In this document: piece after piece, positions 1 to 64,000 of the stretch
Position numbering within the stretch: position 1 is the stretch's first letter
Layout of the letters: each line of letters opens with the position of its first letter
DNA from: Pseudomonas muyukensis
GTDB lineage: Bacteria; Pseudomonadota; Gammaproteobacteria; Pseudomonadales; Pseudomonadaceae
Direction of reading: 5' to 3'
Length of the DNA stretch: 64,000 nucleotides
NCBI RefSeq assembly: GCF_019139535.1
Contig: NZ_CP077073.1
Coordinates: forward strand, 385,501 to 449,500
The notes under the pieces: model-generated
What the model was told of the DNA's origin: nothing
Databases searched by the model: none
What the model saw: only the letters and a program-made list of their open reading frames with translations
Translations under genes and position numbers: made by a program

Positions 1-1
1 G

Positions 2-427
2 CGTTCGCGCGGCATCGAGCTGACCGCCACCGGCAACGTGGTTGGCAACTGGTACGTGCGCGGCGGCCTCGGTTTGCAGGATGCCACCCTCGTCAAGGAC
101 AACAACGGCCAGGAAGGCAACCGCATCAACGACGTGGCCAAGCGCAACGCCAGCCTGTTCGTGACCTGGAAACCGGAGCTGGGCTGGTACGCCGAGACCG
201 GCCTGACCCTGGTCGGCGACCGCTACGCCGACAACGCCAACACCATCGTGCTGCCGGGCTATGGCCGCTGGGATGCCCTGGCGGGCTACCGCACCCATGA
301 CTGGGATGTACGCGCGGCGCTGAGCAATATCACCGACAAGACCTACTACAGCTCGGCCACCAGTGGCTCGCAGATCCAGGTCGGCGACCCGCGCAGCCTG
401 GTGGTCACGGGCAGCTACACCTTCTGA
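2..427 (+). CDS. TonB-dependent siderophore receptor, C-terminal fragment
   Basis: This is the last 141 residues of an outer-membrane beta-barrel receptor whose start lies left of the window; the frame is open from base 2. Alternating aromatic/polar strands such as GWYAETGLTLVGDRYADN and WDALAGYRTHDWDVRAALSN, then NITDKTYY and a terminal aromatic residue (GSYTF), are typical of the last barrel strands of FpvA/FhuE-type ferric-siderophore receptors. The C-terminal Phe is the usual outer-membrane assembly signal. The family imports Fe(III)-siderophores using TonB-ExbBD energy. The plug and TonB box are outside the window, so the siderophore cannot be named. A duplicated REP block follows the stop codon. 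Confidence 0.88.
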   Translation, partial: RSRGIELTATGNVVGNWYVRGGLGLQDATLVKDNNGQEGNRINDVAKRNASLFVTWKPELGWYAETGLTLVGDRYADNANTIVLPGYGRWDALAGYRTHDWDVRAALSNITDKTYYSSATSGSQIQVGDPRSLVVTGSYTF

Positions 428-429
428 CC

Positions 430-692
430 CGCCCAACCGATCCTGTAGGAGCGGCCTTGCGTCGCGATGGGGCGCGCAGCGGCCCCAGGTTTCAGCGGCG
501 CCGCATGGATCGCCGGGGCCGCTGCGCGGCCCTTTCCGACCGGCCCAACCGATCCTGTAGGAGCGGCCTCGCGTCGCGATGGGGCGCGCAGCGGCCCCAG
601 GTTTCAGCTACGCCGCATCGATCGCCGGGGCCGCTTTGCGGCCCTTTCCGACCGGTCCGGCGCCCCGGCAAGGCCGCGCCTAACCCGCGGCT
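430..692. repeat. REP-type palindromes in a 112 bp tandem duplication
   Basis: The stretch starting GCCCAACCGATCCTGTAGGA (about 431) recurs at about 543, so a 112 bp unit is present twice in tandem with about seven mismatches. Each unit holds the P. putida-type REP core TGTAGGAGCGGCC and an inverted half (GGCCCC...GGGGCC). A further inverted half (GGCAAGGCCGCGCCTA) follows near 670-690. It fills the gap after the receptor gene. No coding potential is seen. Confidence 0.85.
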
Positions 693-733
693 CGCGGGTG
701 GTCACAGGGACGCAGGCCTCAGCCCAGAAACGA

Positions 734-764
734 AAACGCCACCGCTTGCGCGGTGGCGTTTTTC
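734..764. terminator. Bidirectional intrinsic terminator
   Basis: A stem AAAACGCCACCGC / GCGGTGGCGTTTT with a short loop has a T-run on the right and an A-run on the left, so it can end transcription from the receptor gene (+) and from the small gene at 787-984 (-). Confidence 0.85.
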
Positions 765-786
765 ATTGCAACGGGATCCTTCCCGG

Positions 787-984
787 TCAGTGCCAGACCG
801 CCAGCAAAGCTTCAAGCTCGGCGTCGCTGATCAGGCCTTGAGGGTATCGCCCGTCCAGCAGGCGTCGTGGGTCGGTCGTCCTGACCCGATTGCTTCCATG
901 GTGTTTCAACCACTGCGCCAACATCTTGAGCGACTGGTGATTCACTGCCAGTGGGCGCAAAGCCGACTCACTTGCTGCATTCAT
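787..984 (-). CDS. Small hypothetical protein (65 aa)
   Basis: A 65-residue soluble protein with no signal peptide or membrane segment that I do not recognise. It has a mixed acidic/basic helix-rich composition and ends in SDAELEALLAVWH; the middle holds LLDGRYPQGLI. The ATG at 984 is preferred over a GTG four codons upstream because an AGGGAG ribosome-binding site lies about 11 nt before it, while it would abut the GTG. It stands alone between two terminators, which supports a real transcription unit. A perfect 10 bp palindrome CTTACGTAAG (1020-1029) lies upstream and could be an operator. No function is assigned. Confidence 0.55.
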   Translation of the reverse strand: MNAASESALRPLAVNHQSLKMLAQWLKHHGSNRVRTTDPRRLLDGRYPQGLISDAELEALLAVWH

Positions 985-1126
985 TTCAACACGCACTCCC
1001 TGGGGCCGTGAGCGGCTAACTTACGTAAGGTTTGTTACAGAAAGGTGTGCCTCTCCTCTCCCTGAAACACACGACAAAGCCAATACAAAAGCTATGCCAT
1101 TAACCCCCGCCAGCAGTCGTCACCGA

Positions 1127-1158
1127 CAAAAAAGCCCGTCGACGGACGGGCTCTTTGC
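1127..1158 (-). terminator. Intrinsic terminator downstream of aguA
   Basis: An inverted repeat AGCCCGT / ACGGGCT is followed, in the minus direction, by TTTTTT (A-run at 1128-1133). It lies about 12 bp beyond the aguA stop codon. Confidence 0.8.
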
Positions 1159-1169
1159 CACCAGGCAGA

Positions 1170-2276
1170 TCAGCGCTTGAACGGTGCCGGTTGCTGCTGG
1201 GTGAGGCAGTGGATATTGCCGCCGCCCAGCAGCAATTCGCGCCCTGGGATCATCACCACTTCGTGGTCCGGGAACACCTTGGCCAGGATCGCTCTGGCCT
1301 GGGCATCGGCCGGGTCATCGAAGCTCGGGGCGATGATGCCGCCGTTGACGATAAGGAAGTTCACATAGGAACCGGCCAGGCGCACCGACGGGTCACGCGC
1401 CTGGCTGCCGAGCACCTGGTCGACGCCGGCACACTCTTCGGCCGTGGCGAACAGCGGGCCGGGAATCGGCATCTTGTGCACCACGAATTCGCGGCCCTTG
1501 GCGTCGCGGCTGTTTTTCAGCACGTCATAGGCGGCGTGGCAGCGTGCATGGTTGGGGTCCTGGGGATCATCGGTCCAGGCCAGTAACACTTCGCCGGGGC
1601 TTACGTAACAGCAGAAGTTGTCGACGTGGCCGTCGGTCTCGTCGTTGTACAGGCCGTCGGGCAGCCAGACGATGGTCTGCACCGCCAGGTGCTCGCGCAG
1701 GATCTCCTCGATCTGCTCGCGGTTCAGGTGCGGGTTGCGATTGCGGTTGAGCAGGCACTCCTCGGTGGTGATCAGGGTGCCTTCGCCGTCGACATGGATC
1801 GAACCGCCCTCGAGTACGAAACCTTCGGTGTGGTAGCGCTGCACGCGCTCCATCTCCATGACCTTGGCCGCCAGCTCTTCATCGCGGTTCCACGGTGCAT
1901 ACAGGCCGCCGTCGAAGCCGCCCCAGGCGTTGAAGCCCCAGTCCACGCCGCGCACTTCACCCTGGTCGTTGATCACGAAGGTCGGGCCGGTGTCGCGCAC
2001 CCAGGCGTCATCGTTGCTGATCTCGACCACACGGATGTTGGGCAGCTCGAGCTGGCGCCGGGCGTTCTCGTACTGGCCGGCGGAAACCGCCACGGTCACC
2101 GGCTCGAAGCGGGCGATAGCCTTGGCCAGGGTGACATGCGCGGCCTGCGCAGGCTTGCCGCCCAGGCGCCAGTTGTCCGGGCGCTCCGGCCAGACCATCC
2201 ACACCTGGGTCTGCGGGGCCCACTCGGCGGGCATGTGGAAACCATCGGCACGGGGGGTCGAGTTGAGGGTCTTCAT
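1170..2276 (-). CDS. aguA: Agmatine deiminase
   Basis: A 368-residue cytoplasmic enzyme of the PAD_porph/AguA family, which hydrolyses agmatine to N-carbamoylputrescine plus ammonia in the arginine decarboxylase route to putrescine. Features visible are the N-terminal [13 protein letters not shown] and [22 protein letters not shown], and the catalytic Cys in [13 protein letters not shown] near the C-terminus. The length matches the family. The start at 2276 follows a good AGAGG site; a longer in-frame extension (to 2426) runs through the AT-rich promoter and is rejected. N-carbamoylputrescine amidase (aguB) is not in the window. The polyamine genes at 33-44 kb act on its downstream product. 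Confidence 0.95.
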
Positions 2277-2334
2277 GGGTAACCTCTGCGAAGGCCCGGG
2301 GCCAGGGGCGCCAGGTCGGTGAGCGGATAAGGTG

Positions 2335-2400
2335 CAGGCCCGCCAGTATAGGTGGCAGGCTATTGGTCCGATATTACAACCGATAAATATCGACTTTAAA
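2335..2400 (-). promoter_or_regulatory. Putative aguA promoter with CGATA-type palindrome
   Basis: On the minus strand a TATACT -10-like hexamer (plus 2345-2350) lies about 70 bp before the aguA start. Upstream is an AT-rich tract holding the inverted repeat CGATA-AA-TATCG (2381-2392) and another CGATATT nearby. I infer a promoter with a regulator site; the -35 element is poor, which fits activator dependence. Confidence 0.4.
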
Positions 2401-2432
2401 GCGCTTTTTGTAAAATATTTCGCCACGATAAC

Positions 2433-2466
2433 GCCTTCATGACCGATAACAATCGGTCATGAAGGC
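2433..2466 (-). terminator. 15 bp perfect stem-loop after the fusion gene
   Basis: A perfect 15 bp inverted repeat (2433-2447 with 2452-2466, loop AACA on the plus strand) lies 10 bp beyond the stop of the 2477-5377 gene. There is no U-run after it in the minus direction, so it may be a weak or Rho-assisted terminator, a 3'-end stabiliser, or an operator: its inner part CCGATAACAATCGG resembles the CGATA palindrome in the aguA promoter. Confidence 0.6.
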
Positions 2467-2476
2467 TGGCAAAAGG

Positions 2477-5377
2477 TCAAAGCCCTTCGGCGAGGATCCG
2501 CTCCACACTATCGACGAAGTAGTCCACGCTCGCCCGCGTGGTGCACATCGGTGGCTTGATCTTGAGAATGTTCAGGTAGTCGCCGGTCGGCTGCATGAAG
2601 ATCCCCAGATCGCGCAGGCGATCGCACAGGAGCATGGTTTCCTCGGTGGCAGGCTCCAGGGTCTGGCGGTCACGCACCAGTTCCAGCCCCAGGTAGAACC
2701 CCGAGCCATGGGCCGCGCCGGCCAGCGGATAGTTATCGACCAATGCCTGCAGCCGCGCCTTGAAATGGCGCCCCACTTCCCGGGCGTTGTCCCACAGGCC
2801 TTCGTCACGCATCACATCGAGCACCGCGATACCGATACGGCAACTGACCGGGCTGCCGCCGGCGGACGAGAAGAAATAGCCCTCGGCCTCCAGTGCCTCG
2901 GCGATCTCCCGACGGGTGATCACCGCGCCCAGTGGCTGGCCGTTGCCCATGCCCTTGGCCATGGTGATGATGTCGGGCACCACGCCTTGCTCCTCGAAGC
3001 CCCAGAAATACTCGCCCAGGCGTCCGTAACCGACCTGCACCTCGTCGGCGATGCACACGCCGCCGCGCTGGCGCACCTGGGCATAGGCCTGGCGCAGGTA
3101 GCCCGGCGGCAGCGAGATGCCCCCGGCGTTGCCGTAGACCGGCTCGCAGATGATGCCGGCCAATTGGCGACCCCGGGCATCGAGGTCGGCAAGCCTGGCC
3201 TCGACATCGCGCAGGTAGTCGGCGCTGCTGTCGGCTCCGCGGAAACGGCCACGGAAGGTGTTTGGCGCCTCTACCGGGTGCACCCAGTCCGGGCGGGTCT
3301 CCAGGGCTTGTGGGTTGTCGGCGATGGAAGTGGAAATCGCATCGGTGGCCACCGACCAGCCATGGTAGGCCTCCAGCACGCTGAGCAGGTCGCGCCCGCC
3401 GCTGTAGGCCCAGGCCAGGCGGATCGCCAGGTCGTTGGCCTCGGTGCCGCTGTTGACCAGGAACACCCGGTCGAAGCCCGGTGGCGCCAGCGCCAGCAGG
3501 CGCTCGGCAAACTCGGCGATGGCCGCGTAGTGAAACCGCGAGTTGGTGTTGAGCAACGACCACTGCCGGGCCGATTCGGCGACCATGCGCGGATGGCCGT
3601 GGCCCAGCACCGCGACGTTGTTGAGCATGTCCAGGTAGGAGCGGCCCTGCATGTCGATCAGGTAGTTGCGCCAACCGCGCTCGATGTGCGGCGGCTGGGC
3701 GTAATAGTGCTTCTGCGAGCGGGCAAAGCTGGCATCGCGACGGGCCAGCAGGGCCTGGGGGTCGGCCAAGGGTTCGGCGTCGCACGCAAAGCCCAGCAGC
3801 GCCCGTGGCGACGGGCATAGCGCCAGCCAGGCGGCGGCACGCGATGGCGTGGCGAAGAACGGCGGCTGCAGACCTGCCACCCGGCACAGCTGCACGCTGA
3901 GGAAACCACAGGTGGCGCCTAGCGCCTGGCCCTTCGCCAACGCCTGGCCATCGGCCGGCGCCTGCTCCAGGCCATTGAGCCACAGGCTCCAGTGCGCCGT
4001 GCGCAGGCAGCCGCGGCCATCACCGCCACGCTGCCAGATCCCGGCCTCGGGGGCCTGCAAGGCGGTGCCGGGCGGCAGCTTGAGCTCCACCCCCAGGGCA
4101 CAGGTGGCCGGCTCTTCGGGCCGGTCGATATGGGTTTGCGACAACCGGTATTGGCCGTGCAGGCTACAGGCCGGACCGGGCTGGGCCGCGAGCAGGCGCT
4201 GGTCGAAGCCAGGTTGCTCCCAGTTGCCGGCCTCGCAATGCGCGCTGAGCACGCCGAGGTCGACCTGGGTCACCGCGTGCCCGGCCAGGCTCGGCAGCAA
4301 CCGGGCACAATCGGTGAAGTCCACGGCATCTGGGCCACGCCCTGCCGCCTGCAATATCGCCACCTCCATCAACTCGGCAGGCACCGCGCAGGCGGTATCG
4401 AGGATTTGCCACTCGTGGTCGATGTTGTCGCGGATGTACTGGTTGCCGGGGTCGATCGCCAATTGCTGCTCGCTGCTCAGTACCAGTACTGCGGCGCGGT
4501 TCAGGACCAGCGGCCACAATGCCCGCAGTTCGGCGTCTTGTAGCGGGTTGAGCGCCTGGTAGGCGCTGACCGCCGGGAGGATGCGCAGCGGATCGCCCTC
4601 GGCGTGGTGCAGCAAGGCCGCGCAGGTCACCGACAGGTCGGCAACGCGCCAGGTGCGCAGCAGATCGCCGAAGTCGATCACCCCCCGTACTTGCCACTGG
4701 CGCGCCTGGTCACGGCGCCAGACCATGTTGTCATCGGTGATGTCCAGGTGCACCGCCTGGGTCGGCAACTTGTCGAGCAACGGTTGCAGACGTTCCGCGG
4801 CCCTACGTGCAACCTGCTCGACCTGGGCACGGCGCTGGTCATCTCGCGCCGCCGGCAGCAAGTGACCGATCAACGCCTGGGCATGGCGCGGGTCCCATTG
4901 CAGCGTCCGCTCAAGCCCCGGATGGTCGAAGCCGGCCAGCGCCAGGTCGACCTTGGCGCACAACGCGCCCAGCTCGGCGATCACCCGCGACGGCAAGTGC
5001 TTCAGACGCGTCAGCGGCTCGCCGTCGAGGTACTCCAGCAGCCGCACCCGCAATGCCTGGCCCTCGATGTCCAGCGCCAGCAGCCCCTCGCCATTGCTGG
5101 CCGGACGCACGGCCGGGACCGGCAAGCCCTGCCCGCGCAGGTACTCCAGCGCCGCATGCTGGGCCTCCAGCTCCAGCTGGGCGTAGCTGCCGTGGCAGGC
5201 CTTGAGCACATAACGCCCTTGCGCGCAGTCGACCCGCAAGTTCAGGTCCTGCTGGCTGCCCAAGGCCTGCAGGCTGCCCTGCAGATCGTAATGCGCCCGC
5301 AACAAGGCATGGGCCTGGGCCTCGCCAAGCAGAGGGGCAGGCAGGCTGGAGCGCTGGATCAGGGTCGAGAGCGGCAT
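2477..5377 (-). CDS. APH-like kinase / M23-like / class-III aminotransferase-fold fusion protein
   Basis: A 966-residue three-domain protein. Residues about 1-340 are an aminoglycoside/choline-kinase-type phosphotransferase, with the catalytic loop HLDITDDN (about 210-217) and the Mg-binding VIDFGD (about 233-238). Residues about 370-530 look like an M23 (lysostaphin) beta domain. Residues about 548-966 are a class-III PLP enzyme, with NSGTEAND, DEVQVGYGRLGEYFWGFE and the PLP lysine in ITMAKGMGNG (about 808). The C-terminal domain is most like the ethanolamine-phosphate and phosphohydroxylysine phospho-lyases. I infer that the kinase phosphorylates an amino alcohol and the PLP domain eliminates phosphate and ammonia; the substrate is unknown. 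The ATG at 5377 has GAGG 9 nt upstream; a start at 5392 lacks a site. aguA follows on the same strand. Confidence 0.85.
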   Translation of the reverse strand: MPLSTLIQRSSLPAPLLGEAQAHALLRAHYDLQGSLQALGSQQDLNLRVDCAQGRYVLKACHGSYAQLELEAQHAALEYLRGQGLPVPAVRPASNGEGLLALDIEGQALRVRLLEYLDGEPLTRLKHLPSRVIAELGALCAKVDLALAGFDHPGLERTLQWDPRHAQALIGHLLPAARDDQRRAQVEQVARRAAERLQPLLDKLPTQAVHLDITDDNMVWRRDQARQWQVRGVIDFGDLLRTWRVADLSVTCAALLHHAEGDPLRILPAVSAYQALNPLQDAELRALWPLVLNRAAVLVLSSEQQLAIDPGNQYIRDNIDHEWQILDTACAVPAELMEVAILQAAGRGPDAVDFTDCARLLPSLAGHAVTQVDLGVLSAHCEAGNWEQPGFDQRLLAAQPGPACSLHGQYRLSQTHIDRPEEPATCALGVELKLPPGTALQAPEAGIWQRGGDGRGCLRTAHWSLWLNGLEQAPADGQALAKGQALGATCGFLSVQLCRVAGLQPPFFATPSRAAAWLALCPSPRALLGFACDAEPLADPQALLARRDASFARSQKHYYAQPPHIERGWRNYLIDMQGRSYLDMLNNVAVLGHGHPRMVAESARQWSLLNTNSRFHYAAIAEFAERLLALAPPGFDRVFLVNSGTEANDLAIRLAWAYSGGRDLLSVLEAYHGWSVATDAISTSIADNPQALETRPDWVHPVEAPNTFRGRFRGADSSADYLRDVEARLADLDARGRQLAGIICEPVYGNAGGISLPPGYLRQAYAQVRQRGGVCIADEVQVGYGRLGEYFWGFEEQGVVPDIITMAKGMGNGQPLGAVITRREIAEALEAEGYFFSSAGGSPVSCRIGIAVLDVMRDEGLWDNAREVGRHFKARLQALVDNYPLAGAAHGSGFYLGLELVRDRQTLEPATEETMLLCDRLRDLGIFMQPTGDYLNILKIKPPMCTTRASVDYFVDSVERILAEGL

Positions 5378-5526
5378 GCGGGAAAACCTCATTTTTTTGC
5401 TGTATATCGCCATCAGGCCGGCAATTTGGCAAGCAGGCAGCGTACAATCGCAGCTCGTCGCGTGAGTGCGCAGCCCAGCACATTCTCCTTGCCCGCAAAC
5501 CTGTCCGTCGACAAGCTATGGGCCCG

Positions 5527-5700
5527 CTAGCCCGCTAATGTGGTGCTTTGCAACTACGAGCCATGATTCGCGCGTGATTTTTGTGCTCAAGCAAGGCGTC
5601 GCGACGAGTCGTAGCCCAGCTACGGCGAGCAGTGACAACCCAGCATGAGCGCGAAAAAGCACCGCGAATCAGGGTCGTTTTTTGTCAAACACCGCACTAG
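5527..5700. repeat. 174 bp imperfect palindrome bounded by CTAG
   Basis: The left arm (from CTAG at 5527) and right arm (to CTAG at 5700) are imperfect reverse complements over most of their length, including TGATTCGCG / CGCGAATCA and GTGATTTTTG / CGAAAAAGCAC. The centre is a perfect GTAGC-CCA-GCTAC hairpin at 5611-5623. It lies between the divergent fusion gene and rmlB and carries no ORF. With the flanking bases it accounts for the 357 bp gap. A similar CTAG-bounded element lies at 38686-38832. Confidence 0.7.
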
Positions 5701-5734
5701 TTACCGTCATTTTTGAAAGGAAAGGGAATCCGAC

Positions 5735-6817
5735 ATGCGTATTCTCATTACCGGGGGAGCTGGTTTCATCGGCTCGGCACTGGTACGTCACCTGATCAGC
5801 AACACCGAGCATGAAGTGCTCAACCTCGACAAGCTGACCTATGCGGGCAACCTGGAATCCCTTTCCAGCATCGCCAACAACACGCGTTACCAATTCGTCC
5901 AGGCCGATATCGTCGACCAAGCCGCGGTCAGCGACCTGCTCGCCCGCTTCAAGCCGCAGGCCATCATGCACCTGGCCGCGGAGTCGCACGTAGACCGCTC
6001 CATCGACGGCCCGTCCGACTTCATCCAGACCAACATCGTCGGCACCTACAGCCTGCTGGAGGCCGCGCGCGGCTACTGGAACACGCTGGCTGAGGACGAG
6101 CGCCAGGCCTTCCGTTTCCACCATATTTCCACCGACGAGGTGTACGGCGACCTGCACGGCGTCGACGACCTGTTCACCGAGACCACCCCGTACGCCCCCA
6201 GCTCCCCGTACTCGGCGAGCAAGGCGGCCTCGGACCACCTGGTCCGCGCCTGGCACCGCACCTATGGCCTGCCGGTGCTGCTGACCAACTGCTCGAACAA
6301 CTATGGGCCATTCCATTTCCCGGAAAAGCTCATTCCGCTGGTCATCCTCAATGCCCTCGAGGGCAAGCCCCTGCCGGTCTACGGCGATGGCCTGCAAGTG
6401 CGCGACTGGCTGTTCGTCGAAGACCATGCCCGCGCCCTGTTCAAGGTCGTGAGCGAAGGTGAAGTCGGCCAGACCTACAACATCGGTGGCCACAACGAGC
6501 AGAAGAACATCGACGTGGTACGCGGCATCTGCGCATTGCTCGAAGAGCTCGCGCCGCAACACCCCGCCGGTGTCGCCCACTACGCCGACCTGATTACCTT
6601 CGTCAAGGACCGTCCTGGCCACGACCAGCGTTACGCGATCGATGCCAGCAAGATCGAGCACGACCTGGGTTGGGTGCCTGAGGAAACCTTCGAGACTGGC
6701 CTGCGCAAGACCGTGCAGTGGTACCTGGACAACCTCCAATGGTGTCGCCATGTCCAGGATGGCAGCTATCAACGTGAACGACTGGGCAACAACGATTCCA
6801 AGGACTCGATCGCATGA
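5735..6817 (+). CDS. rmlB: dTDP-glucose 4,6-dehydratase
   Basis: A 360-residue short-chain dehydrogenase/reductase that converts dTDP-glucose to dTDP-4-keto-6-deoxyglucose, the second step of dTDP-L-rhamnose synthesis. It shows the NAD-binding [10 protein letters not shown] at the N-terminus, STDEVYGDL, the catalytic [15 protein letters not shown] (Tyr-x3-Lys), and [17 protein letters not shown]. The start follows an AAAGGAAAGGG site. It is first in a four-gene operon and its stop overlaps rmlA by an ATGA. With the element ending at 5700, the promoter must lie in or beside that palindrome. Confidence 0.96.
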
Positions 6818-7689
6818 CCAAAGGCATCATCCTCGCCGGGGGCTCCGGTACCCGCCTGCACCCGATCACGCTGGCGACCTCCAAACAGCTGCTGCCGATC
6901 TACGACAAACCGATGATCTACTACCCGATCTCGGTACTGATGCTGGCGGGTATCCGCGACATCCTGCTGATCTCCACCCCGCATGATCTGCCTCAGTATC
7001 GCCAGCTGTTCGGCGATGGCAGCCAGTTCGGCATCAACCTCACCTATGCCGAGCAGCCCTCGCCCGATGGCCTGGCCCAGGCCTTCCTGATTGGCGAGCA
7101 GTTCATCGGCGACGACTCGGTCTGCCTGATCCTGGGCGACAACATCTTCCACGGCCAGGGCTTCAGCGAGCAGTTGCAACGTGCGGTCAAGCACCCTAGC
7201 GGCGCCACGGTTTTCGGCTACTGGGTGAACGACCCCGAGCGCTTCGGCGTGGTCGAGTTCGACGACCAAGGCCGCGCGCTGTCGATCGAGGAAAAACCCG
7301 CCAAGCCAAAATCCAGCTATGCGGTGACCGGCCTGTATTTCTACGACAACGATGTCGTGCAGATCGCCAAGGGCATCAAGCCTTCGCCGCGCGGCGAGCT
7401 GGAGATCACCGATGTCAACAACGCCTACCTGGCACGCGGCGACCTGCGCGTGGAGCGCCTGGGCCGCGGCTTCGCCTGGCTTGACACCGGCACCCACGAC
7501 AGCCTGCTGGAAGCGTCCCAGTACGTCCAGGTCATCGAACATCGGCAAGGCCTGAAAGTGGCGTGCCTGGAAGAGATCGCCTATCAGAAGGGCTGGATCA
7601 GCCGCGAGACGTTGCAACACAAGGCTGAAGAGTTGAAAAAGACCGGTTATGGGCAGTACTTGAGCAAGTTGGTTGCAGAGTCGACATGA
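6814..7689 (+). CDS. rmlA: Glucose-1-phosphate thymidylyltransferase
   Basis: A 291-residue nucleotidyltransferase that joins dTTP and glucose-1-phosphate to give dTDP-glucose, the entry step to dTDP-L-rhamnose. The N-terminal [20 protein letters not shown] is the nucleotide-binding signature, followed by [20 protein letters not shown]. Further motifs are [25 protein letters not shown] and [18 protein letters not shown]. It overlaps rmlB and rmlC by 4 bp each, so translation is probably coupled. dTDP-L-rhamnose commonly inhibits this enzyme in the family. Confidence 0.96.
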
Positions 7690-8234
7690 ACATCATTGCT
7701 ACTGCCATTGCCGATGTGCTGATCATCGAACCCAAGGTGTTCGGTGACAGCCGCGGTTTTTTCTTCGAAAGCTTCAATGCGCGGGACTTCGCCGAGAAGG
7801 CCGGCTTCGACGCCCACTTCGTGCAGGATAACCATTCCCGCTCGCAACGTGGCGTGTTGCGCGGCCTTCACTACCAAATCGACAACCCGCAGGGCAAGCT
7901 GGTACGCGTCGTTCAAGGTGAAGTGCTGGACGTAGCCGTGGACCTGCGCCGCAGCTCGCCCACCTGCGGCCAGTGGGTGGCCACCCGCCTGTGCGCCAGC
8001 GACCACCGTCAGTTCTGGATCCCGCCAGGGTTTGCCCACGGTTTTCTGGTGTTGAGTGAGTCTGCCGACTTTCTCTACAAAACCACCGACTACTACAACC
8101 CCGGCGCCGAACGTAGCATCCGCTGGGACGACCCGGACCTGAACATCGACTGGCAACTGGGCGGCCTGCAACCGCAGCTCTCGGCCAAGGACCAGACAGC
8201 CGCCCGCTTCAAGGACGCGGAGCTGTTCCCATGA
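7686..8234 (+). CDS. rmlC: dTDP-4-dehydrorhamnose 3,5-epimerase
   Basis: A 182-residue cupin enzyme for the double epimerisation step of dTDP-rhamnose synthesis. Recognisable motifs are [32 protein letters not shown] (with the catalytic His), the G-rich [20 protein letters not shown], and [14 protein letters not shown]. The length is normal for the family. It overlaps its neighbours by ATGA at both ends. It sits third here, whereas P. aeruginosa has the order rmlBDAC. Confidence 0.96.
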
Positions 8235-9091
8235 GGATCCTCGTCTGCGGCCACAGCGGTCAGGTCGCGCACGCGCTGGGGCAGGCGTTGAGCGGCTTGG
8301 GCGAAGTACAGTCGCTCGGCCGCGACCAGCTCGACCAGTCGCGCCCCGAACACCTGCGCGCGCCCCTGCGCCAGTTGGCCCCCGACCTGATCATCAATGC
8401 CGCCGCCTACACCGCGGTCGACCTGGCCGAGAGCGAGGGTGAACTGGCCTTTGCCATCAACGCAGAAGCTCCCCGGGTGCTCGCCGAGGAAGCCGCGCGG
8501 CTTGGCGCGCCGCTGATCCACTACTCCACCGACTATGTGTTCGATGGCAGCAAGGCTGCAGCGTACACCGAGGACGACGCGCCCAATCCACTGGGCGTCT
8601 ACGGCAACAGCAAGCTGGCCGGCGAGCAGGCCATTCGCGCCGTCGACGGCGAGCATCTGATCCTGCGTACCAGCTGGGTCTACTCGCTGCATGGCCGCAA
8701 CTTCCTGCTGACCATGCAGCGCCTGCTGCAAGAGCGGCCAGAACTGAAGGTGGTGAATGACCAGGTCGGTGCGCCAACCTGGGCCATGTCCATCGCCACC
8801 AGCACCCGCGCCCTGATCGAGCGCTGGCGCAACGGCCAGGCCGGCGCCTGGGGCACCTACCACCTGGCCGCCCAGGGCGAAACCTCGTGGTTCGGCTTTG
8901 CCCAGGCCATCGCCGAGCAGCTCAAGGCCCGCGGCCTGCCCTGCGCCGAGCTACTGCCGATCCCTTCCAGCGCGTACCCGACACCAGCCCGTCGGCCACT
9001 CAACTCGCGCCTGGACTGCTCGCGCCTGGCCCAGCAATGGCAGGTGACCCAGCCAGACTGGCACGAAGCGCTGATCGACTGCCTGAAGTAG
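8231..9091 (+). CDS. rmlD: dTDP-4-dehydrorhamnose reductase
   Basis: A 286-residue SDR-family reductase, the last step to dTDP-L-rhamnose. The N-terminal ILVCGHSGQVAHAL is the nucleotide-binding loop, then INAAAYTAVDLAE, YSTDYVFDG, YGNSKLAGE (catalytic Tyr-x3-Lys) and LRTSWVYS. It ends the rmlBACD operon. No glycosyltransferase or O-antigen gene follows, so the rhamnose acceptor (LPS, exopolysaccharide or rhamnolipid) cannot be told from here. A 10 bp stem-loop follows the stop within 10 bp. Confidence 0.95.
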   Translation: MRILVCGHSGQVAHALGQALSGLGEVQSLGRDQLDQSRPEHLRAPLRQLAPDLIINAAAYTAVDLAESEGELAFAINAEAPRVLAEEAARLGAPLIHYSTDYVFDGSKAAAYTEDDAPNPLGVYGNSKLAGEQAIRAVDGEHLILRTSWVYSLHGRNFLLTMQRLLQERPELKVVNDQVGAPTWAMSIATSTRALIERWRNGQAGAWGTYHLAAQGETSWFGFAQAIAEQLKARGLPCAELLPIPSSAYPTPARRPLNSRLDCSRLAQQWQVTQPDWHEALIDCLK

Positions 9092-9098
9092 CGCATAA

Positions 9099-9122
9099 TT
9101 GCGCCAGACTTTTCTGGCGCAA
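9099..9122 (+). terminator. Stem-loop between rmlD and dctB touching the start codon
   Basis: A perfect 10 bp stem (TTGCGCCAGA / TCTGGCGCAA) with loop CTTT occupies the whole intergenic space and ends on the A of the annotated dctB ATG. There is no U-run after it. It may terminate rml transcription, or mask the start of the next gene. Confidence 0.55.
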
Positions 9123-10941
9123 TGACCGCGATGATTCCACGACCCACGCCTCCACGCCGCCCCCGCTGGCGCAGCCTGGCCTTGCTGGCGCTGTGCCTGG
9201 CGCCGCTGCTGTGGCCGCTGCACCACCTGGCACAGCGTTACTACCAGGACGAACTGGCCTCGCAGAACCGCCAGACCCTCGACCTCTACGTGGCCAACCT
9301 GCTCGGCACCCTGCACCGCTACGAGACCCTGCCGCAGATCCTCGGCGACCTGCCGGCGCTGCGCGGCGTGCTGGCCGACCCATTGCGCCTGGAGTCGGTG
9401 ACCAACGCCAACCGCCTGCTCAAGGACATCGCCCACCAGACCGGCGCCGAGGTGATGTACCTGATGGACGTCAGCGGCAACACCCTGGCGGCCTCCAACT
9501 GGGACAAACAGGACAGTTTCGTCGGCCGCAACTTCTCGTTCCGCCCGTACTTCATCGAAGCCATGGACGGCCGCCTGGGGCGCTTCTTCGGCCAGGGCAC
9601 CACCTCGGCCAAGCGCGGCTACTTCTTCGCTGCCGCCGTGCACGACCGTGAGCGGGTCATCGGCGTGCTGGTGGTCAAGGTCGACCTCGACCACACCGAA
9701 ACCCTGTGGGGCCGCACCCCGGAGCAATTGCTGCTGACCGACCAGAACGGCGTGGTGGTGCTCACCTCGCGCCCGGACTGGCGCTTTCGCGCCACCCGCG
9801 CGCTGAGCGATGCCGAGCGCCAGGCGATCATCGCCATCCAGCCCTACCCGACCCAGGCCCCACAACCGCTGAGCCTGAACCCTGACGCCTGGCTGACCCA
9901 GACCCGCAACATCCAGGAGACCGGCTGGCAGGTGAGCATCCTCGCCCCACGCCAGCTGGTGGACCGCTCGGTGCAGACCGTCATGGCCATCGGCGCCGGC
10001 GCGCTGCTGGTGACCATGCTGCTGGCCGGCCTGGTGATGCAGCGCCGACGCCACTACATCGACCGCATCGACTTCGAAGCCCGCGCCCGCCAGGAGCTGG
10101 AAAACCGCGTGATCGAGCGCACCGCCGACCTGGAGGGCCTCAACACCCGGCTCAAGAGCGCCGTGCTGGAGCGGGAGAATGCCCAGCAGGAGCTGGTGCG
10201 CGCCCAGGACGAACTGGTCCAGGCCGGCAAGCTGTCGGTGCTGGGCACCATGTCGGCGAGCATCAGCCACGAGCTCAACCAGCCGCTGGCGGCGATCCGC
10301 AGCTACGCCGAGAACGCCGAGATTCTCCTCGACCACCAGCGCACCGACGATGTGCGCGGCAACCTCAAGCTGATTGGCGAACTGACCGGGCGCATGGCCT
10401 CGATCATCACCCATCTGCGCGCCTTCGCCCGCCGCGACCAACACGCCCCGGAAAGCGTGGCCCTGCAACCGGCGCTGGACGACGCCCTGGCACTGCTGGC
10501 CAAGCGGCGCCGGGCCATGGCCGTGGAGCTGGTGCGCGACCTGCCCGAGGCCACCCTATGGGTGCAGGCCGGCGAAACGCGGCTGCGCCAGGTACTTGGC
10601 AACCTGCTGGCCAATGCCCTCGACGCCCTCACCGAAAAAGCCAACCCGCGCAAGCTGTGGCTGAGTGCCGAACGCCAGGATGACTGCGTCTACCTGTACA
10701 TTCGCGACAATGGCCCAGGCTTCAGTCGCCAGGCCCTGGAGCATGCCAAGGAGCCGTTCTTCACCACCAAGACCCGCACCCAGGGCTTGGGGTTGGGGCT
10801 GGCCATCTGCGAAAGCCTGATGCACGCGCTGGGCGGCGAGCTGCTGCTGGGCAACCACCCGGAAGGCGGCGCCCTGCTGACCCTGCGCATGCGCGTGGCC
10901 AAGCCCGGCGCCAACCTGCAATCCTCGGAGGACACCTCGGC

Positions 10942-10945
<4 letters not shown>
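9122..10945 (+). CDS. dctB: DctB-type membrane sensor histidine kinase
   Basis: A 607-residue two-component kinase of the C4-dicarboxylate sensor type. A membrane segment at about 18-36 and another at about 282-304 (VMAIGAGALLVTMLLAGLVM) flank a periplasmic Cache-like sensor domain. A coiled coil (about 310-375) leads to the H-box SASISHELNQPLAAIRSYAE, then the N-box VLGNLLANALDAL, G1 DNGPGF and G2 TQGLGLGLAICES. The ligand is unproven; dctA is not present here. No ribosome-binding site precedes the ATG at 9122, which overlaps a stem-loop; an ATG at 9131 is an alternative. Its stop overlaps dctD by an ATGA. Confidence 0.9.
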
Positions 10946-12341
<1,396 letters not shown>

Positions 12342-12345
<4 letters not shown>

Positions 12346-12797
12346 GCACCGACAGCCAGTACCTGCAGTCCGTACTGCACGGCGATATTCCGCTGACCCG
12401 CGAGATGGGGATGGAAGTCATCGATTGGCAGCAGCATTGCCTGCGCCTGAAGTTGCCCCTGGCGCCCAACGTCAACCACAAGAGCACCATGTTCGGCGGC
12501 AGCCTGTACTGCGGCGCGGTGCTGGTGGGGTGGGGCTGGCTGCACCTGCGCTTGCGCGAACTGGGCATCGATGACGGGCATATCGTCATCCAGGAGGGGC
12601 AGATCAGTTATCCGCTGCCGGTCACCGGGACGGCGGTGGCACAGTGCCCGGCGCCGGACCAGAAGACCTGGGAGCGGTTCCTGACCATGTACCAGCGTCG
12701 CGGGCGGGCGAGGCTGACGCTGGAGACGGTGGTGAGCAACGAGGGGAACGACGAGCCTGCCGTGAAATTCAGTGGCCAGTACGTTTTGCATCGCTGA
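12342..12797 (+). CDS. YiiD C-terminal-type hotdog thioesterase
   Basis: A 151-residue protein resembling the C-terminal thioesterase domain of E. coli YiiD (FabY). Visible landmarks are MGMEVIDWQQHCLRLKLPL, NHKSTMFGGSLYCGAVLVGWGWL and YPLPVTGTAVAQC, a hotdog-fold pattern. The usual N-terminal acetyltransferase half of YiiD is absent. It begins inside the dctD stop (ATGA), so it is made with the two-component pair. Whether that linkage has a functional meaning is unknown. A likely substrate is a short or medium acyl thioester, inferred from the fold only. Confidence 0.8.
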
Positions 12798-12799
12798 AG

Positions 12800-12915
12800 G
12801 TTTGGGGGCGCTTCGTACCCCTTTCCGACGCCTCGGCAAGGCCGCTCCTACAGGGAAACGTGATCCCCTGTAGGAGCGGCCTTGTGTCGCGATGGGCTGC
12901 AAAGCAGCCCCGGCT
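12800..12915. repeat. Inverted REP pair
   Basis: CAAGGCCGCTCCTACAGGG (12837-12855) and its exact reverse complement (12866-12884) face each other between the convergent thioesterase and cysQ genes. They probably act as a bidirectional 3'-end structure. Confidence 0.8.
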
Positions 12916-12918
12916 ATC

Positions 12919-13752
12919 TCAAGCTCGGATCGCGTCTGCCAGCTCGACCAACGCCTGCCGCCAGCCGGCAGCCTTGGGCAACGCCAGGAAAAACGGATTG
13001 AGCAACGACTCCCGCGGCGGATACCGGAACGACGATCCATCCAGCCCGATCACCTCGCCCCCGGCCCCTTCCAGCACGCCCTGGGCAGCCGCCGTATCCC
13101 ACTGCGAAGTCGGCGCCAACCGCGGATAACAGTCGGCACTGCCTTCGGCCAGCAGGCAGAACTTCAGCGAACTGCCGATATTGGCCAGCTCCAGCTCACC
13201 CACCGCACCACTCAATCCGGCCAGCAGGGTCTCCTGCTGCGCGCTGGTATGCCGGCGGCTGGCGACGACGGTAAACTTCGTCCCCTGCGCCGGCGCGTTG
13301 CGTACCTGGATCGGCTGCGCGGCGCCATCACGCTCCACACGCCAAGCCCCCAGGTCGCGGCCACCGCAATAACAGCGGCCATTAGTCGGCATCGCCACCA
13401 CCCCAAACACCACTTCGCCATGCTCGATCAGCGCGATGTTGACGGTGAACTCCTCGCTGCCGGCGATGAACTCCTTGGTGCCATCCAAAGGATCGACCAG
13501 CCACCAACGCTGCCAGCCTTCACGGGTGGCCAGCGGAATCTCGCAGTCTTCCTCGGACAGCACCGGAATCTGCGGTGCCAATGCCTGCAGGCCCTCGGCG
13601 ATAACCCGATGGGCCGCCAGGTCGGCAGCGGTCACCGGTGAATCGTCGGCCTTGTTGCTTACTGCCACATCAGCGCGCCAGAACGGCAGGGTCGCCTCGC
13701 CGGCCAACAGGGCGAGCTTGACCACGTCCTGCATCAGTTGCCGATCATTCAT
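12919..13752 (-). CDS. cysQ: 3'(2'),5'-bisphosphate nucleotidase CysQ
   Basis: A 277-residue member of the Li-sensitive, Mg-dependent inositol monophosphatase-like family that dephosphorylates PAP/PAPS from sulfate assimilation. It has the metal-binding SEEDCEIP, DPLDGTKEFIAG (the DPLDGT signature), and the C-terminal WDTAAAQGVLEGAGG. The length is close to E. coli CysQ. Its start overlaps the nudE stop by ATGA, making a nudE-cysQ operon; both enzymes degrade adenine nucleotides, so the pairing is sensible. Confidence 0.93.
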   Translation of the reverse strand: MNDRQLMQDVVKLALLAGEATLPFWRADVAVSNKADDSPVTAADLAAHRVIAEGLQALAPQIPVLSEEDCEIPLATREGWQRWWLVDPLDGTKEFIAGSEEFTVNIALIEHGEVVFGVVAMPTNGRCYCGGRDLGAWRVERDGAAQPIQVRNAPAQGTKFTVVASRRHTSAQQETLLAGLSGAVGELELANIGSSLKFCLLAEGSADCYPRLAPTSQWDTAAAQGVLEGAGGEVIGLDGSSFRYPPRESLLNPFFLALPKAAGWRQALVELADAIRA

Positions 13753-14315
13753 ACGCTGAGCACCCCACGCTGGATCAGCAGGTCCCGGGCCAGGTACAGC
13801 GCCGCCAATGCCCGGCCTTCGGTGAACTGCGGGTGCATGGCCAAGGCCGACAGTTCGCGCAGGTTGACCTTGTCGACCCGCATCGGCTCAGGCTCGTCGC
13901 CTTCCAGGCGCTCTTCGTACAGGTCGGTGGCCAGCACCACCTGGATCTTCTGGCTCATGTAGCCGGGCGACAGCGACAGTTCGGTCAGGTGCTCCAGCTG
14001 GCGCGCGCCAAACCCGGCCTCTTCCTTGAGTTCGCGGTCGGCGGCGGCCAGCACGTCCTCGCCCGGCTCGATCAGGCCCTTGGGCAGGGACAGCTCGTAT
14101 TCGTCGGTGCCGCCGCAGTACTCCTCGACCAGTACCGCATGCTCGGCGTCGAGCATGGCCACGATCATCACCGCGCCATAGCCGTTGCCACGCCCGACCA
14201 GGCGCTCGTAGGTGCGCTCGGCGCCGTTGGCGAAGCGCAACTGCACGGCTTCGACACGGAACAGGCGGCTGCTGGCGACAATCTCGCGATTGAGGACGGT
14301 GGGTTTCTGGCGCAT
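13749..14315 (-). CDS. nudE: ADP-compounds Nudix hydrolase NudE
   Basis: A 188-residue Nudix enzyme that cleaves ADP-ribose, NADH, Ap2A and related compounds. The Nudix box is complete: GLIEPGEDVLAAAD followed by RELKEEAGFG. The ATG at 14315 has AAGGAG 8 nt upstream; a longer in-frame frame reaching 14435 would run into the divergent yrfG gene and is rejected. The length matches E. coli NudE (186). It shares a 64 bp divergent promoter region with yrfG. Confidence 0.92.
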   Translation of the reverse strand: MRQKPTVLNREIVASSRLFRVEAVQLRFANGAERTYERLVGRGNGYGAVMIVAMLDAEHAVLVEEYCGGTDEYELSLPKGLIEPGEDVLAAADRELKEEAGFGARQLEHLTELSLSPGYMSQKIQVVLATDLYEERLEGDEPEPMRVDKVNLRELSALAMHPQFTEGRALAALYLARDLLIQRGVLSV

Positions 14316-14379
14316 GGGGCGGCTCCTTGGCGTGAACGGGTTACTATACCGTGGCTTGCCGACTGATCGAGAGTTTCCC

Positions 14380-15042
14380 ATGCCCGTTCTTCCCTGGTCT
14401 GCCATCGATACCGTCCTGCTGGACATGGACGGCACCCTGCTCGACCTGCACTACGACAACCGCTTCTGGCTGGAACACCTGCCCCAGCGCTATGCCGAGC
14501 TGCATGGCGTGAGCCGGGCCATGGCCGAAATGGAGCTGCAACCGCTGTTCGAGCGCCACGCCGGCACGCTCAACTGGTACTGCCTGGACTTCTGGAGCCA
14601 CGAGCTGCGCCTGCCGATTCGCGCACTCAAACAGGAGATCGCCGAGTTGATCGCGCTCAAGCCCGACGCCGACACCTTCTTGGCCGCCGTTCGTCAGGCA
14701 GGCAAGCGCGTGGTGATGATCACCAATGCGCACCGCGACTCGCTGTCGCTGAAACTGGAGCGGGTGGAGTTGGCGCCGTATTTCGAACGGCTGATCAGCT
14801 CCCATGACTACGGCTACCCAAAGGAGAGCCCGCAGTTCTGGGACGCGTTGCAGGCGGACATCGGCTTCGACCCGGCGCGCAGCCTGTTCATCGACGACAC
14901 CCTGGCGATCCTGCGCAGTGCCCGGCAGTTTGGCGTCGGGCATCTGCTGGCGGTGCGCCAGCCGGATAGCCGCGCCGCGCCGCGGGATACCCAGGAGTTT
15001 GCGGCGGTGGAAGATTACCGGACCTTGCTGGAAGGGTTGTAA
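14380..15042 (+). CDS. yrfG: GMP/IMP nucleotidase YrfG
   Basis: A 220-residue HAD-superfamily phosphatase. Motif I is LLDMDGTLLDL, motif II MITNAH, motif III/IV K-x-S...LFIDDTLAILRSA. The long cap insertion (HLPQRYAELHGVSRAMAE) matches YrfG, which hydrolyses GMP and IMP. The ATG at 14380 is chosen over upstream in-frame codons because those lie within the coding region of divergent nudE. A REP hairpin follows the stop. Confidence 0.88.
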   Translation: MPVLPWSAIDTVLLDMDGTLLDLHYDNRFWLEHLPQRYAELHGVSRAMAEMELQPLFERHAGTLNWYCLDFWSHELRLPIRALKQEIAELIALKPDADTFLAAVRQAGKRVVMITNAHRDSLSLKLERVELAPYFERLISSHDYGYPKESPQFWDALQADIGFDPARSLFIDDTLAILRSARQFGVGHLLAVRQPDSRAAPRDTQEFAAVEDYRTLLEGL

Positions 15043-15057
15043 CGACGCATTCACCCC

Positions 15058-15140
15058 GTAGGAGCGGCTTCAGCCGCGATCACCCGCGAAGCGGGTGCCG
15101 AGCACCGCGATGCCCGCATCGCGGCTGAAGCCGCTCCTAC
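15058..15140. repeat. REP hairpin with perfect 23 bp arms
   Basis: GTAGGAGCGGCTTCAGCCGC... at 15058-15080 is the exact reverse complement of 15118-15140, with a smaller inverted repeat (CACCCGC/GCGGGTG) inside. It lies between convergent yrfG and kbp. Confidence 0.85.
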
Positions 15141-15151
15141 CGGCGAACCCA

Positions 15152-15592
15152 TCACTCCGGAATACGCAGCACCTGCCCCGGATAGATCTTATTTGGGTCC
15201 TTCAGCATCGGCTTGTTCGCCTCGAAGATCTTGTTGTACTTGTTGGCGTCGCCATACACCCGCTTGGAAATGGCACTGAGGGTGTCGCCCTTCTCGACCT
15301 CGACGAACCGCGCCGCCTGAGCCACCGGCCCGGTAACGGTGATCTGGTCGTCCACCGAGGCCACGCCGGCGATGTTGCCCGCGGCCAGGATGATCTTCTC
15401 CTTTTCTTCCTGGCTGCTCACCTCACCCTTGAGGATCACCTTGTCGCCCTCTACAGTGGCGGAGATGTTCGGGTTGCCCAGGCCAACGTCCTGGACGTGC
15501 TTCTTCAACTGCTCCTCGGCATTGGCATTACCCGGTGTCAGCAGGTCGATCAACTTCTCGCCGGCTTCCTTCACGAAACTGAACAGGCTCAT
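15152..15592 (-). CDS. kbp: LysM/BON potassium-binding protein Kbp (YgaU)
   Basis: A 146-residue cytoplasmic protein. A BON domain (about 25-90, KKHVQDVGLGNPNISATVEG, VASVDDQITV) is followed by a LysM domain (about 95-145, VEKGDTLSAISKRVYGDANK, IYPGQVLRIPE). E. coli Kbp has the same order and length and binds K+. No signal peptide is present, which argues against a peptidoglycan role. The ATG at 15592 follows an AGGAG site. It is divergent from fdhD across 174 bp. Confidence 0.92.
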   Translation of the reverse strand: MSLFSFVKEAGEKLIDLLTPGNANAEEQLKKHVQDVGLGNPNISATVEGDKVILKGEVSSQEEKEKIILAAGNIAGVASVDDQITVTGPVAQAARFVEVEKGDTLSAISKRVYGDANKYNKIFEANKPMLKDPNKIYPGQVLRIPE

Positions 15593-15766
15593 GTGGCGCT
15601 CCTTGATGATGAATCCATGGAAGCAGCAGTCTAGGCCAGGATCGCCCAACCCGCCGCCCTGCGACTGATCGACGCGCTCTATCACGGGATAGACGCTAGC
15701 GATTAGACGCCCTCGGCCCAGAGGCCTAGGCTGGTGGGGTCAAACTGCCAGCCGGTATTCACCCCG

Positions 15767-16594
15767 ATGAACAGCAAGCCACCGGTCTGCGCGGCGTCCA
15801 CGCCCCTCGCCCTGCCCGCCGCCAGCAACACCTACGACTACGCCCAACTGTCCGACGCAAGCCGCGACAGCACCCCGCTGGCCGAGGAAGTCGCCCTGGC
15901 CATTGTCTACAACGGCCTCAACCAGGCGGTGATGCTGGTCAGCCCCACCGACTTGGAAGACTTCGCCGTGGGCTTCAGCGTCGGCAGCGGCATCGTCGCC
16001 AGCACCGATGAAATCTATGACGTGAAGCTCTCCGGCAGCGGCTCGGCGTTGTACGCCGACCTGGAGATCTCCAGCCGCGCGTTCTGGAACCTCAAGGACC
16101 AGCGCCGCCAGCTGGCCGGCACCAGCGGCTGCGGCCTGTGCGGGGTCGAAGCCCTGGAGCAGGCGCTGCCCGAACTCAACGTGCTGCCCGGGGCGCCGCT
16201 GCCGCCGGCGCACTGGCTCAAGGACCTGCGCCAGCGCATCGATGCCTTCCAGCCCCTCGGCCAGCATTGCGGCGCGGTGCACGCGGCGCTGTTCATGGAC
16301 CGCGACGGCCAGCTGCTGCTGGGCCGCGAGGACATCGGCCGGCACAACGCCCTGGACAAGCTGATCGGCGCCCTGCTGCGCCAACGCATCGACAGCGAAG
16401 GTGGGCTGGCCATCGTCACCAGCCGCTGCAGCCTGGAGCTGATCCAGAAAGTCCTGCGCGCTGGTATCCAGACCCTGGTCAGCCTCTCGGCCCCCACCGG
16501 CCTTGCCCTGCAATGGGCGCGCAAGCACAACCTCAACCTCATCCACCTGCCCAAACACAGCGCACCGCGGGTCTTCAGCCCAGCGGCGGAGTAG
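15767..16594 (+). CDS. fdhD: Formate dehydrogenase sulfurtransferase FdhD
   Basis: A 275-residue accessory protein that moves sulfur from a cysteine desulfurase to the molybdenum cofactor of formate dehydrogenase. The family CxxC motif is present in SGCGLCGVE, with AVGFSVGSGI before it and GREDIGRHNALDKLIGA after it. The ATG at 15767 gives the expected length; an upstream GTG at 15734 is possible. It is followed 8 bp later by a molybdopterin oxidoreductase, its likely client. It is divergent from kbp. Confidence 0.92.
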   Translation: MNSKPPVCAASTPLALPAASNTYDYAQLSDASRDSTPLAEEVALAIVYNGLNQAVMLVSPTDLEDFAVGFSVGSGIVASTDEIYDVKLSGSGSALYADLEISSRAFWNLKDQRRQLAGTSGCGLCGVEALEQALPELNVLPGAPLPPAHWLKDLRQRIDAFQPLGQHCGAVHAALFMDRDGQLLLGREDIGRHNALDKLIGALLRQRIDSEGGLAIVTSRCSLELIQKVLRAGIQTLVSLSAPTGLALQWARKHNLNLIHLPKHSAPRVFSPAAE

Positions 16595-16602
16595 CAACAG
16601 CC

Positions 16603-18948
16603 GTGACCTCGTACGAAAAACTGCCCGACAACGCCCCCGCCGCCTCCCCCCGCTACCAACCCTACCCCGGCCCCGCCGGCGGCTGGGGCGCACTGCGCAG
16701 CGTGGCCAAGGCCTGGGTCGGCAGCGACAATGCCCTGAAGAACATCCGCGCCCTGCTCAAGACCAACCAGAACGGCGGCTTCGACTGCCCCGGCTGCGCC
16801 TGGGGCGACTCGCCCGAGAGCGGCATGGTCAAGTTCTGCGAAAACGGCGCCAAGGCGGTCAACTGGGAAGCCACCAAGCGCCGCGTCGACGCGGCGTTCT
16901 TCGCCCGCTACAGCGTCAGCGCGCTGCTCACGCAGAGCGACTACTGGCTCGAATACCAGGGCCGGCTGACCGAGCCGATGGTCTACGACCCGCTCAGCGA
17001 CCGCTACCAGCCGATCGAATGGGACGCGGCCTTCGCCCTGATCGCCCGTCACCTGAACGACCTGACCAGCCCCGACCAGGCCGAGTTCTACACCTCGGGC
17101 CGGGCCAGCAACGAGGCGGCCTACCTCTACCAGCTGTTCGTGCGCGCCTACGGCACCAACAACTTCCCGGACTGCTCGAACATGTGCCACGAGGCCAGCG
17201 GCGTGGCCCTGGGGCAAAGCGTCGGCGTGGGCAAGGGCACCGTCACCTACGATGACTTCGAACACGCCGATGCGATCTTCGTCTGGGGCCAGAACCCCGG
17301 CACCAACCACCCGCGCATGCTCGACCCGCTGCGCGACGCGGTGAAGCGCGGCGCCCAGGTGGTCTGCGTCAACCCGCTCAAGGAACGCGGCCTGGAGCGC
17401 TTCCAGCACCCGCAGAACCCGCTGGAGATGCTGACCAACAGCGACCGCCCGACCAACACGGCCTTCTTCCGCCCGGCCCTGGGTGGCGACATGGCGCTGC
17501 TGCGCGGCATGGCCAAGTTCCTCCTGCAGTGGGAACGCGAAGCGCAGGCCAAGGGCGAGCCGGCAATCTTCGACCATGCCTTCATCGCCGAACATGGCCA
17601 CGGCGTGGCGCAGTACCTGGCGGTGGTCGACGCCACGTCCTGGGAGCAGATCCAGGCGCAATCGGGCCTGACCCTGGCCGACATCGAGCTGTCGGCGCGC
17701 ATGTACTGCAAGGGCAAGCGGGTGATCATGTGCTGGGCCATGGGCATCACCCAGCACCGCCATTCGGTGCCGACCATCCAGGAAATCGTCAACCTCATGC
17801 TGCTGCGCGGCAACCTCGGCGTGGCGGGTGCCGGCCTGTGCCCGGTACGTGGCCACAGCAACGTGCAAGGCGACCGCACCATGGGCATCAACGAGCGCCC
17901 ACCGGTGGCGCTGCTCGATGCCTTGGAACAGCGCTTCGGCTTTGCCGTGCCCCGCCACAACGGCCACAACACGGTGGAGGCGATCCACGCCATGCTCGAA
18001 GGCCGGGCCAAGGTGTTCATCGGCCTGGGCGGCAACTTCGCCCAAGCCACCCCGGACACCGAGCGCACCGCCCAGGCCTTGCGCAACTGCGAGCTGACCG
18101 TGCACATCAGCACCAAGCTCAACCGCAGCCACCTGGTGCACGGCAAGCAGGCACTGATCCTGCCGTGCCTGGGCCGCACCGATATCGACCTGCAGGGCGA
18201 AGGCCCGCAGGCGGTGACGGTGGAAGACTCGTTCAGCATGGTTCATGCCTCCAACGGCCAGCTCAAGCCGCTGTCCCGGCAGATGCGCTCGGAGCCTGCG
18301 GTGGTCGCCGGTATCGCCGCCGCCACCTTGGGCAAGCAGCCGGTGGACTGGCATTGGCTGGTGGCCGACTACGATCGCATCCGCGAGCTGATTGCCGACA
18401 CCATCCCAGGTTTCGCCGACTTCAATCAGCGCCTGCGCCTGCCCGGTGGTTTCTACCTGGGCAACAGCGCCGGCAGCCGCCAGTGGAAGACCGCCAGCGG
18501 CCGCGCCAACTTCAAGGCCAACCTGCTGCCCGACAGCCTGCTCGACGAACGCGTGCGCGCCAGCGGCCAGGTGCCGGACCTGATCCTGCAGTCGATGCGC
18601 TCCCACGACCAGTACAACACCACCATCTACGGCATGGACGACCGCTACCGCGGCGTGCGCGGCCAGCGCGACGTGCTGTTCGTCAACGAGGCCGACATCG
18701 TGCGCCTGGGCTTCCAGCCGGGGCAGAAGGTCGACATCGTCTCGCTGTGGGGGGATGCCCATGTGCGCCGGGTGCATGGCTTCACCTTGCTGGCGTTCGA
18801 TATTCCGGCGGGGCAGGCGGCGGCCTACTATCCAGAGGTGAACCCGCTGGTGCCGCTGGAGAGCATCGGCGATGGCAGCCACACGCCGACGTCGAAGTTC
18901 ATCGCCATCAAGCTGGAGCGTGCGCGGGACGACGGGCGTATTGTCTGA
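16603..18948 (+). CDS. FdhF/YdeP-like molybdopterin oxidoreductase alpha subunit
   Basis: A 781-residue molybdenum-bis(MGD) oxidoreductase. An N-terminal cysteine cluster (FDCPGCAWGD, later VKFCENG) may hold an Fe-S centre. Molybdopterin-binding blocks include TSGRASNEAAYLYQLF, NMCHEASGVALGQSVG (probable Mo-ligand Cys), WGQNPGTNHPRML, GVAGAGLCPVRGHSNVQGDR and a C-terminal dinucleotide-binding domain. There is no in-frame TGA, so no selenocysteine. The GTG start has GGAG 11 nt upstream and sits 8 bp after fdhD. No beta/gamma subunit or quinone partner is nearby. The exact substrate is unproven. A terminator lies at 19138-19176. Confidence 0.88.
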   Translation: MTSYEKLPDNAPAASPRYQPYPGPAGGWGALRSVAKAWVGSDNALKNIRALLKTNQNGGFDCPGCAWGDSPESGMVKFCENGAKAVNWEATKRRVDAAFFARYSVSALLTQSDYWLEYQGRLTEPMVYDPLSDRYQPIEWDAAFALIARHLNDLTSPDQAEFYTSGRASNEAAYLYQLFVRAYGTNNFPDCSNMCHEASGVALGQSVGVGKGTVTYDDFEHADAIFVWGQNPGTNHPRMLDPLRDAVKRGAQVVCVNPLKERGLERFQHPQNPLEMLTNSDRPTNTAFFRPALGGDMALLRGMAKFLLQWEREAQAKGEPAIFDHAFIAEHGHGVAQYLAVVDATSWEQIQAQSGLTLADIELSARMYCKGKRVIMCWAMGITQHRHSVPTIQEIVNLMLLRGNLGVAGAGLCPVRGHSNVQGDRTMGINERPPVALLDALEQRFGFAVPRHNGHNTVEAIHAMLEGRAKVFIGLGGNFAQATPDTERTAQALRNCELTVHISTKLNRSHLVHGKQALILPCLGRTDIDLQGEGPQAVTVEDSFSMVHASNGQLKPLSRQMRSEPAVVAGIAAATLGKQPVDWHWLVADYDRIRELIADTIPGFADFNQRLRLPGGFYLGNSAGSRQWKTASGRANFKANLLPDSLLDERVRASGQVPDLILQSMRSHDQYNTTIYGMDDRYRGVRGQRDVLFVNEADIVRLGFQPGQKVDIVSLWGDAHVRRVHGFTLLAFDIPAGQAAAYYPEVNPLVPLESIGDGSHTPTSKFIAIKLERARDDGRIV

Positions 18949-18970
18949 ACCGTACTCCAGACGCACGGCC

Positions 18971-19110
18971 CCTGTAGGAGCGGCCTTGTGTCGCGATGGG
19001 GCGCGCAGCGGCCCTAGATTTCAGCTGCGCCGCGTAGTTTCAGCTGCGCCGCATAGATGGCCGGGGCCGCTGCGCGGCCCTTTCGCGACACAAGGCCGCT
19101 CCTACAAGGG
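18971..19110. repeat. REP pair with perfect 24 bp arms and an internal duplication
   Basis: The arms at 18973-18996 and 19083-19106 are exact reverse complements (TGTAGGAGCGGCCTTGTGTC...). Between them an 18 bp unit TTTCAGCTGCGCCGC[G/A]TAG is present twice in tandem (about 19019-19055). Non-coding. Confidence 0.85.
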
Positions 19111-19137
19111 CCCGCCAAGCCCCCTGAACGCCACCCA

Positions 19138-19176
19138 CAAAAAAGCCCCGGTCCGCAACGGCTCAGGGCTTTGTCA
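19138..19176 (+). terminator. Intrinsic terminator after the oxidoreductase gene
   Basis: AAAGCCC ... GGGCTTT inverted repeat with A-rich left and TTTGT right flanks. Usable on both strands. The stretch 19177-19330 carries only an AT-rich promoter-like region for the next gene. Confidence 0.65.
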
Positions 19177-19330
19177 TAAATACCTCAGACCGCCGAAAAT
19201 CGAGAAAGTTTCATACATAATTCAATAAGTTAGAGAATTGTGTACAACTCGTGCTACTCGTCGGATTTCCATTGCAAGCCCATTCGCCGAGCCTCACATT
19301 CCGCCTCGTCATCCCCTTGAGGCTCTCTTG

Positions 19331-19807
19331 ATGAAGAAGTACTCCTCGATTCTGTTGTTGTCTTTCAGCTTGCTCAGCGGCGTTGCCATGGCAGGCGGCA
19401 CCACCGAGGCCGGCATTGGCGGCGCATTGGGTGGGGTACTGGGCTCCGTGGTGGGCAACTCCATCGGCGGTAGCACCGGCGGCGCCATTGGTGCCGGCCT
19501 GGGCGGCGCAGCCGGCGGTGCCCTGGGCGCCGACAAGCGCCAGCGTGGCGAAGCCGCCATCGGTGGCGCCCTGGGCGCGGCCGGCGGCAACGTGGTCGGT
19601 CGCTCCATGGGCGGCACCACCGGTAGCTATATCGGTGCCGCGGCCGGCGGTGGCGCCGGTGGCGCACTGGGTAACTACATGGGCAACAAGGCCGACGAAG
19701 ACGAGCGCCATGAGCGCCGCTACCGTCGCGGCTACGACGACCGCCGCCACTATGACCGTGGCCACCACTACGGCCACCGCAAGCACAAGCGTCACTGGCG
19801 CGACTGA
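19331..19807 (+). CDS. Secreted glycine-zipper protein
   Basis: A 158-residue protein with an N-terminal signal peptide (MKKYSSILLLSFSLLSGVAMA) and no lipobox cysteine. Residues about 22-120 are glycine-zipper repeats (GGALGGVLGSVVGNSIGG, GGAIGAGLGGAAGGALG) able to form two or more close-packed membrane helices. The C-terminal tail is Arg/His/Tyr-rich (RRGYDDRRHYDRGHHYG). Such YMGG/Gly-zipper proteins are envelope-associated; the function is unknown. The ATG at 19331 starts the signal peptide and has GAGG upstream. It stands alone with its own terminator. Confidence 0.85.
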   Translation: MKKYSSILLLSFSLLSGVAMAGGTTEAGIGGALGGVLGSVVGNSIGGSTGGAIGAGLGGAAGGALGADKRQRGEAAIGGALGAAGGNVVGRSMGGTTGSYIGAAAGGGAGGALGNYMGNKADEDERHERRYRRGYDDRRHYDRGHHYGHRKHKRHWRD

Positions 19808-19831
19808 TCGCCAGCCTTACGCCTGATGCCT

Positions 19832-19864
19832 AAGGCCCCGCCCTCACCGGCGGGGCCTTTTCGT
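19832..19864 (+). terminator. Intrinsic terminator
   Basis: An 11 bp stem AAGGCCCCGCC / GGCGGGGCCTT with loop CTCACC is followed by TTTTCG, 25 bp beyond the glycine-zipper stop codon. Confidence 0.9.
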
Positions 19865-19942
19865 TGCTGCCTGCGCCAGGGGATTAAGGGCCGCCCCGAT
19901 ATGGAGGCTACTAGCCACTAGTTATTATCCGCCCTTCAAACC

Positions 19943-20014
19943 ATGCACAGGACGCAGGGAATGCGCGCGATCGTCACCGATCCGATCTGTTCGGCCCAGG
20001 CCAGGGATACCTGA
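19943..20014 (+). CDS. Possible leader ORF before the CheR-like gene
   Basis: A 23-codon frame (ATG 19943, or 17 codons from ATG 19961, the latter with AGGA 8 nt upstream) ends in TGA at 20012-20014, three bases before the ATG of the methyltransferase gene. The peptide ends in PICSAQARDT. The next gene has no clear ribosome-binding site, so translational coupling is plausible. This is speculative. Confidence 0.3.
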   Translation: MHRTQGMRAIVTDPICSAQARDT

Positions 20015-20017
20015 CCG

Positions 20018-20827
20018 ATGCCTGGCCGCCGCCCGCCCCTGCTCAGCGAAGCCGGTTTTGCGAACATTCGCCAGCGGGTCGAGCAAGCCACCGGCGTGCA
20101 CCTGGCCGATGACCGCCGCACCGGCGTGGCCGCCCGCCTGCACCAGCGGCTCAAGGCCCTGCGGCTGACGCAGTTCGAGCAGTACCTGGCAGTGCTCGAC
20201 GGCCCCGCTGGCCCGGGTGAGCTCGAACACCTGCTGCGCCTGCTGGTTGCCCGCGACAGTTACTTCTTCCGTGAACACCGCCACTTCGAATGCCTGGCCC
20301 ACTGGCTGGCCACGCTGGAACATCCGCCGCGCCTGTGGAGCGCCGCCTGTGCCAGCGGCGAAGAGGCCTGGAGCCTGGCCATGGTCGCCGCGCAAAGCTC
20401 GCGGCTGCCGGGCTGGCAGGTGCTGGCCAGCGACTTCGACCCTCAGTTGCTGGCGCGCGCCGCCACCGGCATCTACGACATAGCCCAGGCCCGCTACTTC
20501 CCCGAAGGCTGGCTGGTCCGCCATTGTCTGTGCGGGGTCGGCGAGACGGCGGGGCGCCTGCGCATCGCGTCATCGCTGCGCGAGCGCGTACGCTTCGAGG
20601 CGATCAACCTGATCCGCACCCTGCCGGCTCACCTTGGCAGCTTCGATGCCATCCTGTTGCGCAACCTGCTGGCGAACCTGGCGCCACCGTACAAGGCCAA
20701 GCTGCTGCCGCGCCTGCTGGAACACCTGCGCCCGGGCGGGCTGCTGATCATCAGCCATAGCGAGAGCATCCACGGGCTGGACCTGCCGCTGCGGCCACTG
20801 CTGCCGTCAGTGTTCGAGCGCCTATGA
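20018..20827 (+). CDS. CheR-type protein methyltransferase
   Basis: A 269-residue S-adenosylmethionine methyltransferase of the CheR family, which methylates glutamates on chemoreceptors or receptor-like proteins. The helical N-domain (IRQRVEQATGVHLADDR, ARLHQRLKALRLTQFEQYL) and RDSYFFREHRHF match CheR. SAM-binding motifs are WSAACASGEEAWSLAM and ASDFDPQLLARA; later come FDAILLRNLLANL (family usually CRNVxIYF) and LRPGGLLIISHSES. No chemoreceptor, CheB or CheA is nearby. It is followed by a LuxR-type response regulator 118 bp downstream. Its target is unknown. Confidence 0.85.
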   Translation: MPGRRPPLLSEAGFANIRQRVEQATGVHLADDRRTGVAARLHQRLKALRLTQFEQYLAVLDGPAGPGELEHLLRLLVARDSYFFREHRHFECLAHWLATLEHPPRLWSAACASGEEAWSLAMVAAQSSRLPGWQVLASDFDPQLLARAATGIYDIAQARYFPEGWLVRHCLCGVGETAGRLRIASSLRERVRFEAINLIRTLPAHLGSFDAILLRNLLANLAPPYKAKLLPRLLEHLRPGGLLIISHSESIHGLDLPLRPLLPSVFERL

Positions 20828-20945
20828 TCAGAGGTACTGCCGCGCCGCTCGGCAGACAAGGACTGATCGCGCACCCGCGCGGCAGTGCGCTTTGGGATCG
20901 AGCCAGCCTGCCGCCCCCCTTCCCTTGCGAAACAGGCCCTTATCC

Positions 20946-21602
20946 ATGCCCTGCCGAATCCTCCTTGCCGATCAATCGCCGCTCTTTCGCGCCGGGCTGC
21001 GCGCCCTGCTCGAGCAGAAGAAAGACTTCGTCGTGGTGGGCGATACCGGCGATGCCATGGCCGCCGTGAGCCTGGCCGAAAAGCTCAAGCCCGACATCGT
21101 GGTGCTCGACATGAGTGGCGAACTGGACAGCCAGCAGGCCTTGCAGGAACTGTTCATCCGTGTGCCCGGCAGCCGGGTCCTGATGTTCTCGGCACGTTCG
21201 GAACTGGACCACGTGATGAACTGCCTGCAACTGGGCGCCCACGGTTTCCTGTTGAAGAACGCGCCGGTGGTCGAGCTCGAACAGGCCCTGCAGACCTTGC
21301 GTGGCGGTGGCCAGTACCTGTGCTCGGCGGTACTGCCAATGGTCATAGGCCAGGCCCTCAAGCACAGCCGCAAGCGCACCACCGCCCAGGCCCCGGCTCA
21401 GCCGTTGACCACCCGCCAGCTGGAGATCCTGCGCCTGATCGCCCGCGGCGAGACCACCCGCTCCATCGCCGACGGCCTGGGCCTGAGCATCAAGACTGTC
21501 GAGGCCCACCGCTCGCAGATCATGCACCGCCTGCAGATCCACGATGTGCCCGGGCTGGTGTTGTTCGCCGTGCGCGAAGGGATCATCCGCCTCAACGATT
21601 GA
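20946..21602 (+). CDS. NarL/FixJ-family response regulator
   Basis: A 218-residue two-domain regulator. In the receiver (about 1-120) the phospho-acceptor is the Asp of DIVVLDMSGE, with FSARSE and the Lys in LLKNAP. The acidic pair normally read as DD/ED is reduced to a single Asp (LLADQSP). The C-terminal LuxR helix-turn-helix reads LTTRQLEILRLIARGETTRS and IADGLGLSIKTVEAHRSQIM. There is no cognate kinase nearby. The ATG at 20946 starts the receiver; an upstream extension is not conserved-looking. Its 3' end overlaps the convergent thioesterase gene by 11 bp. Confidence 0.9.
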   Translation: MPCRILLADQSPLFRAGLRALLEQKKDFVVVGDTGDAMAAVSLAEKLKPDIVVLDMSGELDSQQALQELFIRVPGSRVLMFSARSELDHVMNCLQLGAHGFLLKNAPVVELEQALQTLRGGGQYLCSAVLPMVIGQALKHSRKRTTAQAPAQPLTTRQLEILRLIARGETTRSIADGLGLSIKTVEAHRSQIMHRLQIHDVPGLVLFAVREGIIRLND

Positions 21603-22026
21603 GCGACAGCCCGGCGAGGATCAGTTGCAAAGCCTCGGGCAGCACTGCCGGCCGCCCCGAGGCACGCTCGATGAACACCTGGACCAGGGTGCCCGCCGCG
21701 CAGGCCTCGGCCTCACCGGGGCGGAACAGCGCCAGGCGGAACTCCACCGTGCTGCCCGCCAGGCGCGTCACCCCCAGGCCCACCTCGAGCACGTCCGGGA
21801 AGCCCGGCAAGGCGAAGAAGTCGGCCGCCGAGCTGACCACGAAAGCGGCCAGCTCGCCGTCGCGCAGGTCCAGCTCGGCCTGCTCCACGAGGAAGGCCTG
21901 GATGGCGGTTTCGAAGAAACCGTGCACGGTGGAGCCGGCGAGATGGCCGTTGAGGTCGTTGTCCTGCGGGCGGGTGAGGATGGGGTGGAAGTGGGAGAAG
22001 GCGTCGCGTTGCGGCGATTCGGTCAT
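21592..22026 (-). CDS. 4HBT-family acyl-CoA thioesterase
   Basis: A 144-residue hotdog thioesterase of the 4-hydroxybenzoyl-CoA/YbgC type. The catalytic region reads TRPQDNDLNGHLAGSTVHGF, with the Asp and the following His in place, and beta strands VLEVGLGVTRLAGSTVEFRL follow. The ATG at 22026 has AGGA 8 nt upstream; two earlier in-frame codons (22053, 22083) are possible but lack sites. It lies downstream of cysA on the same strand, separated by a 10 bp GC hairpin. The substrate is unknown. Confidence 0.85.
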   Translation of the reverse strand: MTESPQRDAFSHFHPILTRPQDNDLNGHLAGSTVHGFFETAIQAFLVEQAELDLRDGELAAFVVSSAADFFALPGFPDVLEVGLGVTRLAGSTVEFRLALFRPGEAEACAAGTLVQVFIERASGRPAVLPEALQLILAGLSLNR

Positions 22027-22099
22027 GGCAACATCCTGGGCTGTCTTCGACATGTCGTGGCAGCTTCCCACACTGCGCCGCAAACGCCTATCACCCTGT

Positions 22100-22122
22100 A
22101 GGCGCCGGCGTTGCCGGCGCCT
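22100..22122 (-). terminator. GC-rich hairpin downstream of cysA
   Basis: A perfect 10 bp stem AGGCGCCGGC / GCCGGCGCCT with a 3 nt loop lies 25 bp beyond the cysA stop. There is no U-run, so it is probably a 3'-end stabiliser or a Rho-assisted terminator. Confidence 0.55.
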
Positions 22123-22146
22123 TCGCCGCCCAGGTCATCCTCAGGC

Positions 22147-23136
<990 letters not shown>

Positions 23137-23139
23137 GAA

Positions 23140-24012
23140 TCATTCCTCCGCGGCGCTGTGGCGCAGGCGGTTAATACGGTTCTCGCTCCACTGCTTGAGC
23201 AGCAGGATGAAGAGCGCCAGGATCAGCAACAGGCTGGCCACGCTGAAGGCCGCGACATGGTTGTACTCGTTGTAGAGGATCTCCACGTGCAGCGGCAAGG
23301 TGTTGGTGACGCCGCGAATGTGCCCGGACACCACCGACACCGCGCCGAACTCGCCCATGGCCCGGGCGGTGCACAGCACCACGCCGTAGATCAGGCCCCA
23401 CTTGATGTTCGGCAGGGTCACGTGCCAGAACATCTGCCAGCCGTTGGCGCCGAGCAGGCGCGCGGCCTCCTCCTCCTGGGTGCCCTGCTCCTGCATCAGC
23501 GGGATCAGTTCACGGGCCACGAACGGCACGGTGACGAAGATGGTCGCCAGGACGATGCCCGGCAGGGCGAAGACGATCTGGATGTCGTGGTCCTGCAACC
23601 ACGGGCCGAACAGGCCCTGGGCGCCGAACATCAGCACGTAGACCAGGCCGGCGATCACCGGCGACACCGAGAACGGCAGGTCGATCAGGGTCACCAGCAC
23701 GCTCTTGCCGCGGAAGCTGTACTTGCTCACGCACCAGGCGGCGGATACCCCGAACACCAGGTTCAGCGGCACCGAGATGGCCACCGCCAGCAAGGTCAGC
23801 TTCAGCGCAGAGAGCGCGTCGGGCTCGAAGATCGCCTCGAAGAAGGTGCCGAAGCCGTTCTTCAGCGCCTGCGACACCACGATCACCAGCGGCAGCGCCA
23901 GGAACAGCGCGAAGACGATCCAGCCCAGGGTGATCAGCACACGGCGCGAGGTGGCGCTGCCACGCCGGGCGGCGTTGGCGGCGGCGGTCGCGCCAAGGGA
24001 AGACGAAGACAT
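23140..24012 (-). CDS. cysW: Sulfate/thiosulfate ABC transporter permease CysW
   Basis: A 290-residue inner-membrane permease with about six hydrophobic segments, starting at about residue 27 ([21 protein letters not shown]). The cytoplasmic EAA loop that contacts CysA reads [22 protein letters not shown]. It pairs with CysT. The start follows GGAGG. It lies 13 bp after cysT. Confidence 0.95.
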
Positions 24013-24025
24013 TACCGGGCCTCCT

Positions 24026-24844
24026 TCAAGGGGTTTCGATGCGCCGCTGCAACAGGTTGATCAGCAGCAGCAGGATGAAGGAAACCACCAGCATCAGCAC
24101 GCCGATGGCGGTGGCGCCGGTGTAGTCGTACTGGTCGAGCTTGACCATGATCAGCAGCGGCAGGATCTCGGTCTTCATCGGCATGTTGCCGGCGATGAAG
24201 ATCACCGAGCCGTACTCGCCGACACCCCGGGCGAAGGCCAGGGCGAAGCCGGTGAGCCAGGCGGGCAGCAAGGCCGGAGCGAGGATGTGGCGGAACACCT
24301 GCAACGGTTTCGCGCCCAGGCAGGCAGCGGCTTCCTCGACTTCCCGCGGGATGTCCGCCAGCACCGGCTGCACCGTGCGCACCACGAACGGCAGGGTGAC
24401 GAAGGTCAGCGCCAGGGTGATGCCCAGCGGCGTGTAGGCGATCTTGAAACCCAGGTCGGTGGCGAACTGGCCGACCCAGCCCGACGGGGCATACAGGGCG
24501 GTCAAGGCAATACCGGCGACGGCGGTGGGCAGGGCGAACGGCAGGTCGATCATGGCGTCGATGACCTTGCGCCCGGGGAAGGTATAGCGCACCAGCACCC
24601 AGGCCAGCAGGGTGCCGATCACGCCATTGATGATGGCGGCGAACAGGGCGGTGCCGAAACTCAGCTTCAGCGCGGCGATGACCCGCGGCGCGCTGACGAT
24701 GTTCCAGAACTGCTCCCAGGTGAGCTGCGAGGCATGAATGAACATGGCCGCCAGCGGTATCAGCACGATCAGGCTGAGATACACCAAGGTGTAGCCCAGT
24801 GTCAGCCCGAAGCCGGGTATGACGGGGGAAATGCGACGTGACAT
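24026..24844 (-). CDS. cysT: Sulfate/thiosulfate ABC transporter permease CysT (CysU)
   Basis: A 272-residue inner-membrane permease with about six transmembrane segments (first [20 protein letters not shown]). The EAA loop reads [20 protein letters not shown]. It forms the sulfate channel with CysW. It is separated from sbp by a 185 bp REP-containing spacer, unlike the tight cysT-cysW-cysA junctions, so transporter subunits may be made at a lower level than Sbp. Confidence 0.95.
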
Positions 24845-24908
24845 AAAGGTCCCTGGTTGAACGCACGAAGCCCGGGAGCGCTCCCGGGCCGGTGCAGGCT
24901 TCTGAATC

Positions 24909-25015
24909 CTGGGGCTGCTGCGCAGCCCTTTCGCGACACAAGGCCGCTCCTACAGGGGATCGCGGATTCTTGTAGGAGCGGCCTTGTGTCGCGAAAGGGC
25001 CGCACAGCGGCCCCG
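24909..25015. repeat. Inverted REP pair inside the sulfate operon (sbp-cysT)
   Basis: GCTGCGCAGCCCTTTCGCGACACAAGG... then TGTAGGAGCGGCCTTGTGTC... form two facing REP halves, the longest arm pairing about 24937-24955 with 24971-24989. The element lies between sbp and cysT, which are on the same strand. Confidence 0.85.
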
Positions 25016-25029
25016 CTTCTCCATACCGC

Positions 25030-26037
25030 TTACTGTGCCTGATAGATCTGATCAAACACCCCACCGTCATTGAAGAACTTCGGTTGTGCAGTCTTCCAGC
25101 CGCCGAAGTCCTTGTCGATGGTCACCAGGTCCAGTTTCGGGAACTGCTTGCCGAATTCGGCGGCAACCTTCTCGTCACGCGGGCGGTAGAAGTTCTCGGC
25201 GGCGATCTTCTGCCCGGCTGGGCTGTACAGGTGCTTGAGGTACTCGGTGGCGATCGCGGTATTGCCCTTCTTCTCGGCGTTCTTGTCCACCACCGCCACC
25301 GGCGGCTCGGCCAGGATCGACAGCGACGGCACGACGATCTCGAACTTGTCGCCGCCGCCGTCTTCCTTCAGCGCCAGGAAGGCTTCGTTTTCCCAGGCCA
25401 GCAGCACATCGCCCTGGCCGTTGTTGACGAAGGTGATGGTCGAGCCACGGGCACCGGTGTCCAGCACCGGCACATGCTTGAACAGCGCCTGCACGTATTC
25501 CTTGGCCTTGTCTTCGCTGCCGCCGGTCTTCAGGCCGTAGGCCCAGGCGGCGAGGAAGTTCCAGCGGGCGCCACCGGAGGTTTTCGGGTTGGGGGTGATC
25601 ACCGAGACGTCCGGCTTGATCAGGTCGCCCCAGTCCTTGATGCCTTTCGGGTTGCCCTTGCGCACCAGGAACACGATGGTCGAGGTGTACGGCGTGCTCG
25701 CCTGCGGCAGGCGCTTCTGCCAGTCCTCGGGCAAGGTTTTGCCGAGCTTGGCGATCTCGTCGATGTCACCGGCCAGGGCCAGGGTCACCACATCGGCACG
25801 CAGGCCGTCGATCACCGCCCGGCCCTGCTTGCCGGAGCCGCCGTGGGATTGCTGGATCTTCACCTTGTCGCCCGGGTGGGTGGCCTGCCAGTGCTGGATG
25901 AACTCGGCGTTGTACTGCTGGTACAGCTCGCGGGTCGGGTCGTAGGACACGTTCAGCAGTTCGTAGTCCTTGGCGATCGCGGAACCGGCAAAAACAGCGC
26001 TGGCCAGGGCGGCCAGGGCATAACGGCGGATGGACAT
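25030..26037 (-). CDS. sbp: Periplasmic sulfate-binding protein
   Basis: A 335-residue protein with a signal peptide ([19 protein letters not shown]) that binds sulfate for CysTWA. Family motifs are [40 protein letters not shown] (sulfate-contact Ser/Gly residues), [13 protein letters not shown], and a C-terminal [16 protein letters not shown]. The ATG at 26037 has GGGAG 8 nt upstream, better than the ATG at 26058. It is preceded by oscA, 47 bp away. Expression is expected under CysB in sulfur limitation. Confidence 0.95.
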
Positions 26038-26084
26038 GGTGAAGCTCCCGATTGGCATTTTTCTAGTTTTGAAGTGATGCGGTA

Positions 26085-26267
26085 TCAGCCGGACTTGTTG
26101 CCGGGCTGCTGCAGGCGGAACTTCTCCTTGCGTTCGATCTGCACCACCTGGGCGTTGTGCACGGTGATCTCCACCGCGCCGAAGCGCAGGTCGCGCAGGG
26201 CACTCTGGATTTCCCGCAGGATGGTGGTTTCGTCCTGACCGTCGATGCTGCGCAGAGATGCACTCAT
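26085..26267 (-). CDS. oscA: OscA, small sulfur-starvation protein (DUF2292/YezD)
   Basis: A 60-residue cytoplasmic protein. The centre ([20 protein letters not shown], then [17 protein letters not shown]) is the DUF2292 domain of OscA, described in Pseudomonas as needed for organosulfur use and chromate tolerance. It lies directly upstream of sbp, its known neighbour. The ATG has an AGGAGAACG site. Its biochemical role is unknown. An inverted repeat at 26356-26380 lies in the promoter region. Confidence 0.85.
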
Positions 26268-26355
26268 GCTCGTTCTCCTGTGAGTAAGGGTGCCGGGCAG
26301 AGGTTCTGAAGGGGATTTGCGCCTGGCGTGAAAGCCATACTAGAGAGGCGCGGAT

Positions 26356-26380
26356 ATTCTTAAAAATACTGTTTAAGAAT
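26356..26380 (-). promoter_or_regulatory. Inverted repeat upstream of oscA, candidate CysB-type operator
   Basis: A perfect 9 bp inverted repeat ATTCTTAAA / TTTAAGAAT with a 7 nt spacer lies 89-113 bp before the oscA start in an AT-rich block. CysB, a LysR-type activator, binds AT-rich dyads at sulfur-starvation promoters. The assignment to CysB is inference. Confidence 0.45.
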
Positions 26381-26408
26381 GTTTATATAACCAACGATGA
26401 GCAGCATT

Positions 26409-26529
26409 CCTGTAGGAGCGGCCTCGTGTCGCGAAAGGGCTGCGCGGCAGCCCCAGGATCTCTGCATCATGCAGGACTGCCGGGGCTGCTGCGCAGCCCT
26501 TTCGCGACGCAAGGCCGCTCCTACAGGGG
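26409..26529. repeat. Inverted REP pair
   Basis: TGTAGGAGCGGCCTCGTGTC...(26411 on) and the facing ...GCAAGGCCGCTCCTACAGG (ending about 26527) enclose a second GGGGCTGC/GCAGCCCC dyad. The element lies between the oscA promoter and the 3' end of triC. Confidence 0.85.
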
Positions 26530-26530
26530 G

Positions 26531-29500
26531 TCAGTGTTGGGTTTTGGCGGTGTGCTCCGGCTCGCGGATCTTGTACCAGGCCACATACAGCGCCGGCAGG
26601 AACAGCAGCGTCAGCAGCGTTGCACTGATGATGCCGCCGATCATGGCGTAGGCCATCGGCCCCCAGAACACTTCCCGGGCGATGGGGATCATGCCCAGGC
26701 TCGCCGCCGCGGCCGTCAGCAAGATCGGCCGGCGCCGGTGGTTGGTAGCCTCGACCACCGCGTCCCAGGGGGCGAAGCCCTGCGCCTCGAACTCGTCGAT
26801 CTGGGTCACCAGGATCACCGAGTTGCGGATGATGATGCCGATCAGCGCGAGGATCCCGAGGATCGCCACGAACCCCATCGGCGTGCCCGTGGGCACCAGC
26901 GCCAGGACTACGCCGATCAGCCCCAGCGGCGCCACGCTGACCACCAGGAACAGCTTCTGCACGCTGTGCAGCTGGATCATCAGGAAGGTCGCCATCAGGA
27001 ACAGCATCAACGGCACCACCTGGCGAATCGGCCCCTGGGCCTTGGCGCTCTCCTCCACGGTGCCGCCGGTGGCCACCTCGTAGCCGGCGGGCAGCTGGCT
27101 GGCGAATTTATCGATATCCGGCTTGAGCTGGGCCACCAGGTCGGTGGGCTGGATCTCGCCGTTGACCGAGGCCTTGATGGTGATGGTCGGCTTGCGGTCG
27201 CGGCGCCACACCAGCGGCTGCTCCAGCTCGTAGCGCACGGTGGCGAAGGCCAGCAGCGGAATCGAGGTGCCGTTGGGGCTGACGATCTGCAGGTTCTGCA
27301 GGGTATCGGGCGAGCCGCGCTCGCTGTCCTCGGCACGGGCGACCACGTTGACCAGGTAGATGTTGTCGTTGACCTGGGTGATCGGCACGCCGCTGACGAT
27401 GCTGTTCATCACGTTGGCCACGTCCTCGGACGACAGCCCGAGCTGGCGCGCCTTGTCCTGGGCGATCTCGACCCGCAGCACTTTGCCCGGCTCGTTCCAG
27501 TCGTAGATCATCTCGCCGATGTGCTCGTTCTGGTCGAGCAGGGTGGCCAGGTCGATGGCGTGCTTGCGCACCTGGTCGATGTCCTTGCCGCTGACCCGGT
27601 ACTGGATCGGCCGGCCCACCGGCGGGCCCATTTCCAGCGACTGGACGTTGGTGCCGATGCCGACGAAGTCCCGGGTCAGGCGCTCCTGCAGGCGCTGCAT
27701 CAGCCCGCCACGCTGCTCCAGGCCCTTGCTGACGATGACGAACTGGGCGTAGTAGGGGTTCTGCAGTTGCTGGTCCAGGGGCAGGTAGAAGCGGATTGCG
27801 CCCTGGCCGATGTAGGTGCTCCAGCTGACGATGTCCGGGTCGTCCTTGAAGGTGGCCTCGAAGCGGTCGACCACCTTGCGCGTCTCCTCGATCGAGGCGT
27901 TCTGCGGCAGGTTGAGGTCGACGAGGATTTCCGGACGGTCCGACGACGGGAAGAACTGGTTCTGCACGAAGCGCATGCCCACCACCGACAGCACGAACAG
28001 CACGATGGTGCCGATCACCGTCACCCAGCGGTGGCGCAGGCACCACAGCAGGCCATGCTCGAACGCGCGCCCCACCCGTCCCGGTTCGGCCTCGTGGGCC
28101 TTGAGCTTCTTGCTGTCGAGAATGTGCACGCCCAGCACCGGGGCGAAGAACACCGCGACGATCCACGACACCAGCAGCGCCACGGCGATCACCGCGAACA
28201 GGGTGAAGGTGTACTCGCCCGCGGAGCTGGCGTTCAGGCCGATCGGCACGAAGCCGGCCACGGTCACCAGGGTGCCGGTGAGCATGGGGAAGGCGGTGGA
28301 GGTATAGGCGAAGGTCGCCGCCTGCTCCTTGGTCTCGCCCATTTCCAGGCGCGTGACCATCACCTCCACGGTGATCATCGCGTCATCCACCAGCAGGCCC
28401 AGGGCAATGATCAGCGCGCCGAGGGAAATCCGCTGCATGGTGATGTCGGTGTATTCCATGAACACGAACACCATGGCCAGCACCAGCGGGATCGAGCAGG
28501 CCACCACCAGCCCGGCGCGCACCCCCAGGCTGACGAAGCTCACCACCAGCACGATCACCACGGCCTCGAACAGCGCGCTGGTAAAGCCACCCACCGCCTG
28601 CTTGACCACCACCGCCTGGTCGGAAACGGTATGCACCTCCACGCCCACCGGCAGGTCGTTGGTGATCTGGTCCATGCGCTCGCGCAGCAGTTTGCCGAAC
28701 ACCTGCATGTTGCCGCCGGCCTTCATGCCGATGGCCAGGCCGATGGCGGTCTGGCCGTTGTAGCGGAACATCGGCGACGGCGGGTCGACGTAGCCACGCT
28801 CGATGTCGGCCAAATCGGCCAGGCGGAAGAAGCGGTCGTTGATGCGCAGGTTGACGGTTTCCAGGTCCTTCTCCGAGGCGAACTGCCCGGTGGTGCGCAC
28901 CGAGATGCGCTCGGGCCCGGCCTCGATCACCCCTGCCGGGGTCACCGCGTTCTGCGCCTGCAAGGCCTGCATCACCTGGCTCTGGTCGATGCCGAAAGAG
29001 GCCAGCTTGCGGGTCGAGAAGTTCAGGTAGAGCACTTCGTCCTGGGTGCCGATCAACTCGATCTTGCCGATATTGGGCACATCGCGTACCTCGGCGCGCA
29101 CCTGCTCCACATAGTCACGCAGTTGGCGCAGGGTCAGGCCGTCGGAGGTGAAACCGTAGATCGAGCCGTAGACGTCGCCGAATTCGTCGTTGAAGCCCGG
29201 GCCCTGGATGCCCTTGGGGAACTGGCCGCTGATGTCCTGGATCTTCTTGCGCACCTGGTACCAGATTTCCGGGATGTCCTTGGCCTTGGTGGTGTCGCGC
29301 AGGTACACATAGACCGTGGACTCGCCCGGCCGGGTATAGCTTTTCACGTAGTCGAGCGAGTCCAGCTCCTCGAGTTTCTTCTCGATGCGGTCGGTGACCT
29401 GCAGCAGGGTCTCGTCCTGGGTCGCCCCCGGCCAGCGGGTCTGGATGACCATGGTCTTGATGGTGAACGAGGGGTCTTCCTCGCGGCCCAGGTTGAGGTA

Positions 29501-29596
29501 GGAGAACACCCCCATCACCAGGCTGACGGCCATCAGGTACCAGACGAACGACTGGTGCCGCAGCGCCCACTCGGACAGGTTGAAGCTTCCTTTCAT
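26531..29596 (-). CDS. triC: RND efflux permease, TriC-like
   Basis: A 1021-residue inner-membrane RND transporter (HAE1-like). Membrane segment 1 is near residue 15-35; the large periplasmic loop follows, then the TM2-TM6 block (FEAVVIVLVVSFVSLGVRAG). The proton-relay region reads ISLGALIIALGLLVDDAMIT (paired Asp). The second half repeats the fold. Two membrane fusion protein genes lie directly upstream, the arrangement of P. aeruginosa TriABC, which exports triclosan with OpmH. No outer-membrane channel gene is here. The start overlaps triB by 4 bp. Substrate unproven. Confidence 0.88.
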   Translation of the reverse strand: MKGSFNLSEWALRHQSFVWYLMAVSLVMGVFSYLNLGREEDPSFTIKTMVIQTRWPGATQDETLLQVTDRIEKKLEELDSLDYVKSYTRPGESTVYVYLRDTTKAKDIPEIWYQVRKKIQDISGQFPKGIQGPGFNDEFGDVYGSIYGFTSDGLTLRQLRDYVEQVRAEVRDVPNIGKIELIGTQDEVLYLNFSTRKLASFGIDQSQVMQALQAQNAVTPAGVIEAGPERISVRTTGQFASEKDLETVNLRINDRFFRLADLADIERGYVDPPSPMFRYNGQTAIGLAIGMKAGGNMQVFGKLLRERMDQITNDLPVGVEVHTVSDQAVVVKQAVGGFTSALFEAVVIVLVVSFVSLGVRAGLVVACSIPLVLAMVFVFMEYTDITMQRISLGALIIALGLLVDDAMITVEVMVTRLEMGETKEQAATFAYTSTAFPMLTGTLVTVAGFVPIGLNASSAGEYTFTLFAVIAVALLVSWIVAVFFAPVLGVHILDSKKLKAHEAEPGRVGRAFEHGLLWCLRHRWVTVIGTIVLFVLSVVGMRFVQNQFFPSSDRPEILVDLNLPQNASIEETRKVVDRFEATFKDDPDIVSWSTYIGQGAIRFYLPLDQQLQNPYYAQFVIVSKGLEQRGGLMQRLQERLTRDFVGIGTNVQSLEMGPPVGRPIQYRVSGKDIDQVRKHAIDLATLLDQNEHIGEMIYDWNEPGKVLRVEIAQDKARQLGLSSEDVANVMNSIVSGVPITQVNDNIYLVNVVARAEDSERGSPDTLQNLQIVSPNGTSIPLLAFATVRYELEQPLVWRRDRKPTITIKASVNGEIQPTDLVAQLKPDIDKFASQLPAGYEVATGGTVEESAKAQGPIRQVVPLMLFLMATFLMIQLHSVQKLFLVVSVAPLGLIGVVLALVPTGTPMGFVAILGILALIGIIIRNSVILVTQIDEFEAQGFAPWDAVVEATNHRRRPILLTAAAASLGMIPIAREVFWGPMAYAMIGGIISATLLTLLFLPALYVAWYKIREPEHTAKTQH

Positions 29597-30660
29597 CGTG
29601 CGTCCTCGTCGAAGGTGACCTTCTGGCCGGGCTTGAGGATGTTGACGCCAGCGGTAACCACCCGCTCGCCGGGCTGCACGCCGCCCGCCAGGACGATGCG
29701 CTGCTCGTCACGCTCCAGCAGTTGCACGTCGCGGGTGGCGACCGTCTTGTGCTGCGGGTCGACCACCCACACCTGGGTCTTGCCGTCGCGCTCCAGCAGG
29801 GCGGTGCGCGGCAGTTCGCTGCGCGGGCTGACCGCCGAGCTCAGGGTCACGCTGACGGCGGTGCCGAGGTGGAAGGTATCCGGGGTGCTGGCCAGGGTCA
29901 GGCGCGCGCGCCGGGTACGCGTGGTGGCGTCGGCCTGGGGCTCCAGCTCGCGCAGGGTGGCGGTGGTGCTGATGCTCGGCTCCAGCTGCAGGGCGACGGT
30001 GAAGGTCAGGTCCTTGCTCAGTTGCTCGGCCAGGTAGGTGGGCAGGTCGATCACTGCCTCCTTGACATCGGGCCGGGCCAGGGTGACCACCGCCTGGCCG
30101 GCACTGACGGTCTGCCCGGCTTCGGCCTGCCAGGCGGTGACCACGGCGGCGTGGTCGGTGCCCAGGGTGCTGTAGTCGAGCTGGTCACGGGCCTGGCTGA
30201 CCGCCGAGCGCGCCTGCTCCAGCGCGGCACCGGTGGTCTTCAGGTTGGTCTGGGCAATGTCCAGCTGGGCCTGGGCCCCCACGCCGCGGTCGTACAGCTG
30301 CTGCTGGCGGCGGGCGTCGGCCTGGGCATTGATCCACTGCGCCTGGACCTTGGCCAGGTCGCCCTCGGCGGCGCGCAACTGGTTCTGCTGGTCGGTCGGG
30401 TCGAGGGTGGCCAGGGTATCGCCGGGCTTCACCTGGGCGCCGACATCGACCCAGCGCCGGGCGATGCGCCCTGAGACGCGAAAGCCCAAGGTGCTCTCGA
30501 AGCGTGCCTGGATGGTCCCGGCAAAGCGCCCCAGTTGTGCCTGCATTTGGGGTTCGACCAGGGTGGAAAGCACTGGCCGGATCGGTTCGGCCTGTTCCTT
30601 GTCGCTGCCACACGCGGCCAGCAGCAAGGCGGCTGGCAGCAGGATCATCAGGCGGTTCAT
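29593..30660 (-). CDS. triB: RND membrane fusion lipoprotein, TriB-like
   Basis: A 355-residue periplasmic adaptor. A lipobox (LLLAACGS) ends the signal peptide. Barrel-sandwich halves are GFRVSGRIARRWVDVGAQVK and VVTAWQAEAGQTVSAGQAVV, flanking a helical hairpin (QLRAAEGDLAKVQAQWINAQ ... ALEQARSAVSQARDQL). It links the RND pump to an outer-membrane channel. The ATG at 30660 is within the triA stop (ATGA); a longer frame upstream has no coding character. It is the second adaptor of the cluster. Confidence 0.88.
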   Translation of the reverse strand: MNRLMILLPAALLLAACGSDKEQAEPIRPVLSTLVEPQMQAQLGRFAGTIQARFESTLGFRVSGRIARRWVDVGAQVKPGDTLATLDPTDQQNQLRAAEGDLAKVQAQWINAQADARRQQQLYDRGVGAQAQLDIAQTNLKTTGAALEQARSAVSQARDQLDYSTLGTDHAAVVTAWQAEAGQTVSAGQAVVTLARPDVKEAVIDLPTYLAEQLSKDLTFTVALQLEPSISTTATLRELEPQADATTRTRRARLTLASTPDTFHLGTAVSVTLSSAVSPRSELPRTALLERDGKTQVWVVDPQHKTVATRDVQLLERDEQRIVLAGGVQPGERVVTAGVNILKPGQKVTFDEDAR

Positions 30661-31745
30661 TGCGCACCTCCGGCGTCCCGGGCGTCGATCTTCTGCACCT
30701 GCATGCCCGGGTGCAGCAACTGGGCGCCGCCAACCACCACGGTCTCGCCGCCCTTCACGCCCTCGGCGATCACCACCTTGCCGGTCAGGTAGCGCCCCAC
30801 CTGGACCTTGCGCAACTCGACCTTGTCGCCCTCGCCCACTACCCACACCGCCGGTTCGTGCAACGCCTTGGTCAGCGCCGCCCACGGCAGCTCGATGCTT
30901 GGCCGGCTCTGGGCATTGGTCGCGGCGGTGACCGGCGAGCCGAGCTGCATGCCCGCCGGCACGTCGCGCAGGGCCACCTTGATCTGCACCGTGCCGCTCT
31001 GCGCCGACACGGTCGGGGTGATCTCGCGCACATGGCCCTTGGCCTGGATCTTCGGGTCGTCGAGCAGGCTGACCGTCACCCCTTCATCGCTCGGCCCGCC
31101 CACCAGCAGGGATTCATAGACGTTGAACACCGCATCGCGGTCGCCGTCCACGGCCAGGCTGAAGATCGGCATGGTCGCCTGCACCACCTGGCCGACCTCG
31201 GCCTGGCGCGCGGTGATCACGCCGTCCGCCTCGGACACCAGCGCGGTGTAGCTCAACTGTTCGTTGGCATTGGCCAACTGCGCCTGGGCAGCCTTGAGCG
31301 CGCTCTGGCTGCTGCGCAGGGCGGCTTCGGCGGCGTCGTACTCGCTCTGGCTGGTGTAGCCCTTGGGCAGCAGTTTTTGCTGGCGGACGAACGCGGCGCT
31401 GGTCTGGGTGACGCGCGCCTGCTCGGCGAACACCTCGGCCTTGGCCGAGTCGACGTTGTTCTGCAGGTCTTTTGGGTCCAGCCGCGCCAGCACCTGGTTG
31501 GCCTTGACGTGGTCGCCCACATCGACGCTGCGGGAAATGATCTTGCCGCCCACGCGGAACGACAAGTCGGTCTGTACCCGCGCCTGAACGTCGCCGGTCA
31601 AGGTGACCCTGGCGGCGAAGTCGGTGGGCTTGACCTGTTGCACCACGACCCGCGGCAACGCCGGGGCGGCTTCTTCCTGGCTACAGCCCGACAGCATGAA
31701 CAGCAGCCCCAGGCAAACGACCATCGGCGGACGCGTTACCGTCAT
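30657..31745 (-). CDS. triA: RND membrane fusion lipoprotein, TriA-like
   Basis: A 362-residue adaptor with a lipobox (LLFMLSGCSQ) after the signal peptide. Lipoyl-like halves are SFRVGGKIISRSVDVGDHVK and GVITARQAEVGQVVQ, flanking a long coiled hairpin (NVDSAKAEVFAEQARVTQTS ... QSALKAAQAQLANANEQL). It is first in the triA-triB-triC operon. The ATG has an AAGGAG site. It is divergent from the ATPase gene at 31888; no regulator gene lies beside it. Confidence 0.88.
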   Translation of the reverse strand: MTVTRPPMVVCLGLLFMLSGCSQEEAAPALPRVVVQQVKPTDFAARVTLTGDVQARVQTDLSFRVGGKIISRSVDVGDHVKANQVLARLDPKDLQNNVDSAKAEVFAEQARVTQTSAAFVRQQKLLPKGYTSQSEYDAAEAALRSSQSALKAAQAQLANANEQLSYTALVSEADGVITARQAEVGQVVQATMPIFSLAVDGDRDAVFNVYESLLVGGPSDEGVTVSLLDDPKIQAKGHVREITPTVSAQSGTVQIKVALRDVPAGMQLGSPVTAATNAQSRPSIELPWAALTKALHEPAVWVVGEGDKVELRKVQVGRYLTGKVVIAEGVKGGETVVVGGAQLLHPGMQVQKIDARDAGGAQ

Positions 31746-31887
31746 GCAGGCTCCTTTGCTTCTTCGAATGGTGGGAGGGACGCGATTGAAAGCGTAGATC
31801 AGGGATCGACAAACGGCATTGACCGGGGTTCAACAAAGCGCAGCGGGATCGGCGATACTGCCAGCCAACCGCTCAAGGACGCCGCCG

Positions 31888-33054
31888 ATGCTGACTACCC
31901 TGGCCATTGCCAACTACCGCTCGATCAACCAGCTGGTGCTGCCGCTGGGGCGGTTGAACCTGATTACCGGTGCCAATGGCAGCGGCAAGTCCAACCTCTA
32001 CAAGGCCCTGCGCCTGCTGGCCGAGACAGCCCGCGGCGGCGTGGTCAACGCCCTGGCGGCCGAGGGTGGGCTGGAGTCGACGTTCTGGGCGGGCCCCGAG
32101 AAAATCAGCCGGCGCATGCTCAGTGGCGAGGTGCCCGTCGAAGGCGGCCCGCGCCAGCAGGCCAGGCGCCTGAAGATGGGCTTCACCGGCGAGGACTTCG
32201 GCTACGCCATCAGCCTCGGCCTGCCCGAGCCAAGCCGCTCCATGTTCGCCCTCGACCCGCAGATCAAGCAGGAGACCATCTGGGCCGGCGCGCTATGCCG
32301 CCCGGCCAGCCAGCTGGTGCAGCGCAACGCAGCGATGGTCAAAGCGCGCGATGGCCGCCAGTGGCAGGTGCTGCAGCAGCACATGACCGAGTTCGACAGC
32401 CTGTTCGACCAGGTCGGCAGCCTGCAAGGCTCGCCAGAAGTGCTGCATCTGCGCGAACAGATTCGCAGCTGGCGCTTCTACGACCACTTCAGGACCGACG
32501 CCGAAGCACCGGCCCGCCAGGCACGGCTGGGCACTCGCACCCCGGTGCTGCACCACGATGGCCGCGACCTTGCCGCCGCCTTGCAGACCATCGACGAGAT
32601 CGGCGACCTGCAGGCGCTGCAGGAGGCGGTTGGCGATGCCTTCCCCGGCGCCCGGCTGACCATCGACGCCCAGCCCGGCGGCCTGTTCAGCCTACGCTTT
32701 CACCAGGCCGGGTTGCTGCGCCCGCTGAGCGCCGCGGAACTGTCCGACGGCACCTTGCGCTACCTGTTGCTGGTGGCCGCCCTGCTCACCCCGCGCCCAC
32801 CCAGCATGATGGTGCTCAACGAGCCGGAGACCAGCCTGCATCCGGACCTGCTGCCGGCGCTGGCACGGCTGATCCGCCGCGCGGCGCGGCACTGCCAGGT
32901 GTGGGTGGTGTCGCACGCGCCGCGGCTGGTGGCGGCACTGGAGGAGGACGACGACTGCAATTCGATCCACCTGGAGAAGACCCTGGGGCAGACCGGGATC
33001 GTCGGCCAGGGCATGCTCGACGAACCGGCCTGGTACTGGCCGGATCAGGGCTGA
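31888..33054 (+). CDS. COG4637-type AAA ATPase (SMC/OLD-like, no TOPRIM)
   Basis: A 388-residue ABC-type ATPase. It opens with LAIANYRSINQLVLPLGRLN and Walker A GANGSGKSNLYKALRL, with a signature-like SAAELSDGTLRYLLLVAALL and Walker B MMVLNEPETSLHPDLLPAL, then VVSHAPRLVAAL. This resembles RecF/OLD family heads, but there is no C-terminal TOPRIM nuclease domain and no partner gene. The role is unknown. The ATG at 31888 has AAGGAC upstream. It is divergent from triA and convergent with spuH. Confidence 0.85.
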   Translation: MLTTLAIANYRSINQLVLPLGRLNLITGANGSGKSNLYKALRLLAETARGGVVNALAAEGGLESTFWAGPEKISRRMLSGEVPVEGGPRQQARRLKMGFTGEDFGYAISLGLPEPSRSMFALDPQIKQETIWAGALCRPASQLVQRNAAMVKARDGRQWQVLQQHMTEFDSLFDQVGSLQGSPEVLHLREQIRSWRFYDHFRTDAEAPARQARLGTRTPVLHHDGRDLAAALQTIDEIGDLQALQEAVGDAFPGARLTIDAQPGGLFSLRFHQAGLLRPLSAAELSDGTLRYLLLVAALLTPRPPSMMVLNEPETSLHPDLLPALARLIRRAARHCQVWVVSHAPRLVAALEEDDDCNSIHLEKTLGQTGIVGQGMLDEPAWYWPDQG

Positions 33055-33065
33055 TCAGACGCAAG

Positions 33066-33155
33066 CCGCAGGAGCCAGCCTTGCTGGCGAGCCAGGCACC
33101 GCGGTGCATGGCACCGGCTATGCCGGTGTTCGCCGGCAAGGCCGGCTCCTGCGCT
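33066..33155. repeat. Second-type REP hairpin (GCCAGCCTTGCTGGCGA family)
   Basis: CAGGAGCCAGCCTTGCTGGC ... GCCGGCAAGGCCGGCTCCTG form a long hairpin with an inner ACCGCGGTGCATGGCACCGG dyad. It is unrelated to the GTAGGAGCGGCC core apart from the GGAGCC/GGCTCC ends. It lies between convergent genes. Confidence 0.85.
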
Positions 33156-33166
33156 AATCCCCTGGT

Positions 33167-34060
33167 TCAGGCCTGCGCTGCGGCCGGGGCCGGGCGACGG
33201 GCCTGGGGCTGCGACACGTTCGCCGCGGCGCCCTCTTCGATCGCCTGCTGGATTGCCCGGCGGCGGCGCTCTTCGGCCTGGCGGCTGAAGTACCAGACCA
33301 GGAAGGTCACCAGCGACACCGACAGCAGGATCAAGCTGGCCACGGCGTTGATCTCCGGCTTCACACCCAGGCGCACGGCCGAGAACACCTCCATCGGCAG
33401 GGTGGTCGAACCAGGGCCGGAGACGAAGCTCGCCAGCACCAGGTCATCCAGCGACAGGGCGAACGACATCATGCCGCCCGCCGCCAGCGACGGCGCGATC
33501 ATCGGGATGGTGATCAGGAAGAACACCTTCCACGGCTTGGCGCCCAGGTCCATGGCCGCCTCTTCGATGGACAGGTCCAGCTCGCGCAGGCGCGCCGACA
33601 CCACCACCGCCACATAGGCGGCGCAGAACGTGGTGTGGGCGATCCAGATGGTGACGATGCCGCGCTCCTGCGGCCAGCCGATCATCTGCGCCATGGCCAC
33701 GAACAGCAGCAACAGCGACAGACCGGTGATCACCTCGGGCATCACCAACGGCGCGGTGACCAGGCCGCCGAACAGCGTGCGGCCCTTGAAGCGGGTGACC
33801 CGGGTCAGCACGAAGGCCGCCAGGGTACCCAGCGCCACCGCCGCCACCGCGGTGTACAGGGCGATCTCCAGCGAGCGCATCACCGAGCCCATCAGCTGCG
33901 AGTTGTCGAGCAGGCCGACGTACCACTTCACCGACCAGCCGCCCCACACCGTCACCAGCTTCGAGGCGTTGAACGAGTAGATCACCAGGATCAGCATCGG
34001 CAGGTAGATGAACAGCAAGCCGAGCACCAGCATCAGCTTGGAGAAACTGAAGCGTTTCAT
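33167..34060 (-). CDS. spuH: Polyamine ABC transporter permease (PotI/SpuH-like)
   Basis: A 297-residue inner-membrane permease, second of the pair. Hydrophobic segments start at SKLMLVLGLLFIYLPMLILV; the EAA loop reads SIEEAAMDLGAKPWKVFFLI. A Pro/Ala-rich C-terminal tail (about 275-297) is cytoplasmic. With SpuG it forms the channel for putrescine/spermidine. It overlaps spuG by ATGA and is last in the operon; a REP hairpin follows. Confidence 0.93.
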   Translation of the reverse strand: MKRFSFSKLMLVLGLLFIYLPMLILVIYSFNASKLVTVWGGWSVKWYVGLLDNSQLMGSVMRSLEIALYTAVAAVALGTLAAFVLTRVTRFKGRTLFGGLVTAPLVMPEVITGLSLLLLFVAMAQMIGWPQERGIVTIWIAHTTFCAAYVAVVVSARLRELDLSIEEAAMDLGAKPWKVFFLITIPMIAPSLAAGGMMSFALSLDDLVLASFVSGPGSTTLPMEVFSAVRLGVKPEINAVASLILLSVSLVTFLVWYFSRQAEERRRRAIQQAIEEGAAANVSQPQARRPAPAAAQA

Positions 34061-34977
34061 GCGCGGCCCTCCATTTCTTTGGCCTGGCTACGGTTGAACA
34101 GCAGGATCGGCACGATCAGGATCGCCAGCATCACCACCGCCAGGGCGGAGGCCACCGGCCAGTCGCGGTTGTTGAAGAACTCCTGCCACAGCACTTTACC
34201 GATCATCAGGGTTTCCGGGCCGCCGAGCAGCTCAGGGATGACGAACTCGCCCACCACCGGAATGAACACCAGCATGCAGCCGGCGATGATGCCGTTCTTC
34301 GACAGCGGCACGGTGATCTTCCAGAAGCTGTTGAAGGTGCTCGACCCCAGGTCCGAGGCGGCCTCGAGCAGGCTTTCGTCGTGTTTCACCAGGTTGGCGT
34401 ACAACGGCAGGATCATGAACGGCAGGTACGAGTAGACCACGCCGATATACACCGCCAGGTTGGTGTTGAGGATCTGCAACGGCTGGTCGATCAGCCCCAG
34501 CCACAACAGGAAGCTGTTGAGCAGCCCGTTGTTGCTGAGGATGCCCATCCAGGCATAGACACGGATCAGGATCGCGGTCCAGGTCGGCATCATGATCAGC
34601 AGCAGCAGGACCGTCTGCGATTCCTTGCGGGCCTTGGAGATGGCGTAGGCCATCGGGTAGCCGATCAACAGGCACAGCAAGGTGCTGAAGAACGCCACCT
34701 TCAACGAGCCGAGGTAGGCCGAGATATACAGCTCGTCCTCGGTGAGCAGGCCGTAGTTGGCCAGGTTCAGCACCAACTGGATCTTGCTTTCGACGTAGGT
34801 GTAGATCTCGGTGTACGGCGGGATCGCCACGTCGGCTTCGGCGAAGCTGATCTTCAACACGATGAAGAACGGCAGCATGAAGAACAGGAACAGCCAGATG
34901 AACGGCACGCCGATCACCAGGTGCCGTCCCTCCGGCACGATGCGCTGGAACGCTCGCTTGAGCTTGCGCAGCTTCAT
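34057..34977 (-). CDS. spuG: Polyamine ABC transporter permease (PotH/SpuG-like)
   Basis: A 306-residue inner-membrane permease with about six segments (first LVIGVPFIWLFLFFMLPFFI). The EAA-type loop reads LLEAASDLGSSTFNSFWKIT. The ATG at 34977 overlaps the spuF stop by ATGA; an upstream codon (35013) lies inside spuF and is rejected. It matches PotH in length and position. Confidence 0.93.
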   Translation of the reverse strand: MKLRKLKRAFQRIVPEGRHLVIGVPFIWLFLFFMLPFFIVLKISFAEADVAIPPYTEIYTYVESKIQLVLNLANYGLLTEDELYISAYLGSLKVAFFSTLLCLLIGYPMAYAISKARKESQTVLLLLIMMPTWTAILIRVYAWMGILSNNGLLNSFLLWLGLIDQPLQILNTNLAVYIGVVYSYLPFMILPLYANLVKHDESLLEAASDLGSSTFNSFWKITVPLSKNGIIAGCMLVFIPVVGEFVIPELLGGPETLMIGKVLWQEFFNNRDWPVASALAVVMLAILIVPILLFNRSQAKEMEGRA

Positions 34978-36116
34978 GACCGCAGTACCACGCCGCTGTC
35001 GTCTTCCCACCACACATAGACTTCGTCGTCCCAGGTCGGGCGGGTGCCCTGGCGCTCGGCGTTGGCGACGAACGACTGGACGATCTTGCCGGTGGGCAGC
35101 TCGACGTAGAACACCGAGTGGCCGCCGAGGTAGGCGATGTCGTGGACCTTGCCGCGCGACCAGTTGTGCTCGAACTCAGGCTGGGTGGTGGTGACCAGCA
35201 GCTTTTCCGGGCGCAGGGCATAGGTGATGTGCTTGTCCTCGACCGAGGTGGTGACCCCGTGGCCGACGTAGATCTTGCGCTCCAGCTCCGGGCTGGCAAT
35301 GATCGCGTGGCCTTCGGCGTCGTCGATCACTTCACCTTCGAACAGGTTGACGTTGCCGATGAACTCGCAGACCAGGCGGCTGGTCGGCGTTTCGTAGATA
35401 TCCACAGGCGAGCCGATCTGGGCGATCCAGCCCAGGTGCATGATGGCGATGCGCTGGGCCATGGTCATGGCCTCTTCCTGGTCGTGGGTCACCATCACGC
35501 AGGTCACGCCCACGCGTTCGATGATCTCGACCAGTTCAAGCTGCATCTGCGAGCGCAGCTTCTTGTCCAGCGCGCCCATCGGCTCGTCGAGCAGCAGCAG
35601 CTTGGGACGCTTGGCCAGCGAACGGGCCAGGGCCACGCGCTGGCGCTGGCCACCGGACAGCTGGTGCGGCTTGCGCTTGGCGTACTGGGTCATGTGCACC
35701 AGCTTGAGCATCTCGGCCACGCGGGCGTCGATCTCGGCCTTGGGCATCCGGTCCTGCTGCAGGCCGAAGGCGATGTTCTGCGCCACGGTCATGTGCGGGA
35801 ACAGCGCGTAGGACTGGAACATCATGTTGATCGGCCGCTCGTAGGGCGGCATGTCGGTGATGTCGACGCCATCGAGGAAAATCCGCCCTTCGGTCGGGCG
35901 CTCGAAGCCGGCCAGCATGCGCAGCAAGGTGGACTTGCCGGAACCGGAGCCACCCAGCAGGGCGAAGATCTCGCCCTTGCGGATTTCCAGGGACACATCG
36001 TCCACGGCTACCGTTTCGTCGAACTTTTTCGTGACCCGGTCGATCTTGACCAGCACCTGCTTGGGTTGCTGGCCACCCTCGAGGGCTTTCTTATAGGCAC
36101 CGGAGGCAACTGCCAT
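34974..36116 (-). CDS. spuF: Polyamine ABC transporter ATPase (PotG/SpuF-like)
   Basis: A 380-residue ATPase. Walker A GGSGSGKSTLLRMLAG, Q-loop MMFQSYALFPHM, signature [16 protein letters not shown], Walker B LLLLDEPMGALD, H-loop [17 protein letters not shown], and a C-terminal regulatory TOBE domain (about 280-380). The ATG at 36116 has GGGAG 9 nt upstream. It follows the second binding-protein gene across a 57 bp spacer with a 7 bp GC hairpin. Confidence 0.94.
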   Translation of the reverse strand: MAVASGAYKKALEGGQQPKQVLVKIDRVTKKFDETVAVDDVSLEIRKGEIFALLGGSGSGKSTLLRMLAGFERPTEGRIFLDGVDITDMPPYERPINMMFQSYALFPHMTVAQNIAFGLQQDRMPKAEIDARVAEMLKLVHMTQYAKRKPHQLSGGQRQRVALARSLAKRPKLLLLDEPMGALDKKLRSQMQLELVEIIERVGVTCVMVTHDQEEAMTMAQRIAIMHLGWIAQIGSPVDIYETPTSRLVCEFIGNVNLFEGEVIDDAEGHAIIASPELERKIYVGHGVTTSVEDKHITYALRPEKLLVTTTQPEFEHNWSRGKVHDIAYLGGHSVFYVELPTGKIVQSFVANAERQGTRPTWDDEVYVWWEDDSGVVLRS

Positions 36117-36143
36117 GAGTGAAACTCCCAACAAGATTTGTGT

Positions 36144-36165
36144 GCCCGCCGCTGCGCTGGCGGGC
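36144..36165 (-). terminator. Hairpin between binding-protein gene and spuF
   Basis: GCCCGCC / GGCGGGC stem with an 8 nt loop, 9 bp after the binding-protein stop and without a U-run. It probably limits read-through or protects the upstream mRNA 3' end. Confidence 0.5.
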
Positions 36166-36173
36166 CTGGATTG

Positions 36174-37340
<1,167 letters not shown>

Positions 37341-37429
37341 TTACCTTCACGGCGTGGATGCCGCAAACTTATTTGCCTCAAGCGCCCTCCAGGCCGGCAA
37401 ACCCCGACCCAGAGGGCCCTGCATCGGGC

Positions 37430-38527
37430 TTACTTGCCCGACTTGATCTTGGTCCAGCTGCGGGTGATCACACGCTGGGCAGCAGCCTCGGGGGCGGCGA
37501 TCGCGTACAGCTGTTTCTTCACCTCGGCCGGCGGGTAGATGCTCGGGTCGCTGGTGATGTCCTTGTCGACGAACGCGGTGGCGGCCTTGTTGCCGTTCGG
37601 GAAGCGCACGGCGTTGGTGATCTCGGCCATGACTTCAGGCTGCATCAGGAAGTCCATGAACTTGTAGGCGGCGTCCTTGTGCTCGGCATCCTTGGGGATG
37701 GCGACCATGTCGTAGAAGGTACCGGCGCCTTCTTTCGGAATGATGTAGTCCAGTTTGACCTTGTCGCCGGCTTCGTGGGCACGGGCCTTGGACTGCTCCA
37801 GGTCGCCCGAGTAACCGACGGCCAGGCAGATGTTGCCGTTGGCCAGGTCACCGATGTACTTGGAGGAATGGAAGTAGGTGATCGAAGGACGGATGCTCAG
37901 GAACAGGTCCTCGGCGGCCTTCAGGTCTTCTTTCTTGGTGCTGTTGCTCGGCTTGCCCAGGTAGTGCAGGGCGGCCGGAAGCATTTCGGTGGGCGCATCG
38001 AGGAAGCTCACGCCGCAGCTCTTGAGCTTGGCGATGTTCTCGGGCTTGAATACCACGTCCCACGAGTCGATCTTGTCCACGCCGAGCACGGCCTTGACCT
38101 TCTCCGGGTTGTAGCCGATGCCGATGGAGCCCCACATGTACGGGAAGGCGTGCTTGTTGCCGGGGTCGCTGGCATCGCCGACGGCCTTGAGCAGGTCTTC
38201 GTCGAGGTTCTTCCAGTTGGGCAGCTTGGAGCGGTCCAGCTCCTCGTAGACGCCGGCCTTGATCTGCTTGGCCAGGAAGTTGTTGGACGGCACCACGATG
38301 TCGTAGCCCGACTTGCCGGCCAGCAACTTGGCTTCCAAGGTTTCGTTGCTGTCGAACACGTCGTACTTGACCTTGATGCCGGACTGCTTCTCGAACTTGG
38401 CGATGGTGTCCGGCGCGATGTAGTCCGACCAGTTGTAGACGTTCAACACCTTGTCTTCAGCCTGAACAGCGGTGGCCATGGCACCCATCAGGGCGGCGGC
38501 CAGCAGCGTCTTGCCCAATTTCTTCAT
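37430..38527 (-). CDS. Periplasmic polyamine-binding protein (PotF/SpuD-SpuE family), copy 1
   Basis: A 365-residue paralogue of the next gene. The signal peptide is [21 protein letters not shown]; then [57 protein letters not shown] and [11 protein letters not shown]. About 55-60% of residues look identical to copy 2 by eye. The ligand loop has [12 protein letters not shown] (Phe at 271). The start has GGAG 9 nt upstream. It is separated from spuC by 312 bp that hold a long palindrome and its own promoter region, so it starts the transporter unit. Confidence 0.92.
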
Positions 38528-38600
38528 GCGTTATGCTCCAGAATTTATTATCAAGCCATCTGTTCAGCAGCCAGGTCCCACGGGTCACGCGCTGGGCGAC

Positions 38601-38642
38601 TGAAACAGCCGTTAGTCTGGCAAGTTACAAGGCGCTGTTTCA
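38601..38642. promoter_or_regulatory. Inverted repeat upstream of the polyamine transporter genes
   Basis: TGAAACAGC (38601-38609) and GCTGTTTCA (38634-38642) are perfect 9 bp arms 24 nt apart, 74-115 bp before the binding-protein start. This could be a regulator site or part of the mRNA leader. Inferred only. Confidence 0.4.
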
Positions 38643-38685
38643 ACAAAAGCAGCACCTGTAACGGACTTAATGTCACCTCGCCAGC

Positions 38686-38832
38686 CTAGGGTACGCACGT
38701 AAAGTGCCTGCGCGGTGCCCATGCTGCGTTGAAAACAGCCTCGGAATGCTCATTGACTACAGTCAACTGCGCTCCCTCGGCTGTTTTCGCCTTGCCTGAC
38801 CACCGCTCGGCGACTTTACGTACATACCCTAG
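38686..38832. repeat. 147 bp imperfect palindrome bounded by CTAG
   Basis: The left arm CTAGGGTACGCACGTAAAGT and the reverse complement of the right arm CTAGGGTATGTACGTAAAGT differ at two positions, and pairing continues through GAAAACAGCC / GGCTGTTTTC to a central TTGACTACAGTCAA. It starts 8 bp after the spuC stop and carries no ORF. It shares CTAG ends and overall form with 5527-5700. Confidence 0.75.
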
Positions 38833-38839
38833 CAGACCG

Positions 38840-40201
38840 TCATTTGATCGCTTCGTACGTCAAATCCAGGCACTTGCGCGCCTTTTCCACCAGTTCGTCC
38901 ACCTCTTGGCGGCTAATCACCAGCGGCGGCGCGATGATCATGGTGTCGCCCACCGCGCGCATGATCAGGCCGTTGTCGAAGCAGAAGTTGCGGCAGATCA
39001 TGCCCACGCCCTTGCCCTCGTAACGGCTGCGGGTGGCCTTGTCCTTGACCAGCTCGATCGCGCCGAGCAGGCCCAGGCCGCGCACCTCGCCCACCAGTGG
39101 GTGGTCCTGCAGCTCACGCAGACGTTTTTGCAAGTAAGGTGCCACCTCGCTGCGGGCCTTCTCGACGATCTGCTCGTCACGCAGGATGCGCAGGTTCTCC
39201 AGGCCCACCGCCGCCGCCACCGGGTGGCCGGAGTAGGTGAAGCCGTGGTTGAAGTCGCCGCCTTCGCTGAGCACCTGGGCCACTTTGTCACGCACGATCA
39301 CACCGCCCATGGGGATGTAACCGGAGGTCAGGCCCTTGGCGATGGTCATCAGGTCGGGGGCCAGGTCGTAGTAGTCGCAGCCGAACCACTCGCCGGTGCG
39401 GCCAAAGCCGCAGATCACTTCGTCGGCGACGAACAGGATGTCGTACTTGGCAAGGATCTCCTTGACCTTCGGCCAGTAGGTCTCTGGCGGGATGATCACG
39501 CCGCCGGCGCCCTGGATCGGCTCGGCGATGAAGGCGGCGACGTTGTCCTCGCCGACTTCGAGAATTTTCTTTTCCAACTGTTCGGCCGCCCACACGCCGA
39601 AGGCGTCCGGGGTCATCTCGCCACCTTCGCCGAACCAGTACGGCTGCGGGATGTGCACGATGCCCGGGATCGGCAGGCCGCCCTGCTCGTGCATGCCGCT
39701 CATGCCGCCCAGGCTGGCGCCGGCCACGGTGGAGCCGTGGTAGCCGTTGATGCGCCCGATGATGGTCTGCTTGCTCGGCTTGCCCTTGAGCGCCCAGTAG
39801 TGGCGGACCATGCGCAGCACGGTGTCGTTGCCTTCGGAGCCGGAGCCGGTGAAGAACACATGGGTCATGCCCTTGGGCGCCACCTCGCTGATCGCCTTGG
39901 CCAGCTCCAGCGCCGGCGGGTGGGCGGTCTGGAAGAACAGGTTGTAGTACGGCAGCTCGCGCATCTGTTTTTCCGCCGCCTGCACCAGCTCTTCCCGGCC
40001 ATAGCCGACCGCCACGCACCACAGGCCGGCCATGCCGTCGAGGATCTTGTGCCCCTCGCTGTCCCACAAATGCACACCCTGGGCCTTGGTGATGATGCGC
40101 GGCCCCTTGTCCTTCAGCTGCTTGTAGTCACTGAACGGAGCCAGGTGGTGCTCGCCGCTGAGGGCTTGCCATTCACGGGTTTGCGGGTTGTTGACGCTCA
40201 T
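38840..40201 (-). CDS. spuC: Putrescine-pyruvate aminotransferase
   Basis: A 453-residue class-III aminotransferase that moves an amino group from putrescine (and related amines) to pyruvate, giving 4-aminobutanal. Motifs: LDGMAGLWCVAVGYGREELV, FFTGSGSEGNDTVLRMVRHY, ADEVICGFGRTGEWFG and the PLP lysine in TIAKGLTSGYIPMGG. The ATG at 40201 has GGAGAGG upstream. It follows spuB by 48 bp. A long palindrome begins just after its stop. Confidence 0.93.
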   Translation of the reverse strand: MSVNNPQTREWQALSGEHHLAPFSDYKQLKDKGPRIITKAQGVHLWDSEGHKILDGMAGLWCVAVGYGREELVQAAEKQMRELPYYNLFFQTAHPPALELAKAISEVAPKGMTHVFFTGSGSEGNDTVLRMVRHYWALKGKPSKQTIIGRINGYHGSTVAGASLGGMSGMHEQGGLPIPGIVHIPQPYWFGEGGEMTPDAFGVWAAEQLEKKILEVGEDNVAAFIAEPIQGAGGVIIPPETYWPKVKEILAKYDILFVADEVICGFGRTGEWFGCDYYDLAPDLMTIAKGLTSGYIPMGGVIVRDKVAQVLSEGGDFNHGFTYSGHPVAAAVGLENLRILRDEQIVEKARSEVAPYLQKRLRELQDHPLVGEVRGLGLLGAIELVKDKATRSRYEGKGVGMICRNFCFDNGLIMRAVGDTMIIAPPLVISRQEVDELVEKARKCLDLTYEAIK

Positions 40202-40249
40202 GTGCCTCTCCATTTTCCGGTGGCCGCCCACAGGCAGCCTCAGGGTTGA

Positions 40250-41608
40250 TCACACAGCAAACAGCAGGAACTCTCGCTCCCAGGAGCTGATGACGCGTTT
40301 GAAGTTCTCGTGCTCGGCGCGCTTGGTGGCGACGTAGCCGGCGATGAATTTCTTGCCCAGGTACTGCTCCAGCGCCCGGCTGTTCTCCATGCGCTCCAGG
40401 GCGTCCTCGATGGTCAGCGGCAGGCGCAAGTTGCGCCGCTCGTAGCCACGGCCCTGTACCGGCGCGCTGGCCTCGATGCCTTCGACCATGCCGATGTAGC
40501 CGCACAGCAGGCTGGCGGCGATGGCCAGGTACGGGTTGGCGTCGGCGCCGGGCAGACGGTTCTCGACGCGGCGATTCTGCGGGCCGGCATCCGGTACGCG
40601 CAGGCCGACGGTGCGGTTCTCCTCGCCCCACTCGACGTTCACCGGTGCCGAGGTATCGGGCAAAAAGCGGCGGAACGAGTTGACGTTGGGGGCGAACAGC
40701 GGCAAGGCCTCGGGGATGAACTTCTGCAGGCCACCGATGTGGTGCAGGAACAGCTCGCTCATGCTGCCATCGGCATTGGAGAAGATGTTCTTGCCGGTGG
40801 CCACGTCGACCACGCTCTGGTGCAGGTGCATGGCGCTGCCCGGCTCGCCGGTCATCGGCTTGGCCATGAAGGTGGCGGCCACGTTGTGCTTGAGCGCGGC
40901 CTCGCGCATGGTGCGCTTGAACACCAGGATCTGGTCGGCCAGGTGCAGTGCGTCGCCATGCCGGAAGTTGATCTCCATCTGCGCCGTGCCGTCCTCGTGG
41001 ATCAGCGTGTCGAGGTCCAGCTGCTGCAGTTCGCACCAGTCGTAGACGTCTTCGAACAGCGGGTCGAACTCGTTGGCGGCCTCGATGGAGAACGACTGGC
41101 GCCCGGTTTCCGGGCGACCGGAACGGCCCACCGGCGGTTGCAGCGGGAAGTCCGGATCTTCGCTACGCTTGGTCAGGTAGAACTCCATCTCTGGCGCGAC
41201 GATTGGCTGCCAGCCCTTGTCGGCGTAGAGCTTGAGGACCTTCTTCAGGACGTTGCGCGGCGACAGCTCGACTGGGTTGCCTTTCTTGTCGTAGGTGTCG
41301 TGGATCACCTGTGCGGTCGGCTCGATGGCCCAGGGCACCAGGTACACCGCGTTCTCGTCGGGCCGGCAGATCATGTCGATGTCGGCCGGGTCGAGCAATT
41401 CGTAATAGATGTCGTCGTCGACGTAGTCGCCGGTCACGGTCTGCAGCAGCACGCTCTCGGGCAGGCGCATGCCCTTTTCGGCGATGAACTTGTTGGTGGG
41501 CGAGATCTTGCCGCGGGTAATGCCGGTCAGGTCGCTGATCAGGCATTCCACTTCGGTGATCTTGTGCTCTTTCAACCAATCGGTGAGCTGGTCGAGGTTG
41601 GTACTCAT
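40250..41608 (-). CDS. spuB: Glutamate-polyamine ligase (glutamine synthetase family)
   Basis: A 452-residue GS-like enzyme (PuuA type) that gamma-glutamylates putrescine or other polyamines using ATP. GS motifs: VAPEMEFYLTKR, HEDGTAQMEINFRHGDAL, AKPMTGEPGSAMHLHQS, NRTVGLRVPDAGPQNRRVEN and GADANPYLAIAASL. It is about 100 residues shorter than GlnA and lacks the adenylylation Tyr region. The ATG at 41608 has GAGG 5-6 nt upstream. It is divergent from the paralogue spuI. Confidence 0.92.
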   Translation of the reverse strand: MSTNLDQLTDWLKEHKITEVECLISDLTGITRGKISPTNKFIAEKGMRLPESVLLQTVTGDYVDDDIYYELLDPADIDMICRPDENAVYLVPWAIEPTAQVIHDTYDKKGNPVELSPRNVLKKVLKLYADKGWQPIVAPEMEFYLTKRSEDPDFPLQPPVGRSGRPETGRQSFSIEAANEFDPLFEDVYDWCELQQLDLDTLIHEDGTAQMEINFRHGDALHLADQILVFKRTMREAALKHNVAATFMAKPMTGEPGSAMHLHQSVVDVATGKNIFSNADGSMSELFLHHIGGLQKFIPEALPLFAPNVNSFRRFLPDTSAPVNVEWGEENRTVGLRVPDAGPQNRRVENRLPGADANPYLAIAASLLCGYIGMVEGIEASAPVQGRGYERRNLRLPLTIEDALERMENSRALEQYLGKKFIAGYVATKRAEHENFKRVISSWEREFLLFAV

Positions 41609-42275
41609 AAATACCTCAGGAGGTAATGTGGCCCGGTTGCGCAGAACCGGCCGCCACTGACGCCGGGCGTCGGGCAAAGTCGGCGCGTACGGCGCCGAGG
41701 GGCCTGGACAGGCCCGCGCCTTGATTCTGGATGCTGTGGCTGGCTAAAGCAAAACCCCCCGCGCAGAGCGGCGGCGAATACGCGCGATGGGCGTGGCCGC
41801 AGGTACGGGGCGAAGGGTGAACGGAAAGGAAGTGCTGCGCTAAAGCGTTACGAGGTATGGCCTTTTTATGCGAACCGTCAATTATTGCGGCCAGCGCAGC
41901 ACCGCTTCGATGCAGGCGTGCAATGACCGGACGGCAACCGGGAGATGTACCTGAACGCACCGTGCATGCGGCGCTGGCAGGTCTCGACAGGCGGACCATG
42001 TGACCCTCGTATTATTGTGTTCTGGGTTGTTGCCGAGCTTAGCCTCGTTCATTTTTTTACACAACTCTTCCGTAAAAAATAAAACACGGCCTGCTCGAGA
42101 TAACCCTTCAGGACGAAAATAGCGGATAATGGCACGCCCCGATATGCGGCAAAACTGCCGTAGATGTGCCATTTAAGGGCATCATGGGGCTGGCTTGACT
42201 TCACCTGGTCTTTCCGATTGACTGGGGTTGCAAGCCCCCCTTGATTGATATTTTTAACAACAAAGGTGTTGCATC
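41609..42275. promoter_or_regulatory. 667 bp divergent control region between spuB and spuI
   Basis: This is the longest gap in the window. It has AT-rich stretches (42040-42085; 42241-42262), two TTGACT hexamers 17 nt apart (42195, 42218), and a GGGGTTGCAAGCCCC near-palindrome (42224-42238) before the spuI start. I find no convincing -10 for either gene and no sigma-54 site with correct spacing. It must hold both promoters and their regulator sites. Confidence 0.5.
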
Positions 42276-43652
42276 ATGTCGGTACCCCCGCGTGCCGTTC
42301 AGCTTAACGAAGCGAACGCGTTCCTTAAGGAACATCCTGAGGTTCTCTACGTTGACCTTCTGATTGCAGATATGAATGGTGTGGTGCGCGGCAAGCGCAT
42401 CGAGCGCACCAGCCTCCACAAGGTTTACGAGAAAGGCATCAACCTGCCGGCCTCCCTCTTCGCCCTGGATATCAACGGCTCGACCGTCGAAAGCACCGGC
42501 CTTGGGCTGGACATCGGCGACGCCGACCGTATCTGCTATCCGATTCCAGACACACTGTGCAACGAGCCGTGGCAGAAACGCCCGACCGCCCAGTTGCTGA
42601 TGACCATGCACGAGATCGAAGGCGAGCCGTTCTTCGCCGACCCTCGTGAAGTGCTGCGCCAGGTGGTGAGCAAGTTCGACGACCTCGGCCTGACCATCTG
42701 CGCGGCATTCGAGCTGGAGTTCTACCTGATCGACCAGGAGAACGTGAACGGCCGTCCGCAGCCGCCACGCTCGCCGATCTCGGGCAAGCGCCCGCAGTCG
42801 ACCCAGGTGTACCTGATCGACGACCTCGATGAATACGCAGACTGCCTGCAGGACATCCTCGAGGGCGCCAAGGAACAAGGCATTCCTGCCGACGCCATCG
42901 TCAAGGAAAGCGCCCCGGCACAGTTCGAAGTCAACCTGCACCACGTCGCCGACCCGCTCAAGGCCTGTGACTATGCGGTGCTGCTCAAGCGCCTGATCAA
43001 GAACATCGCCTACGACCATGAAATGGACACCACGTTCATGGCCAAGCCCTACCCGGGCCAGGCAGGCAACGGCCTGCACGTTCACATCTCCGTGCTGGAC
43101 AAAGATGGCAACAACATCTTCACCAGCGAGGATCCCGAGCAGAACGCCGCGCTACGTCACGCTGTCGGCGGTGTGCTCGAGACCCTGCCCGCCTCGATGG
43201 CGTTCCTCTGCCCCAACGTCAACTCGTACCGCCGTTTCGGCGCCCAGTTCTACGTGCCGAACGCGCCGAGCTGGGGCCTGGACAACCGTACCGTGGCCCT
43301 GCGCGTGCCGACCGGTTCGCCGGACGCGGTGCGTATCGAGCACCGCGTGGCCGGCGCCGACGCCAACCCGTACCTGATGATGGCGGCCGTGCTGGCCGGC
43401 GTGCACCACGGCCTGGTCAACAAGGTCGAGCCGGGCGAGCCGATCGAAGGCAACTCGTACGAGCAGCTGGAGCAGAGCCTGCCGAACAACCTGCGCGATG
43501 CCTTGCGCGAGCTGGACGACAGCGAGATCCTCAACAAGTACATCGATCCGAAGTACATCGACATTTTCGTCGCGTGCAAGGAGAGCGAGCTGGAGGAGTT
43601 CGAACATTCGATCTCCGACCTCGAGTACAACTGGTACCTGCACACCGTGTAA
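42276..43652 (+). CDS. spuI: Glutamate-putrescine/polyamine ligase paralogue SpuI (glutamine synthetase family)
   Basis: A 458-residue GS-like enzyme, paralogous to SpuB. Motifs: LIADMNGVVRGKRIE, CAAFELEFYLID, KESAPAQFEVNLHHVADPLK, MAKPYPGQAGNGLHVHIS, NRTVALRVPTGSPDAVRIEH and GADANPYLMMAAVLAG. It catalyses ATP-dependent gamma-glutamylation of amines in the family. The start has an AAAGGTG site. It stands opposite spuB with its own terminator. The gamma-glutamyl-GABA hydrolase spuA, next to these genes in P. aeruginosa, is absent here. Confidence 0.9.
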   Translation: MSVPPRAVQLNEANAFLKEHPEVLYVDLLIADMNGVVRGKRIERTSLHKVYEKGINLPASLFALDINGSTVESTGLGLDIGDADRICYPIPDTLCNEPWQKRPTAQLLMTMHEIEGEPFFADPREVLRQVVSKFDDLGLTICAAFELEFYLIDQENVNGRPQPPRSPISGKRPQSTQVYLIDDLDEYADCLQDILEGAKEQGIPADAIVKESAPAQFEVNLHHVADPLKACDYAVLLKRLIKNIAYDHEMDTTFMAKPYPGQAGNGLHVHISVLDKDGNNIFTSEDPEQNAALRHAVGGVLETLPASMAFLCPNVNSYRRFGAQFYVPNAPSWGLDNRTVALRVPTGSPDAVRIEHRVAGADANPYLMMAAVLAGVHHGLVNKVEPGEPIEGNSYEQLEQSLPNNLRDALRELDDSEILNKYIDPKYIDIFVACKESELEEFEHSISDLEYNWYLHTV

Positions 43653-43655
43653 ACG

Positions 43656-43685
43656 AAAACGCCGCCCACAAGGGCGGCGTTTTTC
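43656..43685 (+). terminator. Intrinsic terminator of spuI
   Basis: A 12 bp stem AAAACGCCGCCC / GGGCGGCGTTTT with a 4 nt loop and T-run lies just after the stop codon. Confidence 0.92.
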
Positions 43686-43708
43686 ATTGGCCTTCCGACC
43701 ACTCCGCC

Positions 43709-43847
43709 CCCTGTAGGAGCGGCCTTGCGTCGCGAAAGGGCTGCATAGCAGCCCCGGCGATATCAGCTTGATGCACAAGTCTCGGGGGCGCTCCGCACCC
43801 TTTTCCGACCGGTCCGACACCTCGGCAAGGCCGCTCCTACAGGGGGC
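43709..43847. repeat. Inverted REP pair
   Basis: CCCCTGTAGGAGCGGCCTTG (43709 on) faces CAAGGCCGCTCCTACAGGGG (to 43845); inner GGGCTGC/GCAGCCC dyad at 43738-43755. It lies between convergent spuI and argA. Confidence 0.85.
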
Positions 43848-43858
43848 CATAGTGGCTG

Positions 43859-45157
43859 TCAGAGCGGCTTCTCGAAAATCTTCGAATTACGCTGGTAGTT
43901 GTACAGCGAAGCCCGCGCCGCCGGCAGCTGCTCCACGCCACAAGGGGCGAACCCGCGCTCGCGGAACCAGTGCGCGGTACGGGTCGTCAGCACGAACAGG
44001 GTCTTCAGACCCAACTGCCGCGCCCGCGTCTCGATACGCTCGAGCAACTCGTCACCACGCCCACCATGCCGGTACTCCGGATTCACCGCCAGGCACGCCA
44101 GCTCGCCTGCCTCGGAATCGGCAATCGGATACAGCGCCGCACAGGCGATGATCATGCCCTCGCGCTCGACCACGCTGAACTGCTCGATCTCGCGTTCCAG
44201 CACCTCGCGGGAACGGCGCACCAGAATACCCTGCTCTTCCAGCGGGCTGATCAGGTCGAGCAGGCCACCGACATCCTCGATGGTCGCCTCGCGCACCACC
44301 TCGAACTGCTCCTGGGACACCAGCGTGCCGCCACCGCCGCGGGTGAACAGCTCGGTAAGCAAGGCACCGTCCTCGGCGTAGCTGACGATGTGGCTGCGCG
44401 CCACGCCGTCCTTGCAGGCCTCGGCGGCGGCATCGAGCAGCTCGGCCTGGTAGTCGCTGCCCAGGCGCAGCAGGTGCGGGCCGATGTGCTGCGGACGCAG
44501 TTCGCGCACCAGTTGCCCACGTTCGTCCAGCAGGCCCGGTTCGGCACCGAACAACAGCAGCTTGTCGGCGCCCAGCTCGATGGCGGCGCGGGTGGCGACG
44601 TCCTCGCAGGCCAGGTTGAAGATCTCGCCGGTCGGCGAATAGCCCAGCGGCGACAGCAGCACGATCGAGCGCTCGTCGAGCAGGCGGCTGATGCCCTTGC
44701 GGTCGACCCGGCGCACTTCGCCGGTGTGGTGGTAGTCGACCCCTTCGAGCACGCCGATCGGCCGTGCGGTCACCAGGTTGCCGGAGGCTACCCGCAGGCG
44801 CGAACCCTGCATCGGCGAAGCCGCCATGTCCATCGACAGGCGTGCCTCGATGGCCAGGCGCAGGGCGCCAACCGCATCAATCACGCAATCGAGGGTCGCC
44901 GCGTCGGTGATGCGCATGCCACGGTGGTAATGCGGGGTCAGGCCACGAGCGGCCAGGCGGCTTTCGATCTGTGGGCGCGAGCCGTGGACCAGTACCAGGC
45001 GCACGCCGAGGCTGTGCAACAGCACCAGGTCGTGGACGATATTGCCGAAGTTGGGGTGTTCGACGCCATCGCCAGGCAGCATGACCACGAAGGTGCAGTC
45101 GCGGTGGGCGTTGATGTAGGGCGAAGCATGGCGCAGCCAGTTGACGTAATCGGGCAT
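43859..45157 (-). CDS. argA: Amino-acid N-acetyltransferase (N-acetylglutamate synthase)
   Basis: A 432-residue enzyme that makes N-acetylglutamate from glutamate and acetyl-CoA, the first step of arginine synthesis. Residues about 1-285 are an amino-acid-kinase-like, arginine-sensing domain (HDLVLLHSLGVRLVLVHGSR, VDRKGISRLLDERSIVLLSP); about 290-432 are a GNAT domain (EAGELACLAVNPEYRHGGRG, LFVLTTRTAHWFRERGF). The length matches ArgA. The ATG at 45157 is favoured by alignment with the family start (MPDYVNWLRHASPYINAHR). argE lies upstream on the same strand. Confidence 0.95.
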   Translation of the reverse strand: MPDYVNWLRHASPYINAHRDCTFVVMLPGDGVEHPNFGNIVHDLVLLHSLGVRLVLVHGSRPQIESRLAARGLTPHYHRGMRITDAATLDCVIDAVGALRLAIEARLSMDMAASPMQGSRLRVASGNLVTARPIGVLEGVDYHHTGEVRRVDRKGISRLLDERSIVLLSPLGYSPTGEIFNLACEDVATRAAIELGADKLLLFGAEPGLLDERGQLVRELRPQHIGPHLLRLGSDYQAELLDAAAEACKDGVARSHIVSYAEDGALLTELFTRGGGGTLVSQEQFEVVREATIEDVGGLLDLISPLEEQGILVRRSREVLEREIEQFSVVEREGMIIACAALYPIADSEAGELACLAVNPEYRHGGRGDELLERIETRARQLGLKTLFVLTTRTAHWFRERGFAPCGVEQLPAARASLYNYQRNSKIFEKPL

Positions 45158-45282
45158 GACAGGGCCTGTGGATAAGTGAACGGAGAACGAAAAGGCGCAC
45201 AACGTTCGAAAGTCATCGTCGGAACAGGCTTGCGGTCACGCGCGGTCTCCTCTAGGCAGGAACGAATCAGGTCAATGGACGT

Positions 45283-46425
45283 TTAGCTCAGGCAATAGTG
45301 CCGGATCATCTCACGCAATAGACGCACGGTAGGCTCGATACGTGACATTTCAAGGTATTCGCCGGGCTGGTGGGCGCAAGCGATGTCGCCAGGGCCGAGC
45401 ACCAGGGTCTGGCAGCCAAGCTGCTGAAGATAAGGCGCTTCGGTGCCGAAGGCCACAGCTTCGGCGCGGTGTCCGGTCAGGCGTTCGGCCAGTTGCACCA
45501 GTTCGCTGTCGGCGGCCTGTTCGAACGGCGGCACCTCGGGGAACAGCGGCGCGTAGTCGATACGGACTTCATGGCGTTCGGCCAGCGGCGTCAGGCGACC
45601 GCGAATGGCAGCGCGCAGTTGCTCGACATCCATGCCCGGCAACGGCCGCAGGTCGAACTCCAGGGCGCACTGGCCACAGATGCGGTTGGGGTTGTCGCCA
45701 CCGTGGATGCAGCCGAAGTTCAAGGTCGGGGTGGGCACGCTGAACTGCGGGTTGCGGTATTGCTCCTGCCAGCCGCGGCGCAGGTCCATCAGTTCGGCCA
45801 TCACCGCATGCATGGCTTCCATGGCGCTGCGCCCCAGGTTGGGATCCGACGAATGGCCGCTGCGCCCGAGGATGTCGATGCGCTCCATGAGAATGCCCTT
45901 GTGCATGCGGATCGGCTTGAGCCCGGTAGGCTCGCCGATCAGCGCCACCCGGCCGAGCGGTTGGCCGGCCTCGGCCAGGGCACGGGCGCCGGACATCGAG
46001 CTCTCTTCGTCGCAGGTGGCGAGGATCAGCAGCGGTTGCTTGAAGTCGTGCTCGAGCAGCGGCAGCACCGCCTCGATGGCCAGGGCGAAGAAGCCCTTCA
46101 TGTCGCAACTGCCCAGGCCCACCCAGCGACCATCGGTTTCGGTCAGCTTGAGCGGGTCACTGCGCCACAGCTGTGGGTCGTAGGGCACGGTGTCGCTGTG
46201 CCCGGCCAGCACCAGGCCGCCAGGGCCACTGCCACGGCTGGCCAGCAGGTTGAACTTGCCAGGCGTGACCTGCTGGATCTCGCAGGCAAAGCCCAGGTCG
46301 CCGAGCCAGCCGGCCAACAGCTCGATGACCGGGCGATTGGACTGGTCCAGCGCGGCCTGGGTGCAACTGACCGAGGGCGTGGCGATCAGGGCGGCGAACT
46401 GGTCTCTCAGCGACGGCAACGGCAT
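45283..46425 (-). CDS. argE: Acetylornithine deacetylase
   Basis: A 380-residue M20-family zinc hydrolase that removes acetate from N-acetylornithine. Metal and catalytic motifs: LAGHSDTVPYD, GLGSCDMKGFFALAIEA, ATCDEESSMSGARAL, LIGEPTGLKPI and, at the end, GPGDIACAHQPGEYLEMSRI. The dimerisation (lid) domain is about 170-290. The ATG at 46425 has AGGAG 7 nt upstream. Pseudomonas also recycles acetyl groups through ArgJ; this gene is an additional or alternative route. It is 125 bp upstream of argA. Confidence 0.93.
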   Translation of the reverse strand: MPLPSLRDQFAALIATPSVSCTQAALDQSNRPVIELLAGWLGDLGFACEIQQVTPGKFNLLASRGSGPGGLVLAGHSDTVPYDPQLWRSDPLKLTETDGRWVGLGSCDMKGFFALAIEAVLPLLEHDFKQPLLILATCDEESSMSGARALAEAGQPLGRVALIGEPTGLKPIRMHKGILMERIDILGRSGHSSDPNLGRSAMEAMHAVMAELMDLRRGWQEQYRNPQFSVPTPTLNFGCIHGGDNPNRICGQCALEFDLRPLPGMDVEQLRAAIRGRLTPLAERHEVRIDYAPLFPEVPPFEQAADSELVQLAERLTGHRAEAVAFGTEAPYLQQLGCQTLVLGPGDIACAHQPGEYLEMSRIEPTVRLLREMIRHYCLS

Positions 46426-46553
46426 GCGCGAACTCCTCGAAAGCATGAGGGGCATCATAGCAATGCGGCCCCTTCACCTGGCAATCCACAGAATCCTCTT
46501 GGCACAAGTGCGGTAGACTGCCCAGCAACGATGCCCCTCCTTCCGAGCCCGCG

Positions 46554-47933
46554 ATGCACAAAGAAACCGAACTCAAACTCCGCGCCAGCCGCGAGACCCT
46601 TGCCGCCCTGCGCGAGCACCCCCTGCTGAAAAAGCGCAACAAGTCCGGCTGGCAGACCCGCGAACTGCTCAACCAGTACTTCGACACCCCGCAGCGCGAC
46701 CTGTCCGCCGCCCGTGTCGCCCTGCGCCTGCGTCGCGACGGCGAGGTCATCATCCAGACCCTCAAGTGCCGTGGCCAGAGCGTGGCGGGCCTGTCCGAGC
46801 GCAACGAATACGAATGGCAGCTGGACAAGGTCAAGCTGGACCTGAAGAAGCTCGACGACAGCTGCTGGCCTGAACAACTGGCCGAGCTCGACAAGAAGAC
46901 CATCAAACCCCTGTTCACCACCGACTTCACCCGCGAGTACGCCGAGATCGCCTGGGGCCGCGGCAAGGCCAAGGTGGTGATCGAGGCCGCCATCGACCAG
47001 GGCTTCGTCGTTGCCGGCAAGCGCAAGGAAGCCATCTGCGAGCTGGAGCTCGAGCTGCGCGAGGGCGCCCCGGAAGCGCTGCTGGAGCTGGCCGCCGAAC
47101 TGTCGGCGAGCCTGGCGCTGATGCCCTGCGACATCAGCAAGGCCGAGCGCGGCTACCGCCTGCTCGAGCCGGACAGCTACGAGCTGGGCCTGCCGGCCAC
47201 CGAGCTGGACGCCGAAATGCCGCTGGACGATGCCTACGCCGCCCTCGCCTGGCAACTGCTGGGCAGCAGCCAGCGCCTGGCCGAGCAATACCGCCACAAC
47301 GGCCACTGGCGCCTGCTGCAGGACTGGGTGAGCTGCCTGGCCGAGCTGCGCGCCCTCACCGCAAGCCTGGGCCAGGCCGCGCCACGTCCGACCACCCGCG
47401 CGCTGCGCAGCAGCCTCGATGCGCTGCTGGAAGACTGGCGCCCCCTGGTGCTGGCCGGCAACGATGACGAGGACATCCGCCGCGCCGCGCCCGAGCAATT
47501 CGCCGAAGAGCTCGAAGACGTGCGCTGGGGCCAGTTCTCGCTGGAGACCGCACGCTGGCTCAATGCCCGGGCCTGGACCATGGAGCGCAAGGGCCGTGGC
47601 GAACGCCAGGGCAAGGCGCAGCTGGCCAGCTGGCTGCAGCATCAGCTCGGCGAGGAAGCCCGCGCGCTGAAGCTGCCCCTGTACGTGCAGCGTCCCGAGG
47701 ACCTGGCCGAGCAGTTGCCGCGCATCGAAGGCATCCAGGCCTGGCTGCACCATGCCCGCCAGGTGCTCGAGCTGCCGCAGCTGGACCGCCTGTACGGTGA
47801 GCTGAACAAGCTGCACCAGCTGGCCGAGCAGCCGCTGGGCGAAGAGGACAAGGGCGAGCTGCTGGAGGCCCGCATCGAGCAAGCCCGCGCCGTCGAGCAG
47901 AACCGCGCCTGGAAGCTGCTGCTCAAGGCCTGA
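46554..47933 (+). CDS. CYTH-CHAD inorganic triphosphatase
   Basis: A 459-residue protein like E. coli YgiF. The N-terminal CYTH tunnel domain (about 1-200) opens with the ExExK motif in KETELKLRAS, followed by LNQYFDTPQRDL and ALRLRRDGEVIIQTLKCRG. The C-terminal CHAD domain (about 220-459) is helical and rich in conserved basic residues, probably polyphosphate-binding. The family hydrolyses tripolyphosphate to PPi and Pi. It is divergent from argE. Confidence 0.9.
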   Translation: MHKETELKLRASRETLAALREHPLLKKRNKSGWQTRELLNQYFDTPQRDLSAARVALRLRRDGEVIIQTLKCRGQSVAGLSERNEYEWQLDKVKLDLKKLDDSCWPEQLAELDKKTIKPLFTTDFTREYAEIAWGRGKAKVVIEAAIDQGFVVAGKRKEAICELELELREGAPEALLELAAELSASLALMPCDISKAERGYRLLEPDSYELGLPATELDAEMPLDDAYAALAWQLLGSSQRLAEQYRHNGHWRLLQDWVSCLAELRALTASLGQAAPRPTTRALRSSLDALLEDWRPLVLAGNDDEDIRRAAPEQFAEELEDVRWGQFSLETARWLNARAWTMERKGRGERQGKAQLASWLQHQLGEEARALKLPLYVQRPEDLAEQLPRIEGIQAWLHHARQVLELPQLDRLYGELNKLHQLAEQPLGEEDKGELLEARIEQARAVEQNRAWKLLLKA

Positions 47934-47940
47934 TAGCACA

Positions 47941-48261
47941 GTAGGCGCCAGCCTTGCTGGCGAACCAGGCGACGCGGTGGATGGCACCGGCTACGCCGGT
48001 GTTCGCCGGCGCAACCCTGCCCCGTAGCCAGCTTGCTGGCGAACCAGACACCGCGGTGGATGGCACCGGCTATGCCGGTGTTCGCCGGCAAGCCGGCTCC
48101 TACGGTGTTATCCCGCGCAACCCTGCCCCGTAAGCGCCAGCCTTGCTGGCGAACCAGGCACCGGCTACGCCGGTGTTCGCCGGCAAGGCCGGCTCCTACA
48201 GTGTTCTCCCACGCAACCCTGTCTCGTAGGCGCCAGCTTGCTGGCGAACCAGACACCGCGC
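47941..48261. repeat. Tandem array of second-type REP hairpins
   Basis: Four full or partial copies of the GCCAGC(CT)TTGCTGGCGAACCAG hairpin repeat (starting about 47948, 48027, 48136, 48231) are joined by near-identical linkers GCAACCCTGCCCCGTA at 48011, 48117 and (with two changes) 48213. The array fills the gap between convergent CYTH-CHAD and Lrp genes; the last partial copy runs to the Lrp stop codon. Confidence 0.85.
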
Positions 48262-48732
48262 TCAGCGCCCCAACGGCAGGCTGGTGGTGCTCTTGATTTC
48301 TGACAGCGCCACGATCGAGTTCACCTCCTGAATCCCCGGCACGTTCGACAGCTTTTCGAAGAAAAACCGCTCATATGCCTCGATATCCGAGGTCACGATG
48401 CGCAGCAGAAAATCCACCGCGCCCATCAGCACATAGCACTCCAGCACCTCAGGAAAGCCGCGGATCGCCTCGGTGAACTCGGCGAAGTTCGAACGCCCGT
48501 GGGCATTGAGCTTCACCTCGGCGAAGATCTGCGTGTTCAGCCCGACCTTCTTGCGATCCAGCAAGGTCACCTGCCCACGAATCACCCCCTCCTCCCTCAG
48601 GCGTTGGATTCGCCGCCAGCAGGGTGACTGCGACAAGCCAACACGCTCGGCGATCTGCGCGCTGGATAACGAGGCGTCTTCCTGCAGCAGTTGCAGAATG
48701 CGCCGATCATAGGCGTCCAATTCGCCAAGCAT
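48262..48732 (-). CDS. Lrp/AsnC-family transcriptional regulator
   Basis: A 156-residue regulator. The N-terminal winged helix (about 5-60) reads LDAYDRRILQLLQEDASLSS and AQIAERVGLSQSPCWRRIQR. The C-terminal ligand-binding RAM domain (about 70-150) includes VLECYVLMGAVDFLLRIVTS and VNSIVALSEIK. The ATG at 48732 has GGAG 8 nt upstream. It is divergent from the ACT-like gene at 48859; an 18 bp dyad lies between. The effector is unknown, likely an amino acid. Confidence 0.92.
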   Translation of the reverse strand: MLGELDAYDRRILQLLQEDASLSSAQIAERVGLSQSPCWRRIQRLREEGVIRGQVTLLDRKKVGLNTQIFAEVKLNAHGRSNFAEFTEAIRGFPEVLECYVLMGAVDFLLRIVTSDIEAYERFFFEKLSNVPGIQEVNSIVALSEIKSTTSLPLGR

Positions 48733-48757
48733 TATTAATTCTCCAAAACACATTTTT

Positions 48758-48775
48758 GCGAATTAAATTATTCGC
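48758..48775. promoter_or_regulatory. Candidate Lrp operator
   Basis: GCGAAT-TAAATT-ATTCGC, an AT-centred dyad with 6 bp arms, lies between the divergent Lrp gene and the ACT-like gene. ATTCGCCAAG occurs here (48770) and again at the Lrp start (about 48720). Lrp proteins bind such AT-rich dyads; inferred. Confidence 0.45.
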
Positions 48776-48858
48776 CAAGGTAAGAAATTGGCTAAATCAT
48801 AGCGAAGAAATGCCCCGCCTGAACTGCAAGAATTTCTCCACTTTCGCGGAGACCCAGC

Positions 48859-49185
48859 ATGAACGCACTCGAACGGCCCCTCACCTCGCCCCGCCTCGAC
48901 GCCTGGGCCGCCAACACTGTCCACTGCACCGTGCATTACCGCCTGCAGGCCGATGCCGAACCGGACAGCCTGTGCCGTGTGCTCAACCTGTTCGCCCTGC
49001 AGTTCCTCACCCCGCACAGCGTCAACGTCAGCCAGTGCGACGACCTGCTGGACGTGGCCATCGGCGTCGGCGGCCTGAGCTGGCACCGCGCCGAAGTGAT
49101 CGCCCAGAAACTGCGCAACCTGGTCTGTGTCAGCGAAGTGTGCCTGGCCAACCTGCCGCAACTGGCGGAGGTTGCCAACCACTGA
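48859..49185 (+). CDS. Small ACT-like domain protein
   Basis: A 108-residue soluble protein. The core reads like a single ACT fold (beta-alpha-beta-beta-alpha-beta): VHCTVHYRLQADAEPDSLCR, VLNLFALQFLTPHSVNVSQC, LDVAIGVGGLSWHRAEVIAQ, KLRNLVCVSEVCL. This resembles small regulatory subunits such as IlvM/IlvN, but no acetolactate synthase gene is near. The start has a GGAG site. It is divergent from an Lrp-type regulator, which suggests amino-acid-linked control. The ACT call is by pattern only. Confidence 0.6.
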   Translation: MNALERPLTSPRLDAWAANTVHCTVHYRLQADAEPDSLCRVLNLFALQFLTPHSVNVSQCDDLLDVAIGVGGLSWHRAEVIAQKLRNLVCVSEVCLANLPQLAEVANH

Positions 49186-49283
49186 AGGTGGCGCGCAACG
49201 TCCGGAAACCCTTTGCCCCGGCAACGGTTTCCCTGCCCGGCTAGCCTTGCTCGAGCCTTCGCACTCCGGCAAGGACGCCCCCC

Positions 49284-50966
49284 ATGCTCGCCAGCGACAA
49301 CCATGACCTCGACCTCAACCGCCTGCTGGAAGCCTTGCTGGCGCAGCAACGGATCACCCCCGCTACGGCCCTGGCGGCGCTGGAACGCGCCGAGGCCCAG
49401 CCTGGCGACCACCCCCTGGAGCTGATCGCCGACCTCGCCCCGCCAGACCCACGATACCCAACCCGGCCATTGGAGCTGGACACCCTGTGCCGTTGGCTGG
49501 CCGAACAGGTTGGCCAGCCCTTTGTGCTGATCGACCCCTTGCAGGTCGACCTGGTACAGGTCGCCGGGCTGATGCCTGGCGCCTTCGCCCAGCGCCACGG
49601 CATCCTCGCCGTGGCCGTGGATGAACACAGCATCACGGTGGCCAGCGCCCAGCCTTATCAACGCGAATGGGAAGCGGACCTGCGCCGTAGCCTGGGCAAG
49701 GCGGTACGCCGGGTCCTGGCCAGCCCGCGGCAGATTCGCCAGCTACGCCCAACCTTCCTCGGCCTGGCCCATTCGGTGCGCGGCGCGGGCCTTGCCCCGT
49801 CGCCGCGCCTGGGCGAACTGGAGCACCTGCTCGAACTGGGCAGCAAGCAGCCGCAGGCCAGCGCCGACGACGCCCATATCGTGCACATCGTCGACTGGAT
49901 GCTGCAGTACGCCATCGAACAACGCGCCAGCGATATCCACCTGGAACCCCGCCGCGAACAAGGCCATCTGCGCTTGCGTATCGACGGCCTGCTGCACGCG
50001 GTGTATGCGTTCCCAGCCGGCGTCACCTTGGCGATGGTCAGCCGCCTGAAGCACCTGGGCTGCATGAATGTCGCCGAGAAGCGCCGACCACAGGATGGCC
50101 GCCTGAAAACCCGCCTGCCCAGTGGAGCCGAGGTGGAGCTGCGCCTGTCGACCCTGCCCACGCCGTTCGGCGAGAAGCTGGTGCTGCGCCTGTCCGATCC
50201 CCAGCAACTGCACGTCAGCCTCGAAACCCTCGGCCTGGAGGGCCCGCTGCTGGCGCAATGGCTGGCCCTGCTGCAGCAACGCCAGGGCATCCTGCTGGTG
50301 ACTGGCCCGACTGGCTCGGGCAAGACCAGCACCCTCTATGCCAGCCTCCGGCACCTGGCCACACCCCAGGTCAACCTGTGCAGCATCGAGGACCCGATCG
50401 AGCGCCTCGAGCCGTCGATCAACCAGTTGCAGGTGCAGCCCAGCCTGGAGCTGGATTTCGCCAGCGGTGCCCGCGCCCTGCTGCGCCAGGACCCGGATAT
50501 CATCATGATCGGTGAAATCCGCGATCGTGAAACCGCGCAGGTGGCCGCGCAGGCGGCGCTCACCGGGCACCTGGTGCTCTCGACCCTGCACACCCAGGAC
50601 GCCTGCGGCGCGATTACCCGCCTGCTGGAGCTCGGCGTGGCCGACTACCTGGTCAAGGCCACCCTGCTCGGGGTCATGGCCCAGCGCCTGGTGCGCACCT
50701 TCTGCCCCCTTTGCCACAACCCTGGCCAGCACGGCGAGCAGCCTTGCCCTCAATGCCGGGGTAGCGGTTTCCATGGCCGCACCGGGCTGTTCGAGCTGCT
50801 TGAAGTCAGCGCCGCGCTACGTGAGCGGATCACCCCCGCCTGCGACCTTGGCGCCCTGCGGCAACAGGCCGAGCTAGACGGCCTGCATGATCTTCGACGG
50901 CAGGGTCGGGAACGGGTCGCCCAAGGCAGGACCTGCCTGGAGGAGGTCTTGCGCGTCTGTGGATAA
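49284..50966 (+). CDS. GspE/PilB-family secretion ATPase (orphan)
   Basis: A 560-residue type II secretion/type IV pilus assembly ATPase. An N-terminal GspE-N-like domain is at about 1-150. The ATPase core has Walker A GPTGSGKTSTLYASL, Asp box CSIEDPIERLEPSINQLQVQ, Walker B IIMIGEIRDRETAQVAAQAA and His box LVLSTLHTQDACGAITRL. A tetra-cysteine zinc motif (CPLC ... CPQC) lies near residue 475-495, followed by GFHGRTGLFELLEV. No gsp/pil partner is beside it. The start has an AAGGAC site. Confidence 0.9.
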   Translation: MLASDNHDLDLNRLLEALLAQQRITPATALAALERAEAQPGDHPLELIADLAPPDPRYPTRPLELDTLCRWLAEQVGQPFVLIDPLQVDLVQVAGLMPGAFAQRHGILAVAVDEHSITVASAQPYQREWEADLRRSLGKAVRRVLASPRQIRQLRPTFLGLAHSVRGAGLAPSPRLGELEHLLELGSKQPQASADDAHIVHIVDWMLQYAIEQRASDIHLEPRREQGHLRLRIDGLLHAVYAFPAGVTLAMVSRLKHLGCMNVAEKRRPQDGRLKTRLPSGAEVELRLSTLPTPFGEKLVLRLSDPQQLHVSLETLGLEGPLLAQWLALLQQRQGILLVTGPTGSGKTSTLYASLRHLATPQVNLCSIEDPIERLEPSINQLQVQPSLELDFASGARALLRQDPDIIMIGEIRDRETAQVAAQAALTGHLVLSTLHTQDACGAITRLLELGVADYLVKATLLGVMAQRLVRTFCPLCHNPGQHGEQPCPQCRGSGFHGRTGLFELLEVSAALRERITPACDLGALRQQAELDGLHDLRRQGRERVAQGRTCLEEVLRVCG

Positions 50967-51058
50967 GTAAGAAATCCCCTTTGTGGGCGGGAACTTGCGG
51001 CCAGCGCAGAGGATCAAAGCAGCATCTCAACCGCCCTCATCCACCGAGGTGATTCATC

Positions 51059-51373
51059 ATGCGTTTCAAAACAGCCATCGCAGCCACCGTCCTGTTCTCG
51101 CTGCCCATTGGCTCCGCCATGGCCGACACGTTCTGGCGCAACATCATCTCCTCCGGCGCCACCACTGCCTCGACCTACCTGACCTTCAAGGACCACAAGC
51201 TGATTGTCGCCGCCCAGGACGATGCCGGCAGCTTCGTCGCCAGTGAAGGCGCGATCCGCGGGCCGTTCCTGGAAGCCGCGATCCGCCAGGTACGTGCCGA
51301 CAACCCGGGCGTCCAGGCCAGCGACATGGAACTGGCCAACGCCATCCTGGCCAAGAATGCCGTGGCTGAGTAA
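51059..51373 (+). CDS. DUF2388 (holin-like) secreted small protein
   Basis: A 104-residue protein with a signal peptide (FKTAIAATVLFSLPIGSAMA). The mature part reads FWRNIISSGATTASTYLTFK, VAAQDDAGSFVASEGAIRGP and LANAILAKNAVAE, matching the DUF2388 family common in Pseudomonas. The function is unknown. The start has a GAGGTGATT site. It stands alone after the GspE-like gene and before a REP pair. Confidence 0.85.
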   Translation: MRFKTAIAATVLFSLPIGSAMADTFWRNIISSGATTASTYLTFKDHKLIVAAQDDAGSFVASEGAIRGPFLEAAIRQVRADNPGVQASDMELANAILAKNAVAE

Positions 51374-51390
51374 TCCCCCGAAACAAACGC

Positions 51391-51528
51391 CCCCTGTAGG
51401 AGCGCGCCGAGGCGTCGGACCGGTCGGAAGGGGCCGCAGAGCGGCCCCCGGCGCCATCAGCGTGATGTACAAATCAGGGGGCTGCCATGCAGCCCTTTTC
51501 GCGACGCAAGGCCGCGCCTACAGGGGAT
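51391..51528. repeat. Inverted REP pair
   Basis: CCCCTGTAGGAGCGCGCCGA (51391 on) faces GCAAGGCCGCGCCTACAGGGG (51507-51526) around further GGGGCCG/CGGCCCC and GGGCTGC dyads. It lies between the convergent DUF2388 and gcvP genes. Confidence 0.8.
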
Positions 51529-51537
51529 GGCCCCCTC

Positions 51538-54411
51538 TCAGCGATACGCCTCCACCGGCACGCACGCGCAGAACAGATTCCTGTCCCCAAACACATTGTC
51601 GACCCGGTTCACCGCCGGCCAGTATTTGTGCTGGCGCGCGTGGGCGCTGGGGGCGATGCCCTGCTCGAGCGCATAGGGCCTGGTCCATGGCGCCAGCACG
51701 TCGGCCAGGGTATGCGGCGCATGCTTGAGCGGGTTGTCCTCGGCCGGCCAGTTGCCCTCCTGCACTTCGGCGATTTCCGCGCGGATCGCCAGCATCGCCT
51801 CGACGAAACGGTCCAGTTCGGCCTTCGACTCGCTCTCGGTGGGCTCGACCATCAGCGTGCCCGGCACCGGGAACGACATGGTCGGGGCATGGAATCCGTA
51901 GTCCATCAGGCGCTTGGCCACGTCTTCCTCGCTGATGCCGGTGACCGCCTTGAGCGGGCGCAGGTCGAGGATGCATTCATGGGCCACCCGCTGGTTGCGC
52001 CCGCGATAGAGCACCGGGAACGCGTCGCGCAGCTGGCTGGCCAGGTAGTTGGCCGAGAGAATCGCCACCTCGCTGGCATCGGCCAGCTGCGGCCCCATCA
52101 TGGCGATGTACATCCAGCTGATCGGCAGGATGCTCGCACTGCCCCAGGGCGCGGCGCTGACCGCGCTGATGTTTGGGTCGAGCCCCGGCACCGGCACCAC
52201 CGGGTGGCTGGCGACGAACGGCTTGAGGTGGGCGCGGATACCGATCGGCCCCATGCCCGGGCCACCGCCGCCATGGGGGATGCAGAAGGTCTTGTGCAGG
52301 TTCATGTGCGACACGTCGGCGCCGATATCCGCCGGCCGCGCCAGGCCCACCTGGGCATTGAGGTTGGCGCCATCCATGTACACCTGGCCGCCATGCTGGT
52401 GCACCACCTCACAGATCTCGCGGATACCCTCCTCGTACACCCCGTGGGTCGAGGGGTAGGTGACCATCAGGCACGATAGCCGCTCGCCAGCCTCGCGCGC
52501 CTTGGCCTTGAGGTCTTGGAGATCGACGTTGCCCTGCTCGTCGCACTCGACGATCACCACGTCCATGCCGGCCATCTGCGCGGAGGCCGGGTTGGTGCCG
52601 TGGGCCGACGACGGGATCAGGCAGATCGTGCGTCCGGGCTGGTGGCGGCTGCGGTGATAGCGGGTAATCGCCATCAACCCGGCGTACTCGCCCTGGGCGC
52701 CGGAGTTGGGCTGCATGCAGATGGCATCGAAGCCGGTGATGGCGCACAACCAGGTTTCCAGCTCGTCGATCATCGCCTTGTAGCCCTGTACCTGCGCCGC
52801 CGGGGCGAAGGGGTGGGGCTGGGCGAACTCGGGCCAGGTAATGGGGATCATCTCGCTGCTGGCATTGAGTTTCATGGTGCACGAGCCCAGTGGAATCATC
52901 GACTGGTTGAGCGCCAGGTCCTTGTTCTCCAGTTGCTTGAGGTAGCGCAGCATCTCGGTTTCGCTGTGGTGCAGGTTGAACACCGGGTGCTGCAGGATCG
53001 CCGAGCGTCGCACCAGCACGCCGGGGATGCCCTCGGGCAGCGCCTGCTGGTCGAGGCTGGCGATGTCCAGGCCGTGGTCGACACCCAGGAAGATATCGAA
53101 CAGCTTGAGCACCGTGGCTTCGTCGCAGGTTTCATCCAGGCTCACCCCCAGGTGGCCACGACCCAGTATGCGCAGGTTGATGCGCGCGGCCTCGGCGCTT
53201 TCCAGGATCGCCGCCTGGGTGCCGCCGACGTCCAGGGTCAGGGTGTCGAAGAAGTGCTGGTTGAGGCGCTTGATGCCCTTGGCCTCGAGCCCGGCGGCCA
53301 GGACGAAGGTTAGCCGGTGCACCCGCTGGGCGATGCGCTGCAAGCCCTCAGGCCCGTGGTAGACGGCGTAGAAGCCGGCGATGTTGGCCAGCAGCACCTG
53401 CGCCGTGCAGATGTTGGAATTGGCCTTCTCGCGGCGAATATGCTGTTCGCGGGTTTGCAGGGCCATGCGCAGCGCGGTGTTGCCGCGGGCATCGCGGGAC
53501 ACGCCGATGATGCGCCCAGGCATGGCCCGCTTGTACTCGTCCCGGCAGGCGAAGTAAGCCGCATGCGGGCCACCGAAGCCCATGGGCACGCCGAAGCGCT
53601 GGCTGGAGCCAAGCACCACGTCGGCACCCAACTCGCCCGGCGGGGTCAGCAGCACCAGGCTGAGTATGTCGGCAGCCACGCACGCCAGGGCCTGCTGGGC
53701 GTGCAGTTGCTCGATCAACGGGCGCAGGTCGCGCACCTCGCCGTGGGTGTCCGGGTATTGCAGCAAGGCGCCGAATACCGAGTGTTTGGCAAGGTTATCC
53801 ACAGTATCGACGATCAACTCGAAGCCGAACCCTTCGGCGCGGGTCTTGAGCACCGACAGCGTCTGCGGGTGGCAATGCGCGTCGGCGAAGAAGGCGTTGC
53901 TCTTGTTGCGCGCCACCCGCTTGGCCAGGGCCATGGCCTCGGCGGCGGCAGTGGCTTCGTCGAGCAGCGAGGCATTGGCCAGGGCCAGGCCGGTCAGGTC
54001 GATGACCATCTGCTGGAAGTTCAGCAACGCCTCCAGGCGGCCTTGGGCGATCTCCGGCTGGTAGGGGGTGTAGGCGGTGTACCAGCCGGGGTTCTCCAGC
54101 ACATTGCGCAAGATGACCGTGGGCGTGACGGTGGCGTGGTAGCCCATGCCGATCAGGCTGGTCCACAGCTGGTTCTGCGCGGCGTAGCCGGCCAGCTTGG
54201 CCAGCGCGGCTTGTTCGTCCAGGGCCGGGGGCAGGTCGAGCGGGCGGTTGAAGCGGATGCCCGGGGGCACGGTCTGCTCGATCAGTTCGTTGCGGCTGGC
54301 GACGCCGAGGGCTTCGAGCATGGCTTGCTGCTCCTGGGCATCGGGCCCCAGGTGACGACGCAGGAAGGCATTGGGTTCATGCAGCTGACGCAGGGATGGC
54401 GACTGGGACAT
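51538..54411 (-). CDS. gcvP: Glycine dehydrogenase (P-protein, decarboxylating)
   Basis: A 957-residue PLP enzyme, the P-protein of the glycine cleavage system, that decarboxylates glycine and passes the aminomethyl group to GcvH. It is the single-chain form: the N-half has [15 protein letters not shown] and [15 protein letters not shown]; the C-half has [20 protein letters not shown], the PLP lysine in [20 protein letters not shown], and [11 protein letters not shown]. The length is normal. It is 160 bp after gcvH with a REP hairpin in between. Confidence 0.97.
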
Positions 54412-54504
54412 GGCGATCTTCTCTTCCTGGACCAGTTCTCATGGAGACTTACAAGTCTAGGAAGGTATCGCCGATAGTGTGGGGAAAAGTTGCGCCGGGC
54501 GCTG

Positions 54505-54565
54505 TTCGCCAGCAAGGCTGGCTCCTACTCGGGTATCGCCGGTAGGAGCCAGCCTTGCTGGCGAA
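54505..54565. repeat. Second-type REP hairpin in the gcv operon
   Basis: The arms at 54505-54528 and 54542-54565 are exact 24 bp reverse complements (core GCCAGCAAGGCTGGCTCCTA). The element lies between gcvH and gcvP, which are on the same strand. Confidence 0.88.
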
Positions 54566-54571
54566 TCACGC

Positions 54572-54955
54572 TCACTCGCCGATGGCGGCTTTGTAACCGG
54601 CGCCATCCAGCAGCTTGTCCAGTTCGGACTTGTCGCTTGGCTTGAGCTTGAAGATCCAGGCATCGTAAGGCTCGGAGTTCAGAAGCTCCGGCGCATCGCT
54701 GAGCTCTTCGTTGACCGCGATCACCTCACCGCCGACCGGGGCATAGATATCCGAAGCAGCCTTCACCGACTCCACCACACCGGCAGCATCGCCAGCCGCG
54801 AACACCTTGCCGACTTCGGCCAGCTCGACGAACACCACGTCACCCAGCGCTTCCTGGGCATGGTCGCTGATGCCCACGGTCACCGTGCCGTCGGCTTCCA
54901 GGCGGGCCCACTCGTGGCTTTCGGCAAAACGCAGGTCGGCGGGGATTTGGCTCAT
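54572..54955 (-). CDS. gcvH: Glycine cleavage system H protein
   Basis: A 127-residue lipoyl carrier that shuttles the aminomethyl group between GcvP and GcvT. The lipoylated lysine is in [20 protein letters not shown]. Other hallmarks are [20 protein letters not shown] and [12 protein letters not shown]. The length is normal. The start has GAGG upstream. It lies 49 bp after gcvT. Confidence 0.97.
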
Positions 54956-55004
54956 AGTCTTGTATTCCTCGTAATGGGTCAGCGGTCGGCCCGCCGTTAA
55001 GTAT

Positions 55005-56087
55005 TCAGATCAGGATCTTGCCATGGCGCACGAAGGTCGGCTTGACCACCCGCACCGGGTACCACTTGCCGCGGATCTCCACCTCGGCGCGGTCGCCGGT
55101 GGCCATCGGCACGCGCGCCAGGGCAATGGATTTGCTCAGCGTAGGCGAGAAACTACCACTGGTGATCTCCCCTTCGCCAATCCCGGATACACGGACCACC
55201 TGGTGGGCGCGCAATACACCGCGCTCCTCGAGCACCAGGCCGACCAGTTTTTCCTTCACGCCCTGCTCGATTTCCGCCAGCAGCCCGGCACGCCCGATGA
55301 ATTCGCGGGCCGCCGGTTCCCAGGCGACACTCCAACCCAGGTTGGAGGTCAGCGGGGTGTGGGCTTCGTCGATGTCCTGGCCGTACAGGTTCATGCCGGC
55401 TTCCAGGCGCAGGGTGTCACGGGCGCCCAGGCCGCTCGGGGCGATGCCGGCGCCGACCAGGTCGTTGAAGAACGCCGGGGCTTGCTCGGCCGGCAGCATG
55501 ATTTCCAGGCCATCCTCGCCGGTATAGCCGGTGCGGCCGATGAACCAGTCACCTTCGGCGAGGCCTTCGAACGGGCGCAGTTCGCGGATCAGCGCGGCGC
55601 GCGGCGCACTGACCAGCGCGGCGACCTTGTCCCGGGCATGTGGGCCTTGGATGGCGAGGATCGCCAGCTCCGGGCGGTGCTTGAAATCGACCTTGAAACC
55701 TTCGCTGCGCGCCCGCAGCCAGGCCAGCACCCTGTCGCGAGTGGCGGCGTTGGCCACCACGCGGTAGCCGTCTTCGGTGCGGTAGGCGATCAGGTCGTCG
55801 ATGACCCCGCCCTGGTCGTTGAGCAGCGGGCTGTAGAGGGCCTTGCCGGGGCTTTCCAGGCGCGTCACGTCATTGGCCAGCAGGTGTTGCAACCAAGGGG
55901 TGGCGGCACAGCCGTCGATGTCGACGACGGTCATGTGGGAGACATCGAAGACCCCGCAGTCGCTACGCACCTGGTGGTGCTCCTCGACTTGCGAGCCGTA
56001 GTGCAGGGGCATGTCCCATCCGCCGAAATCGACCGTCTTGGCGCCAAGCGCCAGGTGCAGGTCATACAGAGGCGTACGCTGTCCCAT
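55005..56087 (-). CDS. gcvT: Aminomethyltransferase (glycine cleavage T protein)
   Basis: A 360-residue folate-dependent enzyme that releases ammonia and forms 5,10-methylene-THF. Motifs: [68 protein letters not shown]. The ATG at 56087 has an AAGGAG site; an upstream codon at 56144 is rejected. It is first in gcvT-gcvH-gcvP. A -10-like TACAAT lies about 94 bp upstream. I see no glycine riboswitch. Confidence 0.96.
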
Positions 56088-56180
56088 GGGTTTCTCCTTC
56101 CGGGCGTGGCGAGGCGGCAACGGTCGGCGATGTTCAAGCATCACCTGTTCTTGTAGGACCCGTCGCTGCGAATGCCGCGC

Positions 56181-56209
56181 ATTGTAGCCGCAAGGGCGCC
56201 GTGTGGCAC
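56181..56209 (-). promoter_or_regulatory. Candidate gcvT promoter
   Basis: Minus-strand GTGCCA (plus 56204-56209) and TACAAT (plus 56181-56186) are 17 nt apart, about 95 bp before gcvT. It lies at the end of the upstream permease-gene gap. Confidence 0.45.
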
Positions 56210-56211
56210 CC

Positions 56212-57834
56212 TCAGCGCGGTTGCCCCGGGCGTTGGGCCGAACGGCGAATCAGGCCGATCACCGGCAGCAGGCCGACCAGCACCAAGGTCAGCGCCGGCA
56301 GCGAAGCTCGCGCCCATTCACCCTCGCTGGTCATCTCGAACACGCGCACGGCCAGGGTGTCCCAGCCGAACGGCCGCATCAGCAGGGTGGCCGGCATTTC
56401 CTTGAGCACGTCGACGAACACCAGCAACGCGGCGCTGAGGGCGCCGGGCACCAGCAACGGCAGATACACCTTGAAAAACAATCGTGGGCCGCCGACCCCG
56501 AGGCTGCGCGAGGCCTCCGGCAGCGACGGACGGATGCGCTCCAGGCTGCTTTCCAGCGGGCCATAGGCCACGGCGATGAAGCGCACCAGGTAGGCCAGCA
56601 GCAAGGCCGACAGGCTGCCCAGCAGCAGCGGCTTGCCGGCGCCTCCCAGCCACTGCGACAACGGGATCACCAGTTGATTGTCCAGGTAGCTGAACGCCAG
56701 CATGATCGACACTGCCAGCACCGAGCCAGGCAGCGCATAGCCCAGGTTGGCCAGGCCGACCCCGGCGCGAATGCTCCGGCTCGGCGCCTGGCGCCGGGCG
56801 AAGGCCAACAGCAGCGCCACGCAGACCGTGATCAGCGCCGCCATGGCGCCCAGGTACAGGGTGTGCATGACCAGCCCGACATAGCGCTCGTCCAGGTCAT
56901 GCCGGCCGCGCTGCCAGAACCAGGCAAGCAGTTGCAGCATTGGAATCACGAAAGCGCAGGCGAACACCAACAGGCACCAGCCCGTGGCAGCCAGGGCCTT
57001 GAACCCATGCAGGTGATACAGCGCCTGCCCGCGTGGGCGCTCATTGCCACTGCGGCTGGCGCCGCGGGCGCGACGCTCGCCGTACAGCACCAGCATCACC
57101 GCCAACAGCAACAGGCTGGCCAGTTGCGCCGCGCTGGACAGGCTGAAGAAGCCATACCAGGTCTTGTAGATGGCTGTGGTGAAGGTGTCGAAGTTGAACA
57201 CCGCCACCGCGCCGAAATCGGCCAGGGTCTCCATCAAGGCCAGGGCGATGCCGGCGCCGATGGCCGGCCGCGCCATCGGCAGGGCCACGCGCCAGAACGC
57301 CTGCAAGGGCGACAGCCCGAGCACTCGCGCCGCCTCCATCAGGCCTTTGCCCTGGGCCAGGAAGGCGCTGCGCGCCAACAGGTAGACATAGGGGTAGAAC
57401 ACCAGCACCAGCACCGTGATTACCCCGCCGGTGGAGCGTACCCGCGGCAGGCGCATCGGCCCGAACACCTCGCGCAAGGCGCTCTGCACGGGGCCGGCGA
57501 AATCCAGCAGGCCGACGAAGACGAATGCCAGTACGTAAGCCGGAATGGCAAACGGCAGCATCAACGCCCAGTCGAGCCAACGCCGGCCCGGGAATTCACA
57601 CAGGCTGGTGAGCCAGGCCAGGCTCACCCCCAGCACGCTCACGCCGATGCCCACCCCCAGCACCAGCGTGAGGGTATTGCCCAGCAGGCGGCCCATCTGG
57701 GTGTCGAGCAGGTGCGACCAGATCTGCGTATCGACCGACTGCCAGGACAGCAGCAGGACGCTCAGCGGCAGCAGGACCAGGGCGGCGGTCAGCGAGACCG
57801 GGAGGTACCAGCGGCGTTGGGGAGTATGGGGCAA
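56212..57834 (-). CDS. Ferric-iron ABC transporter permease (FbpB/AfuB type)
   Basis: A 540-residue inner-membrane protein with two fused permease halves (about 12 segments). Half 1 starts [19 protein letters not shown]; its loop is [20 protein letters not shown]. Half 2 has [20 protein letters not shown]. Such fused permeases serve Fe(III)-binding proteins. The first codon is a TTG (57832-57834) without a good site, so the exact start is uncertain. It lies 151 bp after the binding-protein gene across a REP pair. The ATPase subunit gene is not in the window. Confidence 0.88.
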
Positions 57835-57860
57835 TGCAGGAGTCTCGGTTGCAGGTGGCG

Positions 57861-57970
57861 ACCGCTGCGCGGTCGTTCGCGGCTCAAGCCGCTCCTACAA
57901 GGGACCGTGCAATCCCCGCAACCTGTAGGAGCGGCTTCAGCCGCGAAGGGGCCCTTGAGGGCCCCGAAAG
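57861..57970. repeat. Inverted REP pair in the iron transporter operon
   Basis: GGTCGTTCGCGGCTCAAGCCGCTCCTACA and TGTAGGAGCGGCTTCAGCCGC... face each other, plus a GGGGCCC/GGGCCCC dyad (57948-57966). It lies between the iron-binding-protein gene and its permease gene on the same strand. Confidence 0.85.
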
Positions 57971-57985
57971 AATAAGCCGTGAAAC

Positions 57986-58987
57986 TCAGTTCCAGCCAGC
58001 CCGGTCCATCAAGCGAATGGCCTCGGCCTGACGCTTGCCGGCAACCTCGACCGGAATACTGTCGGCCTTGAAGCTACCCCACGCCGCCACTTCCTCGGAA
58101 GGCTGGACCTTCGGGTTGGCCGGGAATTCCTGGTTGATATCGGCGAACAGCTTCTGCGCCTGCTCGCCCGTCATCCACTCCACCAGCTTCCTGGCGGCCT
58201 CTGGATGCGGCGCGTGCTTGGTCAGGCCAATGCCCGACAGGTTGACGTGCACGCCACGGTCGCCCTGGTTGGGCCAGAACAGTTTCACCGGCAGGTCAGG
58301 CTTTTCCTTGTGCAGGCGGCCGTAGTAGTAGGTGTTGACGATGCCCACGTCGCACTGACCGGCGGCGATGGCCTGGAGTACCGCGGTGTCGTCGGAGAAC
58401 ACGTCGGTGGACAGGTTGTTGACCCAGCCCTTGATCAGTTTTTCGGTCTCGGCTTCGCCGTGGTTCTCGATCAGGGTGGCGGTCAACGACTGGTTGTAGA
58501 CCTTCTTCGCCGTGCGCAGGCACAGCCGGCCTTCCCAATGCTTGTCGGCCAGGGCCTCGTAGGTGCTCAGTTCCTGCGGCTTGACCCGCTCGGTGGAGTA
58601 GGCGATGGTCCGCGCGCGCAGGCTCAGGCCGGTCCAATCGTGGGACGAGGCGCGATACTGCGCGGGGATGTTCTGCTCGATCACGGTCGACTTGATCGGT
58701 TGCAGGATGCCCATCTGCTCGGCCTGCCAGAGGTTGCCGGCATCGACGGTGAGCAACAGGTCGGCGACGCCGTTCTGGCCCTCGGCCTTGATGCGCTGCA
58801 TCAAGGGCGCTTCCTTGTCGGTAATGAACTTGATCTTGACGCCGGTCTTGGCGGTATAGGCGTCGAACACCGGCTTGATCAGCTCGTCGATGCGCGAGGA
58901 ATACACCACCACTTCGTCCGCCGCCTGGGCGGTACCGCCGAACAGAGTAAGGGCCAGGGCGGCCAGAAGGGGCTTGCGGGGCAACAT
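57986..58987 (-). CDS. Periplasmic Fe(III)-binding protein (FbpA/AfuA type)
   Basis: A 333-residue protein with a signal peptide ([20 protein letters not shown]). The family start [20 protein letters not shown] is followed by [16 protein letters not shown] and the iron-ligand tyrosine pair in [13 protein letters not shown]. It binds ferric iron for the downstream permease. The ATG has an AGGAG site. A strong Fur-box-like sequence lies 30-53 bp upstream. Confidence 0.93.
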
Positions 58988-59016
58988 CGGGGGTACTCCT
59001 CGCTGAGTTTAGAGGT

Positions 59017-59040
59017 GCAAATGGTAGTGGTTCCCATTTT
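59017..59040 (-). promoter_or_regulatory. Fur box upstream of the Fe(III)-binding protein gene
   Basis: GCAAATGGTAGTGGTTCCCA followed by TTTT. Compared with the Pseudomonas Fur pattern GCAAATGATAATGATTATCA-TTTGC it agrees at about 18 positions, and the AAATGG/CCATTT arms are symmetric. It supports iron-repressed expression. Confidence 0.65.
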
Positions 59041-59084
59041 TCGACTCATCTGCCGAGCAGTTACCAGATGTTGCGAGGATTGCG

Positions 59085-59136
59085 CAGTAGGAGGGGCCTT
59101 GTGTCGCGCAAGGGCCGCCTAGCGGCCCCGCCCCTC
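59085..59136. repeat. Single REP element
   Basis: GTAGGAGGGGCCTTGTGTCG then GGGCCGCCTAGCGGCCCCGC form one REP half with its own dyad, between ubiI and the iron-binding-protein gene. Confidence 0.7.
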
Positions 59137-60360
59137 TCAGGCCCTGGCCAGCTCCGGCAGGTCCCCGGACAACCCCAACGCCTGACGCACGAACACCGCC
59201 TTGGCCTCCGGCAACTGCTCCACCAGCTTCAAGCCGCTGTTGCGCAACCAGCGCAGCGGCAGCGGGTTGGCCTGGAACAACCGCTCGAAGCCCTCCATCG
59301 CCGCCATCAGCGCCAGGTTGTGCGGCATGCGCCGGCGCTCGAAGCGGCTCAGCACCTTCACATCCGCCAGGCGCTCGCCACGCTCGCAGGCGCGCACCAG
59401 TTCCTCGGCCAGCACCGCGGCATCGAGAAAGCCCAGGTTGACGCCTTGCCCCGCCAGCGGGTGGATGGTGTGGGCCGCATCGCCGATCAGCGCCAGCCCT
59501 TGCTCCACGTAACGCTTGGCATGGCGCTGGCGCAGCGGTACACAGACCCGCGGGTCGGCCTCGAGCACCTCGCCCAGGCGCCCTTCGAAGGCCCGCTCGA
59601 GCGCCGCGCAGAACGCCGCATCGTCCATCGCCATGGCCTGCTCGGCCTGCTCCGGCGTAGTCGACCAGACGATCGAGCACCAGTCCTGGCCGCCATCGCG
59701 GCTCAACGGCAGGAACGCCAGCGGGCCTTCATCGGTGAAGCGCTGCCAGGCCGTGGCCTGGTGCGCCTGGCTGCAACGCACGCTGGTGACGATGGCGTGG
59801 TGCAGGTAATCCCATTCGCGAGTCTGGCAACCGGCCAGACGCCGCACCGCCGAGTTGGCGCCATCGGCGGCGATCACCAGCGGCGCGCGCAGCTTGCGGC
59901 CGTCGGCCAGGGTCAGCAGCCAGTCGTCGCCGGAGCGGCGCAGCTGCTCCAGGCGGGCATTGGGCAGCAAGCCGACATCGCTGTCGTGCAGGCGCTCCAG
60001 CAGGCCGTCCTGGACCACCCGGTTCTCGACGATATGGCCCAGCACCTGGGCATGCACACTGGCCGCCGAGAAGTGGATCTCACCGGTGCCGCTGCCATCC
60101 CAGACGTGCATGTCCGAATACGGCGACACCCGCCGCCGGGCGATGCCTTCCCAGGCCCCCAGGCGCTCGAGGATGCGCTGGCTGGCCGCCGACAGGGCAC
60201 TGACCCGCGGCTCGAACGGCGCCTCAGGGTCAAAGGGCTTGACCGTCAGCGGCCCACCATCGAGCAGGACCACTTCCAGGCCGCTGTGACGCAGGGCCAA
60301 CGCCAGGGCGCTGCCGACCATACCGGCACCGACAATCAACAGATCTGCGCGCGTTTCCAT
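59137..60360 (-). CDS. ubiI: Ubiquinone hydroxylase UbiI (VisC)
   Basis: A 407-residue FAD monooxygenase of the UbiH/COQ6 family, by position and sequence the C5 hydroxylase of ubiquinone synthesis. FAD motifs: DLLIVGAGMVGSALALALRH, APLVIAADGANSAVRRLAG and LIGDAAHTIHPLAGQGVNLG. It is last in the ygfB-pepP-ubiH-DUF4442-ubiI operon, 3 bp after DUF4442. The membrane ring-hydroxylase family is O2-dependent. UbiI versus UbiF is a choice based on gene order. Confidence 0.9.
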   Translation of the reverse strand: METRADLLIVGAGMVGSALALALRHSGLEVVLLDGGPLTVKPFDPEAPFEPRVSALSAASQRILERLGAWEGIARRRVSPYSDMHVWDGSGTGEIHFSAASVHAQVLGHIVENRVVQDGLLERLHDSDVGLLPNARLEQLRRSGDDWLLTLADGRKLRAPLVIAADGANSAVRRLAGCQTREWDYLHHAIVTSVRCSQAHQATAWQRFTDEGPLAFLPLSRDGGQDWCSIVWSTTPEQAEQAMAMDDAAFCAALERAFEGRLGEVLEADPRVCVPLRQRHAKRYVEQGLALIGDAAHTIHPLAGQGVNLGFLDAAVLAEELVRACERGERLADVKVLSRFERRRMPHNLALMAAMEGFERLFQANPLPLRWLRNSGLKLVEQLPEAKAVFVRQALGLSGDLPELARA

Positions 60361-60363
60361 GCC

Positions 60364-60846
60364 TTACGCCTGCCTCGCTTGCGGCTTGAGCCGCACATAT
60401 AGGGTTTTGTCGACCCGCGCCACCAGCTCGCCGGCACCGTCGCGGATCTCCACCTGCAACCGGGGCAGGTACTTCTTGCCGCTGGCGGTCTGCTGGCGAA
60501 TCTCGTCCAGCAGCGCGTCGTCGACGTGGAATTGGGCATACACCGGGCCCTTGCCCGGGGCGATGAAGTCGATGCTGGCGGCCTTGTCCCAGACGATATA
60601 GTCGCGCCCCAGCCGCTCGATCAGCAGCAGCATGTAGAACGGGTCGACCATGGCATACAGGCTGCCGCCGAACTGGGTGCCGACGTAGTTGCGATTCCAC
60701 CGCGTCAGCTTCATGCGCACCTTGACGCTGCGCATGTCCGGGCTGATTTCCTGGATATGAATGCCGGCACCCAGGTAAGGCGGATAGAGGTTCAGCAACC
60801 AGCGCAACAGGCGGGCCCGGCGCGCGAGCCGACGCGAATCGCTCAT
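60364..60846 (-). CDS. DUF4442 hotdog-fold protein
   Basis: A 160-residue protein of the DUF4442 (thioesterase-like hotdog) family: LLRWLLNLYPPYLGAGIHIQ, VKVRMKLTRWNRNYVGTQFG, GSLYAMVDPFYMLLLIERLG and YIVWDKAASIDFIAPGKGPV. The catalytic mechanism and substrate are unknown. The ATG at 60846 is within the ubiH stop (ATGA). It sits inside a ubiquinone operon, whereas E. coli has ubiH and ubiI adjacent. A role in quinone or fatty-acyl metabolism is only a guess. Confidence 0.85.
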   Translation of the reverse strand: MSDSRRLARRARLLRWLLNLYPPYLGAGIHIQEISPDMRSVKVRMKLTRWNRNYVGTQFGGSLYAMVDPFYMLLLIERLGRDYIVWDKAASIDFIAPGKGPVYAQFHVDDALLDEIRQQTASGKKYLPRLQVEIRDGAGELVARVDKTLYVRLKPQARQA

Positions 60847-62042
60847 GCCCGGCCTCGCGGATCGGGGCGGGTGCCCAGGCCCATGGCCTGGCGGGCGAAC
60901 CAACGCTTGGCCGGTGGCAGCAGGTCCAGGCCGAGCAAGCCGAGGTTACGCCCCGCGGCCAGCAGCGGCTGCTGGCTGCCGAACAGGCGGGTGACCTGAT
61001 CGGAAAAACCGATGGTCAGGGCCTGATCGAGGCGCTGACGCTGGTGATAGGCCTGCAAGGTGGCCAGGTCGCCAGGCTGCTGCGGCCCCGCCAAGAGTGC
61101 CTCGGCCAGCGACTGCACGTCGCGCAGCGACAGGTTGAAACCCTGCCCGGCGATCGGGTGCAGGCTGTGGGCGGCGTTGCCGAGCACCACCAGGTGCGGG
61201 CGCACCTGCTCCTCGGCCTCGACCAGCGCCAGCGGGTAGAGGTGCCGCGCGCCGACCTGGCGCAAGGCGCCCAGGCGGTAACCGAAGGCGTCCTGCAGCT
61301 CGCCCAGGAAGCTGCGCTCGTCCAGCTCGGCCAAGCGCTTGGCGTCCATGCCCTGACGGGTCCAGACCAGCGCGCAGCGGTTCTCCGGCAGCGGCAGCAA
61401 AGCCATCGGGCCTTGCTCGGTGAAACGCTCGAAGGCTTGCCCGGCATGGGCCTCGCCGGGGGTGATGTTGGCGATCAGCGCGCTCTGGTCGTAGGGCGTG
61501 CGCCGCACATGGATGCCCAGCTGCTCGCGCAGGCCGGAGCGGCCGCCGTCGGCCAGTACCGCCAGGTCGCATTCCAGCGAAGTGTCGTCGTCCAGTTGCA
61601 GGCGGTAGCCACCGGCAATGGCCTGCAGCGCCTTGACCTCGGCCGGGCAGCGCCAGCTGATGACCTGGTTGTCGATCGCCTGCCACAGGCACTGGCCAAG
61701 CCAGGCGTTCTCGACCACATAGCCCAACGCCGGCACGCCTTCTTCCTGGGCGTCCAGGCGGGCGGCACCGAAGCGGCCGCGGTCGGACACCTGGATCTGC
61801 CGGATCGGCTCGGCGCGGCGGCTGATGGTCTGCCACAGGCCCAGCTGCTCGTAGATCTGCCGGGTACCGTAGGACAGCGCCGAAGAACGGGCGTCGTAGC
61901 TGGGCTGGAAGCTGTCGCCCGGGGCGAACGGCTCGATCAGCAGAATCTTCCAGCCACGGGCCTTGGCCGCTGCCTGCAACGTGAGGGCCAGGCTGGCGCC
62001 AACCAGGCCGCCGCCGATGATCGCCAGGTTGACCCGGTTCAT
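60843..62042 (-). CDS. ubiH: 2-octaprenyl-6-methoxyphenol hydroxylase UbiH
   Basis: A 399-residue FAD monooxygenase for the C1 hydroxylation of the ubiquinone ring. FAD motifs: LAIIGGGLVGASLALTLQAA, CDLAVLADGGRSGLREQLG and VVLGNAAHSLHPIAGQGFNL. It overlaps pepP upstream and DUF4442 downstream by 4 bp each. Order and length match the E. coli pepP-ubiH arrangement. Confidence 0.94.
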   Translation of the reverse strand: MNRVNLAIIGGGLVGASLALTLQAAAKARGWKILLIEPFAPGDSFQPSYDARSSALSYGTRQIYEQLGLWQTISRRAEPIRQIQVSDRGRFGAARLDAQEEGVPALGYVVENAWLGQCLWQAIDNQVISWRCPAEVKALQAIAGGYRLQLDDDTSLECDLAVLADGGRSGLREQLGIHVRRTPYDQSALIANITPGEAHAGQAFERFTEQGPMALLPLPENRCALVWTRQGMDAKRLAELDERSFLGELQDAFGYRLGALRQVGARHLYPLALVEAEEQVRPHLVVLGNAAHSLHPIAGQGFNLSLRDVQSLAEALLAGPQQPGDLATLQAYHQRQRLDQALTIGFSDQVTRLFGSQQPLLAAGRNLGLLGLDLLPPAKRWFARQAMGLGTRPDPRGRA

Positions 62043-63373
62043 GCGGCGTCCTTGCGGGCGGCCAGCATCAACGCCTCGATTTCGGCCACCGTGCGCGGCA
62101 CGCCTGAAGTGAGGATTTCACAGCCTTGTCTGGTCACTACCACGTCGTCCTCGATCCTTACGCCGATACCGCGCCACTTCTTCGCCACGCGGGTGTTGTC
62201 GGCGCCAATGTAGATGCCCGGTTCCACGGTCAGCGCCATGCCCGGCTCGAGCACGCGCCACTGGCCGCCGACCTTGTATTCGCCGACATCGTGCACGTCC
62301 ATGCCCAGCCAGTGCCCGGCGCGGTGCATGTAGAAGGCACGGTAGGCCTCGCTGTCGATCAGCGCCTGCACCTCGCCCTTGAGCAACCCCAGCTCCACCA
62401 GGCCGGCGGTGATCACCCGCACGGTGGCCTCGTGGGCATGGTTCCAGTGCTTGCCCGGCGCGATTTCGGCGAACGCGGCGGCCTGGGCGGCGAGCACCAG
62501 CTCGTAGATGGCTTTCTGCTCCGGCGAGAAGCGTCCGCTGACCGGGAAGGTGCGGGTGATGTCGCTGGCGTAGCAGTCGATCTCGCAACCGGCGTCGATC
62601 AGCACCAGGTCGCCGTCCTTGAGCGGCGCGTCGTTCTGCTGGTAATGCAGGATGCAGCCATTGCGCCCGGCGGCGACGATCGAGCCGTAGGCCGGCATCT
62701 TCGCCCCGCCCTTGCGGAACGCGTAGTCCAGCTCGGCTTCCAGGCTGTATTCGTGCAGCCCGGCGCGGCAGGCCTGCATGGCCCGCACGTGGGCGCCGGC
62801 AGAAATAGCCGCGGCCTCACGCATCACCTTCACTTCCGCCGCCGATTTATACAGCCGCATGTCGTGCAGCAGATGATCCAGGGCAACGAACTCGTTCGGC
62901 GGCTGCGCGCCCAGGCGCGCCTTGGAGCGGATCACGTTGATCCAGTCCATCAGCCGGCGGTCGAACTCGGGGTTGCTGCCCATGTTGCTGTAGACCCGCT
63001 CACGGCCTTCGATCAGGCCGGGGAGGATCTCGTCGATGTCGGTGATGGGGAAGGCGTCATCGGCACCGAAGGCGCGCACCGCGCCTTCCTGGCCGGCACG
63101 CAGGCCGTCCCATTGCTCGCGCTCGGGGTTGCGTTCACGGCAGAACAGCACGTACTCGCCATGTTCGCGGCCGGGGATCAGGGCGATCACCGCCTCGGGC
63201 TCGGGGAAGCCGCTCAGGTACTGGAAATCGCTGTCCTGGCGGTAGACGTGCTCGACGTCGCGGTTGCGGATGGCGACCGCGGCGGCGGGCAGGATGGCGA
63301 TGCTGTTGGGGACCATCTGCGCCATCAGCGCCTTGCGCCGACGGGCGTACTCCGCCTTGGGTATGTGGCTCAT
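62039..63373 (-). CDS. pepP: Xaa-Pro aminopeptidase P
   Basis: A 444-residue M24 metallopeptidase that removes N-terminal residues before proline. An N-terminal domain (about 1-175) is followed by the pita-bread domain with metal ligands in LVLIDAGCEIDCYASDITRT, HRAGHWLGMDVHD, VEPGIYIG and RIEDDVVV. The ATG at 63373 (SHIPKAEYARRRKAL) is taken; an ATG two codons upstream is possible. It lies 21 bp after ygfB. Confidence 0.95.
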   Translation of the reverse strand: MSHIPKAEYARRRKALMAQMVPNSIAILPAAAVAIRNRDVEHVYRQDSDFQYLSGFPEPEAVIALIPGREHGEYVLFCRERNPEREQWDGLRAGQEGAVRAFGADDAFPITDIDEILPGLIEGRERVYSNMGSNPEFDRRLMDWINVIRSKARLGAQPPNEFVALDHLLHDMRLYKSAAEVKVMREAAAISAGAHVRAMQACRAGLHEYSLEAELDYAFRKGGAKMPAYGSIVAAGRNGCILHYQQNDAPLKDGDLVLIDAGCEIDCYASDITRTFPVSGRFSPEQKAIYELVLAAQAAAFAEIAPGKHWNHAHEATVRVITAGLVELGLLKGEVQALIDSEAYRAFYMHRAGHWLGMDVHDVGEYKVGGQWRVLEPGMALTVEPGIYIGADNTRVAKKWRGIGVRIEDDVVVTRQGCEILTSGVPRTVAEIEALMLAARKDAA

Positions 63374-63394
63374 GGGCAAACGATCCCGTTCAGA

Positions 63395-63949
63395 TCAGTG
63401 CAGCGAAGGCTTTGGCGCAGGCGCTTCGGGCTGGGCCAGCTCGGTGTACAGCAGCAGCGGGGCGACGCGCAGGTACTCCATGACTTCCATGTAGTCGCTT
63501 TCGCCGTCCTCGGACTCTTCCAGCGCTTCCTGGACCTGCGAGATGGCCACCAGGTCCTGCAGCACTTCCTTGGCATCGGTGGACAAGTCCTTGCCACCGG
63601 CGTTCAGACCGAAACCGGTGATGAAGCCCTGGCACCACTGGCCCAGCGCGGCGGCGCGGTCGGCCAGCGCGGCGTCGTCGGTAGGCAGCAGCAGGACAAT
63701 GGCGACGTCCTCGCCGGTGAGCTCGGCCTTGACCATCTCTTGCAGGCCGACCAGGGCGTTGCGAACCGAGTCGCCCGGCTCGGTCTCGAGCAACTGGGCG
63801 GCGTCGGCCAGCCAGGCGTCGGCATCGAAGCCGGCGCCGGCGCAGCTGCGACCGATCAGCAGGCCGTGCAGCTCGGCAGGGGTGACAGGGTGGCCATTGC
63901 TCGACAGCAGCATGGCGAAGGCGACGTAGGGCGATTGGGTATTGGGCAT
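63395..63949 (-). CDS. ygfB: YgfB/YecA (UPF0149) family protein
   Basis: A 184-residue all-helical acidic protein: [60 protein letters not shown] and a helical [14 protein letters not shown] end. It is first in the pepP-ubiH-ubiI operon, its usual place. In P. aeruginosa YgfB is known to modulate AmpG/AmpDh3-linked beta-lactam resistance. The 51 bp beyond its start holds part of a promoter region, probably divergent. Confidence 0.93.
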
Positions 63950-64000
63950 GGTCTGCTAGGCGCCAGGCGGCGCAATGACTAGAATGAAGACCTTGTATCC

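Follow-up and report, generated by a model that had tools for sequence, protein, structure and literature searches.

A fused kinase, pseudo-M23 and PLP-domain protein of Pseudomonas muyukensis as a probable amino-alcohol kinase/phospho-lyase

Introduction

Why should one bacterial polypeptide carry a phosphotransferase at one end and a PLP-dependent enzyme at the other, and on what substrate would the two act? The question is raised by a gene of Pseudomonas muyukensis located in a window of 64,000 nucleotides (the whole stretch of DNA analyzed; contig NZ_CP077073.1, positions 385,501 to 449,500). A sequence-only reading had proposed that its product joins an amino-alcohol-type kinase, an M23-like domain and a phospho-lyase-like PLP enzyme, and that both steps of an amino-alcohol degradation could take place in one protein. 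We consider it probable that the fusion is a bifunctional catabolic amino-alcohol kinase/phospho-lyase. The middle domain is predicted to have lost its peptidase site, and several candidate substrates are weighed below.

The fusion gene and its family

The fusion gene occupies 2477..5377 on the minus strand and encodes 966 residues, with a kinase of the APH type followed by a middle domain derived from M23 and a PLP domain of class III. An in-frame ATG upstream would lengthen the reading frame to 5413 (978 residues); the shorter start is likely, since 966 residues is the commonest length among the best 120 relatives listed (56/120, with 976 residues in 38/120). Pfam places APH at 58-276 and Aminotran_3 at 576-974 (978-aa numbering), and the protein belongs to NF004800/PRK06149, whose profile matches residues 15-977 of 978 with 1609.4 bits (cut-off 973). 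This family is already catalogued, labelled only "aminotransferase". Reading frame, domain order and conservation in relatives thus agree with the single three-domain polypeptide that had been proposed.

The fusion is not a chance join, since 156 of the 199 Pseudomonas genomes sampled contain matches at E<=1e-100 and at least 80 Rhizobiales loci match the protein end to end. Most of the Pseudomonas matches listed span the full query, with partial or split matches in at least two genomes. Searched with the whole protein, 270 of 274 Gammaproteobacteria genomes gave matches at E<=0.001, most of them to lone PLP domains; the host genome alone passed the cut-off, and this count was not used. Among plasmids, a protein-level search recovered Rhizobium relatives, while a DNA-level search gave nothing useful. 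Titles and abstracts in the literature, with subscription journals mostly outside reach, yielded no paper on fusions of this family and none on a hydroxylysine kinase from bacteria. The distinct proteins compared below comprise 147 of PRK06149 (146 without that of the window) and 12 of the sister type, PRK06148. One locus (L118) carries a second fusion, of the PRK06148 type.

The kinase domain

The N-terminal domain (approximately residues 1-340; 4358..5377, minus strand) is delimited by Pfam (APH core 4586-5242, 94.5 bits), by profile hits to 6ef6, 2ppq (homoserine kinase) and amicoumacin kinase, and by free-standing fungal relatives. The catalytic loop HLDITDDN (residues 210-217; 4727..4750) and the Mg-binding motif VIDFGD (residues 233-238; 4664..4681) are intact, as originally read: K59, H210, D212, N217, D235 and D238 are invariant across 64 aligned kinase domains (966-aa numbering). 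The fusion therefore displays the HxDxxxxN loop, the metal-binding Asp and the conserved Lys of APH-type kinases. The three fungal relatives (359-396 aa) share 43-48% identity with the domain, and one of them is called hydroxylysine kinase by one source. The domain probably phosphorylates a small amino alcohol.

The middle domain

Is the M23-like domain a working peptidase? Pfam returns no M23 match in the fusion at E<=1, and none in any of the four PRK06149 proteins scanned. However, the PRK06149 middle-domain profile aligns over 183 columns with the M23 region that the sister family preserves intact (hhalign probability 98.2, E 3.6e-14), so the domain (approximately residues 371-548; 3734..4267, minus strand) is a genuine M23 (LytM-type) domain by descent. 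The earlier assignment thus stands as to origin and fails as to the zinc site. At the three ligand columns (HxxxD, HxH) the window protein has A, E and S, and is not an M23 metallopeptidase by its ligands. Not one of the 147 distinct PRK06149 proteins retains the first zinc histidine, and 146 of them lack the second; none keeps both. The Asp ligand persists in 78 of the 147 and is Glu in the window protein. In contrast, both histidines are kept in 12/12 PRK06148-type proteins; in 40 further PRK06148 proteins the PHxH motif is present throughout and the first motif pattern is matched in 31-32.

These columns identify the middle domain of the PRK06149 clade as a predicted pseudo-peptidase. That it still frees an amino alcohol from a peptide is scarcely credible, even though the M23 motifs survive in the sister family and genes for peptide-type uptake are found repeatedly beside family members, given that the zinc ligands are missing clade-wide and Pfam does not detect M23. 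A decayed M23 beside an intact sister copy would offer a clean example of a domain retained after loss of its catalytic site.

The PLP domain

The C-terminal class-III PLP domain (residues 564-962; 2492..3688, minus strand) was delimited by Pfam and PDB matches, and assigned to the phospho-lyase clade by tree and residues. Its Schiff-base lysine, already placed at about 808, is K808 (2954..2956, minus strand), aligned in all 146 distinct PRK06149 relatives. Of all PDB matches, human ethanolamine-phosphate phospho-lyase (6tor) scores highest, with 327 bits, followed at 244 bits by the phospholyase 5g4i. Could the domain nevertheless be an ordinary class-III transaminase fused to a kinase? Database names of the relatives are mostly "aminotransferase", and fold and lysine are common to transaminases. 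However, in the tree the phospho-lyase side (35 rows: 14 PRK06149 including the window protein, 11 PRK06148-type, ETNPPL, A1RDF1 and 8 further homologues) is split from nine class-III enzymes at 100/100, with long branches flagged. The nine are eight of the genome's nine other class-III proteins plus dialkylglycine decarboxylase.

The residues point the same way. A C-terminal Arg of class-III enzymes, described in a passage of PMC13224807, corresponds to column 929 in the present alignment. All nine class-III enzymes have Arg at 929 or 939, whereas the window protein has Q929 and K939, and ETNPPL and A1RDF1 have S and K. The carboxylate-anchoring Arg of a class-III aminotransferase is thus absent at both positions; transaminase-type residues had been named beforehand as the finding that would count against a phospho-lyase. 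The window protein shares N586, N587, N610 and R614 with the two known phospho-lyases; the nine lack these residues. A transaminase is accordingly very unlikely, and the ancestry of the domain, read from tree and residues, is that of a phospho-lyase. It probably splits the kinase product. With the kinase motifs intact, these results favor the enzymology that had been proposed, a predicted kinase plus phospho-lyase.

The pocket has nevertheless been rebuilt. H590, P809 and R890, kept in ETNPPL, A1RDF1 and all 51 PRK06148-type rows, are V, G and H in the window protein, which therefore lacks the residues of a phosphoethanolamine lyase (EC 4.2.3.2). Among the 146 distinct relatives, position 590 is V or I in 133, 809 is G in 143 and 890 is H in 146.

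Gene neighborhood and candidate substrates

Which amino alcohol is degraded? The gene contexts of the family vary (agu, polyamine uptake, hut, purU, peptide uptake) and therefore indicate no single substrate. Hydroxylysine-type compounds come out slightly ahead because of neighbors in relatives and gene co-occurrence, and 5-hydroxylysine or a hydroxylysine-derived amino alcohol is our leading, if still tentative, candidate, taken by itself less likely than not; the product by this route would be 2-aminoadipate semialdehyde or an analogue. In 15 of the 80 Rhizobiales loci listed, a P6C/AASA dehydrogenase, which would act on the product expected from hydroxylysine, is encoded approximately 3-6 kb downstream of the fusion (one representative: 821 bits, cut-off 730); it was not seen in the other 65, some of them on short contigs. 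In two genomes of one genus, a sister-fusion cluster has this dehydrogenase together with glutaryl-CoA dehydrogenase; within the fetched flanks of the sister fusion it occurs in only 3/44 loci. Among 244 Rhodobacterales, it is present in 26/45 genomes with the sister fusion vs 32/199 without (p 3.6e-8), a test that covers the PRK06148-type family rather than the PRK06149 family of the window, in related genomes that are not independent. Counted by genus the figures are 11/20 vs 21/80 (p 0.016), and a control, betaine-aldehyde dehydrogenase, gives 33/45 vs 147/199 (p 0.61). At E<=1e-130 the P6C/AASA dehydrogenase is missing from 19/45 genomes with the sister fusion. The host genome carries it (832 bits). 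An aminoadipate-semialdehyde link drawn from one cluster had looked near-decisive and was given less weight after wider sampling, in which the dehydrogenase was not universal; a seemingly related cluster (locus L295) was rejected, the dehydrogenase not adjoining. In a passage of PMC12930750, the authors expect hydroxylysine breakdown in Pseudomonas to proceed via lysine-pathway enzymes.

With the same chemistry, the physiological substrate could instead be 1-aminopropan-2-ol or ethanolamine, both simple amino alcohols. The nearest solved relative acts on ethanolamine phosphate. In the 1970s, "amino alcohol kinase" and "amino alcohol O-phosphate phospho-lyase" activities were reportedly measured in Erwinia and Pseudomonas extracts, and would correspond to the two domains; among the papers listed in a literature search for such activities, none named "amino alcohol kinase". 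Against this, the host would not depend on a kinase to use ethanolamine, given its ethanolamine ammonia-lyase (EutB, 727.5 bits), and the three pocket residues common to both known phosphoethanolamine lyases are changed. We regard this substrate as unlikely. The agu and polyamine-transport neighbors would be accounted for if the substrate were a hydroxylated polyamine (2-hydroxyputrescine, or hydroxyagmatine after AguA/AguB) that is converted to 4-aminobutanal. The gene for agmatine deiminase, aguA (1170..2276, minus strand, from a likely start codon, the listed ORF reaching 2426; TIGR03380, 573 bits vs 381.8), lies downstream of the fusion, with the same orientation, in 35 of the 40 Pseudomonas loci fetched, the own genome included, with aguB between the two in 17/40; the 40 loci were chosen for spread, non-randomly, from 156. 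In 7 of 80 Rhizobiales loci listed and on two plasmids, a PotD-like uptake gene (119 bits, a weak match to PotD) and a gene of the HDAC family come after the fusion; aguB accompanies them in 3 of the 80 and on both plasmids.

However, the fusion gene and aguA are parted by a perfect 15-bp hairpin (2433..2466, minus strand), a candidate terminator and/or operator. The 61-nt stretch 2418-2478 folds at -34.3 kcal/mol (z -7.2; 0/200 shuffles as good), and the dyad CGATTGTTATCG at the hairpin tip (2444..2455, minus strand) is the sole exact copy in the genome. With at most one mismatch, the dyad recurs in 23 of the 35 agu-linked loci, and agu thus seems to be under its own control; aguA may have its own promoter and is possibly a separate transcript. 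The earlier hint from aguA therefore survives as a conserved neighborhood rather than as evidence of a joint operon or pathway. The Pseudomonas synteny may also reflect simple inheritance, and in 5/40 loci there is no aguA nearby and the fusion stands behind yej-like genes. (An operon of yej-like genes and fusion was considered for these five and rejected, as an opposite-strand gene intervenes in three.) A hydroxylated polyamine is, on balance, quite unlikely.

Proposed mechanism and significance

For the amino-alcohol kinase/phospho-lyase, we infer the two activities and how they are coupled, the substrate, and what the middle domain does, as follows. With ATP, the kinase would phosphorylate the hydroxyl of a vicinal amino alcohol (HO-CH-CH2-NH2). 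The PLP domain would form an aldimine with the neighboring amine and then eliminate phosphate and ammonia; the resulting aldehyde would pass to an aldehyde dehydrogenase. K939 and R614 are predicted to bind the phosphate. The middle domain, a peptidase minus its metal site, would now serve as linker or scaffold only. More speculatively, and less likely than not, PRK06149 may be a distinct deep phospho-lyase branch with a rebuilt pocket (V/I590, W674, G809, H890). Its ancestor would have been a trifunctional peptidase-kinase-lyase that obtained amino alcohols from peptides, perhaps from those with hydroxylysine, and whose peptidase was then lost. The protein would now combine phosphorylation and elimination on a substrate not known to be treated in this way by any enzyme, and supply a missing gene for bacterial amino-alcohol or hydroxylysine degradation.

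If the bifunctional enzyme is real, one widespread Pseudomonas/Rhizobium gene would cover both steps of ATP-driven amino-alcohol breakdown, and a single deletion could test enzyme activities described long ago but lacking a gene, or the breakdown of hydroxylysine in bacteria. Many "aminotransferase" labels would then be corrected.

Comparison with known systems

The idea of fusions performing both steps is not new, since Veiga-da-Cunha and colleagues reportedly used such bacterial fusions in 2012 to identify ETNPPL, PHYKPL and HYKK. In the metazoan hydroxylysine pathway, as passages in PMC5200902 have it, HYKK acts before PHYKPL. Both reaction types thus occur in sequence, as proposed for the fusion, a likeness at the level of reaction type; differently from the fusion, these are two separate proteins. 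ETNPPL (6tor) and A1RDF1 (5g4i) resemble the PLP domain of the window in their side of the tree and in Lys for Arg at 939, but are single-domain enzymes and differ at pocket positions 590, 674, 809 and 890. Members of NF004800/PRK06149 (equivalog "aminotransferase") have the same domain order and a full-length match, with no defining difference from the window protein. The sister NF004799/PRK06148 ("hypothetical protein") is a like fusion in kinase - M23 - PLP order, with approximately 31-34% identity among the 12 compared; unlike the window protein, it retains the M23 zinc motifs and the ETNPPL-like H590, P809 and R890.

The fusion gene and its family

The fusion gene (2477-5377, minus strand) encodes 966 residues, or 978 from an alternative upstream ATG; 966 is also the commonest length among the best 120 relatives listed (56 proteins, with 976 residues in 38). 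Pfam finds two domains, an APH kinase followed by a PLP domain of class III, and no third one between them; the NCBIfam family NF004800 (PRK06149) covers the whole protein with a score of 1609 bits (cut-off 973). Together with matches at E<=1e-100 in 156 of 199 sampled Pseudomonas genomes, this marks the fusion as genuine, old and widespread. The family had been catalogued beforehand, mostly under the label 'aminotransferase'. The sequence-only reading, which saw kinase, M23-like and PLP parts in one polypeptide, is borne out by the reading frame, the Pfam matches and M23 descent by profile, and its interpretation as kinase plus phospho-lyase is partly supported.

Two relative loci (L021, L022) join kinase and PLP domains without any M23 domain, which makes the peptidase part dispensable in the wider family. 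On Sinorhizobium pSymB (L118:8983-16165), fusions of PRK06149 and of its sister family PRK06148 lie almost adjacent, accompanied by an amino-acid binding protein and a regulator of the Lrp type; the two families may therefore differ in substrate or stereochemistry.

The middle domain

PRK06148 has the same domain order, but its M23 domain is visible to Pfam (4/4 scanned proteins, 44-65 bits), whereas no M23 match is found in the window protein or in three other scanned PRK06149 proteins. As profiles, the middle domains of 35 PRK06149 proteins and of nine PRK06148-type ones match each other (probability 98.2, E 3.6e-14), and the window's middle domain is thus M23 by descent. At the ligand positions it carries Ala for the first zinc His, Glu for Asp and Ser for the second zinc His. 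Every one of 147 distinct PRK06149 proteins has lost the first His, and 146 have lost the second; no protein has the pair, and 78 retain the Asp. PRK06148-type proteins, unlike these, keep all three ligands (12/12). From the loss of the zinc His across PRK06149 we conclude that its middle domain is a predicted pseudo-peptidase: the M23-like claim holds for ancestry but not for the zinc ligands.

The kinase and PLP domains

The kinase motifs, earlier described as intact, are so, the catalytic residues being invariant in 64 aligned domains. The solved relatives are small-molecule kinases (aminoglycoside phosphotransferase, homoserine kinase and amicoumacin kinase). Three fungal proteins (P0281, P0288 and P0290, from Lophiotrema, Thozetella and Kalmusia) consist of the kinase alone, at 43-48% identity to the bacterial domain, which shows that it can be an independent unit; these proteins may reflect a gene transfer of the kinase by itself.

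For the PLP domain, the best solved relatives are human ethanolamine-phosphate phospho-lyase (ETNPPL) and the bacterial phospholyase A1RDF1 (5g4i). In a 44-row tree, in which the tree program flagged long branches, a 100/100 branch places nine class-III enzymes apart from a group made up of the fusions sampled, the two known phospho-lyases and eight further homologues. In all nine, the alignment shows Arg at 929 or 939, positions that we take to anchor the carboxylate. The known phospho-lyases have Ser or Gly plus Lys there, and the window protein Gln929 and Lys939. The C-terminal Arg of class-III enzymes is described in PMC13224807, and its match to position 929 rests on our own alignment. 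Transaminase-type residues had been named as evidence against a lyase; the window protein lacks Arg at both positions, which favours the lyase reading. PRK06149 nevertheless forms its own branch, on a stem of 1.14 changes per column, and no longer has the pocket residues His590, Pro809 and Arg890, which ETNPPL, A1RDF1 and PRK06148 keep in common. The PLP domain of the window protein would thus be expected to be a lyase with a substrate other than phosphoethanolamine.

Gene neighbourhoods

In 35 of the 40 Pseudomonas loci fetched, that of the host genome among them, aguA follows the fusion in the same orientation, with aguB between them in 17; the remaining five have yej peptide-uptake-like genes upstream (YejF-like at 765 bits, below the cut-off of 834; the others named by eye). 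In the window, a 15-bp hairpin (2433-2466, minus strand; -34.3 kcal/mol, z -7.2) lies between fusion and aguA, and the dyad CGATTGTTATCG in this region is the sole exact copy in the genome. With at most one mismatch, the dyad precedes aguB/aguA in 23 of the 35 agu-linked loci and is found in none of the five others. It is read as a putative agu operator, and hairpin plus dyad may together be an operator or terminator dedicated to agu. An operator there weakens the reading of fusion and aguA as one operon, aguA being the neighbour that the sequence-only reading took as a hint at amine metabolism.

Rhizobiales contexts, drawn from at least 80 loci, are mixed among the 80 matches listed (L123-L202), to which all counts refer: 37 have an S58 peptidase, 15 an AmaA-like oxidase with a P6C/AASA dehydrogenase, 10 hut genes, and 7 PotD-like uptake together with a gene of the HDAC family. 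The formyltetrahydrofolate deformylase gene purU lies at most four genes upstream in 51; in 49 it is the immediate upstream neighbour, in the same orientation. It has no evident link to the proposed chemistry.

The substrate

Phosphohydroxylysine lyase yields AASA, which makes the P6C/AASA dehydrogenase neighbour of note. The hydroxylysine pathway itself is described in PMC5200902. Two genomes of a single genus have the sister fusion clustered with genes for a glutaryl-CoA dehydrogenase (590.7 bits against 3gnc) and an AASA dehydrogenase (615.7 bits against 6rtr). The loci of these two genomes are among nine of 44 sister loci (L226, L228, L302-L304, L307, L308, L311, L315) with all or part of a Rhodobacterales cluster: glutamine-synthetase-like, RpiR-like regulator and N-formylglutamate-amidohydrolase-like (both by eye), isochorismatase-like and Liv-type uptake genes.

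Among 244 Rhodobacterales the AASA dehydrogenase occurs in 26/45 genomes with the sister fusion versus 32/199 without (11/20 versus 21/80 genera, p 0.016), a test that concerns PRK06148 and not the window's PRK06149; a control dehydrogenase shows no co-occurrence (33/45 versus 147/199). The AASA dehydrogenase is, however, in the fetched flank of only 3/44 sister loci and absent from 19/45 sister-fusion genomes. A hydroxylysine-type substrate is thus leading, not settled. Ethanolamine is unlikely, since the host has EutB and the pocket differs. The substrate question is directly testable.

Relation to known systems

Bacterial bi- and trifunctional fusions were reportedly the clue that led Veiga-da-Cunha et al. 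(2012, JBC) to ETNPPL, PHYKPL and HYKK, so an architecture of this kind would not be new. That paper is cited for the three enzymes in passages of PMC8154272 and PMC5200902. For Pseudomonas, the authors of PMC12930750 expect hydroxylysine to be broken down by lysine-pathway enzymes; a kinase-lyase route would there be a second way, or unneeded. To what was known of such fusions, the present analysis adds the decay of the M23 domain throughout PRK06149, an argument for a lyase from individual residues, the divergence of the pocket and the mixed evidence from context.
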